Source: an uncultured Elusimicrobia bacterium (lineage in GTDB: Bacteria > Elusimicrobiota > Elusimicrobia > Elusimicrobiales > UBA9959). Taken from it: a DNA stretch of 39,868 nt. A program made the translations under genes and the position numbers. The notes beneath the pieces are model-generated. The model did not search any database. It was not told the origin of the DNA and was given only the letters and a program-made list of their open reading frames with translations. The DNA is taken from NCBI GenBank assembly GCA_903873295.1, contig CAIQNV010000065.1:1-39868 (forward strand), in the 5' to 3' direction. Shown here one piece after another: positions 1-39,868 of the stretch (position 1 is the stretch's first letter; the number at the start of each line of letters is the position of its first letter).

Positions 1-109
1 AGGCGGGGGAAACCGACGCAAGGGTTTCCTCGGCCCGGGTGAGCAGGGCAATCCCCCGGCCGCCCGGAATTCACATCCCGCTAGCCGTTACCCCCCCGCA
101 GCTAAAACC

Positions 110-1453
110 TTACTTCGCCGCGCGGACGCGGATCTTAAAACCTTCCACCGCGGTCACTTCCACATGGGCGCCAGCGGGGAGATCGCCGGAAACGCTCTCG
201 GCGTCCCACAGCTCCCCCTCCACCAGCACCTTGCCGCCGGGAGCGAGGGCCGTCTTGGCCAGACCCCTCTTCCCGGCCAGACTCTCAATGCCCGTGACGA
301 CCGTCCGCAGCTGCGCGCGCAGCGCTATGAACGCCACCGCCGCCACCACCGCGATAAGCCCTATGACCGTGGAAAGAAGCATATTCAGGGAAACAAAAAG
401 CCCTCCCATTGAAGGCTGATTGAACAACATCAGCCCGCCCAGCAGGATCGAAGCCGCCCCCGCCAGCGTAAGCAGACCGTAGCTTATAACCTTGATCTCG
501 GCGACAAAGAACACGAAGCCCAGCAGTATCAGCGCGATCCCGGCAAAGTTAACCGACAGCGTCTGAAAAGAGTAGAAAGCCATAACCAGCGACACCGCCC
601 CGACTACGCCGGGCAGTATCAGCCCCGGGCTGTAAAGCTCTATAAAAAGCCCCGCCGCGCCAAGGCTCATAAGTATCATCGCAATGTCGGGGTCGGTTAT
701 CGTCGCCAGGAACTTCTGCCTGCGCGTCTGCCTGAAATATTCCGCCTTAGCGCCGGCGGCGCGCAGCGTGCCGAAATCCCCCGCCTTGCGCCCGTCGGCT
801 TTGAGCAGAAAATCGCTCATATCCGCGGCCACATAATCCGCCACGCCGGTCTTCACTGCCTCCTCCGCCGAAATAGAATCGCTTTTAGCGACGGCTTTCA
901 TAGCCCACTCCGCGTTGCGCCCGGTCTTCTGGGCGATCGATTTAATGTAGGCGGAGGCGTCGTTGAGGACTTTTTCCTCCATCGGCTCCTTTTTCTTATC
1001 GTCCTTGCCGCCCAGCCCGAGCGGGATAGCGCCCATCATCACCGGGTGCGCCGCGCCTATGTTGGTCCCCGGCGCCATAGCCACCAGCGGGGAAGCCATG
1101 GAAATAAAAACCCCGGCCGAAGCCGCGCGCGCCCCCTGCGGCGAGATATAAACCGCCACCGGCTTTTGCGAGGCCAGCATCTTTTTTATGATCACCCGCA
1201 TGGAGGAATCCAGGCCGCCCGGAGTATCCAGCGCTATCACCAGCAGATCAGCCCCGCCGGCCCCGTTGACCTTGTCCACCGCGCCGGAGATAAATTCGGC
1301 CGCGGCCGGAGTTATCACGCCCGAATAAGGCGCCACCAGCACGGTCCTGACCTCGTATATTTTCTCCGCCTTCGCTTCTTTCGCGCGTCCGGCGGCGAAA
1401 GCGCAGGTGGCGCAGAGAAGAACGGCGGCGGCGGAAAACGTTTTTATTTTCAT
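110..1453 (-). CDS. NfeD-family membrane-bound serine protease (ClpP-class)
   Basis: A 447-residue protein with the full long-NfeD architecture. A signal peptide (about residues 1-21) leads into a ClpP/crotonase-type protease domain. The likely catalytic serine is Ser112 in the A-A-S-A-G motif, and the likely general base is Lys171 in the Tyr-Ile-Lys-Ser stretch, matching the Ser/Lys dyad known from archaeal PH1510. A block of hydrophobic segments (about 255-380) follows, then a C-terminal OB-fold NfeD domain of about 60 residues. Proteins of this family cleave membrane-associated substrates such as stomatin/slipin tails and act in membrane quality control. A slipin partner would be expected nearby; none is in the window, but the gene's downstream side is cut by the window start. 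The start has a GGAG about 8 bases upstream. The gene is divergent from the unknown gene at 1528. Confidence 0.9.
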   Translation of the reverse strand: MKIKTFSAAAVLLCATCAFAAGRAKEAKAEKIYEVRTVLVAPYSGVITPAAAEFISGAVDKVNGAGGADLLVIALDTPGGLDSSMRVIIKKMLASQKPVAVYISPQGARAASAGVFISMASPLVAMAPGTNIGAAHPVMMGAIPLGLGGKDDKKKEPMEEKVLNDASAYIKSIAQKTGRNAEWAMKAVAKSDSISAEEAVKTGVADYVAADMSDFLLKADGRKAGDFGTLRAAGAKAEYFRQTRRQKFLATITDPDIAMILMSLGAAGLFIELYSPGLILPGVVGAVSLVMAFYSFQTLSVNFAGIALILLGFVFFVAEIKVISYGLLTLAGAASILLGGLMLFNQPSMGGLFVSLNMLLSTVIGLIAVVAAVAFIALRAQLRTVVTGIESLAGKRGLAKTALAPGGKVLVEGELWDAESVSGDLPAGAHVEVTAVEGFKIRVRAAK

Positions 1454-1479
1454 AAATAGGCTCCTGGCTCTTCAGGATA

Positions 1480-1485
1480 ATTATA
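1480..1485 (-). promoter_or_regulatory. Candidate -10 box of the NfeD gene
   Basis: Read on the minus strand this is a perfect TATAAT, 26 bases before the NfeD start codon. No convincing -35 hexamer lies 16-18 bases further upstream. Confidence 0.4.
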
Positions 1486-1515
1486 CATTTTGAAGCGGGG
1501 CGAGGGCCGATTTGT

Positions 1516-1521
1516 TAGAAT
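1516..1521 (+). promoter_or_regulatory. Candidate -10 box, possibly leaderless start of the 1528 gene
   Basis: TAGAAT lies exactly six bases before the ATG at 1528, and there is no good Shine-Dalgarno sequence. Transcription would begin at or next to the start codon. See the finding on six-base spacing. Confidence 0.4.
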
Positions 1522-1527
1522 AAAGAC

Positions 1528-2334
1528 ATGCCTTTTATGCTGATAACCGCGGGGGAAAGAGCGCCGGAGTTCTCCGCGCTGGAGCAGGTGCTGGGCGCCG
1601 CCTTTAAACTGGACCGCGCCACGGCGGCCGCGGCCGCCCGCCATTGCTGGGGCGTCCTGGGACAAAACCTGGACGAAACAGCCGCCGAAGACCTGGCCGT
1701 ACGCTGCGCGGACTTCGGGATACAAACCCTGAAGCTCCCCTGCCCGCAGCCTCCCCTGCCCACGGCGGAAAAAGTTAAAAAAGTGGTTTTCCCGCAGGAC
1801 CGGCCTGAGGAAAAAACCGGCGCGGCCTTGTTCACCGGGGGCGCGGGCGTGTCCGCCGCGGCCGGCCCGGGAGACATCGCGGTACTTGCCGCCGCCCCCA
1901 TAAAGGAAGAGACCCTGCGTACCGTTAAAACAACGGAGGGACCTTCGGGCCAGGAGAAAGCCGTAAGGCTCGGCATAATGACCGTAACCGGGCTGCCCAT
2001 AGGCCTGGGAAAAAGCCGGGAAGTAACTAAAGAGGTAAAAAGCTCCGACCTGTCTTTTTACCTGGACATAGTCCTGAGCGCCGGCCGGCGGCTGCGCCTG
2101 ACCTCGGGGGATTTTGATTTTTCCTGCCTGAAGGAAAAGAAAACCTATTCCAGCCAGCTGAATTTCCGCCTGCTCTGCGCCGAGCTAGCGGCCTTCGCCC
2201 CCGCGGCCTTCAAGAGCGCCGGCCTGCGGGCGATACTGGAGGCGAGACCCCTCGCCCTCATCCCTTACGATTCGCTGGCGGACCTGGAAAAAGAAACGCT
2301 GCGCCTGGTCCTGGCGAAGCGGGCTGACGCATAA
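1528..2334 (+). CDS. Hypothetical cytoplasmic protein
   Basis: A 268-residue protein I do not recognise. It has no signal peptide or membrane segment. The first 80 residues are alanine-rich and helical, with the rhythm of two short helix pairs ending in Phe-Gly-Ile-Gln-Thr. This faintly resembles small alpha/beta adaptor folds of the ClpS/L7-L12 type, but I would not assign it. A proline-rich linker (about 70-80) and a low-complexity Ala/Gly stretch (about 105-125) separate it from a more ordered C-terminal half (about 150-268). It stands alone on its strand, divergent from the NfeD gene and convergent with the receiver gene at 2383. Codon usage matches its neighbours, so it looks like a genuine gene. 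Confidence 0.7.
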   Translation: MPFMLITAGERAPEFSALEQVLGAAFKLDRATAAAAARHCWGVLGQNLDETAAEDLAVRCADFGIQTLKLPCPQPPLPTAEKVKKVVFPQDRPEEKTGAALFTGGAGVSAAAGPGDIAVLAAAPIKEETLRTVKTTEGPSGQEKAVRLGIMTVTGLPIGLGKSREVTKEVKSSDLSFYLDIVLSAGRRLRLTSGDFDFSCLKEKKTYSSQLNFRLLCAELAAFAPAAFKSAGLRAILEARPLALIPYDSLADLEKETLRLVLAKRADA

Positions 2335-2356
2335 AAAATGGCCGCGTTAAGCGGCC
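2332..2356 (-). terminator. Rho-independent terminator of the 2383-2736 receiver gene
   Basis: Read on the minus strand, a perfect GGCCGC/GCGGCC stem with a 5-base loop is followed by ATTTTTTAT. It lies 27 bases past the receiver stop and overlaps the stop codon of the convergent gene ending at 2334. Confidence 0.65.
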
Positions 2357-2382
2357 GGCCGGGGCTGATTCAGAAAAAACGG

Positions 2383-2736
2383 CTAACCAAGAGCTTTAGT
2401 TACCGCCTCCATGAACTTCTCAACCTGGAAAGGTTTTTCGATATAGTTCAGCACTCCCTCCCGGGCAAGCTTTTTCGCGGCGTCGGGCGCCCCGGTCACC
2501 AAAATGCTCCTGGCGCCGGCCTTCGCTTCGTTGAAGATCTTTATCAGCTCCGTGCCCAGCCCGTCGGGAAAAGTAAAATCCGTGATCAGCAGGTCATAAT
2601 CGTTCCCGCGCAGCAGACTTGATGCCTCGGCAAAAGTTTCTGCCGTGGAAATGGAGTAGCCCTTCCCTGAGAAGAGGCGGGAATAGAGGCGCAGGATCGA
2701 AGTGTCGTCGTCCGCTATCAGAATGTTTACGGGCAT
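2383..2736 (-). CDS. Single-domain response regulator (receiver only)
   Basis: A 117-residue CheY-like receiver domain with no output domain. The acidic pocket is Asp9-Asp10-Asp11, the phosphoacceptor is Asp53 (in Ile-Thr-Asp-Phe), the switch Thr is Thr81 (Leu-Val-Thr-Gly-Ala) and the conserved Lys is Lys101 (Glu-Lys-Pro-Phe). All key residues are present, so it should accept phosphate from a histidine kinase. No kinase is in the window. Such stand-alone receivers usually act by protein contact, in phosphorelays or motility control. It is monocistronic, with its own terminator, and a palindrome plus a hairpin lie in its upstream region. Confidence 0.9.
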   Translation of the reverse strand: MPVNILIADDDTSILRLYSRLFSGKGYSISTAETFAEASSLLRGNDYDLLITDFTFPDGLGTELIKIFNEAKAGARSILVTGAPDAAKKLAREGVLNYIEKPFQVEKFMEAVTKALG

Positions 2737-2774
2737 GGTCGGCCTTTTACAGACTTAACCGCATGCCCCCTGTA

Positions 2775-2793
2775 AGCCCGTCCGGCACGGGCT
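2775..2793. other. Hairpin upstream of the 2383-2736 receiver gene
   Basis: AGCCCGT and ACGGGCT form a perfect 7-bp stem around a CCGGC loop. It lies 39 bases upstream of the receiver's start codon and could sit in its 5' leader. There is no T-run after it, so it is not an obvious terminator. Confidence 0.45.
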
Positions 2794-2808
2794 CCTCACC
2801 TGCTAAGA

Positions 2809-2826
2809 GTGTAACTTAAGTTACAC
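2809..2826. promoter_or_regulatory. Perfect 18-bp palindrome, candidate operator between divergent genes
   Basis: GTGTAACTT joined to AAGTTACAC is a perfect palindrome with no spacer. It lies in the 179-bp region between the divergent receiver gene (start 2736) and GT-C/TPR gene (start 2916), where a dimeric repressor or activator could control one or both. I recognise no specific regulator family from it. Confidence 0.5.
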
Positions 2827-2903
2827 CCGCCGATAAGAGGCGCAGGACCCACGGGCCCGGAGTTATTGGACCTACTCCCGCGTAGGCCCTCCGCGATAAT
2901 TGA

Positions 2904-2909
2904 TAAAAT
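2904..2909 (+). promoter_or_regulatory. Candidate -10 box, possibly leaderless start of the 2916 gene
   Basis: TAAAAT lies exactly six bases before the GTG start at 2916. There is no Shine-Dalgarno sequence. Confidence 0.4.
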
Positions 2910-2915
2910 AACGCC

Positions 2916-4862
2916 GTGGGAAAATTATTCGACCTCCCGGGCAGGCTGAAACCCGGCACTCTTCTTTTGCTGGGGACGGCCGCGGCCTACCTTCCCCTGC
3001 TTTTCCTCCCATTCGTTTTTGACGACGTGCTGTCGGTGCAGAACAACCCGCTGCTCAGGGACCTCTCGAACGCGGCTTATCTTTTTCACCCGGCCTACAC
3101 GCCGGTTTTCAGGAACGAGAGCTTTGAGCCCTTTACTTATCTGGTCCTTATGCCTGCCGGCAAGCTTTGCGGCTGGCAGCCCTGGGGCTTCCACGCGCTC
3201 TCGCTGCTGGCCCACGCCGCCTGCGCCTGGCTGGTTTACCGGCTGGCGCTGCTCCTGCTGGGCGAAGAAAAGCCGGCGCTGCTGGCCGGGGCCTTCTTCG
3301 CCCTGCACCCGGCCCAGACCGAGACGCTGGTCGCCGCGCTGTTTTGCGGCACTATTTTTTCCACGCTTTTTTTCCTGGCGGCGCTTTACCGTTTTCTGGA
3401 CGGGGACGGAAGGGAGCCCGCCCGCGGGAAAATACTGACCGGCCTGCTTTTCGGGGTCTCGCTGCTTTTCAAGGAGCGGGCTTTTTCGGGGCTGCTGTTT
3501 TTCTGCCTGCTTCCTTTTTTTCGCCCCGGCGGAGGTTTTAGGGAACTGCGCAGGCGTCTGCCTGAGCTGCTGTCGCTGTTTTTTTTCTGGTCCGCGGCGC
3601 TGCTTTCGCGCCTATTGGCCGCCAGGGGCTCGGGCCTGGGCTTTGAAAACCTGGATCCCGCCTATCTTTTTGCCAGGCTGGCGGCGTACGCTAAAATAAT
3701 CATATTGCCTTTCCGGATCTCACCGGTTTACCAAAAGACCTCTCCGGCGCCGGATCTTTTGGGGCTGGCGGCGCTGCTGCTGGCTGGAGGAATTATCCTG
3801 TTTGCCTTTAAATACCGCGGGCGCGGCCGGCGCGGCTATGCCCCGGCCGCTACGGGCGCCGCGCTTTTCTTTATTCTGCTTTTCCCTTACCTGAACTTAC
3901 TGCCGGTAAAGGACTTCGCCGAATACCTTAATGCCGTCTTCGCCTCCAACAGATATCTGTACCTGCCCATGGCCGGCGCTTCCTTAATATTCGCCGCTTT
4001 CGCCTCGGCTTCGGGCGAAATGCTGGCCCGGCGCCCCGGGGGGAAAGCTTTCCATAATGCGGCCGGCGCAGGCGCTCTCGTCCTCTTCCTGCTTCTGGGC
4101 TGGCAGCAGCAGCTCCTCTGGCGGAACGACGAGAGCGTCTGGCTGCGCGCCGCGAGACTAAACCCCGCCAGCCCCTGGGCTAATTATATGCTCGGTTCTT
4201 ATTATCTGCAGCAGGGCCTGCCTGACAAGGCGCTGCCCTGTCTGAATTTGGCGCTATCCCTGAAACCCTCGCGAGGCGTACTGTCCAACGCGCTGGGCGC
4301 GCTGGCCGCGGTCCACCTGCAGAAAGGTGAAATTAAAGAAGGAGAAAGGACGGCGCTTGAAGCGCTCGAGGCCTGGGAATTCAATTACGAGGCCTGGAAC
4401 ACTTACGGCGCTGCTTTGGCGGGCCTGGGGAGACGGGCGGAGGCCGCGGCGGCTTTTGAAAAAGCCGCGGAGGCTGAAATTACCGGCGACGCCCCGCTGG
4501 TAAACCTGGGCAAGGTTTATCTTGAACTGGGAGACACGGCGAAAGCCGCGGAGTCTTTTGAGCGGGCGCTGAAGCGTAATAAACTTTCCGGCACACTGGA
4601 CCTGCTGTGCGGCGCTTACGCCGCCTCCGGCAAACTGAAGGAAGCCGCGGCCGCCTGCCTCGCGTCGCTTGAACTGGAGCCCGCCCGGCCGCCCGCGCTG
4701 CGCAGGCTGGCCAGAATTTACCTGGCGGCGGGGAGGAGTGAGCCGGCGGAGCTGTGCCTGGCCGAGGCTGAAAGGCTGGCCCCGGCGGATCCGGAAACCC
4801 AGGTCCTGTTTAAAAAGCTGCGCGTCCAAACCTCGGCGGCCGCCGGTCAGGATCCGCATTGA
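2916..4862 (+). CDS. TMTC-like GT-C membrane glycosyltransferase with C-terminal TPR repeats
   Basis: A 648-residue integral membrane protein. The N-terminal part (about 1-400) has many hydrophobic segments. It carries the hallmarks of the TMTC/PMT-like GT-C fold: an Asp-Asp pair in the first external loop (Phe-Asp-Asp-Val, about residue 38) and a His-Pro-x-x-Thr-Glu motif (about residue 130). From about residue 410 to 640 there are tetratricopeptide repeats, with recurring Ala-x3-Ala-x3-Phe/Leu patterns. Animal TMTC proteins O-mannosylate secreted proteins using lipid-linked mannose. In bacteria the substrate is unknown, though transfer from a polyprenyl-phosphate sugar is the reasonable inference. 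The start is a GTG with no Shine-Dalgarno sequence. A second GT-C/TPR protein lies at 29118. Confidence 0.82.
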   Translation: MGKLFDLPGRLKPGTLLLLGTAAAYLPLLFLPFVFDDVLSVQNNPLLRDLSNAAYLFHPAYTPVFRNESFEPFTYLVLMPAGKLCGWQPWGFHALSLLAHAACAWLVYRLALLLLGEEKPALLAGAFFALHPAQTETLVAALFCGTIFSTLFFLAALYRFLDGDGREPARGKILTGLLFGVSLLFKERAFSGLLFFCLLPFFRPGGGFRELRRRLPELLSLFFFWSAALLSRLLAARGSGLGFENLDPAYLFARLAAYAKIIILPFRISPVYQKTSPAPDLLGLAALLLAGGIILFAFKYRGRGRRGYAPAATGAALFFILLFPYLNLLPVKDFAEYLNAVFASNRYLYLPMAGASLIFAAFASASGEMLARRPGGKAFHNAAGAGALVLFLLLGWQQQLLWRNDESVWLRAARLNPASPWANYMLGSYYLQQGLPDKALPCLNLALSLKPSRGVLSNALGALAAVHLQKGEIKEGERTALEALEAWEFNYEAWNTYGAALAGLGRRAEAAAAFEKAAEAEITGDAPLVNLGKVYLELGDTAKAAESFERALKRNKLSGTLDLLCGAYAASGKLKEAAAACLASLELEPARPPALRRLARIYLAAGRSEPAELCLAEAERLAPADPETQVLFKKLRVQTSAAAGQDPH

Positions 4863-4930
4863 ACCTGAGCCGGCGTAAAGCAGCCGCGGGCCGGCCATGG
4901 GGTTGCCCTGGAGCCGCTTTGGGGAGGTGA

Positions 4931-4975
4931 GGCCCGGCTTTAGAGCGAAGCATAATTATGCTTCGCGCCCGGGCC
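4931..4975. repeat. Long hairpin with a perfect 22-bp palindromic core
   Basis: The core 4945-4966 is a perfect palindrome: GCGAAGCATAA followed directly by its reverse complement. An outer stem, GGCCCGG (4931-4937) with CCGGGCC (4969-4975), extends it across an asymmetric internal loop of 7 and 2 bases. Confidence 0.65.
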
Positions 4976-4986
4976 GCAAGGGCGGA

Positions 4987-5014
4987 GGCGGTTTTCTGCG
5001 CAAGCAAAACCGCC
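4987..5014. repeat. Perfect 9-bp inverted repeat (hairpin 2)
   Basis: GGCGGTTTT (4987-4995) pairs perfectly with AAAACCGCC (5006-5014) around a 10-base loop. It follows the previous hairpin by 11 bases. Confidence 0.6.
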
Positions 5015-5023
5015 GAGCCGGGA

Positions 5024-5054
5024 CCGCGCAAAACCGCTATGCGGTTTATGCGTG
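5024..5054. repeat. Near-perfect hairpin (hairpin 3)
   Basis: AAACCGC (5031-5037) pairs with GCGGTTT (5041-5047) around a TAT loop. Beyond a one-base bulge, CGCA pairs with TGCG and CC with GG, giving about 13 paired positions with one mismatch. Confidence 0.6.
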
Positions 5055-5059
5055 GCTGG

Positions 5060-5072
5060 CCCCGCTTCGGGG
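5060..5072. repeat. Short hairpin (hairpin 4)
   Basis: CCCCG and CGGGG form a 5-bp stem around a 3-base loop, continuing the hairpin series. Confidence 0.4.
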
Positions 5073-5203
5073 GGAACCGCGCTGGGCTATGCCCGTGCCG
5101 TATCAAGAGCTGTGCTCATCAGACGGCCAAAGGTTCCTGCGCGGCGGAACGAGCAATCCCATGACCGGCCCGTACCCAGGCTAAACCCGGAAGTGCCTTT
5201 TCC

Positions 5204-6601
5204 TTAAGTCTTTTTCGTCCCCAGCAATTCAAAACCTTCGCTGCGCGCGACAAAAGTCGCCGCGGTCAGGTCGCCGGCCACGTTCAGCGTAGTGCGGCAC
5301 ATGTCCAGGAGCCGGTCGACTCCGAGAATGATGGCGATCAGGGCCGGGTTGATGCCGACCATGGCGAGGATGCCGATGAGGAACGGAATAGAGCCCGAAG
5401 GCACGCCGGCCGTCCCGATGCCGCCGAGGATGGCAAGGTAAACCACGGTGAGCTGCTGCGCGAGCGAAAGTTCGACGCCGGCCAGCTGTGCCAGGAACAG
5501 GACCGTCACCCCTTCATAGAGCGCCGTCCCGTTCTGGTTCGCGGTCGCGCCGACCGTCAGCACGAAGCTGTTTATCTCGCGCGGCACGCCCAGATTCTCC
5601 TCGCTCACGCGCAGGGCCGTGGGCAGGGTGGCGTTAGAGGACGAGGTGGAGAACGCGGTAAGAAGCACCGTCCGGATGCGGCGAAAGAAGTCTATCGGAT
5701 TTATCTTTGAAAGAAGGGCGACGGAGAGAGAATACACGCCGAACATATGTATCCCGAGCCCGAGGAGGACGGTCGCTACGAACCAGCCGAGCGCGCCGAG
5801 AAGCTCTATCCCGAAATGCGCGACGTTCGTGAAGATCAGGCAGGCGACCGCGTACGGGGCGAATTTCATCACGATATCGATGATCTTCGTGGTGATGGCA
5901 AAGAGCCCTTCCATGGCCCCCACGAACGGCGCGGCGACCGGCTTCGGCAGAAGCGTCGCCGCGATCCCGACCATCAGCGCGAAGAACATCAGGTGGAGCA
6001 TGTTCGGCGGGTCATTCGAGACCGAGCTCAGGATGTTCCGGGGAACTACGGTTTTCACTGCCGACATTAAAGGCGACTCTTCTTTTGCCGCTTCGGCCCG
6101 CTTCTTCTGCTCTTCAAGCTCCTTTGCCGCCTGGCCGCCGAACTGCCGCTGCATCCTCTCCGCTATCTCCGGGGCTATCCGCTTTCCCGGCTTTATCGTG
6201 TTCGCCAGCCCGAGGCCTATCAATACGGAGATGGCGGAGATCACCAGGCAGTAGGCGAACGACTTATAGCCGATGCGGCCGAGCCTCCGGATGTCGCCGA
6301 TCCCCGCCACGCCCGACACCAGCGAGGAGAAGACCAGCGGCACGACTATCATCAGCAGCAGGTTCAGAAAAAGCTGCCCGACAGGCTCGGTAAAATTCTT
6401 TATGAACCGCTCCAGGTTCCCCGAAGCGCCGGCCGCGTACCGGTTCGCCGCCGCGCCGGCGGCGGCGCCTAGGATAAGCCCGATAAGGATCTTAGTGTGG
6501 AGCGCGGGACCGCGGGGCTTGTCGCGGCTGCGGTCGCCCGGATCGGTGCGCAGCTCCTGCTCAAAGGCGTCGGGACTGAGTGTTTTATTCTTATCGCTCA
6601 T
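5204..6601 (-). CDS. Sodium:dicarboxylate/glutamate symporter (DAACS family)
   Basis: About 465 residues with the conserved DAACS transport core. It contains the serine-rich Ser-Ser-Ser-Asn-Ala-Thr-Leu-Pro hairpin HP1, the Asn-Gln-Asn-Gly-Thr motif in TM7, the Gly-Val-Pro-Ser-Gly-Ser HP2 tip, and the Asp-Arg-x-x-Asp-Met-x-Arg-Thr-x-x-Asn-Val-x-Gly-Asp motif in TM8. These residues bind Na+ and the carboxylates of glutamate, aspartate or C4-dicarboxylates. Charged residues between TM3 and TM4 (about 170-190) form a lysine/glutamate-rich insert. I prefer the ATG at 6601. A longer GTG start at 6652 in the same frame would add a hydrophobic segment not usual for the family. The exact substrate cannot be read from the sequence. 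Confidence 0.92.
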   Translation of the reverse strand: MSDKNKTLSPDAFEQELRTDPGDRSRDKPRGPALHTKILIGLILGAAAGAAANRYAAGASGNLERFIKNFTEPVGQLFLNLLLMIVVPLVFSSLVSGVAGIGDIRRLGRIGYKSFAYCLVISAISVLIGLGLANTIKPGKRIAPEIAERMQRQFGGQAAKELEEQKKRAEAAKEESPLMSAVKTVVPRNILSSVSNDPPNMLHLMFFALMVGIAATLLPKPVAAPFVGAMEGLFAITTKIIDIVMKFAPYAVACLIFTNVAHFGIELLGALGWFVATVLLGLGIHMFGVYSLSVALLSKINPIDFFRRIRTVLLTAFSTSSSNATLPTALRVSEENLGVPREINSFVLTVGATANQNGTALYEGVTVLFLAQLAGVELSLAQQLTVVYLAILGGIGTAGVPSGSIPFLIGILAMVGINPALIAIILGVDRLLDMCRTTLNVAGDLTAATFVARSEGFELLGTKKT

Positions 6602-6719
6602 AAATTTCCAGAGCCCGGCCCCGGCGGCAAGGCATATTATCGCATAAATCACCTCGCCGGCCCAGACCGCAGCCGACAGTATTCGTGTCCGTATTTACGG
6701 GGCACAAGCGTCCCCCTGC

Positions 6720-6749
6720 TTGACAAAACCGGGGGAGGAGTGTTACGCT
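6720..6749 (+). promoter_or_regulatory. Candidate sigma-70 promoter of the 6855 receiver gene
   Basis: A perfect TTGACA (6720-6725) is followed after 18 bases by TACGCT (6744-6749). This predicts a leader of roughly 100 bases, whose end is T-rich, before the receiver start. Confidence 0.4.
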
Positions 6750-6854
6750 ATGTTAGCTAGGGATTTAAACCGGCGTCACGAGAAGCGGCCGCCGCGGTCT
6801 ATGCGGATTTTTTCTTTAACTGTTTTTTTGTTTCAACTATTTACGGGGGCTAAA

Positions 6855-7208
6855 ATGAAAGTACTTATCGTGGATGATAACGCCGGCACCAGGAGCATGA
6901 TCAAGATAGTCATGGAAAAGACCGGGCACGAAGTAGTAGGCGAAGCCTGGGACGGGGAAAGCGCCCTGAAAGCGTTTACCGACCTGCGGCCCGAAGTGGT
7001 GCTCCTGGACGTAATAATGCCGGGCAAATCCGGAGTAGAGGTGCTGGAAGCCATCCGCGCCATAGACAAGGCGGCCAAGGTTATCATGGTGACCGCTATA
7101 GACCAGGACGAGATAAACAGCCAGCTTTTAAGCAAAGGCGCCTCCGCCATAATATATAAACCGTTCGGGTATAACGATTTTGAAAAAACTTTTAAACTCC
7201 TAAAATAG
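6855..7208 (+). CDS. Single-domain response regulator (CheY-like)
   Basis: A 117-residue stand-alone receiver. The acidic residues are Asp7-Asp8, the phosphoacceptor is Asp52 (Leu-Leu-Asp-Val-Ile-Met-Pro), the switch Thr is Thr80 (Met-Val-Thr-Ala) and the Lys is Lys102 (Tyr-Lys-Pro-Phe). The Met-Pro-Gly-Lys-Ser-Gly sequence after Asp52 is close to CheY-type chemotaxis and stator regulators. The start is the ATG at 6855, which has GGGGG about 5 bases upstream; the open frame continues further upstream but that part is non-homologous leader. Its partner kinase is not in the window. Confidence 0.92.
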   Translation: MKVLIVDDNAGTRSMIKIVMEKTGHEVVGEAWDGESALKAFTDLRPEVVLLDVIMPGKSGVEVLEAIRAIDKAAKVIMVTAIDQDEINSQLLSKGASAIIYKPFGYNDFEKTFKLLK

Positions 7209-7274
7209 CTGCGGCGAACAGACTGCAAAAACAGGCACAAAAGCAGAGATATTTTCCTTATCCTTTTCAGTCTT

Positions 7275-8810
7275 CTAATATCCGATAGCAATATATCGGA
7301 CCGTTGTGGCATAGGTGCCGCCGTTGACCGCTCCGTATTGGAAGGTAAAACCGGAAGTTGTTATAGCTGTAATGGGGGCGTATGTCACGGTGGTGCCGGT
7401 CCCCACTGTATTGCCGACGCCCTGAACCACCTGCAGGGTGGCATTCGGGAACACGATCGGGAACGACGGGGAATATGAGCTGCCATGCGCCATGGTGGCC
7501 GTATAGGAACCCCACTGGATGATCAGGCCGCCCATATTCGCGTAGCCGCTGCCCGCCAGACTTTGAGCGGCCCAGCTTGCGGCTTTCAGGCTGCCTCCCA
7601 CATAAACATTGTTAGTGAAACTATTCCCCTGCGCCAGCACATATGCGTCTATTGCGGTTTTCGCCGTGACGGTCCAGTCGCCGCCGGCGAGCTTGGGGGA
7701 GGTCGTGGAATAATCCTGGACATTAACAAGTCCTTTCGCAGACCGATAGTTATACGTTGTCCCGCCGCCCCTGAGCCAGATCACAAATCCGTTATTGCAG
7801 CCCGGAGCGGTCTGATAGCCCCCTATGAACGGGACAGTGCCGTAATAATTGTAATCCATGTTGATAAAGCTCGCGGCATGGCCGCAGTTCGTCGAATGGT
7901 TCATGAATTTACTTTGCAGCGCCCCTCTCCAGGTGGAATCCGTATGCACATCCGAGCGCGTCAATTCTATTTCCGTGACACCGTCGCTCCATCTGGGCTC
8001 GGTAAAGTAAACCGGGTAAAAAGTGTTAAAATCCCCTCCGACGTTAAAAGAACTCACTTCCGGGCTGGACCGGAGCGAAGAGGCGTTTAAAGTTCCCGCC
8101 ACATCAAGCTTATACGCCGGACCCGTAGTTCCTATCCCGACATTGCCGTTGTTAAATCTTACCTGCTCCACTCCGCTGGCATTAAAGAACTGGTGCACCC
8201 CGCCGCCGCTGAATATCGCCGACCCGACAACGCTGCCTTCGCCGTTAGGTCTTAATTGAATAGTCGAACTTGCCGCTCCCGTGTTCATGAATATATCGGA
8301 GCCGTTCGATGTCCAGCTGCCGGGCGCCGTGCCGCCGACTCCCAAAGAGCCCGACACATGAAGCGCCCTGAGCGGAGCCGTGGTCCCGATGCCGACGCTG
8401 CCGCCGCTGAAGTAGCTGTTCCCGCTCGCCAGGATAGAGACCTGGTTGACGCCGCCGCTGTTAAGCGCGAGCTGCCCGCTATCGTTGGCCGCGGAGGTGC
8501 CGACAAGGTAGCCTACCGTTGTGCCCGCCGCGTTGGTTAAAGTGATCCCGGACCATTGTGTTCCGCTCTGAACATTAAGCTTGCTGTTAGGGGCAACAGT
8601 ACCGATACCGACTTTGCCGTTTTTGACCACAAAAGTGGACTCGCCCACGGCGAAGCCGCCGCCGGGGATATCCGCGGAGCCCCTGAGCACGGTATAGCCA
8701 TCCACCGATAATTTATCCAGCACTTCAAATTCTGCGGCGGACGACGCTCCTCCCGCGAGGAGCGGCCCTATGATCAAAAGTTTCTTAATGACGCTCGTCA
8801 TATTTGCCAT
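7275..8810 (-). CDS. Secreted tail-fibre-like repeat protein 3, gp53-like tip
   Basis: A 511-residue exported protein. A signal peptide (about 1-25) precedes a module shared with its two neighbours: Ala-Glu-Phe-Glu-Val-Leu-Asp-Lys-Leu-Ser-Val-Asp-Gly-Tyr, then a Gly-rich stretch. Repeated V-G-I-G-T-x-x-P-x-x-x-L motifs (three copies, about residues 65, 140 and 225) are typical of phage tail-fibre and adhesin shafts. The last 85 residues (Gly-Gly-Leu-Ile-Ile-Gln-Trp-Gly to a terminal Ile-Ala-Ile-Gly-Tyr) look like the phage gp53-like tail-fibre tip domain, which usually trimerises and binds receptors. Expected location is the cell surface. It is the last of three tandem paralogues, 40 bases after the preceding one. 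Target and carrier are unknown. Confidence 0.8.
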   Translation of the reverse strand: MANMTSVIKKLLIIGPLLAGGASSAAEFEVLDKLSVDGYTVLRGSADIPGGGFAVGESTFVVKNGKVGIGTVAPNSKLNVQSGTQWSGITLTNAAGTTVGYLVGTSAANDSGQLALNSGGVNQVSILASGNSYFSGGSVGIGTTAPLRALHVSGSLGVGGTAPGSWTSNGSDIFMNTGAASSTIQLRPNGEGSVVGSAIFSGGGVHQFFNASGVEQVRFNNGNVGIGTTGPAYKLDVAGTLNASSLRSSPEVSSFNVGGDFNTFYPVYFTEPRWSDGVTEIELTRSDVHTDSTWRGALQSKFMNHSTNCGHAASFINMDYNYYGTVPFIGGYQTAPGCNNGFVIWLRGGGTTYNYRSAKGLVNVQDYSTTSPKLAGGDWTVTAKTAIDAYVLAQGNSFTNNVYVGGSLKAASWAAQSLAGSGYANMGGLIIQWGSYTATMAHGSSYSPSFPIVFPNATLQVVQGVGNTVGTGTTVTYAPITAITTSGFTFQYGAVNGGTYATTVRYIAIGY

Positions 8811-8850
8811 GTAAAAACCCGGACTCTGCGCTTTGCTCCGCTCCGCACGG

Positions 8851-10125
8851 CTAATATAGATATACCACGTTCGCCTGCGCGCCGCTTAGATCGGTAGTTA
8901 TGCCTATCGGTGACGTTATTCTGACAGTAATACTGTAATAGGCAGGAACGGTTATAGCGAGATCGCGGTAATAATAGACTCCGCTGACCTGCGTAGCCGC
9001 TCCCCAGACCGGCAGTTGGGCACCGCCGATCTTTGTGAGGATATCCGCCGTATTTCCGCTGTATCCGTATCTCGCGAAATACATCCCATAATCAAACCGG
9101 CTTGCGTCGTAAGAATACGAAAATTCTTCGATCAGAATACCGCCGACGCCCCAATTCACGGAATCGTGGAATTGCCGCAAGATATTGAACGCGGCGGGGG
9201 CGGCTCCCGCGTTGATCGTTCTGACATACGTTGTTAAACTTCCCTGCCTGACCGTGCCCTGCACATCCAGCTTCGCCGCCGGGCTCGCCGTCCCGATGCC
9301 GACATTGCCGGTTCTTGTTAATCTCATTCCTTCTGAACCCGCGGCAGAAAGACCAAGATAAGAACCTACACCATCATCACCAAAGAATAAACCGGCGTTA
9401 TTTTCACCGCTAGAAGTGAACGATGGGGCTGCAGCAGTTCCGTTTAGAGATCGAATCTGTCCATTTACATCCAATTTGGACCCCGGCGCCGCCGTCCCGA
9501 TGCCGATATTGCCGTCTCCTCGGATATAGAAGACAGATGTCCCGCCCGCCTTCGCGTTGATAAGCCCGAAATCCGTATATCCGCCTACACTGCCTTTTTG
9601 ATTAAGGAGAATGTCCGTATTTATCGCTCCGTCCGTTATTCTGAAATGGGCCTGCTGAAGACTTGATAAACCAGTGTAGCTGGCCTGGGCATGCAGTTGG
9701 GAATCCGGAGCCGTAGTCCCGATGCCGAGCATCCCTCCGTGCGGCTGCAGCGCCAGGGCGCGGTAGGTGTTTTCATCCGCCGACTCTATCGCGTAAACGT
9801 TCCCGCCGTAATTCCAGAGATTAAGATAGTCCAGCGCCGCGGCGTTGCGGAGAATTATGCCGGCCGCGCCTACATCGGCGCTGACCGCGTTATCATTGAT
9901 CTGCAGTTTTGAAACTGGCCCGGTCGTCCCGATGCCGACCTTGCCGTCTTTGACCACAAGCGTGGACGTCCCCACGGCGAAGCTGCCGCCGGGGATATCG
10001 GCGGAGCCCCTGAGCACCGTGTAGCCGTCGACCGATAATTTATCCAGCACCTCGAATTCGGCCGCATGGAGCGCCGGCACCCCCAGGAAAGGGGCTAGAA
10101 ATAAAAATTTCTTAATACCGCTCAT
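8851..10125 (-). CDS. Secreted tail-fibre-like repeat protein 2
   Basis: About 424 residues from the ATG at 10125. The open frame extends to 10158, but the internal Met gives a clean signal peptide (Met-Ser-Gly-Ile-Lys-Lys, cleaved near Leu-His-Ala). The shared Glu-Phe-Glu-Val-Leu-Asp-Lys module follows, then four V/I/L-G-I-G-T-x-x-P shaft motifs. One segment (about residues 215-270) matches a module widespread in phage tail fibres: Ala-Ala-Pro-Ser-Phe, an Asn-x-Gly-Leu-Phe-Phe strand, Ser-Glu-Gly-Met-Arg-Leu, then Gly-Asn-Val-Gly-Ile-Gly. The C-terminal 110 residues are unlike those of the flanking paralogues and probably form a separate tip domain. The DNA of the matching segment has different codon use (see findings). 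Confidence 0.78.
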   Translation of the reverse strand: MSGIKKFLFLAPFLGVPALHAAEFEVLDKLSVDGYTVLRGSADIPGGSFAVGTSTLVVKDGKVGIGTTGPVSKLQINDNAVSADVGAAGIILRNAAALDYLNLWNYGGNVYAIESADENTYRALALQPHGGMLGIGTTAPDSQLHAQASYTGLSSLQQAHFRITDGAINTDILLNQKGSVGGYTDFGLINAKAGGTSVFYIRGDGNIGIGTAAPGSKLDVNGQIRSLNGTAAAPSFTSSGENNAGLFFGDDGVGSYLGLSAAGSEGMRLTRTGNVGIGTASPAAKLDVQGTVRQGSLTTYVRTINAGAAPAAFNILRQFHDSVNWGVGGILIEEFSYSYDASRFDYGMYFARYGYSGNTADILTKIGGAQLPVWGAATQVSGVYYYRDLAITVPAYYSITVRITSPIGITTDLSGAQANVVYLY

Positions 10126-10190
10126 AAGATAAACCGTCGCCCGGGTATAGATAAACAAAAATTCCGCCGCGTTTCCTGTCGGAACGCCCG

Positions 10191-11630
10191 TTAAAACAGC
10201 TTAATGGCCTTCCATGCTATGGCGACCGGGGCGCTCAGCGTCTCGGTGACCGCCATCTGCACATAAGACTTCCCGTCGACCGAGGAGAGCGTTGCAAGAT
10301 AGCGGAAGCTTATTATTCTGCCGTTGGTCGCGTGTCCGCCATTGGTCGAATGGATCTCCACGGTGTCATTCCCGTTAGTATTCCCATATAAGGATGCCTG
10401 AAATACGGCCGTTTGGCTGTACATGGCGCCGCCCACGGAGTAAGTCGACAAAGGCCCGACCTGGACCAGAAAGGTCCCGGTCCCTACATCGGCGCTGCTG
10501 AATAAATTGAACCATGTCCCGGAGGTATATTGCGCGGTGGTGGTGCCGGAGTAATAGCCGCCGACGATCCTGTTGCCGTTAACGGCATAATTGCCCGCTA
10601 CATCCAGCTTCTCAGCCGGCGCCGTAGTCCCAATGCCCACACTGCCGCCGCTTGTGATCCTCATTGACTCGACCGCGCCGTTATTCCGGAATATTATTCC
10701 GGAACCTGAAGTTACCGCGTCCAACAGCGTGTTGGCGCCGTCATCCTTTATCCTGCCGATATGATTAGCGCCGAAATTCAGATCCCCCCTGACATCCAAC
10801 TTCCCGTCCGGACCCGTAGTCCCGATGCCGACGTTGCCGCCGGTTAATATCCTCATCTTTTCGGCGCCGCCGGAATTAAAGACCAGATCGTTGCCCGAGT
10901 TCCTGCCGTAGATCCCGGAGCCGTACAAGCCATTGCCGGAGAAAAAGATGCCGCCGTTCTGGTAGGTAAACATATCGCTGCCGAATAAAGCCGTGCCGTT
11001 CACCTCCAGCCTCGCGCCGGGCGCCGTAGTGTTTATCCCGACATTGCCGGCTGAATTAACGCGCAGTCTCTCCGCCAGGGCCGACCCGCTCGTGGTTTGA
11101 AAAGACAGATAGGAACTGGTCTGAGTGCCGCCTATACTGCCGTCCGCCGCGGCCAGGATCTTCGCCCCGATCTGAGCCGCTCCCGCGGTCGGCTGCGACG
11201 GGTAGAAGCCTATCTCGCCCCAGACGCTGTCGGCCGCCCAGGCGGTATTATCCCTCTGGATATTGTAAAAATTAAATCTGCCCCCATTGCTTCCGCCAAC
11301 GCCCACCGCCCTGATATCCTGATGCTCGAGTCGGATCTCGGGCATCCCCGCTGCGGCTCCCGCGTCCTCGCGCCTGAACAGGTGAAGCTGAGCGGCCGGG
11401 GACGCGATCCCGAAGCCGGCCTTTCCGTCCTTAACCGCAAAAGTGGACGCCCCCACGGCGAAACTGCCGCCCGGGATATCCGCGGAGCCCCTGAGCACCG
11501 TGTAGCCGTCGACCGATAATTTATCGAGCACTTCAAATTCTGCGGCCCGGGCGCAGGGTATTACAGCGCATAGAAAAAGCCAGATTACGGCTTTTGGCCT
11601 TGCCCGCTGAGGAAGATCGGCGCCTTTCAT
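10191..11630 (-). CDS. Secreted tail-fibre-like repeat protein 1
   Basis: About 479 residues from the ATG at 11630. The frame is open to 11741, but the upstream part has no family match. The signal peptide ends near Ala-Arg-Ala, followed directly by the shared Ala-Glu-Phe-Glu-Val-Leu-Asp-Lys module. The shaft has four G-x-V/A-G-I/F-G/N-T/I-x-x-P motifs alternating with Glu-Lys/Glu-Arg-Met/Leu-Arg-Ile/Val strands, as in phage fibres. The C-terminal about 130 residues (from Gly-Gly-Tyr-Tyr-Ser-Gly-Thr-Thr) are a beta-rich tip unlike the tips of the two downstream paralogues. It is the first gene of the tandem trio. No capsid, baseplate or tail-tube gene is nearby, so a chromosomal surface adhesin is more likely than a prophage fibre. 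Confidence 0.78.
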   Translation of the reverse strand: MKGADLPQRARPKAVIWLFLCAVIPCARAAEFEVLDKLSVDGYTVLRGSADIPGGSFAVGASTFAVKDGKAGFGIASPAAQLHLFRREDAGAAAGMPEIRLEHQDIRAVGVGGSNGGRFNFYNIQRDNTAWAADSVWGEIGFYPSQPTAGAAQIGAKILAAADGSIGGTQTSSYLSFQTTSGSALAERLRVNSAGNVGINTTAPGARLEVNGTALFGSDMFTYQNGGIFFSGNGLYGSGIYGRNSGNDLVFNSGGAEKMRILTGGNVGIGTTGPDGKLDVRGDLNFGANHIGRIKDDGANTLLDAVTSGSGIIFRNNGAVESMRITSGGSVGIGTTAPAEKLDVAGNYAVNGNRIVGGYYSGTTTAQYTSGTWFNLFSSADVGTGTFLVQVGPLSTYSVGGAMYSQTAVFQASLYGNTNGNDTVEIHSTNGGHATNGRIISFRYLATLSSVDGKSYVQMAVTETLSAPVAIAWKAIKLF

Positions 11631-11735
11631 AATGAGCTTATGGTCATCCCGACAGTTAGCCAAAACAAACCCGGCCCCCCGGCTTTTACACGGCGGGTGG
11701 CTTTGTACACTCGAATATTTTACACAAAAAAAACC

Positions 11736-11741
11736 CGTCAA
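11736..11741 (-). promoter_or_regulatory. Candidate -35 box of the tail-fibre-like operon
   Basis: On the minus strand this reads TTGACG, followed by a T8 run and then an A/T-rich stretch (TGTAAAATATTC) that could hold a -10. It lies about 105 bases upstream of the first fibre gene. The -10 placement is ambiguous. Confidence 0.3.
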
Positions 11742-11779
11742 TCCCGAGGAAAGAACGAAGAGGGAACGCGGACTATTCC

Positions 11780-12160
11780 TCAGGGACGGTTCTCTTTTTT
11801 CACCTTTTCCTGGATCATATCGTAGTACTCGTCGGCCTCCCGGACGCTGGTGAAAATGGAATCGTCGGGCAGCGCGTGGGCTATTTCAAAAACCTTCTTT
11901 ACCTGCGGCTGGGCGTTCGTAACCAGCAGAATGCCGCCGCCGGCCTTCAGATCTTTCATCGTTTTGAAGATGACCCGCAGCCCCATGCTGCTGATATACT
12001 CCAGCCGGCTCAGATCAAGCACTATCGCTTTTACCGCGGTTTGCATGAGGGAGGCTATCAGCTGCTCAAGCCGGATATAGGTGGAACTGTCCAGCCTGCC
12101 GGACAGCGTTATCTCAAAAAAACACGGTTTCCTTTCTACCGATTTTAGTTCAAGTTCCAT
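11780..12160 (-). CDS. STAS-domain anti-sigma factor antagonist-like protein
   Basis: A 126-residue single STAS domain. Family marks are the N-terminal strand with Gly-Arg-Leu-Asp-Ser and the Leu-Glu-Tyr-Ile-Ser-Ser-Met-Gly-Leu-Arg loop, where one of the two serines (about 57-58) is the usual kinase target. The Ile-Leu-Leu-Val-Thr-Asn strand and helix follow. Such proteins bind and release an anti-sigma kinase, or act in stressosome-like switches. No anti-sigma kinase or PP2C phosphatase lies beside it, so its circuit is elsewhere. A purine-rich GGGGG precedes the start by about 5 bases. It ends about 150 bases before the first tail-fibre-like gene on the same strand, so read-through into that operon is possible. 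Confidence 0.85.
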   Translation of the reverse strand: MELELKSVERKPCFFEITLSGRLDSSTYIRLEQLIASLMQTAVKAIVLDLSRLEYISSMGLRVIFKTMKDLKAGGGILLVTNAQPQVKKVFEIAHALPDDSIFTSVREADEYYDMIQEKVKKENRP

Positions 12161-12202
12161 GTATGCCCCCTTTCAACTTCCGAAGATATAGCTTTATTAT
12201 GC

Positions 12203-12246
12203 CAAAAAAAGGTTTCGGCCGCGCGCCCGGCCGGTGCGGCCGGAAA
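12203..12246 (-). terminator. Probable terminator of the PiT gene
   Basis: On the minus strand a GGCCGC/GCGGCC stem with a GC-rich 13-base loop is followed by GAAACC and a T7 run. It starts right after the PiT stop codon. Confidence 0.5.
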
Positions 12247-12250
12247 AGCT

Positions 12251-13264
12251 TTATTTAGAAAAGCCGGCCAGGAACTGCAGCAGCCGGAACATCAGCGCGC
12301 CCACCACCGCGGCGGCGGGCAGGGTCAGAACCCATGCGGTTACCATCCTTTTAGCCACGCCCCAGCGCACCGCGGAAAAGTTCCTCACGGAGCCGGAGCC
12401 GAGCACCGCCGAAGAGATCACGTGAGTGGTGCTGATGGGAGCCCCGAAATGAGTCGCCCCCTCGATCACCAGCGCCGAGGCGGTCTGGATAGCGAAGCCG
12501 TGCAGCGGCTCCATGCGGAAGAATTTGCTTCCCATCGTCTTAACGATCTTCCAGCCCCCCGTTACGGTCCCCAGCATCATCACCGTCGCGCAGACGATCT
12601 TGACCCACAGCGGCACTACGATCGCCGGGATCCTCCCGAAAATAAACAGGGCCAGCGTGATAATGCCCATGGTCTTCTGAGCGTCGTTCATCCCGTGGCT
12701 GAACGCCATCACCGAGGAGGACAGGATCTGCAGCCTGCGAAAAGCGCGGTTGGCCGGCCTGGGCTTCGCCTTCGTACAGGCCCAGGCCAGGCCCAGGGTG
12801 ACGAAATAGCCGCCAACAAACCCGGCCAGCGGAGAGGCGAAGATCGGCACGACGACTTTCCAGAAAATGCTGGCATATTCCAGCGTTCCCCAGCCGCCGT
12901 AAGCAACGCCGGCGCCGATAAGCCCGCCCACGAGCGCGTGCGAAGAAGAGGACGGCAGCCCGAGGATCCAGGTCAGGACATTCCAGAAGATCGCGCCGAG
13001 CAGCGCGGCCAGCACCAGCAGTTTGCAATTCATGATCAGCGCGGTGTTCAGGATGCCGGTGCCGACCGTCAGCGCCACTTTATTCCCTACCATCGCCCCG
13101 GCGAAATTCAGCAGAGAGGCCAGGGCCACGGCCTGCTTGGGCGTGAGGGCGCGCGTAGCTATCACCGTGGCTATGACATTGCCCGTGTCATGGGCCCCGT
13201 TGGTATAATCGAAGACCAGCGCGATGATTATGATGGCCAGCAGCAGCACCGGGATGTCAAACAT
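12251..13264 (-). CDS. PiT-family inorganic phosphate transporter
   Basis: About 337 residues and strongly hydrophobic. It has the two inverted PiT signature motifs: Asp-Tyr-Thr-Asn-Gly-Ala-His-Asp-Thr-Gly-Asn in the first helices and Ser-His-Gly-Met-Asn-Asp-Ala-Gln-Lys in the second half. PiT proteins import metal-phosphate or phosphate driven by H+ or Na+. The ATG at 13264 is preferred; it gives the usual short N-terminus entering TM1. It lies inside the last codons of the DUF47 gene, an 8-base overlap that predicts translational coupling. Co-occurrence with a DUF47/PhoU-like partner is the standard arrangement for low-affinity phosphate uptake. A more upstream in-frame start (13336) would lie within the DUF47 gene and add a non-homologous tail. 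Confidence 0.93.
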   Translation of the reverse strand: MFDIPVLLLAIIIIALVFDYTNGAHDTGNVIATVIATRALTPKQAVALASLLNFAGAMVGNKVALTVGTGILNTALIMNCKLLVLAALLGAIFWNVLTWILGLPSSSSHALVGGLIGAGVAYGGWGTLEYASIFWKVVVPIFASPLAGFVGGYFVTLGLAWACTKAKPRPANRAFRRLQILSSSVMAFSHGMNDAQKTMGIITLALFIFGRIPAIVVPLWVKIVCATVMMLGTVTGGWKIVKTMGSKFFRMEPLHGFAIQTASALVIEGATHFGAPISTTHVISSAVLGSGSVRNFSAVRWGVAKRMVTAWVLTLPAAAVVGALMFRLLQFLAGFSK

Positions 13265-13871
13265 TTTTAATAGCGATCGCTTCCAGCGTATAGGCGAAGC
13301 GCTCCGCGGCCACGAGCAGCGCCTCGCAGCGGTCAAGGAGCTGCGCCGCGGTCAGCGAGTCCCCGCCCGCGTTTTTCTCATACAGCTCGCCCATCGCCAC
13401 CAGCAGCAGGTTGTCGCTTTCCGTCTTAAGCCGGATGATGTCGTTCATCGGCGCCTCGGAATAGCTGTCCGTGGCGATGCCGTCGAGCAGGGCGCCGCAG
13501 CCCGCGGTTATCCGCCTGAAACAGTCCGCCAGTTCGCACACCGTCGCGTTATTTTTTTCCAGGCGGTACAGCCCGATCCTCACGCCGATAGCGCGGACCT
13601 GGTTAAGGAGCTCTTCGTAGCCGTTCGCGACGCGGTAGACGTCTTCACGGTCGATCGGCGTTATAAAAGTTTCCGCCAGGAGCCGTGAAATCTCCCTGAC
13701 CAGGCGGTTCCCTTCGTCTTCGAGCGCGTGGAGGCGCGCGCAGTGGTCCGCCGCCGCGCCCCCGCCGGAGCAGAGCTGCAGCAGCACGCCGGCGGCTTCC
13801 GCCACGAGCTTCTGCTGACGCAAAAAGAATTCAAAAAACTTTATATTCTTCGGAAATAATGAAAATCCCAT
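13257..13871 (-). CDS. PhoU-like DUF47 protein, PiT accessory
   Basis: A 204-residue all-helical protein of the DUF47 (TIGR00153-type) family. The start Met-Gly-Phe-Ser-Leu-Phe-Pro-Lys and the Glu-Asp-Glu-Gly-Asn motif near residue 50 are typical. Downstream is the Pro-Ile-Asp-Arg-Glu-Asp stretch (about 71-76) characteristic of the family's metal-cluster region. Members regulate the PiT transporter encoded next to them. A GGAGAG sits about 7 bases before the ATG. Its 3' end overlaps the PiT start by 8 bases, and mutS lies 25 bases upstream on the same strand. Confidence 0.92.
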   Translation of the reverse strand: MGFSLFPKNIKFFEFFLRQQKLVAEAAGVLLQLCSGGGAAADHCARLHALEDEGNRLVREISRLLAETFITPIDREDVYRVANGYEELLNQVRAIGVRIGLYRLEKNNATVCELADCFRRITAGCGALLDGIATDSYSEAPMNDIIRLKTESDNLLLVAMGELYEKNAGGDSLTAAQLLDRCEALLVAAERFAYTLEAIAIKNV

Positions 13872-13896
13872 AGTTCTGCTCTCCCGGGCGAGATAT

Positions 13897-16470
13897 TTAC
13901 CTGAGCCTTTTTTTCCAGTCGCCTATGGCGGCCAGGGCCTGCAGCGGGGTCATATTGTCGGTATCGCACATCGTCACTTCGTCCAGCACCGGGTGGCTGG
14001 AGAAAATTGGCAGCAGGGGGGTCTGGTTCTCGTCCCCAGATTCCACCTGGATATTGCCCTTGGTCTCGAGGATATGCAGGATCTCCCGCGCGCGCGCTAT
14101 GGCCGATTCGGGCAGGCCGGCCAGCTGGGCCACGTGGATGCCGTAGGATTTGTCGGCGGGGCCGGAGCCGATCTTATGCAGGAACACCACCTCGGTCTTG
14201 CCGAGGGCGTTGGTCCACTCCTTCACGGCGATATTGCAGTTCTTTATTCCCTCGAACTTCTCCGCCAGCTCGGTCAGCTCGAAATAATGCGTGGCGAACA
14301 GGACCTTAGGCCCGCCCTCGGGCTTGTACAAGTGCTCCACCACGGCCCAGGCGATAGAGATGCCGTCGAAAGTGGAGGTGCCGCGCCCTACCTCGTCGAG
14401 GAGTATCAGGCTCTTCGGGGTGGCCAGGCGCAGGATGGCGGAGGTCTCCCTCATTTCCACCATAAAAGTCGACTCGCCGCGGGCCATGCGGTCCTGCGCG
14501 CCTATCCGCGTCATTATGCGGTCCGTTATGCCGATCTCGGCGGCCCGCGCCGGAACGAAGGAGCCCATCTGCGCCATTATCACGGCCACGGCCGCCTGGC
14601 GCAGATAGACGCTCTTGCCGCTCATATTGGGGCCGGTGAGTATTATCACGCGCGCCCCCGCATTGCCTATTTCCAGGTCGTTCGGCACGAAAGTTCCCGC
14701 CGGCAGGAAGCGTTCCACGGCGGGGTGGCGGCCCTCCTCCACCTTAAGCAGGTCCCCCGAATTCACGCGCGGGCGTGAGAATTCGTAGCGCACGGCGCTT
14801 TCGGCCAGGGCGTAGAACACGTCCAACTCGGCCGCGCCCGAGGCGAAGGTCTTTATCTCGCCCAGCGAGGCGCGGACCTTCTCCCGCAGTTCGCCGAAGA
14901 GGTGCGATTCCAGCTTCGACATTTTTTCTTCGGCGCCCAGTATCTTGTTCTCCAGGACCTTCAGCTCCTCGGTGATATAGCGCTCGGCGTTGACCAGCGT
15001 CTGCTTGCGCACGAAATAATGCGGCACCTTGGGGGTCTGCGCCTTGGAGACCTCGATGTAATAGCCGAAAATGCCGTTATAGCCCACCTTCAGCGTCGGG
15101 ATCCCGGTCTTTTCCTTTTCGTTCAGCTCTATGTCCGTAAGCAGCTTCTGGCTGTCGCGCCGCACGGAGCGCAGCTCGTCCAGCTCCGCGCTCGCGCCTT
15201 CTCGCATCACGCCGCCGTCGGAAAGGCGCGCCGGGGGATTTTCCGCCAGGTCTTTTTCAAGCCCGGAGCGCAGGCCGTTAAGCGCGGACGAAACCGCGTC
15301 CAGGCGGGAGGCCAGCTCCGGCGCACATTCAAAAAAGCCCGCGGAGCTTAAAAGCAGCTTAAGCCTGGGCAGCTGCCCCAGCGCCTTGCGCACGGCGGCC
15401 AGGTCGCGCGGGGAGGCGCTCAGGTTTATCACGCGGCCGAGCAGGCGCTCGATGTCGGGCACCTGGGCCAGGATGTCGCCCAGCTGCTCCCGCGCCTCGC
15501 GGCTTTCGGCCAGGAAGGCGGTGAAGGCCTGGCGCGAAAGTATCTCGCGCAGATCGCAAAGCGGCTCCAGTATCCAGCGGCGCAGCAGGCGCGAGCCCAT
15601 GGAGGTTTTAGCTAGGTCCAGTACGCCCCAGAGGGTCTTTGAGTCGTCGCCGTCGGGCGAGGAAACAAGCTCCAGCGTTTTTATGGCGGATTCGTCCAGC
15701 TGCAGGCGGTTCGAGGGCTCGTAATAAGAGGGGGAGAACACTTCCTTGAGGCCGGGCTGGGTCTGGCGCACGTAGGAGGTGGCCTCCAGGGCGGTCTTCA
15801 TGGCCAGCTTATGGTTCTGCCAGACGGCCTGCGAAGCCCAGGCCGGCATGGCCGTTTCGGTCCTGCTGTATTCGGTAAGCGGCACGGGACCGAAGTCAAG
15901 GCCGCGCTTTTTTATTTCTTTCACGGTCCTGGCATTGGCCAGTATTTCAGCGGGGCCTGTTTTAGAGATAAAAGAGAGAAGCTGATACAGATCCGGATCG
16001 TTAAGGTTCTGCGTGGCCAGAAAATCTCCGGTGGAGGCGTCGAAGGAGGCCAGCCCCCAGCCCACTATATCCAGGTCGAGGGCGACCAGATACCTCGAGG
16101 CGCGGGGCTGCAGCAGCTCATCCTCTACCACCGTGCCCGGGGTAATAAGCCGCACCACTTCGCGCTTGAACAGCTTGGCCTTTTTGGCGTCCCCGCCCGG
16201 GGCCACCTGCTCGCAGATGGCCACCTTGTGCCCGGCGGAAAGAAGCCGGTAGATATAGTTGGACGCCGCATGGTGCGGCACGCCGCACATGGGTACGCCC
16301 TGCCTGGCGGTAAGAGTGAGGCCGAGCGCCGCGCTCGCGGTCCTCGCGTCCTCGTAGAACATCTCGTAAAAATCGCCCAGCCGGAAAAAAAGCAAAGCGT
16401 GGGGATAAGCGCTCTTCAGCGACTGGTACTGCTGCATCAAAGGCGTTTCGGGGGTTTCTGTCTGGGTCAT
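13897..16470 (-). CDS. mutS: DNA mismatch repair protein MutS
   Basis: An 857-residue protein, the usual MutS length. The N-terminal mismatch-binding domain has the diagnostic Phe-x-Glu motif (Phe34-Tyr-Glu36 in Gly-Asp-Phe-Tyr-Glu-Met-Phe). A connector, lever and clamp region follows. The C-terminal ATPase has Walker A Gly-Pro-Asn-Met-Ser-Gly-Lys-Ser (613-620), a Walker B/D-loop region Leu-Leu-Asp-Glu-Val-Gly-Arg-Gly-Thr-Ser, and the His-Tyr-Phe-Glu-Leu switch. It recognises base mismatches and recruits MutL; no mutL is in the window. It sits in a same-strand cluster 45 bases after the dihydrouridine synthase gene, and the DUF47 gene follows. There is no clear Shine-Dalgarno sequence before the ATG. 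Confidence 0.97.
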   Translation of the reverse strand: MTQTETPETPLMQQYQSLKSAYPHALLFFRLGDFYEMFYEDARTASAALGLTLTARQGVPMCGVPHHAASNYIYRLLSAGHKVAICEQVAPGGDAKKAKLFKREVVRLITPGTVVEDELLQPRASRYLVALDLDIVGWGLASFDASTGDFLATQNLNDPDLYQLLSFISKTGPAEILANARTVKEIKKRGLDFGPVPLTEYSRTETAMPAWASQAVWQNHKLAMKTALEATSYVRQTQPGLKEVFSPSYYEPSNRLQLDESAIKTLELVSSPDGDDSKTLWGVLDLAKTSMGSRLLRRWILEPLCDLREILSRQAFTAFLAESREAREQLGDILAQVPDIERLLGRVINLSASPRDLAAVRKALGQLPRLKLLLSSAGFFECAPELASRLDAVSSALNGLRSGLEKDLAENPPARLSDGGVMREGASAELDELRSVRRDSQKLLTDIELNEKEKTGIPTLKVGYNGIFGYYIEVSKAQTPKVPHYFVRKQTLVNAERYITEELKVLENKILGAEEKMSKLESHLFGELREKVRASLGEIKTFASGAAELDVFYALAESAVRYEFSRPRVNSGDLLKVEEGRHPAVERFLPAGTFVPNDLEIGNAGARVIILTGPNMSGKSVYLRQAAVAVIMAQMGSFVPARAAEIGITDRIMTRIGAQDRMARGESTFMVEMRETSAILRLATPKSLILLDEVGRGTSTFDGISIAWAVVEHLYKPEGGPKVLFATHYFELTELAEKFEGIKNCNIAVKEWTNALGKTEVVFLHKIGSGPADKSYGIHVAQLAGLPESAIARAREILHILETKGNIQVESGDENQTPLLPIFSSHPVLDEVTMCDTDNMTPLQALAAIGDWKKRLR

Positions 16471-16515
16471 AAGATCAGCGGAACAGCCGCGCGCGCGGGC
16501 CGCCCGGCGGCCTCC

Positions 16516-17490
16516 CTATTCGGTATATTGTATCAAAAGGGCTTCGGCCTCTTTAAGGGTTTTCAGCCGCATGAAGGCGCTACGCGCGCCGGCGGCGCCC
16601 GGCAGGCCTTTCAGCCAGTAGCCCACCAGCTTGCGCGCGCGCGCCAAGCCGCGCTCCTCGCCGTAAATCCCGGCGTTCAGCTCAAGGAAACGCAGAAAGA
16701 GTTTCATGCGGACGGCCGGGGAGACGGGAGAGGTCGGGCCGCCGGAAAGCCCGGCCGCTATCTCGGCGAAAACGGCGGGGTTGAACACGGCGGCTCGCCC
16801 CACCGCCACCCCGGCGCAGCCGGCCTCCAGCATGGCGCGGGCGCCGGAGGCGTTCTCCACGCCGCCGTTGCCGAAAACAGGGATCTTTACCGCGGCCGCG
16901 GTCTCCGCCATGGCCGCCAGGTCTACCGGCCCGGAGTGAAACTGCGAAGCGGGCCTGCCGTGCAGGGTTATAGCCGCGGCGCCGGCCTCCTCGCAAATCC
17001 GCGCCAGGAGAGGGCCCAGGGTCTCCCCCGCGGTAAGACCGACGCGGAACTTGACCGTTACGGGGATCTTCACGCTTTTTACCATCCGCGAAATTATATC
17101 GCCCAGCAGCGGAGGGGTCTTCATCAGGGCGGACCCCGCGCCGGAGCGCATGACTTTTTTTACCGGGCAGCCGGCGTTGACGTCGACGATGTCGGCCCCG
17201 GCCCGCTCGGCGGCCTGCGCCGCCAGCGCCATAGAAGAGGGGTCGGCGCCGAACACCTGGATCGCGGCGGGACGCTCCCCGGGCAGCAGCTTCAGCATCT
17301 GGAAGGATTTTTTATTGCCGTATTTCAGGCTCTCGGCGGAAACCATCTCGGTCACCACAAGCCCGGCGCCGCCCTCGGCGGCAAGTATCCTGAAGGCGGC
17401 GTTGGTTATGCCGGCCATGGGGGCCAGCGCCAGATTGTTTTTAAGGTTCACGCTCCCTATCGAAAGCGGCCGCAGAAGTTTTTCAGTCAC
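16516..17490 (-). CDS. tRNA-dihydrouridine synthase (DusB-like)
   Basis: A 324-residue FMN-dependent TIM-barrel enzyme that reduces uridine to dihydrouridine in the tRNA D-loop. Seen in the sequence are the FMN-binding start Ala-Pro-Met-Ala-Gly-Ile-Thr-Asn, the Asn-Ala-Gly-Cys-Pro motif with the catalytic cysteine, Val-Lys-Phe-Arg-Val-Gly, Thr-Leu-His-Gly-Arg and Gly-Asn-Gly-Gly-Val. The active-site set is complete. The Thr-Glu-Met-Val-Ser-Ala region is closest to DusB. The start is a GTG that overlaps the TGA of the upstream gene (GTGA), so the two genes are translationally coupled. Confidence 0.93.
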   Translation of the reverse strand: MTEKLLRPLSIGSVNLKNNLALAPMAGITNAAFRILAAEGGAGLVVTEMVSAESLKYGNKKSFQMLKLLPGERPAAIQVFGADPSSMALAAQAAERAGADIVDVNAGCPVKKVMRSGAGSALMKTPPLLGDIISRMVKSVKIPVTVKFRVGLTAGETLGPLLARICEEAGAAAITLHGRPASQFHSGPVDLAAMAETAAAVKIPVFGNGGVENASGARAMLEAGCAGVAVGRAAVFNPAVFAEIAAGLSGGPTSPVSPAVRMKLFLRFLELNAGIYGEERGLARARKLVGYWLKGLPGAAGARSAFMRLKTLKEAEALLIQYTE

Positions 17491-18260
17491 GGGTTCAGCG
17501 CGTAATTGCCGTCGTGGGCGTATTGGAAGTCGCGCGGGGCGCGGCGGAAAACAGGGCCCGTTTCACTCTTGGGGGCGCCGACTTTCCTGAGCACGTCCAA
17601 CTGGAAGGCGGAGGCTTTGTCCTCGATATAAAGAATGGCGTCCAGCCCTTTATAGTTGAAGCGGGCCGGATTAACGTCCAGAGCCCGCTCGTCTTTTTCC
17701 CCGGGCAGCGGCGGGGCCGGGCGGCTTTTCTTATTCCTGGTCAGCGTATACCAGGCGTGCCAGCCCTGATGGGCGATGATGCCGGCGCACCAGGTGAGCG
17801 AGCGGAAAGCCTGGGCGTTGGAGAGGGCAGCCACCGGGCGCCCGCCGTCCAGGTAAAATCCGGTCTGGTCCTCATTGCGGATGATATAGAGGTTTTTCCT
17901 CAAAAAAAGGAAAGTGTCGCGGTCGGCCATCCAGACCAGCTTAAGAGCGTGTGTAACCTGTCCTTTGAACTCCGGCGGGCCCTGTATCTCGATGCCGGCT
18001 TTGGGATCGTAGGCTTCGGGCAGGCGGGCGGCCTCCGCGCCGCTCCCGCGCGCGGAACTTACGGGGGAGGCGGAGTTTGCCGCCGCCGGCGAAGACGCGG
18101 CGCCGAAGAGTTTCCCCGTTGGCGCCGCGGCCGGTTCCTGGGCGCGGGGCTGCGCGCGCCCGGAGATATAAAACCAGACCCCGCCGCCCATCAGCAGCAG
18201 CGGCAGGAAGGCCAGCACTTTGTGTGTGCGGAAGAAACTTTTATGCTCTATTTCAGTCAT
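17487..18260 (-). CDS. Membrane-anchored protein of unknown function, possible degenerate zincin
   Basis: A 257-residue protein with a short cytoplasmic tail, one transmembrane segment (about 14-33), an Ala/Pro/Ser-rich linker (about 35-80) and an external globular domain (about 85-257). Inside that domain, Ile-Ile-Ala-His-Gln-Gly-Trp-His-Ala-Trp, followed about 45 residues later by Tyr-Ile-Glu-Asp-Lys-Ala-x-Ala-Phe-Gln, resembles the HExxH...E arrangement of metallopeptidases. The catalytic Glu position holds Gln, however. It may bind zinc without being a peptidase, or the likeness may be chance. Its stop overlaps the start of the dihydrouridine synthase gene, so it heads that cluster. Confidence 0.7.
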   Translation of the reverse strand: MTEIEHKSFFRTHKVLAFLPLLLMGGGVWFYISGRAQPRAQEPAAAPTGKLFGAASSPAAANSASPVSSARGSGAEAARLPEAYDPKAGIEIQGPPEFKGQVTHALKLVWMADRDTFLFLRKNLYIIRNEDQTGFYLDGGRPVAALSNAQAFRSLTWCAGIIAHQGWHAWYTLTRNKKSRPAPPLPGEKDERALDVNPARFNYKGLDAILYIEDKASAFQLDVLRKVGAPKSETGPVFRRAPRDFQYAHDGNYALNP

Positions 18261-18281
18261 ACATCGGAACTGCTGACGGCA

Positions 18282-18346
18282 GAGACACAGAGGACACGAA
18301 GTTTCACGGAGTTTTTCTCTGTGTTTCTCTGTGCCCTCTGTGTCTC
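18282..18346. repeat. Imperfect inverted repeat of the GAGACACAGAGG type
   Basis: The left arm begins GAGACACAGAGG (18282-18293) and the right arm ends CCTCTGTGTCTC (18335-18346), a perfect 12-bp outer stem. The inner arms match only partly and are built of CTCTGTG-like units. It fills the gap between the zinc-ribbon gene and the downstream membrane-protein gene on the same strand. A T-rich stretch inside and after it could aid termination or mRNA protection. Confidence 0.6.
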
Positions 18347-18375
18347 CGTGTTTTTCTTGCTGCCGGACCGTTGCT

Positions 18376-18777
18376 TTACTTCAGCGCTTTCAGGTAGGAG
18401 TTATAGAAAGCCTGAAGCTCGCTGTCGGCGTCCTGGAATTCAAGGACATGCTTTTTACAGCCGCGGCGCGAGCAGATCTGCACCTTGCCGCCGGCCTTCA
18501 GTTCAAAGGCTATCATCTGCGAGCCGCAGGCGTCGCATTTGCGGGTGCTCTTCAGATCGGCCTTGCAATGGGGGCAGCGGAAGCCGGCCACCTTACCCAC
18601 CGGCATGTTCAGGGCCGTCTCGACAAGGTAGCTGCCGTAGAGCGAGCTCATATAGAGCGGTGCGTGTTTGCCCGCGTAGGTCAGGTTGACCTCTATCGAG
18701 CCGGCATTATCCAGCTTCTTTTTGGAATTCATCAGCGATTTGCGGCAATGGGGACATTTAACGAGAATGCTTACCAT
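18376..18777 (-). CDS. Small zinc-ribbon protein
   Basis: A 133-residue protein with four Cys-rich knuckles: Cys-Pro-His-Cys (8-11), a second Cys-Pro-His-Cys and a Cys-Asp-Ala-Cys in mid-protein, and a Cys-x4-Cys near the C-terminus. These suggest two zinc sites. Between the first two knuckles is a stretch of about 60 residues without cysteine. The ATG at 18777 is chosen because TGGAGG lies about 6 bases upstream; the frame runs further up but without a ribosome site. Function is unknown: zinc ribbons of this type occur in nucleic-acid-binding and assembly proteins. It is followed by the inverted repeat at 18282-18346. Confidence 0.75.
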   Translation of the reverse strand: MVSILVKCPHCRKSLMNSKKKLDNAGSIEVNLTYAGKHAPLYMSSLYGSYLVETALNMPVGKVAGFRCPHCKADLKSTRKCDACGSQMIAFELKAGGKVQICSRRGCKKHVLEFQDADSELQAFYNSYLKALK

Positions 18778-18828
18778 GGAAACCTCCAGAAAACCCAAGC
18801 GGGCTGCCGGCCGTCCGGCGCCTGACAA

Positions 18829-19266
18829 TCCGATATGATATCAAATTATCTTTGATCTCTTCCCCGCGCTTGTTAAGGCCGCCCTGTGGGACCGGGCTAG
18901 TCTTCGGACGGGGCGGGTTAGATTATTCCGTGAGAATCCCCTTCCGAACCCTGTTGGCGGTATTCTTCCGGGGCGCAGGTCTTAACAGAGGACTTAGTAA
19001 TACCTCTTACCTGACTTTCTCGATTACTGTATATGTTCGTCATCTCAGTCATCTATAAGAGCAGGCTGTTTATAGTGTTAAAGCGGTTGAGATCATAGGG
19101 GAAAGTTGTTAACAGTTTATCCGATTTTATTGACAGAGCTAACAAAATTCGTGTCCATCAACGAACGATACCAAGTTCCCAACAATTTTTTAGAGATATC
19201 CGGTTTAGGATTCCGTCGCGCTAGGCGCCGTCTTGAAAACGGCAGAATAACTGTTAGACTATACCT
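18829..19266. other. Gene-free, A+T-richer stretch
   Basis: About 440 bases with no convincing gene. Short open frames here have no domain, no ribosome site and unusual composition. The part from about 19010 to 19200 is clearly richer in A+T than its surroundings and includes TTGACA (19130-19135) and TGTTAACA. A candidate promoter for the 19267 gene lies at its right end. Confidence 0.5.
19233..19260 (+). promoter_or_regulatory. Candidate promoter of the secreted beta-propeller cassette, possibly leaderless
   Basis: TTGAAA (19233-19238), a 16-base spacer and TAGACT (19255-19260) lie exactly six bases before the ATG at 19267. There is no Shine-Dalgarno sequence. Confidence 0.4.
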
Positions 19267-19788
19267 ATGCTTTCCAAGCGCCGCCGCGTAATATCTCACC
19301 AGGGGAAAGCCCTTTCCGCGTCCCTCGCCGCTTTGGCCGCCGCAATATTTTTTTCTACGGTCTCGGCAGCACAGGATAACGCGGCCGGGCGCTGGGCGCT
19401 GGGCCTTGAATATCCCGGCATATCCGCCAGGTATTACTTTTCCCCCGCGTCTTCACTGGAAGCCCGCTTTCAGAACGCGGACGGCGTTTCCGTTCTCAGC
19501 GCGCGCTGGAACCGCCATGCCCGACGGCAGAGCGCGCTTCTGCCGCTTTACGGGGCTGAGCTGGGAGCGGTCTCTTTTAAAGGCCGGACCAGCAAGGGCG
19601 GCGGCTTCGCGCTGGGGATCTTCGGCGGGGTGGAGAGGTTTTTCTCGCGCAGCTCCTCCGTTCAGGCGGACGCCGGCCCCTATCTGGTCAATATCGCTGA
19701 CGAACGCACTCAAATAACGGAAGGCGGGCTGGTGTTCGCCGTAAATTTCGGGATAAACTATTATTTTAATTCCGGGGGCGGGAAATGA
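19267..19788 (+). CDS. Exported small beta-barrel-like protein of unknown function
   Basis: A 173-residue protein with a basic N-terminus (Lys-Arg-Arg-Arg), a hydrophobic stretch and a likely signal cleavage near Val-Ser-Ala-Ala (about residue 35). The mature part alternates short aromatic strands and Gly-rich turns (Ala-Leu-Gly-Ile-Phe-Gly-Gly-Val-Glu-Arg-Phe) and ends with Phe-Gly-Ile-Asn-Tyr-Tyr-Phe. This pattern is typical of small outer-membrane beta-barrels, but no named family is recognised. It overlaps the following beta-propeller gene by 4 bases (ATGA), so the two are co-translated and probably work together at the cell envelope. Confidence 0.7.
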   Translation: MLSKRRRVISHQGKALSASLAALAAAIFFSTVSAAQDNAAGRWALGLEYPGISARYYFSPASSLEARFQNADGVSVLSARWNRHARRQSALLPLYGAELGAVSFKGRTSKGGGFALGIFGGVERFFSRSSSVQADAGPYLVNIADERTQITEGGLVFAVNFGINYYFNSGGGK

Positions 19789-21203
19789 GAAAGACGATAG
19801 CCGCCGCAATGCTCTTGACCGCCGCCCTGTGCCAGCCAGCCCTCTGCGGCTTTAAGATCGGCCTGGTCGGAGCGGTCAAGGGCAAAGTGGAGCAGCTGGA
19901 TAAAAAGACGGCGAAAGAATATTTCGTTCCCGTATCCGCCAATACGCCCCCGCCGGTAATACCCGGACTCTGCGATCCCGCCAGGATGAAATGGTGCAAG
20001 CAGGGAGATATCTTCTATTATTCCGCCCCGGCCATAGGCGACGATGGCACTATCTACGCCGGGACCTCCAAGCACTTTGTCTGGTATTTCAATTACTGGA
20101 ATAAGGGGCTGACGCCGCCGACCACCGGCTTCGGCCTGCTGGCGATGAACCCGGCAGACGGCTCCGAAAAATGGAGGGCCCTTACCGGCAAGCCAGCCAG
20201 GGGCGGCGCCGTCATAGCCCCGGACGGGACCATTTATATGGTGTTCGAGAACCTGGGCAGCGCGCTCGGCGACACGCGCGAGGACCTTTACGCGATAACC
20301 TCCACCGGCACGGTCAAATGGATCTATCAAGGAATCGGCGGCTACTGGGAGATCGGCGGGCTTACCCCGGCGCTGGCCGCCGACGGCACCATTTACGTGC
20401 AGGGCAGCAGGCTCTGGGCCTTCAACCCCGACGGCACCAGGAAGTGGGATGTTTCCAACGGCGATCCTTATGAATATGTGATCTTCTCTTCGCCGGTGGT
20501 GGGTCCCGACGGCACCATTTACGCCGTCTGCTGGCCCACAGAAGAAACCATCTGCGCCTACGCCCCGGACGGGACCCGGCTCTGGAGAGGACCGAACCTG
20601 ACCACCTATCCCATAACCTCCTCGCCGGTGATCGGGGCGGACGGCACAGTCTACATCGGCGCGCACGACGACCACGGCGAGGCCGGGCCGCTGTGGGGCA
20701 ACGCGTTTTTCGCGATCTCCAGCGGCGCGGTGACGGGCTCTTTGAAATGGGCTTTTTCCACCGGGAATGGGGATGTCCGCGCGTCGGCCTCGATAGATAC
20801 GGACGGCACCCTTTATTTCGGGACCAAGGGCGGCTATACTTTCTACGCCGTGAACCCGGACGGGACCCAGAAATGGTCCTATAATTTCAGCGCGGACGGG
20901 GGGCCCGGCATTGAAGGGGACGTATATAACTCGGCGGCGATAGGGGCGGACGGCTCGATATATTTCGCCAATGAGCTGGGCGCTATTTTCGCCATGAATC
21001 CCGACGGCACGGTGAAGTGGAAGCATACTTCCGGCGCCCAGGCGATAAACTGGTCCTCACCGGCGATAGCCGCGGACGGCACGATGTACATGGGAACCAC
21101 ATATGGTTATTTTTACGCGGTAAAGACCGACAGCCTCGGGCTCAAGACCTCGGCGCAATGGCCAAAATTCCGCGTCGACAACAAGAATACCGGCCGCCGC
21201 TGA
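19785..21203 (+). CDS. Secreted PQQ-type beta-propeller protein
   Basis: A 472-residue protein with a signal peptide (about 1-21, ending Leu-Cys-Gly). It has seven or so repeats of about 50 residues, each with Asp-Gly-Thr-Ile/Leu-Tyr and then Asn-Pro-Asp-Gly-Thr-x-Lys-Trp. These are the blade marks of the PQQ/quinoprotein beta-propeller superfamily, including BamB-like proteins. There is no cofactor-binding dehydrogenase signature, so a scaffold or binding role is more likely than an alcohol dehydrogenase. A Cys pair (Leu-Cys-Asp and Trp-Cys-Lys, about 64-73) before the first blade may form a disulfide. It starts inside the previous gene (ATGA) and ends before a strong terminator. Confidence 0.85.
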   Translation: MRKTIAAAMLLTAALCQPALCGFKIGLVGAVKGKVEQLDKKTAKEYFVPVSANTPPPVIPGLCDPARMKWCKQGDIFYYSAPAIGDDGTIYAGTSKHFVWYFNYWNKGLTPPTTGFGLLAMNPADGSEKWRALTGKPARGGAVIAPDGTIYMVFENLGSALGDTREDLYAITSTGTVKWIYQGIGGYWEIGGLTPALAADGTIYVQGSRLWAFNPDGTRKWDVSNGDPYEYVIFSSPVVGPDGTIYAVCWPTEETICAYAPDGTRLWRGPNLTTYPITSSPVIGADGTVYIGAHDDHGEAGPLWGNAFFAISSGAVTGSLKWAFSTGNGDVRASASIDTDGTLYFGTKGGYTFYAVNPDGTQKWSYNFSADGGPGIEGDVYNSAAIGADGSIYFANELGAIFAMNPDGTVKWKHTSGAQAINWSSPAIAADGTMYMGTTYGYFYAVKTDSLGLKTSAQWPKFRVDNKNTGRR

Positions 21204-21309
21204 CATTCCTGGGCCCGTCAAAAGTCCGGCTCGGGCGGGGCAGCGGCTTTTCGAGGCAAAAGGTACCATCAGGATATTTCCCGTGGCCTGCTGAAGTGCG
21301 GGCGGATGT

Positions 21310-21337
21310 CCGCCGGGGAAACCCGGCGGTTTTATTT
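21310..21337 (+). terminator. Rho-independent terminator of the beta-propeller cassette
   Basis: CCGCCGGG and CCCGGCGG form a perfect 8-bp stem closed by a GAAA tetraloop and followed by TTTTATTT. Confidence 0.85.
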
Positions 21338-21366
21338 TAGACCGGATAAAGATCTCAAATTATCGA

Positions 21367-23313
<1,947 letters not shown>

Positions 23314-23365
23314 AAGATTTTCACCGCGGACCTTCCGCTGTTTACGCTCAGGCCCGGCCCTTCCC

Positions 23366-24343
23366 TTAATGTCCGCCCATCGCCCGGCCGGCGCCGCGGG
23401 GGACGTTAGGCCTGGAGGGCATAAGCGGGTTGGACCCCTCGGCCTGCTGCGGCCTGTAGGTTTTCCCGGTGTACAGCACGGTGTCGCCCTCTTCCAGGCC
23501 CTTGGTCACTTCCACCAGGTCGCCCTGGTCCAGGCCGGTCTCTATCTTCCGATAGACCGGCTTCCCGTCGGTCACTTCCGTTATGACGGCCGTCCTGCCG
23601 GAGGGGTCTATGGTCACGGCGGCCGTGGGGATAAGGAGGGCGTCCCTCTTCCTGGAAACCTCGACCTTGATATTGGCGGTCATCTGCGATTTAAAGAAGG
23701 AAGGCACATTGTCGGGGCGTATCTTGACCGCGTAGGTGATGACATTGCTCTGGTTGGTTCCTTCGTCCAGTATCTGAAAAACCTTGCCGCTCACCGGCTT
23801 ATTAGGATAGGAATCCAGTACGATGGAGGCCGGCTGCCCTTCTTTTATTTTGCCCACGTCGGATTCGTCCACGTTGGCGGCCAGGATAAGCTTGTCCGAA
23901 AGGGCGAAGAGCACGGTGGACTGGCCTACGGTCTGGCCTTCCACCACGTTCTTGAGGATTATGGTGCCGTCGAGCGGCGAAAGGACCTTAATAGGCTTAT
24001 ATGTGTCCTTCCAGTGAGCGTACTGCTCGTCGCTCGTGGCGCGCGCCGCGTCAAGGATGGCCACCCGGTCCTGCGAGCTCATAAGCGCCAGCACTTCCCC
24101 GGTCTTCACGGTGTCGCCTTCCTGCACCAGTATTTCCTCTATCCTGCCGGCGGAGGGGGGGTTGATCTCCACGCGGTTCAGGGGCGCCACGGCGCCGGTG
24201 GTCTCGACGAACTCCGAGATAGGCTTTGAGACGACCTCAAAAGCGGAGTACCGGACCTCCTTCGTCCCGGTCCTGGTCTTCCAGTAATATCCGCCGCCGC
24301 CTATTATAGCGAGGGCGATAACCGCGATCAAAATTTTTTTCAT
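23366..24343 (-). CDS. macA: MacA/HlyD-type periplasmic adaptor protein
   Basis: About 325 residues. An N-terminal membrane anchor (Lys-Lys-Ile-Leu-Ile-Ala-Val, about 2-20) leads to a biotinyl-lipoyl-like domain split in two: Ala-Gly-Arg-Ile-Glu-Glu-Ile-Leu-Val-Gln-Glu-Gly-Asp, and later Ser-Pro-Leu-Asp-Gly-Thr-Ile. A beta-barrel domain and a membrane-proximal domain follow. The helical hairpin between the lipoyl halves is only about 25 residues, far shorter than in typical MacA. The ATG at 24343 is preferred to the one 12 bases upstream because GGAG is well placed for it. The tail is Pro/Gly-rich. It links MacB to the TolC-like channel encoded just upstream. Confidence 0.9.
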   Translation of the reverse strand: MKKILIAVIALAIIGGGGYYWKTRTGTKEVRYSAFEVVSKPISEFVETTGAVAPLNRVEINPPSAGRIEEILVQEGDTVKTGEVLALMSSQDRVAILDAARATSDEQYAHWKDTYKPIKVLSPLDGTIILKNVVEGQTVGQSTVLFALSDKLILAANVDESDVGKIKEGQPASIVLDSYPNKPVSGKVFQILDEGTNQSNVITYAVKIRPDNVPSFFKSQMTANIKVEVSRKRDALLIPTAAVTIDPSGRTAVITEVTDGKPVYRKIETGLDQGDLVEVTKGLEEGDTVLYTGKTYRPQQAEGSNPLMPSRPNVPRGAGRAMGGH

Positions 24344-24419
24344 AATATTCTCCATCCGAGAGGTAGTAAGCTGTCCGCTGTTGCGATGCTGCCGCTTAAA
24401 GTGCCGGGGGCGCGCCCCG

Positions 24420-25712
24420 TCATTCCCCTTCCAGGCCTACGCCGAGGTAGTTCTCCAAAGAAATTTTGCTGGTATTGGCGTCCCTGAGAAAGGCCAGCTG
24501 GTTAAGCTGGGCGGTCACCATGCCTTCTTCTATGGTCTCCAGGTCTATAAAGTTCATCTGGCCGGCCTGGTATTGTATCTGGGACTCTTTATATCTCTCC
24601 TCGTTCGCGCCGAGGATGTTGACGTTCGCGAGCGCTTTATCCTTCGCGTTCAGGAAGGAGTTGTATCCGGTAAGGATATTGCCCTCGAGAGTGTTTTTTA
24701 GGTCCCTGAGCGACTCTTCGCCGCTTTTGAGCGCCCAGTTCGCGGCTTTGGTGTTATAGGAAGTTATATTGCTGTAATTGAAGAGGGGCAGCCCGAGGCT
24801 CAGCCCCAGCGACCAGCCCCGGTTGCCGGGAAATTCGCTGCTTCCGGACCATCTCATGGACTGGCTGGCGGACAAAGTAGGATACAGGTCGAACTTGGCC
24901 GAAAGCAGCCGTTCCTTCAGGCTCTCGACGCTTTTTACCTGCAGAACCACCTGCGGGATATTTTCAATGAGCTTTTTAATGTCCCCGGCGGCAAGGGAAT
25001 ACTCCGGGGCCGCCAGCGCGGCTTTGGCGACGATAGGCCGGAACTCGGAAAAGCCCATATTATTAAGGAGGTCCTGGCGGGCGCTGTTGAGGCTGCGCTC
25101 GGCCTGGCGGACATTGGCTTTTGACTGTTCGGCCAGGGCGGCGGTGTAGAGCATATTGCCGCGCGATTCCCTGCCGCTGTCGTACTTCAGCTTTATAAGA
25201 TCGGAGTTATGCTGCCGGGTGACAAGGACCTTGTTCTGCACGGCCACGTTCTCCTGCGCGTAGACGAGGCCGACAAAAGAGGAATAGAGGGCCTGCCTCA
25301 GGCTGGCCGATTCGGTCCTGTAGCCGGCGTAGGCCTGGTCGTAGGTTATCTTCGAGCTTCTTATGGAGGAGAGGACCTTGAGGTCGAAGAGGGTCTCGCT
25401 GGCCGTCACGCCGGCGCTTACGCTGTTGGAGGGGGAAGAAGAATCCGACCCGCTCCTGCCTATGGAATGGGAGAGGCTCACTGACGGCAGAGCGCCGTTA
25501 TAGCTGGCCAGATAACTGTACCGGCTCTGCTCTATGGCCAGCTTTTTGGCCTTGAGCCCCGGATTGTTGTTCAGGGCCGCGCGGGCGCAGTCCTGCCAGG
25601 AAAGCTCCAGGGGGAGATCGGCGGCCGCGGCCGCTCCGGCGGCCAGCAGTAAAACGACAGGGAACGAGAGGAGTTTTTTGTAAATGGTCATATGTTTATG
25701 AAGAAGCGGCAT
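24420..25712 (-). CDS. TolC-like outer-membrane efflux protein
   Basis: A 430-residue outer-membrane factor. The signal peptide (hydrophobic core about 15-30, ending Ala-Ala-Ala-Ala-Asp) precedes the typical opening Leu-Ser-Trp-Gln-Asp-Cys-Ala-Arg-Ala-Ala-Leu-Asn-Asn-Asn-Pro. Two long coiled-coil helical OEP repeats follow, with the Tyr-Gln-Ala-Gly-Gln-Met-Asn-Phe-Ile-Asp-Leu motif near the end. It forms a trimeric outer-membrane and periplasmic tunnel. The Cys in the opening helix is not in a lipobox, so it is not a lipoprotein. An internal Met at codon 8 (25691) is an equally possible start. It heads the efflux operon, 76 bases before macA. Confidence 0.9.
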   Translation of the reverse strand: MPLLHKHMTIYKKLLSFPVVLLLAAGAAAAADLPLELSWQDCARAALNNNPGLKAKKLAIEQSRYSYLASYNGALPSVSLSHSIGRSGSDSSSPSNSVSAGVTASETLFDLKVLSSIRSSKITYDQAYAGYRTESASLRQALYSSFVGLVYAQENVAVQNKVLVTRQHNSDLIKLKYDSGRESRGNMLYTAALAEQSKANVRQAERSLNSARQDLLNNMGFSEFRPIVAKAALAAPEYSLAAGDIKKLIENIPQVVLQVKSVESLKERLLSAKFDLYPTLSASQSMRWSGSSEFPGNRGWSLGLSLGLPLFNYSNITSYNTKAANWALKSGEESLRDLKNTLEGNILTGYNSFLNAKDKALANVNILGANEERYKESQIQYQAGQMNFIDLETIEEGMVTAQLNQLAFLRDANTSKISLENYLGVGLEGE

Positions 25713-25752
25713 ACCTCTACAACGCGCCGGAGCCCGGTTTTATTGCATATAT

Positions 25753-25768
25753 TTTACCGAACGGTAAA
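25753..25768. promoter_or_regulatory. 16-bp palindrome upstream of the efflux operon, candidate repressor site
   Basis: TTTACCG and CGGTAAA form a perfect inverted repeat around AA, 40 bases before the TolC-like start. On the minus strand TAAAAT and TATATG, possible -10 boxes, lie in or next to it, so a bound protein would block transcription. The shape fits a dimeric TetR-type operator, though no regulator gene is adjacent. Confidence 0.5.
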
Positions 25769-25784
25769 TAAAATCGCCGTAAGG

Positions 25785-26942
25785 CTATTTTAGCTTTTCC
25801 TGGCCGGCGAAACTGCGCCCGAGCTTAAAGCCCGCCAATATTTCCCTGTCTTCCGCCGAGGGCGAGCCGGCGATATGCGAGGCGAGCGCCTCGCCCAGGC
25901 CGGGCCCGAGCATGAAGCCCTGGCCGCACATCCCGACCGCCAGGACATAGCCCGTCAGGGCCGCCGGGAAATCCACTATCGGGAAACCGTCCGGCGTCAT
26001 CGGGTACAGCCCGCGCCAGGTGCGGCGCACCTTCAGGCCGGCCAGGTTGGGCATCAGCGAGAGCATGCGTTTCGAGATCTCCGGCAGGAACTCCGAGGTG
26101 GAGCGCCTGTCGTGCCCGAAGATAGGCGGCTGGGGGGTAAGGCAGAAAACTATCTGGCCCTCCCAGTTCTGGTAGAAATAATAGTTCTTGGACTTGTCGC
26201 CGGGGCGGATGTCCACGACCATGGGCTCGAAAAACCGTTCCGCGGGCTCCGTTATACCGGCCTCGTGACAGTCGGGGTTTACCGGCACCTTCACCCCGGC
26301 CAGCTCCGACACCGCGGCGGCGTCGGCGCCGGCGGCGTTGACCACCCAGGCCGCGGCATACCGGCCCCGCGAAGTGAGCACGCCTTTAACCGCGCCTTTT
26401 TCGGACAGGAGCTCCTTTACGGGCTCCTTAAAATGGAACTCCGCCCCCAGCTTCGCGGCCCGGCGGTAAAAAGCGTTGACGCTCAGCAGCGGGGAAGCGG
26501 AGCCGTCTTCGGGTGCCCAAGTGCCGCCGCGCAGATCTTTGGCGGCTATGCCGGGCACCAGCTCGCGGATCTTCTCAGGGCTTGCCCAGTCTATGTTCAG
26601 CCCGAAGCCGCGCTGTATCTTAAGTAATTCTTTCAGCACTGCTTCGTCGCGCTCGGTATAAACGGGAAAAAGATAGCCGCCCTTTATCCAGCCTATGTCG
26701 TCGCCGTGTTTTTTATTCCAGGTGGAGAAGATCTCAAGGCTCCGGAGGCAAGCCTTGATCTTTGAACCGTCGGAATGGGTGGCGCGCACGCCGCCTATGG
26801 CGCATTTGTTCTGGCCCTGGCCCGGGGAGGCCTCCTTTTCCAGCACCAGCGTCTTAAGCTTCCGCTCCGCCAGCGCCAAAGCCAGCGGCGTCCCGATGCT
26901 GCCCGCGCCGATTATTATGACATCGTAATTCTCAACGGACAT
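25785..26942 (-). CDS. FAD-dependent oxidoreductase, beta subunit of a sarcosine oxidase/proline dehydrogenase-type complex
   Basis: A 385-residue DAO-fold flavoprotein. The N-terminal Rossmann motif is Gly-Ala-Gly-Ser-Ile-Gly (12-17), with an acidic Glu at the end of the second strand. The mid region has a His-bearing Gly-Val-Arg-Ala-Thr-His-Ser segment like the sarcosine oxidase beta flavin site. The C-terminus has the Arg-Thr-Trp-Arg-Gly-Leu-Tyr-Pro-Met-Thr-Pro-Asp-Gly-Phe-Pro-Ile motif of the DAO superfamily. The substrate is probably an amino acid or N-methyl amino acid (sarcosine, proline, hydroxyproline), oxidised at the C-N bond. GGAG lies about 6 bases before the ATG. It follows the multidomain alpha subunit gene by 15 bases in the same operon. 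Confidence 0.88.
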   Translation of the reverse strand: MSVENYDVIIIGAGSIGTPLALALAERKLKTLVLEKEASPGQGQNKCAIGGVRATHSDGSKIKACLRSLEIFSTWNKKHGDDIGWIKGGYLFPVYTERDEAVLKELLKIQRGFGLNIDWASPEKIRELVPGIAAKDLRGGTWAPEDGSASPLLSVNAFYRRAAKLGAEFHFKEPVKELLSEKGAVKGVLTSRGRYAAAWVVNAAGADAAAVSELAGVKVPVNPDCHEAGITEPAERFFEPMVVDIRPGDKSKNYYFYQNWEGQIVFCLTPQPPIFGHDRRSTSEFLPEISKRMLSLMPNLAGLKVRRTWRGLYPMTPDGFPIVDFPAALTGYVLAVGMCGQGFMLGPGLGEALASHIAGSPSAEDREILAGFKLGRSFAGQEKLK

Positions 26943-26957
26943 GTTGTCTCCATTTCC

Positions 26958-29054
26958 CTAAAACCCGCTCCAGCTGGCTTTTTCATCGGCCTCGGTGAGA
27001 CACTTCGCGCCGGAGAACGCGCCGAGCGGCGCCTCCACGAACAGGGGGCGCTTCGTGAACGCGGTAATTTCTCCGGGGGGCACGCCCTCGCTCCTGAAAA
27101 TATTGACGAGCAGCGTGGAGCAGGTCTTGGAGCCGCAGGCGCCCATGCCCGCCCGCGTTACCGCCTTGAGCTGGTTCAGGTCGCGGATGCCGGAGCGTAT
27201 GGCCCGGCGCACCTCGCCCAGGCTGACGCGCTCGCAGCGGCAGATCATAGTCTCGTCGTCGGCCTTCGACAGCTCCGCGGCGGACTTTACCCCGGCTTCG
27301 GCGGGATAAAGCTTCAGGGAGGCGGCCAGGTCCGCCGTCTCCGGCGAGGCCCGCACTATCACTATCAGCGTGTTCTCCGCCTTGAAATCCTTAACATCCA
27401 GCACCACGGACTCGCCCAGGTCCGCGCCCTCCCAGCCGGCAAGGCGCACTCTGTCGCCCTTCTTCACCAGGCCGCGGCCTATTTCGAAGGGCAGGGCCAC
27501 CGAAGGATTTTTAGCGTCTTTCCTGTAATCCACCATCGTCACGGCGAGCCCCGGGCAGATAAGCAGGCACTTGAAGCAGCCGATGCAGTCGCCCGTGAAC
27601 CGCGGGACGGTCATGATGCTGTCGCCAGAAAGCTGTATCGATTTTTTCGGGCAGACGGTGACGCAGGGATTGCAGGGGATCTCCTGGCAGCAGTGCAGAA
27701 CCGGGTAGACCGGCTTCGCGTGGTTCTTGGCTGCCGGGGCCTCGGTGGCGCCGGGCCGTGATTTAAGCACCTCCAGCCTGTCGAACCAGAACTGCGGCAC
27801 CGGGGCGGCCATCACACCGAGGGCTTTCAAAACCTTATGCGCGGTGATCTTGCCGCTGAACATGGCGGCGGACGCCTCCGCTATCTCCTCCGCGTCGCCG
27901 CAGATGAAAGAGTCCATGCCGGCCTCCTGCGCCTGGGCGTGGAACTCGTCTACGGAATTCAGGCCCACGGCGATGAGCAGGGTGTCGGCCTTGAAAGTCT
28001 TTTCCGTGCCCGGCAGGGGCTTGAACTTCGCGTCCACGCCGGCGATGGTCACGGTCTCAAGCCCGTCTTTGCCGTCGGCGCGCAGGATGGTGTGGCGGGT
28101 GTGGACCGGCACGCCCAGCCGCTTTATCTTATCGGCGTGGACCTTGTAGCCGCCGCATTCGGCCTGCGCTTCGATAAGCCCCACCACCTGTATGCCGGCC
28201 TGCAGCGCGTGGTAGGCCGCTATCAGCCCCACGTTGCCGCCGCCGACGATGAACAGCCTTTCGGCCGGCCGCACCAGGTCCCGGTTCACCAGCGTCTGGA
28301 AAGCGCCCGCGCCGTAAACCCCGGGCAGCGTGTTGCCGGGAAAAGCCAGGCTTTTCTCGCGCGCGCCCGTGGCGTTGATTATCGTTCTGGGCTTTATAAG
28401 ATAATAGCTGCCGCCGCGCAGGACTCCGACTTTCTTATCGGAGAAAACGGCCAGGCAGACGGCGTCGGGCCAGGCTTTAACCGACGGATATTCTTTCAGC
28501 TGCCGCCCGAGTTTTTCCGCGATGTCGATGCCGCGCGTGCCGGCGTAGCAGTCCTCCACGGAGCCGAAGAATTTATGGGTCTGCAGGACCAGCTTGCCGC
28601 CGAACCCGGCCTTGTCGTCTATTATCAGGGTGTTGACGTTGAGCTTGCCGAGCTCCGCCGCGGCGGCCAGGCCGGAGGGCCCGCCGCCTATTATCAGCGC
28701 GTCCGTTTCCAGCTCCTCCACCCGGCCGAACCCGACCAGGCAGGAGCCCCGCGGCAGCCTGGCCTCGCCGCGCAGGGTTTCCACCTTCAGGCCCTCGCGC
28801 ACGGGGGTCACGCAGGACTTCACCGCGAGCCCGTCGGCGATGACGGAGCACTGCGCGCACTGTCCGTTGGCGCAGAAGATGCCCTGCGGCGCGGAATCCT
28901 TCTTGTGGCGGCTGAAAATCTTGATGCCGTTGGCGTAGAGCGCGCTCGAGATCATCTCGCCCTCGAGCCCGGAGCAGGGCCTGCCGTCAAACGTGAAGTT
29001 CACCGCGGCGCGCGCGCCGGGCTGGAGCACGGGATGTTCTATTATTCTTTCCAT
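26958..29054 (-). CDS. Fused alpha/gamma/delta subunit of a sarcosine oxidase/proline dehydrogenase-type complex
   Basis: A 698-residue protein combining four electron-carrier modules. (1) An N-terminal 2Fe-2S domain with Cys61, Cys66, Cys69 and Cys81. (2) A pyridine-nucleotide-disulfide-type domain with Gly-Gly-Gly-Pro-Ser-Gly (123-128) for FAD and a second Val-Gly-Gly-Gly-Asn-Val-Gly site for a nucleotide. (3) A ferredoxin with two 4Fe-4S-type cysteine sets (about 470-520). (4) A C-terminal BFD-like 2Fe-2S domain starting Cys-Arg-Cys-Glu-Arg-Val. In the known archaeal proline dehydrogenase PDH1 and bacterial HcnABC-type enzymes these are separate subunits. The flavoprotein beta subunit follows 15 bases downstream, so electrons from the amino acid would pass through this chain to NAD(P) or a quinone. 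Confidence 0.88.
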   Translation of the reverse strand: MERIIEHPVLQPGARAAVNFTFDGRPCSGLEGEMISSALYANGIKIFSRHKKDSAPQGIFCANGQCAQCSVIADGLAVKSCVTPVREGLKVETLRGEARLPRGSCLVGFGRVEELETDALIIGGGPSGLAAAAELGKLNVNTLIIDDKAGFGGKLVLQTHKFFGSVEDCYAGTRGIDIAEKLGRQLKEYPSVKAWPDAVCLAVFSDKKVGVLRGGSYYLIKPRTIINATGAREKSLAFPGNTLPGVYGAGAFQTLVNRDLVRPAERLFIVGGGNVGLIAAYHALQAGIQVVGLIEAQAECGGYKVHADKIKRLGVPVHTRHTILRADGKDGLETVTIAGVDAKFKPLPGTEKTFKADTLLIAVGLNSVDEFHAQAQEAGMDSFICGDAEEIAEASAAMFSGKITAHKVLKALGVMAAPVPQFWFDRLEVLKSRPGATEAPAAKNHAKPVYPVLHCCQEIPCNPCVTVCPKKSIQLSGDSIMTVPRFTGDCIGCFKCLLICPGLAVTMVDYRKDAKNPSVALPFEIGRGLVKKGDRVRLAGWEGADLGESVVLDVKDFKAENTLIVIVRASPETADLAASLKLYPAEAGVKSAAELSKADDETMICRCERVSLGEVRRAIRSGIRDLNQLKAVTRAGMGACGSKTCSTLLVNIFRSEGVPPGEITAFTKRPLFVEAPLGAFSGAKCLTEADEKASWSGF

Positions 29055-29117
29055 GATATCAGGGCGGGCTGGCGGCCGCCCCTTCCTTTTTTATTATAGT
29101 ACAATAAAAAAAACCCC

Positions 29118-31718
29118 ATGGCTAAACCCGGCTGGAAAACTTTTTGTTCCAAGCGCCTGTTCTGGTGCGCCGCCGCTCCGGCGGCGGGGCTGGCGGCCCT
29201 GACTTTTTTTGGCAGGGCGCCCGCCTCGGTGCAGAACTTCGCCTATTACGCCGACCGCGGCGAGCTGCTTTTTCACGCCATCGGCGGCAAGGCCGTCAGC
29301 TACAGCATGCCGCTGCTGAGCCTGCTGGCTTCGGCCGCGCGGCATTTCGCTTTTAGCCCGGAGTGGCCCGCCAGAGCCGCGGCCCCGCTGCTGTGCCTGG
29401 CTGCCTACGGCCTGGGTGCGCGCCGGGGCGGGCGGGCGCGCGGCGCGCTTTTCGCGCTGGCGGCCGCGGCCGCCGCGTTCACCTGCGCCGCCCCCGAAGC
29501 CGAGCAGGTCGTCTACTCTTTTTTTCTGCTGGTATTCCTCAGCCTGGAGCTGCTGAGGCAGGCCGGCGGGGGGCTATCGCTTTCGGCCGCGGCCGGCCTG
29601 GCCGCCGGGGCGTCCCTGCTTATCCGGTCGCCGCTGTTCGCTTTTCCGCCGCTGGCGGTTTTATTCCACTATCTTTCCGGCAAGCCGAAAGCGGGCAAAT
29701 GGCTGCTGACCTCGGCCCTGTTCCTGGTCTGCGCCTACCTGCCGCTGGCGCCGTGGGCGCGGCTTAACTACGACCAGTTCGGGCGGCTTATCCTTTTCGA
29801 GGAAGGACGCCCCGCCTGCAATATCATAACGGGGGCCAGCGGCATAGTTTATACCATAGAGGGCGACGCCAGGGCCTTCGCCGGACTGTCCAACACCGAA
29901 AGCGTCTATCCCTGGGCCGTAAAAACGGTTCTCGCGAACCCGGGCCGTTACGCCGCCTCCGTGGTTAAGCGGGCCTGGCGGGTGTTTCTTATGTTCCCGC
30001 TGCTCTTTCTGCTGGCCGGGGCCGGCTTGTTTCTAAGCCGCAGAGATCCGGAGGCGCGTCTGCTGGCCTTTTTCAGCGCGTATTTCATCGGTATCCATTG
30101 CCTGCTTTCAATAGAGGAGCGCTATTTCTACCCGCTGCGCTATGTGCTGGCCCTGCTTGCGGCCGGCGGGGCCTGGGAGCTGTTAAGGAGCGCCGGCCTG
30201 GCCGCGCAGGAGCGGGGTAAGGATCATTTTACCGCGCCGCTTTTCGCTCTTATCTTCGCGGTTGCCGCCGGGACACTGGCAGTGGTTTGGCGCTACCCCG
30301 CCGAAGCCGGGCTGCCCCTTATAACCGTAACCCGGGAATTGGACAAATATCCTTCGGACCCCTGGCTGCACAGGAAAAAAGGGGAGCTCCTGCTTTCGCT
30401 TGACCTGACGGCGCCGGGGCTGGAAAGTCTGGAGCGGGCCTGCGCGCTGTCCGGCGAGCTGGACCTTTGCTATATCACCGGCGCGCTTAAAGCCGCCGAA
30501 CCGCGGGACCCGCCCCGGCTGGAGAATTATTACGAGCTGCTGCTGGTCAGGCTTATGCGCGAGCTTGAGCTGGGCCGGGAAGCGGCGGCGCGCGAAACCC
30601 TGGCCGCCGCGCTGGAAGACTGGCTGGGGGAAAAGAACTCCATAAAAGGCGTACAGTTCAAAGAGGATTCGCGGAACCTGGCCAGGCTTAAGGAAAGCAA
30701 TAAAACTTTCTGGGACCTGGATATAGCCGCCGCGCTGGCTTACCTGCCGCCGGAGAAACGCGGCGAAGCTTTGAACAGGCTTTCTAAGTTTACGCCCTTA
30801 ACGCCAAAACTGCGCGCGATAATGCTGCGGCATAGCGGCAAGCTGTCGGCGGAGGAAACCAGGGAACTGGCGGCGCTGGAAAAAACCCTGGCGCCGGAGC
30901 TGCCGGAGGTTGAATTCGACTGGAACGGACCCGCGCGGGGACTGGCCGCCGAACTGCTGCGCGGCGACGCGCCGCCTTCCGGCGCGGAAGGCCCGCTGGG
31001 CCTGCTGCTGGCGCTCGGCCTCGGCCCGGAAAGAACCGTTTCAGCTTTCGGCTCTTACGGCGCACCTGACCGGGGGGCCGCCCGGGCGGCGGCCGCGGTT
31101 TGGCTGGCCGCCTCGGCAGGGATGGACTATACCCGGCAGGCGCGGGCCCTGGCTGAAACGGACCCGGATAATTTCGCTTATGCCCTGATACTGCTGAAAG
31201 CGGAAGCTTTCAGCCCGGCGGCGCTTAAAGAGGCCGCGGAAAACCTCAAAAGACATTCCTATCCGCTGGCCGCCGGGGCGCAGGCCTGCGCGCAGAAAGG
31301 CGACTTTCCGGCGGCGGAAACTTTGGCCCGCGCGGCGGCGCGCGCGGGGAAGCTCACAGAAACCGGCTGGAGCGCGGCGCTCTTCGCCCTGCAGAGCGCG
31401 GGGCGGCACAAGGCCGGACTTGAAACGGCGGAGCTGGCCCTGAGCGAACATCCCGGCTCCGCGCAGCTCCTGAACGACCGGGGAGTGGAGAAACTTCTTT
31501 CCGGCGACGCCACAGGCGCGCGGGAGGATTTTGAAGCCGCGGTCAGAGCGGAGCCCGCTAACTTTTCCGCCCTTATGAACCTGGGCGCCGCGCTGGAAGC
31601 CGCGGCTGAAAAAAGAAAAGCCGCGGAAATTTACGGGAGCGCGGCCCTAACCGCTCCCCCCGGCCCCGGAAAACTGGCCGCGGAACGTTCCCTTGGAAGG
31701 TTGAAAGCCAGGCCCTGA
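29118..31718 (+). CDS. GT-C-type membrane protein with C-terminal TPR-like repeats
   Basis: An 866-residue protein. The N-terminal half (about 1-410) has roughly ten hydrophobic segments and resembles PMT/ArnT-like GT-C glycosyltransferases. It has an acidic Tyr-Ala-Asp-Arg-Gly-Glu loop after TM1 and an Ile-Glu-Glu-Arg-Tyr-Phe-Tyr-Pro motif in the late loop. The C-terminal half (about 425-866) is alpha-helical, alanine-rich and repetitive; its last 120 residues are recognisable TPRs (Leu-Asn-Asp-Arg-Gly-Val-Glu, Asn-Leu-Gly-Ala-Ala-Leu-Glu). A role in adding a lipid-linked sugar to an exported protein or glycan is inferred from the fold. It is divergent from the dehydrogenase operon. TATAGT/TACAAT boxes lie at 29095-29105, and there is no Shine-Dalgarno sequence before the ATG. 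Confidence 0.78.
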   Translation: MAKPGWKTFCSKRLFWCAAAPAAGLAALTFFGRAPASVQNFAYYADRGELLFHAIGGKAVSYSMPLLSLLASAARHFAFSPEWPARAAAPLLCLAAYGLGARRGGRARGALFALAAAAAAFTCAAPEAEQVVYSFFLLVFLSLELLRQAGGGLSLSAAAGLAAGASLLIRSPLFAFPPLAVLFHYLSGKPKAGKWLLTSALFLVCAYLPLAPWARLNYDQFGRLILFEEGRPACNIITGASGIVYTIEGDARAFAGLSNTESVYPWAVKTVLANPGRYAASVVKRAWRVFLMFPLLFLLAGAGLFLSRRDPEARLLAFFSAYFIGIHCLLSIEERYFYPLRYVLALLAAGGAWELLRSAGLAAQERGKDHFTAPLFALIFAVAAGTLAVVWRYPAEAGLPLITVTRELDKYPSDPWLHRKKGELLLSLDLTAPGLESLERACALSGELDLCYITGALKAAEPRDPPRLENYYELLLVRLMRELELGREAAARETLAAALEDWLGEKNSIKGVQFKEDSRNLARLKESNKTFWDLDIAAALAYLPPEKRGEALNRLSKFTPLTPKLRAIMLRHSGKLSAEETRELAALEKTLAPELPEVEFDWNGPARGLAAELLRGDAPPSGAEGPLGLLLALGLGPERTVSAFGSYGAPDRGAARAAAAVWLAASAGMDYTRQARALAETDPDNFAYALILLKAEAFSPAALKEAAENLKRHSYPLAAGAQACAQKGDFPAAETLARAAARAGKLTETGWSAALFALQSAGRHKAGLETAELALSEHPGSAQLLNDRGVEKLLSGDATGAREDFEAAVRAEPANFSALMNLGAALEAAAEKRKAAEIYGSAALTAPPGPGKLAAERSLGRLKARP

Positions 31719-31723
31719 TTCTT

Positions 31724-31732
31724 TGATATAAT
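31724..31732 (+). promoter_or_regulatory. Extended -10 promoter of the 31753 gene
   Basis: TGATATAAT is a perfect TGn-TATAAT extended -10 element. It predicts a start near 31739 and a short leader containing the GGAGGGG ribosome site at 31743-31749. Confidence 0.6.
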
Positions 31733-31752
31733 TGAGATACATGGAGGGGACA

Positions 31753-32292
31753 ATGAAAAAAATCATCCTTACAGCGGTCTGCGGCCTTTTTGCCGCCAAC
31801 CTTAGCGCGGCGGAGAAACTTAATTTCTCCGATGCCGCTTTTGCGACACAGCTCAGCGCCGCGGTCGCGGCGCCCGCGGTTAAAATGCCGGAAGTTCAGA
31901 AACCGGCCCGCGCCAGAGCGGGCCGCTACGTGCAGGTTTCCGGCTACGTGACCCTGAACGGCAGCGGCTTTCTCAACGGCACCGGCACCGGCGCCAGTTA
32001 TACCTCGGTAACGCTGAACGGCTGGGCCTCGTTCAGGGATTCCAGCGGCCAGGTGACCAGCAACAACTCCTACATCAGCGTGCCAGCCTCGATGTGGATC
32101 TACCCCAATCAATACGTCTCCCAGACCGTCTGGCCGAATGTCTACGCTCAGTTCAGCTACAAAGGCAAGCCCGCCGGCTCGACCTCGATGTCAGGCAGCA
32201 TCATGGTGTCCGGCTGGCCGAGCGGCAACTACGTCTCGCTCAACGGCTCGGGCTACCTCAGCGGTTCCATCTACGTTGAAGACGCCGAATAA
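31753..32292 (+). CDS. Small secreted Gly/Ser-rich protein of unknown function
   Basis: A 179-residue exported protein. The ATG at 31753 has a strong GGAGGGG 3 bases upstream, and the signal peptide (Lys-Lys-Ile-Ile-Leu-Thr) ends near Leu-Ser-Ala-Ala. After an Ala-rich linker, the mature part is beta-rich with an internal echo: Val-Ser-Gly-Tyr-Val-Thr-Leu-Asn-Gly-Ser-Gly-Phe-Leu near the start, and Tyr-Val-Ser-Leu-Asn-Gly-Ser-Gly-Tyr-Leu near the end. There is no cysteine in the mature part and no recognised domain. It could be a small surface or matrix protein. Its own strong promoter and terminator mark it as a monocistronic unit that may be highly expressed. Confidence 0.75.
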   Translation: MKKIILTAVCGLFAANLSAAEKLNFSDAAFATQLSAAVAAPAVKMPEVQKPARARAGRYVQVSGYVTLNGSGFLNGTGTGASYTSVTLNGWASFRDSSGQVTSNNSYISVPASMWIYPNQYVSQTVWPNVYAQFSYKGKPAGSTSMSGSIMVSGWPSGNYVSLNGSGYLSGSIYVEDAE

Positions 32293-32338
32293 CAGGGCCC
32301 GCGCCGCGGAACCCGTGCCGCGGGACACGGAGAAAAGG

Positions 32339-32368
32339 GCGGCTTTAAAAAGCCGCTCTTTTTGTTTT
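32339..32368 (+). terminator. Rho-independent terminator of the 31753 gene
   Basis: GCGGCTTT and AAAGCCGC form an 8-bp stem followed by TCTTTTTGTTTT. It lies between the stop at 32292 and the folD start. Confidence 0.8.
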
Positions 32369-32373
32369 AAGAT
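32368..32373 (+). promoter_or_regulatory. Candidate -10 box, possibly leaderless start of folD
   Basis: TAAGAT lies exactly six bases before the ATG at 32380, inside the T-rich tail of the preceding terminator. No good Shine-Dalgarno sequence is present. Confidence 0.35.
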
Positions 32374-32379
32374 ATAACC

Positions 32380-33255
32380 ATGCGCATACTTGAAGGCAAA
32401 ACACTCTCGGCGGAAATTCTCGGCGCGCTGCCCGCGCGCATCGAGGCGGTAAAGGCCCGGCTGGGGCGGCCGCCCTCGCTGGCCATAATAAACTATTTCG
32501 CGGACTCGCCCTCGGCGGTGTACGTGAAGCGGAAGATAGCGGCCTGCGAGAAGCTCGGGATAGCGGTCAGGCTCTACGCCCCTAAGCCGGAGGAAGGCTA
32601 TCCGGCCTTTAAGGCTCTGCTGGCCCGGCTGGGCGCGGACCCCGCCTGCGACGGGATTATGATAGAGCGGCCGCTGCCGGACGGCTTCGAGACGCTTGAG
32701 ACCTGGGACGCTTTGCCGGCCGCCAAGGACGTGGACGGGCTGTCCTCCCTTAACATGGGGCGGCTCTTTTTGGCCAAGAAATTTTCAGAGATAGAGAACG
32801 GCGGCTATTTTTCCCCCTGCACGGCGCTGGCCGTGATACGCCTTCTGAAGTTCCACGGCCTTAACCCCGCCGGACTGAACATCGCCGTGGCCGGGCGCTC
32901 GGCGGTGGTGGGCCGGCCGCTGGCGCATATGCTTACCGCGCTGGACGCCACCGTAACGCTGTGCCACACGCGCACAAAGAACACGGCGGAGATCTTCGGG
33001 CGCGCCGATCTGGTGATAACCGCCGTGGGCAAGGCCAGGTGGCTGAAAAAAGAGCTCCTGCCGCCCGGCGCCACGGTCATAGACGTGGGCACCAACTTCG
33101 ACGAGAACGGGAAGATGTGCGGCGACGCGGATTTTGAGGACCTGAAAGGCAGCGCCGCGGCCGTCTCGCCCGTGCCGGGAGGGGTGGGGCCGGTCACGCT
33201 GGCCTGCCTGATAGAAGCTTCCGTAAGGGCCGCCGAACAGGGCCCGGAAACCTAA
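32380..33255 (+). CDS. folD: FolD: methylenetetrahydrofolate dehydrogenase/cyclohydrolase, divergent
   Basis: A 291-residue protein of usual FolD length. It interconverts 5,10-methylene-, methenyl- and 10-formyl-tetrahydrofolate using NADP. Seen are the catalytic Tyr48-x3-Lys52 in Ser-Ala-Val-Tyr-Val-Lys-Arg-Lys, the Asp119 motif Lys-Asp-Val-Asp-Gly, the NADP loop Ala-Gly-Arg-Ser-Ala-Val-Val-Gly-Arg-Pro and the final Pro-Gly-Gly-Val-Gly-Pro-Val-Thr. The normally invariant Gln of the Val-Gln-Leu-Pro-Leu-Pro motif is Glu96 here, the His-Pro after Asp-Gly-Phe is Ser-Ser, and Pro-Cys-Thr-Pro-x-Gly is Pro-Cys-Thr-Ala-Leu-Ala. It is therefore a divergent member. It heads a five-gene operon. Confidence 0.92.
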   Translation: MRILEGKTLSAEILGALPARIEAVKARLGRPPSLAIINYFADSPSAVYVKRKIAACEKLGIAVRLYAPKPEEGYPAFKALLARLGADPACDGIMIERPLPDGFETLETWDALPAAKDVDGLSSLNMGRLFLAKKFSEIENGGYFSPCTALAVIRLLKFHGLNPAGLNIAVAGRSAVVGRPLAHMLTALDATVTLCHTRTKNTAEIFGRADLVITAVGKARWLKKELLPPGATVIDVGTNFDENGKMCGDADFEDLKGSAAAVSPVPGGVGPVTLACLIEASVRAAEQGPET

Positions 33256-33274
33256 AGAGGAAAATAACGCTCAA

Positions 33275-33697
33275 ATGAAAAAAATACTGAACCTCGCTCT
33301 CGCCCTGCTGCTGCCGGCGGCGCTTTGCCTGCCCGCCTTCGCCCAGGACGAAGACTCCGCCCCGACGGAAGAGACCGCGGCCGCGGCAAAACCGGCGGCA
33401 GAACCCGCGGCAAAACCCGCCGCTAAAAAAACCCCGGCTAAAAAGAAAGCGCCGGCGAAAAAGAAAGCGCCGGCGAAAAAGAAAAAGAAAAAAACCGTTA
33501 AACCCGTCTCCGAATACAAATTCACCTCGGCCGGCCCCATTATCGACTACAAGTTCGACAAAAAGGCCAACCCTATAGTCAAGGCGCCGAAGAAAAAGAA
33601 AGCCGCCGCGAAGCCGGCCGCCAAGAAAACGGAAGCCGAAACCTCTAAATACCTCGAGACGGAAAGCGCGACAAAATCGCCCGAGGAAGGGCAATAA
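33275..33697 (+). CDS. Exported Lys/Ala/Pro-rich protein
   Basis: A 140-residue protein. A clear signal peptide (1-23, ending Ala-Phe-Ala) is followed by a short acidic stretch, then a highly basic low-complexity region (about 37-75 and 105-125) of Ala-Lys-Lys-Lys-Ala-Pro-type repeats, like the tails of histone H1 or bacterial HU extensions. A short ordered island (Pro-Val-Ser-Glu-Tyr-Lys-Phe-Thr-Ser-Ala-Gly-Pro-Ile-Ile-Asp-Tyr) sits between the two basic parts. As it is exported, binding of acidic surface polymers or peptidoglycan is more likely than DNA binding, but this is inference. The stop overlaps the next start by 1 base (TAATG), so it is a true member of the folD operon. Confidence 0.75.
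   Translation: MKKILNLALALLLPAALCLPAFAQDEDSAPTEETAAAAKPAAEPAAKPAAKKTPAKKKAPAKKKAPAKKKKKKTVKPVSEYKFTSAGPIIDYKFDKKANPIVKAPKKKKAAAKPAAKKTEAETSKYLETESATKSPEEGQ
33449..33484 (+). repeat. Two exact 18-bp tandem repeats within the Lys-rich gene
   Basis: GCGCCGGCGAAAAAGAAA occurs at 33449-33466 and again at 33467-33484, with a partial third copy after it. Each unit encodes Ala-Pro-Ala-Lys-Lys-Lys. Confidence 0.85.
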
Positions 33698-34182
33698 TGG
33701 CGGACCTGCTGGTCAAGCTTTACGACCTCCCCTCCTCGGCGCAGCTCCTTGAGAACCTGCGCGTGGACGGCGTGGAAATACGGCGCGCCATCGGCCCGGA
33801 AAAACACGCCATAACGGACTGGGCCGAGAAGAAATTTTCCCGCTCCTGGGCCTCCGAATGCGACGTCGCGCTGTCGGCGCAGCCGGTAACCTGCTTCATA
33901 GCGATAAAAGACAAGCAGGTGATCGGTTTTGCCTGCTACGATTCCACTATGAAAGGCTTTTTCGGGCCGATCGGGGTGGACGCGGGCACCCAGAAAAAAG
34001 GCCTCGGCAAGGCCCTGCTGATACGCACCCTGGAAGCGATGCGGGACGCGGGCTACGGCTACGCCGCCATAGGCTGGGCCGGGCCGGTAGAGTTTTTTAA
34101 AAAAACCGTCGGCGCCACGGTCATCGAGGGCTCGGAGCCCGGAGTTTACAAAAACCTGGTGAAAGCCGGGCCGCGGCAATAA
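33697..34182 (+). CDS. GNAT-family N-acetyltransferase
   Basis: A 161-residue protein with the GNAT fold. It contains the beta4 strand Val-Ile-Gly-Phe-Ala-Cys-Tyr-Asp, the acceptor strand Phe-Gly-Pro-Ile-Gly-Val, and the acetyl-CoA pyrophosphate loop Gln-Lys-Lys-Gly-Leu-Gly-Lys-Ala (about 105-112). A C-terminal Glu-Phe-Phe-Lys-Lys-Thr-Val-Gly-Ala segment follows, where the usual Phe-Tyr-x-x-x-Gly-Phe motif lies. The substrate is unknown. It is translationally coupled to the Lys-rich protein gene upstream (TAATG), which raises the untested possibility that lysine-rich material is its target, although that protein is exported. Confidence 0.88.
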   Translation: MADLLVKLYDLPSSAQLLENLRVDGVEIRRAIGPEKHAITDWAEKKFSRSWASECDVALSAQPVTCFIAIKDKQVIGFACYDSTMKGFFGPIGVDAGTQKKGLGKALLIRTLEAMRDAGYGYAAIGWAGPVEFFKKTVGATVIEGSEPGVYKNLVKAGPRQ

Positions 34183-34197
34183 GCCGGCGCCAACAGC

Positions 34198-34944
34198 ATG
34201 AAAGTTCCCCGCGAGTGGCATAAAAGCTTCTTTAAAAACTCTTTCTACAACCCCGCCTCCCCGGCGGCGGTCGGGATGGCGCCTCTGGAGGCCGCCTTCG
34301 TCCTTCGTCAGTTGAAATTAAAAAAAGGGTCGGCCCTGCTGGACCTGTGCTGCGGGCCCGGCCGGCACGCGGTCGAGTTCGCAAAAAAAGGCCTGGCGGT
34401 GACCGGCTTTGATTTTTCAGGCGAATACCTGAAGGAGGCGGCGGCGCGCGCCAAAAAGAAAAAAGTGAGCCTGCGCCTTATGCGCGGCGATATGCGCCGG
34501 CTGAAGTTCAGCGGGGAATTCGACGCGGCGGTGAACCTTTTCACCAGCTTCGGCTATTTCCAGAAGTTCGCGGACGACCTGAAGACGCTTAAAGGCGTGG
34601 CCCGCGCGCTCAGGCCGGGCGGGCTGTTCCTGCTGGATCTCATAAACGGGGATTTTGTGCGCGGGCACTTTACCCCGCGCCCCTGGCACGATATGGGCGG
34701 CCATTACCTCCTGGAGGAAATAGAGCTGAACCGGGACGGGGCACGGAACACCTGGACGACTATCTGCAAAAAAAGCGGAAAAACAAGGAAAAGATCTTTT
34801 TTCACCCGCCTGTACGACAAGCGCCGGCTAAGCGCCGCCCTCGGGAAAGCGGGTTTTAAGCCCCTCGGCTTCTGGGGCAGTTTCAGCGGCCTCCCGCTTA
34901 CCGGCGAAAGAAACCGGCTGATAGTCCTGGCGCGTAAAATTTAA
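34198..34944 (+). CDS. SAM-dependent methyltransferase (class I)
   Basis: A 248-residue class I methyltransferase. SAM motif I is Leu-Leu-Asp-Leu-Cys-Cys-Gly-Pro-Gly-Arg-His (about 47-57), motif II is Val-Thr-Gly-Phe-Asp-Phe-Ser, and the Arg-Gly-Asp-Met-Arg segment and Leu-Arg-Pro-Gly-Gly post motif follow. The pattern Asp-Leu-Cys-Cys-Gly-Pro-Gly-Arg-His is common in small-molecule or tRNA-modification methyltransferases of the Methyltransf_25/11 type, but the substrate is not determined. It lies 15 bases after the GNAT gene and directly abuts trmO: its TAA is followed at once by the trmO ATG. Confidence 0.88.
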   Translation: MKVPREWHKSFFKNSFYNPASPAAVGMAPLEAAFVLRQLKLKKGSALLDLCCGPGRHAVEFAKKGLAVTGFDFSGEYLKEAAARAKKKKVSLRLMRGDMRRLKFSGEFDAAVNLFTSFGYFQKFADDLKTLKGVARALRPGGLFLLDLINGDFVRGHFTPRPWHDMGGHYLLEEIELNRDGARNTWTTICKKSGKTRKRSFFTRLYDKRRLSAALGKAGFKPLGFWGSFSGLPLTGERNRLIVLARKI

Positions 34945-35712
34945 ATGGCCTCGATTAAAAATCCAGAGCAATCCAATACGCCCGGCTTTAAAATAATAGG
35001 CGTTCTGGAATCCTGCTTCCAGGAAAAGTTCGGCACCCCGCGCCAGCCGCACCTGGTGCCGGGCTCCTTCGCCCGCCTGAAGATCTATCCGCAGTACGCG
35101 CCCGAACATTCCCTGGCGGGGCTGTCTGACTTCAGCCATGTCTGGCTTCTTTCCTGGTTCCACCTGGCCACGAACAAGACCTTCCACCCCAAGATCCACC
35201 CGCCGCGGCTGAAAGGCGGGAAAATAGGCGTCTTCGCTTCGCGCTCGCCCCACCGCCCCAGCCCGATAGGGCTTTCGCTCACAAAACTCGAGCGCGTTGA
35301 AAAAGATACGCTCTATCTGTCGGGGATAGACCTGATAAGCGGCACCCCGATCCTGGACGTAAAACCCTATTTGCCGATCAGCGATATCGCCGCCAACCCG
35401 CTCTCCGGCTGGGTGCCGCTCAACGCTTTCCCCGAATTAAAAGTGGACTTTACGGCCCGGGCGCTTAAAGAGATAGCGCGGTTCGACCGCCCGGGCGCGG
35501 AGGACATTCCGCGCCTGATAGCCGACACTCTCCGCCACGACCCGCGCAATATGCGGGACAAAACGCAGATGAAGGACGGGGCGGAACTGGCTTTTTTCAT
35601 GCTGAACCTGGAAATAAAGTTCACGGTCGCCGGGGACAAAGCCACGGTCCTGGGCGTGGAGGCGGCCGTGAAGTTCGATAAAAAATTCCGCAGGGAAAGA
35701 CCCGGAGCCTAA
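34945..35712 (+). CDS. trmO: TrmO: tRNA N6-threonylcarbamoyladenosine37 N6-methyltransferase
   Basis: A 255-residue UPF0066/TsaA-family protein. It has the family marks Ala-Gly-Leu-Ser-Asp-Phe-Ser-His-Val-Trp-Leu-Leu (about 52-63), Gly-Val-Phe-Ala-Ser-Arg-Ser-Pro-His-Arg-Pro-Ser-Pro-Ile-Gly-Leu-Ser (about 95-111) and Leu-Asp-Val-Lys-Pro-Tyr-Leu-Pro. TrmO transfers a methyl group from SAM to t6A37 of some tRNAs, forming m6t6A. The C-terminal about 80 residues match the extra domain of the longer, E. coli-like members. The start codon follows the methyltransferase stop with no gap. It is the last gene before the strong bidirectional terminator. Confidence 0.92.
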   Translation: MASIKNPEQSNTPGFKIIGVLESCFQEKFGTPRQPHLVPGSFARLKIYPQYAPEHSLAGLSDFSHVWLLSWFHLATNKTFHPKIHPPRLKGGKIGVFASRSPHRPSPIGLSLTKLERVEKDTLYLSGIDLISGTPILDVKPYLPISDIAANPLSGWVPLNAFPELKVDFTARALKEIARFDRPGAEDIPRLIADTLRHDPRNMRDKTQMKDGAELAFFMLNLEIKFTVAGDKATVLGVEAAVKFDKKFRRERPGA

Positions 35713-35723
35713 AGGCCCGCGCC

Positions 35724-35764
35724 AAAAAAAGAACCGTCCGCTTCCGGCGGACGGTTCTTTTTTT
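35724..35764. terminator. Bidirectional rho-independent terminator
   Basis: GAACCGTCCGC (35731-35741) and its reverse complement (35747-35757) form a perfect 11-bp stem around TTCCG. A7 lies on the left and T7 on the right, so it serves both trmO (plus) and the papain-like gene (minus), which converge here. Confidence 0.92.
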
Positions 35765-35779
35765 GCTCGAGAGTTTCGG

Positions 35780-36751
35780 TCAGGGCATAGGGAAGTCGAA
35801 AGCCGCGGCTTCCTGCGCCACGGCATTGCAGCGCTGCCCCGCCGCGTCCGTCATCTTGGTGCTGATATAGCCCTGGACGCCCCAGGACTTGCCCCAGCTG
35901 TTGCGCATTATCCAGATGCCCTTGCCCGGAGGAAGGTTGCCGTTAGCGTCGAAAGCGGCGCCCTCGTTGTCCCACCCCACGATATTGATCATGTGGTCCA
36001 TCTCGGCGAACTTGCAGGCGTTATAAACGCCGCCGCTATAGCTCTGCCACTGACCGGCTCCCGCGGCTATGCCTATAGAAACCGGCTTGCCCGTGCTGGT
36101 CATATAAGCCTCGATATCTCTGATCGTGGGCCCGGTGGTTTTGTCTCCGATCATGAACCAGCCGGTTATATACACGGCCTTCGGAAGGCCGACCGCGCAT
36201 TTGCCTGAACCGCTCTTATAGGGGCAGGCGCTCCAGAGCGGCTGGCCGCCCGGAGTTACAAAGTCATTGGCTGAATCGAAGTAGCCGCCCTGGCAGCCGG
36301 CCGCGTAAGTAGAATTGTCCACCAGCCATTCCTGCGAGAGGCGGCCGGGATCTTTCCCCGCCAGCGCGTGCCCGTCGCGGTGCGTCGCCGTAAGGCTGAA
36401 CGCCCAGCAGCTGCCGCAGGAGCCCTGGTTCTCCACCTGGGTGAGGCTCGGGCGCAGATCAAGCGTGTTCGGGATATTGACTTTCATATCCTTGAATGAT
36501 TTCCACATGGCCGCGGGGAGGTCTTTTTTTATAAAACCCATGGCGTGCGCCACGGGCTTATTTGTTACGGTGAAGGTGAACTCCGGGAATTCCGGGGAAG
36601 AGATAGCCGGCTGGGCCGCGCCGTCCCGGGCCGCCCCGAGGAACGCGCTGAAATCCCCGCGCTGGTCGAAAGTAACATCCCTATCCGCCGCCGCGGCGTA
36701 CCCCGCCAGCGACACCACGGCAAAAACCGCCGCTATCAGTCTCTTATTCAT
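35780..36751 (-). CDS. Exported papain-family (C1A) cysteine protease
   Basis: A 323-residue protein. The ATG at 36751 is chosen because TGGAGG sits 6 bases upstream; the frame runs to an in-frame TTG at 36763. The signal peptide (1-22) ends Tyr-Ala-Ala-Ala-Ala, followed by a propeptide-like region (about 25-95) and the mature protease. Catalytic residues are complete: Gln109 and Cys115 in Gln-Gly-Ser-Cys-Gly-Ser-Cys-Trp-Ala-Phe, His253 in Met-Asp-His-Met-Ile-Asn, and Asn284 in Met-Arg-Asn-Ser-Trp-Gly. The Gly-Cys-Gln-Gly-Gly disulfide motif is present (152-156). It should digest proteins outside the cell or in the periplasm. It is monocistronic. Confidence 0.93.
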   Translation of the reverse strand: MNKRLIAAVFAVVSLAGYAAAADRDVTFDQRGDFSAFLGAARDGAAQPAISSPEFPEFTFTVTNKPVAHAMGFIKKDLPAAMWKSFKDMKVNIPNTLDLRPSLTQVENQGSCGSCWAFSLTATHRDGHALAGKDPGRLSQEWLVDNSTYAAGCQGGYFDSANDFVTPGGQPLWSACPYKSGSGKCAVGLPKAVYITGWFMIGDKTTGPTIRDIEAYMTSTGKPVSIGIAAGAGQWQSYSGGVYNACKFAEMDHMINIVGWDNEGAAFDANGNLPPGKGIWIMRNSWGKSWGVQGYISTKMTDAAGQRCNAVAQEAAAFDFPMP

Positions 36752-36801
36752 TTTGGCCTCCAAACAATAGTTAAAACAGGGCTTTTAGTTGTCCTAAGTC
36801 A

Positions 36802-36807
36802 ATTATA
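36802..36807 (-). promoter_or_regulatory. Candidate -10 box of the papain-like gene
   Basis: On the minus strand this is a perfect TATAAT, 50 bases before the start codon. No recognisable -35 hexamer accompanies it. Confidence 0.45.
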
Positions 36808-36880
36808 CACAATCAGAGGCAAATCGGACGACACAGTTTTTGAAAAACTTTTAAGCGGCGAAAAGGCCGGAGCAGCGCGG

Positions 36881-38548
36881 CTATTTGCGCTGAGCCTGGC
36901 GGAAGGATTCCCCAAGGCGCGCCAGCCCCTGGGAGCAGTCGCTGCCGGTCAGGCAGAGGTCGATGAGGACCAGCTTGTCGGTTTCCTTTGAAGCCGCGGC
37001 AAGGGCCAGCTCCAGTTCGCCTTCCGTGGCGGCCCGGATGCCGATAGCCTGGCCGCCGCCGGCAAAGGCCGCCGGAAGCTTGGAATAGTCCCACCGCTGG
37101 ATATCGTTATAGGGTCCGTCCTCATGCAGCACGCGCTCGATGAGGTAGCCGTCATTGTTGACCACTAGCACGATGGCGGGGCATTTCAGCCTGATCAGGG
37201 TGGAGAGCTCCTGGGCCGTCATCTGGAAAGCGCCGTCGCCGGTCAGCACCACGGGCCTCTTCCCGGGCTCCGCAAGGCCCACCCCCAGCGCGGCGGGCGT
37301 GCAATAACCGATCGAGCAGTAATAGCACTGCACTATAAAGTTACGCGCCTCTTCTATCTGGAACTCCGGCGCCGCGCAGAAAGCATCGCCCGGTTCGGCC
37401 AGCAGGATCATCCTGTCGTCGAGGAAGCAGTTCAGGCGCTCGTAGGCCCGCGGGGCGGTGAGGAGCCGGTCGGGGTCGGCCGTGAAGGGCTTGCGGACCA
37501 GATTCGTCGCGGCGGGGTGGGAAGCCAGGTAGGTCCGCGGCTTTATGGCGGGGATCAGGGCCCGGACAAAATCGCCGAGCAGGACATTATCGTAATAGTG
37601 GTTCCGGAGGCGGACGCGGTCGTTGGCGGCGGCGATCATCCGGCGGCTGTCTATCTTTAAGCTGAACAAGCCGGTGTCGAGGTCGGTCATCCATACGCCC
37701 AGCGACAGCAGGCAGTCGGAGTCCTCCACCTGCCGGCGGACGCTTTCCCGGCTCCACGCTCCCTGGTAGAGGCCGGCGAACTGGGGATGCAGCTCTGGGA
37801 GAACGCTCTTGCTGCTGAGCATGGTGGCGAAGGGCAGCTCCACCTCTTCCACCAACCGGAGCGCGTCGGCACCAAGGCCGAACCGCGAGAGTTCTACGCC
37901 CGCCAGCACTACGGGGGAGACGGCCCGGTTGATCAGCTCGGCGGCTTCCGCGACGCAATCCTTCAGGCTGTCCTCGTCAGAGCGCGGCGCCGGGGCGAGG
38001 GAGAGCGGGGCGGGGGCGCGGCAGGCGGCCCGGGCCAGGTCGGCGGGAAGCTCTATGTACACGGGCAGCTTGCGGACGATACAGTTGCGGATCACCCGGT
38101 CGATCTCGTCGGGGGCCGTTTCCGGCCGGAGGAGGATGGCCGCGTCGATGGTGACTTTCTTGAAGACCTCCAGCTGGAGATAGTAGTCGGTTATAAGGTG
38201 ATGGACGAGGGCGCCGGCTTCGCGGCGCCGGCTCGCCGGGGCCCCGCTGATCACAATAAGCGGAACCCGCTCGGCATACGCGCCGGCCACGGCGTTCAGA
38301 ATGCTCAGGCCGCCGACCCCGTAGGTCACCACGGCCGCGCCCGCGCCTTTCATCCGGGCGTACCCGTCGGCGGCATAGCCGGCATTGAGCTCATTGCAGG
38401 TGCCTACCCAGCGGACCGGGCTGACGACCACCTCGTCGAGAAAATCGAGGACATAGTCGCCCGGCACGCCGAACAGGTGCTCGATGCCGGCTTCCTTCAG
38501 CCGGTAAAGCAGGTAGCGGGAGATAGTAGTGGTCCGGGGCTCTGTCAT
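36881..38548 (-). CDS. Thiamine-diphosphate-dependent pyruvate/indolepyruvate decarboxylase-type enzyme
   Basis: A 555-residue protein of the PDC/IPDC family. The PYR domain has the catalytic Glu53 (Cys-Asn-Glu-Leu-Asn-Ala-Gly-Tyr-Ala) and the diagnostic adjacent histidines His116-His117 (Leu-Val-His-His-Leu). A central regulatory domain follows. The C-terminal PP domain has the ThDP/Mg motif Gly-Asp-Gly-Ala-Phe-Gln ending Asn-Asn-Asp-Gly-Tyr (about 430-460). The HH pair separates decarboxylases from acetolactate synthase. Products would be acetaldehyde and CO2 from pyruvate, or an aryl acetaldehyde from an aromatic 2-oxo acid; the sequence does not decide which. A GAGG lies about 6 bases before the ATG. 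It is monocistronic, with no alcohol dehydrogenase nearby. Confidence 0.9.
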   Translation of the reverse strand: MTEPRTTTISRYLLYRLKEAGIEHLFGVPGDYVLDFLDEVVVSPVRWVGTCNELNAGYAADGYARMKGAGAAVVTYGVGGLSILNAVAGAYAERVPLIVISGAPASRRREAGALVHHLITDYYLQLEVFKKVTIDAAILLRPETAPDEIDRVIRNCIVRKLPVYIELPADLARAACRAPAPLSLAPAPRSDEDSLKDCVAEAAELINRAVSPVVLAGVELSRFGLGADALRLVEEVELPFATMLSSKSVLPELHPQFAGLYQGAWSRESVRRQVEDSDCLLSLGVWMTDLDTGLFSLKIDSRRMIAAANDRVRLRNHYYDNVLLGDFVRALIPAIKPRTYLASHPAATNLVRKPFTADPDRLLTAPRAYERLNCFLDDRMILLAEPGDAFCAAPEFQIEEARNFIVQCYYCSIGYCTPAALGVGLAEPGKRPVVLTGDGAFQMTAQELSTLIRLKCPAIVLVVNNDGYLIERVLHEDGPYNDIQRWDYSKLPAAFAGGGQAIGIRAATEGELELALAAASKETDKLVLIDLCLTGSDCSQGLARLGESFRQAQRK

Positions 38549-39019
38549 AAAAACCTCATTGGCTTGTTCTGAAAATTAGCAGCTGCGATATAAGAGCAGT
38601 TATCGCCGGTTCCCGCTTTGCCCTTAGCTTTCCGCCGCCTGAAAATTTTCCAAAAAAGCGCTTTCCTTCCGTCTATTTTTCTATGATACAAAAAATCAGG
38701 ACATTTTCAGCTAATCCATCCTGAGCCGGGCCCGAAGACGTGTTTTTGATATCAACAAGGGCGGCGAATCCACTTGCCTGAGCGTGCAGTCTAAATAACG
38801 CGGAGGAATAGTATCCGGTTTTAAAAACATTAAAAGCAGGGTTAACAGTCCGTGAAAAATCCGGCAGGGTTACCATTCCTTCTATGAAAAAACTGCCGGG
38901 TTAGCTTTTTGAGTTAAAGCGCGGCCGGTGGGCAGAAAAATATAGTAATCTATCCCGATAGTGGAGGGGGGATCAGCAGTATCGTCGCAGTGCCATTAAT
39001 AAATTCCCGCAAGGAAAAT
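38549..39019. other. Intergenic region without a supported gene
   Basis: About 470 bases between divergent genes. A 67-codon frame on the minus strand (38673-38876) has no domain and a ribosome-site-like AAGGA too close to its ATG, so I do not call it. CCGGCAG and CTGCCGG around 38850-38900 could pair across a loop of about 26 bases. No clear terminator is seen. The region should hold promoters for both flanking genes. Confidence 0.4.
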
Positions 39020-39868
39020 ATGACTATAATTACACGTTCAACTCTCGGGGCAGCTGCGGTGGGCGCGGCCTTGTTTCTTTCGGCGGCCCGGCCCGCCGCC
39101 GCCGCCCAGCCGTTCGTTCTGACCAAGCCTGCTTCAGGAGACGTTATTTACAAAGCCGACAACATCCTTATCAATTGGACACAAGGCGACCCGTCCAGCG
39201 CGAAAGTCAGCCTTTTCCTGCTGGAAGTAAGTCCGGCCGGGCAGGCGCTTTACGGCAGCGCCTGCTTCCCTGACGGCCGCGGGCATCCTTGCCTGGCAGG
39301 ACAGATAATCATGGTTCCTAATTCCGGCTCCTACAATTGGCCGGCAGGAGACCAATATGATGTCCGCTGCGGCACACCCTACACCTATCAATTCTTTATG
39401 TTTCGGGAAGGCCCGGCCCCGGTCCCGGTAAGCATGGAGCACTTTTATGACACTCTGGGGCCGGTTTTCAATATCCGCTGCGGCTCCCGCCCGCACCTTG
39501 GCGGCGCCTCTCTGGCCAACGAGAACCTCAACCCCGACGTCCATTTCCAGACTGATTCCGACACGAAACCCGCGGCCTGCTGCTCTCCGGACTGGAACAG
39601 CGTGCCGTCCTCGTCCTATAACAATCCCGTGGTCATCGCCGCCTGTTCCGGCACTACGCAGCCGCAATGCGTTTCCAACGCGGCCATACACTGCCTGTGG
39701 AACTCCCAGGGCCCGGGCTGCTCCGACCCGACGCCCGCGGCCTGCTGCTCTCCGGACTGGAACAGCGTGCCGTCCTCGTCCTATAACAATCCCGTGGTCA
39801 TCGCCGCCTGTTCCGGCACTACGCAGCCGCAATGCGTTTCCAACGCGGCCATACACTGCCTGTGGAAC
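39020..39868 (+). CDS. Partial: secreted cysteine-rich tandem-repeat protein (3' end beyond window)
   Basis: An open frame of 283 codons that runs off the window end. AAGGAA precedes the ATG by a few bases. A signal peptide (about 1-29, ending Ala-Ala-Ala-Ala) leads to a beta-sandwich-like region (about 30-165). Its opening (Leu-Thr-Lys-Pro-Ala-Ser-Gly-Asp-Val-Ile, then Ile-Asn-Trp-Thr) resembles Kre9/KNH-type extracellular domains. From residue 184 there are 55-residue repeats, the second cut by the window edge. Each complete unit has six cysteines, starting Pro-Ala-Ala-Cys-Cys-Ser-Pro-Asp-Trp, so a disulfide-knitted extracellular rod is likely. The number of repeats and the C-terminal anchor are not visible. 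The function is unknown. Confidence 0.85.
   Translation, partial: MTIITRSTLGAAAVGAALFLSAARPAAAAQPFVLTKPASGDVIYKADNILINWTQGDPSSAKVSLFLLEVSPAGQALYGSACFPDGRGHPCLAGQIIMVPNSGSYNWPAGDQYDVRCGTPYTYQFFMFREGPAPVPVSMEHFYDTLGPVFNIRCGSRPHLGGASLANENLNPDVHFQTDSDTKPAACCSPDWNSVPSSSYNNPVVIAACSGTTQPQCVSNAAIHCLWNSQGPGCSDPTPAACCSPDWNSVPSSSYNNPVVIAACSGTTQPQCVSNAAIHCLWN
39569..39868 (+). repeat. 165-bp tandem repeat, copy 1 complete, copy 2 cut by the window end
   Basis: Copy 1 spans 39569-39733 and copy 2 starts at 39734. Over the 135 bases of copy 2 inside the window I see no difference between copies. The period is 165 bp, i.e. 55 codons, and the repeat is in frame with the gene. Confidence 0.92.

Follow-up and report, generated by a model that had tools for sequence, protein, structure and literature searches.

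Candidate modular surface fibres with a common base and differing tips in an uncultured Elusimicrobia bacterium

A base module shared by at least 51 genes of one draft genome is followed in each protein by a shaft or tip region that differs widely among members, and we judge it reasonably probable, from sequence comparison, that these genes encode modular surface fibres resembling the mosaic adhesive trimers (MAT) of Bdellovibrio, in which one docking base is combined with exchangeable receptor-binding ends, whose targets would be many kinds of cells or glycans. The 51 copies and their unrelated tips support the earlier proposal, made from the sequence of a single stretch, of a chromosomal set of fibres with leaders, one common base and exchangeable ends.

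Three tandem genes and the constant base

The window, by which we mean the whole 39,868-nucleotide stretch analysed, carries three tandem open reading frames on the minus strand (7275-8810, 8851-10158 and 10191-11741) which, when ATG starts are chosen, give fibre genes 1 (7275-8801, 508 aa), 2 (8851-10125, 424 aa) and 3 (10191-11630, 479 aa). The frames and their alignment confirmed that the three share a base and a GIGTTxP shaft and differ in their tips. Each starts, as judged by eye, with a signal-peptide-like hydrophobic leader (22 aa at 8736..8801, 21 aa at 10063..10125 and 29 aa at 11544..11630 for genes 1, 2 and 3, all minus strand), and these leaders end in SSA, LHA and ARA, respectively, directly before AEFEVLDKLSVDGYTVLRGSADIPGG. 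There follows a base module of 49 codons (8589..8735 in gene 1, 9916..10062 in gene 2 and 11397..11543 in gene 3); the three proteins agree at every one of the first 26 mature residues, and across the whole module identity to gene 2, whose base served as the query for base searches, is 88% for gene 1 and 84% for gene 3. Likeness fades away within some 10 codons past GIGTTxP.

With that query, a search of the draft genome (3.49 Mb) found 51 copies of the base at E ≤ 1.3e-14, distributed over 19 contigs; two further, divergent copies were present beyond these. A leader-like stretch, again by eye, precedes the base in all 51 copies, and the conserved part stands directly after it and spans 49 residues in every one; an in-frame Met lies 17-29 residues upstream of the base in 49 of the 51, and none was found for copies L049 and L051. 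Forty-six members as fetched were open frames reaching a stop codon, with a median mature length of 536 aa, and the remaining five are incomplete, being cut at contig ends or at the border of the extracted stretch. The draft assembly consists of 157 contigs and is 89.92% complete, which leaves the number of copies, and where some of the genes end, uncertain. Of 340 Elusimicrobiota genomes scanned, with no more than 20 candidates scored in each, the other 339 held 0-4 base copies.

Over the base, the 51 copies share on average 79% of residues and 78% of nucleotides in pairwise comparison, with a four-fold-site difference of 0.45 against 0.70 expected at random; mean pairwise DNA identity is 0.82 at codons 41-45 and has dropped to 0.27 by around codon 61. 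A PDB sequence search with the leader and base of gene 3 (86 aa) gave no match at E ≤ 10. A conserved partner gene, which the sequence-only reading had thought worth seeking, was not seen, nor was an anchor gene, when gene maps of 26 stretches giving 45 N-terminal residues per neighbour were inspected by eye, which is a weak test.

The shaft and its resemblance to MAT fibres

Between base and tip lie the shafts of gene 1 (8049..8588, with capping-loop-like GIGTTxP motifs of which the first forms the base end), gene 2 (9253..9915) and gene 3 (10563..11396), all on the minus strand and with matches to PDB entry 8ond (E 1e-6, 2e-12 and 1.7e-7, respectively). The capping-loop motif of the MAT beta shaft has been described by Caulton et al. 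2024 (PMC10769870); the motif as given there seems one symbol short, and one position was treated as free in our search. The resulting pattern, VGx[GN]xxxPxxxL, had 126 matches, distributed over 47 of the 51 members, whereas 100 shuffles gave 0.1 on average and never more than 1. Five PDB chains, from four MAT proteins of Bdellovibrio, were matched by a profile of the 51 proteins: 8ond (Bd2133; E 1.7e-21), 8oml (6e-13), 8ojn (1.7e-10), 8on4 (3.4e-7) and 8ol4 (9e-7), the codes being assigned from the data section of PMC10769870. By these sequence matches the GIGTTxP shaft is homologous to the solved MAT trimers, and we infer that the repeats would build a trimeric beta shaft.

In PMC10769870, Bdellovibrio bacteriovorus is described as having 21 MAT copies, typically about 1,000 aa long with a constant domain of about 130 residues, and the fibres are linked to prey recognition; the authors indicate other bacteria in supplementary tables, and Elusimicrobia are not mentioned in the main text. 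Both sets of proteins combine a leader peptide, a conserved N-terminal part and many paralogues, both carry the same capping-loop motif in the beta shaft, and both have S74 ends on some members and varied tips on others; to these likenesses is added the sequence match to solved chains from the four MAT proteins. The Elusimicrobiota fibres, however, come from another phylum without a known predatory life, number at least 51 rather than 21, are mostly shorter (the median mature length given above against about 1,000 aa), have a constant part of 49 residues (a 147-base cassette) rather than about 130, and include fibrinogen-like GGGW, glycine-rich CoaZ and TIG domains among their tips. Since the shared N-terminal part is 49 and not about 130 residues long, we call the fibres MAT-like and do not claim MAT membership. 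Among the matches listed, no description of a base-sharing fibre family was recognised in the literature on Elusimicrobia or mosaic adhesive trimers. The passages of PMC12057145 examined are not about Elusimicrobiota.

Tips, their exchange and the question of phage origin

The tips of the three window genes have little in common. Gene 1 has a middle domain (7587..8048, minus strand) shared with the fibre L050:3509-4924 (29.6% identity over 162 aa, E 1.8e-10), with a phrog_10758 match at the domain start, and ends in a tip (7278..7532, minus strand) that matches Pfam Gp53-like_C (E 2.4e-13), a likeness which the sequence-only reading had suspected for one tip, and is similar to the R1-type pyocin fibre 6cxb (E 0.001); despite the Pfam match, it had no tblastn match at E ≤ 1e-3 among phage records. 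The gene 3 tip (10194..10562, minus strand) resembles part of Vibrio phage tail fibres, with 37 phage records matching (best rows 31.9% identity, best E 5e-4), and had no relative in viral contigs or in 333 other Elusimicrobiota genomes, while the gene 2 tip (8854..9252, minus strand) had none in phages, viral contigs or those 333 genomes. Monomer structure prediction for the gene 2 and gene 3 tips was of low confidence (mean pLDDT 45.1 and 40.5).

Across the 51 members, 11 Pfam families (E ≤ 0.01) and 4 NCBIfam families were matched, and the tips comprise Gp53-like, collar, S74, fibrinogen-like GGGW, glycine-rich and undescribed ends. All five S74 matches fall within base-bearing frames. The fibrinogen-like GGGW domain (NCBIfam NF040941) occupies the C-terminal part of six members, and Pfam Fibrinogen_C matches in fibre members span just 36-57 of 221 positions; the domain is common to these six and to bacterial fibrinogen-like GGGW proteins, but here it caps a fibre carrying the shared base. 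Glycine-rich or CoaZ-type domains were found in 11 members and TIG domains in 12. Neither the membrane anchor of YadA-type trimeric autotransporters (among the 11 Pfam families) nor the C-terminal sorting domain of type IX secretion (among the 11 Pfam and 4 NCBIfam families) was matched in the 51 members. A C1q/TNF-like assignment of the L039 tip, made by eye only, was set aside, as no Pfam family was matched and the match to BclA was non-significant (E 0.71).

Tips mostly differ even between genes whose bases are close in DNA. Among the 1035 pairs formed by the 46 complete members, 31 had a base four-fold difference of 0.25 or less, and in 30 of these 31 the tips were unrelated, a common tip class being found in one; the tips were therefore exchanged and did not drift apart slowly. 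The neighbours L038:4888 and L038:6801 are a case in point, their bases being identical over the initial 90 nucleotides and their tips lying in different BLAST clusters. In 30 adjacent pairs base DNA identity was 0.818 against 0.774 in other pairs, a value reached in 0 of 5000 permutations; over all same-array pairs, homogenisation of the base was not significant (four-fold difference 0.430 vs 0.452; 199 of 2000 permutations), and base similarity showed no clear correlation with leader similarity (rho -0.05, P 0.06). A diversity-generating retroelement was rejected as a source of the variation, the genome having no RVT_1 match. The same result counts against a surface-variation coat, antigen-like or acting as a phage decoy, in which variety itself and not binding would be the function; such a coat would be in keeping with the high copy number, the conserved base and the variable, exchanged ends, yet each member has its own leader and the 46 open frames are unlike silent cassettes, so that we regard it as very improbable.

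The phage-like tips raise the alternative that the fibres derive from prophages or tailocins, as leftovers or as domesticated components, and belong to a phage-tail-like particle. Tips and shaft parts are homologous to phage tail and R-type pyocin fibres (Gp53-like_C, Collar, Gp10_C, S74), as seen in the gp53- and pyocin-like end of gene 1 and the Vibrio phage matches of gene 3, and 32 of the 51 members match phrog_9942, a PHROG tail-fibre family. The Elusimicrobia proteins differ from those fibres, however, in having leaders (leader-like starts in all 51 by eye), in a base not found in the phages searched, and in standing, within the window, beside no tail gene among the scanned frames. No phage or injection-system family was found in 27 other window frames, 7 of them scanned at E ≤ 1 and 20 at E ≤ 1e-5; these are part of 115 window frames of at least 80 aa, many overlapping, and 7 of the 20 had no family at all. 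Family search instead identified SDF, STAS, PHO4 and MutS genes as neighbours of the fibre genes. Viral contigs were searched for the base by a pattern, which 10 stretches fitted, and none of these encoded a relative; 50,697 phage records held no relative either, within the sensitivity of these searches, and base copies are scattered over 19 contigs. The earlier statement that no other phage or injection-system gene lies nearby thus holds for the 27 frames, and nowhere in these searches was the base confined to prophages beside tail genes. We rejected prophage origin as the main account on the strength of the scanned window frames and of the base searches in viral contigs and phage records, and consider it highly unlikely.

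Docking, binding and implications

In the MAT-like fibre that we favour, the leader would export each chain, the mature N-terminus AEFEVxDRxSVDGY with the first shaft turn would be the constant part, most likely docking on one common cell-surface site, and the C-terminal tips, several of them phage tail-fibre-like or lectin-like, would be swappable receptor-binding heads acquired by recombination. With such a tip set a single cell would be able to attach to many different surfaces or glycans, those of other cells being the likeliest. The fibres might instead serve adhesion not to prey or host cells but to inert surfaces, biofilm matrix, plant or algal polysaccharide or kin cells, and particle or kin attachment would give the same sequence pattern as cell recognition. 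General extracellular adhesion would also suit the glycine-rich or CoaZ-type and TIG domains, and no prey is pointed to by any of the data; the wide tip range, including phage receptor-binding ends, nevertheless suggests many cell-surface targets, and the closest solved relatives are the Bdellovibrio fibres tied to prey recognition in PMC10769870. We therefore hold this alternative to be rather unlikely.

A more specific and tentative version of the MAT-like reading is that a single socket on the surface recognises the first 13-14 mature residues (AEFEVxDRxSVDGY) as a docking tag, that tag and tips are separate, exchangeable parts, and that the lineage evolves by plugging in new tips, in which case free-living Elusimicrobiota would be cell-to-cell recognisers, perhaps predators or epibionts; we think this possible but doubtful. 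A sister species has a different expanded tag, of the QTELGVKDDLSVFG type, in 11 copies, with 0 in the present genome, and its genome also encodes related tips, which speaks to presence in the genome and not to linkage to the QTELGVKDDLSVFG tag; another tag together with related tips suggests that tag and tips would evolve separately. If the docking-tag reading were true, there would be more such fibres in Elusimicrobiota than the 21 of B. bacteriovorus. Because the candidate docking element is only a few dozen residues long, attachment of the fibre to its own cell is directly testable.

According to PMC10769870, MAT fibres were characterised in one predatory bacterium, and more than 50 copies in an uncultured phylum suggest that bacteria make wider use of modular recognition fibres with swappable parts. 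The tips would constitute a library of candidate binding domains. By their resemblance to the Bdellovibrio prey-recognition fibres, the Elusimicrobia fibres may be a means to grip many kinds of target, and their expansion hints at a cell-contact lifestyle in Elusimicrobiota.

Three fibre genes with a common start and different ends

The reported interval 7275..11630 holds three minus-strand open reading frames (genes 1, 2 and 3 at 7275-8801, 8851-10125 and 10191-11630; 508, 424 and 479 aa with the ATG starts chosen) that share a layout of leader, mature start, shaft repeats and differing ends, as the sequence-only reading had proposed, and the mature start AEFEVLDKLSVDGYTVLRGSADIPGG is identical across all three. 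The gp53-like tail-fibre tip that it had placed on one of them was located at the C-terminal end of gene 1 (Pfam Gp53-like_C, E 2.4e-13), which also matched the R1-type pyocin fibre 6cxb in a PDB sequence search (E 0.001); the gene 1 tip had no match in phage records (tblastn, E<=1e-3). The gene 3 end resembled Vibrio phage tail fibres (37 records, with 31.9% identity in the best rows and a lowest E of 5e-4), and no relative of it was found in viral contigs or in 333 other Elusimicrobiota genomes searched. Phages, viral contigs and the same 333 genomes held no relative of the gene 2 end. Elsewhere in the window we observed a papain-family cysteine protease ORF (35780-36763, Pfam E 3.2e-39) and consecutive MacB-type ABC transporter, HlyD-like and outer-membrane efflux ORFs (21367-25712).

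Copy number and distribution of the base

The 49-residue base was searched against the organism's own genome (3,490,803 bases on 157 contigs; completeness 89.92%, contamination 1.71%) and gave 70 matches at E<=10, including 51 at E<=1.3e-14 on 19 contigs. When phmmer was run on ORFs of the fetched stretches, 53 proteins matched from near the start of the base; two of these (stretch L042) start differently, and the other 51 begin with a leader-like stretch followed by the base. Eleven of the 51 genes lie on contig C151, seven on C87, and seven on C22 (six in one stretch and one in another). Copies were counted by the base, so a gene split across two contigs counts once. As fetched, the 51 frames amount to 85,632 bases, or 2.5% of the genome; 46 reach a stop codon, four are cut off by contig ends and one by the border of a fetched stretch. 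Two extra genes on C40 retain only AEFEVVDRFSVDG of the base. Of the base genes, 47 have a usable start, for which the earliest Met in the frame was taken. Most of them lack a Shine-Dalgarno-like sequence upstream (present in 3 of 47, versus 37 of 115 other ORFs), and TT often precedes the start codon (25 of 47, versus 23 of 115).

The base is a cassette. Pairs of copies are on average 79% identical as protein and 78% as DNA, their four-fold sites differ at 0.45 versus 0.70 for random codons, and 13 positions (2, 3, 4, 7, 11, 13, 14, 18, 19, 28, 30, 43 and 45) are invariant in all 51 members. Across 1035 pairs in 15-base bins, mean DNA identity was 0.71-0.85 up to codon 45 and past it 0.56, 0.47, 0.33 and then 0.27-0.29; the leaders are more divergent than the base (mean protein identity 42%). 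Because other fibre types of the phylum also carry the later base part, from about residue 12 or 22 onward, the specific element is approximately the first 13-27 residues.

Base matches at E<=1e-9 were obtained in 21 of 340 genomes of the phylum, with at least 20 in the own genome, a figure set by the scoring of at most 20 candidates per genome, and at least 1-4 in each of the other 20, counts that could be low for the same reason. With all candidates scored, 10 of 41 genomes (the own genome and 40 relatives) matched at E<=1e-6, the nine others having 1-4. Where relatives have the AEFEV-type start, a leader-like stretch precedes it by eye, as in the 51 members. A scan of named genomes gave 32 loci, the best 22 in Elusimicrobia/Elusimicrobiota assemblies and 10 weaker ones in other groups, where the profile search matches mostly the shaft half. 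Confinement of the base to prophages, which the earlier reading had set against its own proposal, found no support: a pattern-based search of a viral contig collection gave no base relative, nor did phage records.

In the sister species genome, G003, the best copy of the base is 67% identical, and two copies look damaged. Relatives of two tips were found there (of the L040 tip, 77% over 363 residues, shaft included; of the L039 tip, 66% over 166 residues), in frames cut so that the base beneath them is not visible. Many G003 fibre frames are cut in this way at contig ends, and its fibre number is therefore probably underestimated. A third base type, QTELGVKDDLSVFG, has 11 copies in G003 (L124, L125, L127, L134, L137) and 1-5 copies in seven other genomes among 25 searched; the organism's own genome gave none. 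Another family of fibres, the second, has a DAEVKLNSNDGSTKLIVQDKDA-type start and recurs in the own genome and relatives (L042 on C99, 3895-11282; L077, L119, L079 and others); several of its members end in a GFRCGR-like sequence, which by eye resembles the formylglycine-enzyme or C-type-lectin type. Giant frames with the shaft repeats of the 51 members (1,441-3,066 residues) occur on L055 (C4), C82, C100 and C69, and the genome G011 has open frames of 4,055 and 5,491 residues.

Variety and exchange of the tips

The 46 complete members were classified by regular expression and BLAST into 10 glycine-rich, 6 fibrinogen-like, 4 S74 and 2 collar tips and 24 ungrouped others. Over all 51 members, Pfam gave TIG (12), Gly_rich_2 (11), Fibrinogen_C (5), S74 (4), TIG_SUH (4), COLFI (3), Collar (2) and one each of Gp53-like, Gp10_C, PLipase_C_C and TRL, and NCBIfam gave the CoaZ repeat (11), fibrinogen-like GGGW (6), LIC10067 lipoprotein (2) and Soli_cterm (1). 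Genome-wide there are five S74 matches, all positioned in frames holding the base; the family scan lacks the fifth, since its gene is cut by the border of a fetched stretch.

Tips have been exchanged. Thirty-one pairs have bases that are very much alike (four-fold difference <=0.25), and 1 of them shares a tip class. The bases of the 30 adjacent pairs are more alike than those of other pairs (DNA 0.818 versus 0.774; 0 of 5000 permutations), but the excess similarity was not significant when all same-array pairs were tested (199 of 2000 permutations). The pattern is compatible with gene conversion acting on the base as well as with duplication and subsequent replacement of the tip.

Relation to Bdellovibrio fibres and the likely target

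A profile of the 51 proteins, searched against 177,635 distinct PDB sequences, gave six matches at E<=10, five of which are Bdellovibrio chains of the mosaic adhesive trimer (MAT) fibres, assigned in the data section of PMC10769870 to Bd2133 (8ond), Bd1334 (8oml, 8on4), Bd3182 (8ojn) and Bd2439 (8ol4); myelin regulatory factor accounts for the remaining match (E 0.83). Searched singly, gene 1 (E 1e-6), gene 2 (2e-12) and gene 3 (1.7e-7) each matched 8ond. The MAT capping-loop motif, taken here as VGx[GN]xxxPxxxL with one free position since the text consulted seems one symbol short (PMC10769870), has 126 matches in 47 of the 51 members. That paper describes 21 MATs in B. bacteriovorus, with an N-terminal domain of ~130 residues following the signal peptide, and reports that tips are exchanged, that the fibres are displayed on the surface and that one member binds glycans. 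In contrast to that domain, the shared part of the present family, the 49-residue base, is much shorter, and we consequently regard the family as MAT-like rather than as MAT, a judgment based on the described length of the N-terminal domain.

Members of the family have a leader-like start, a common base, homologous shafts and varied tips that have been exchanged. The fibre chains would be exported and may form trimers, docked via the base with the tips facing outward, and the fibres would bind targets; two structure predictions, each from one sequence, were too poor in quality for use. The tip types, together with the MAT precedent, favor the recognition of other cells as our preferred reading of what these fibres may bind, its main rival being adhesion to surfaces that are inert or made of polysaccharide.
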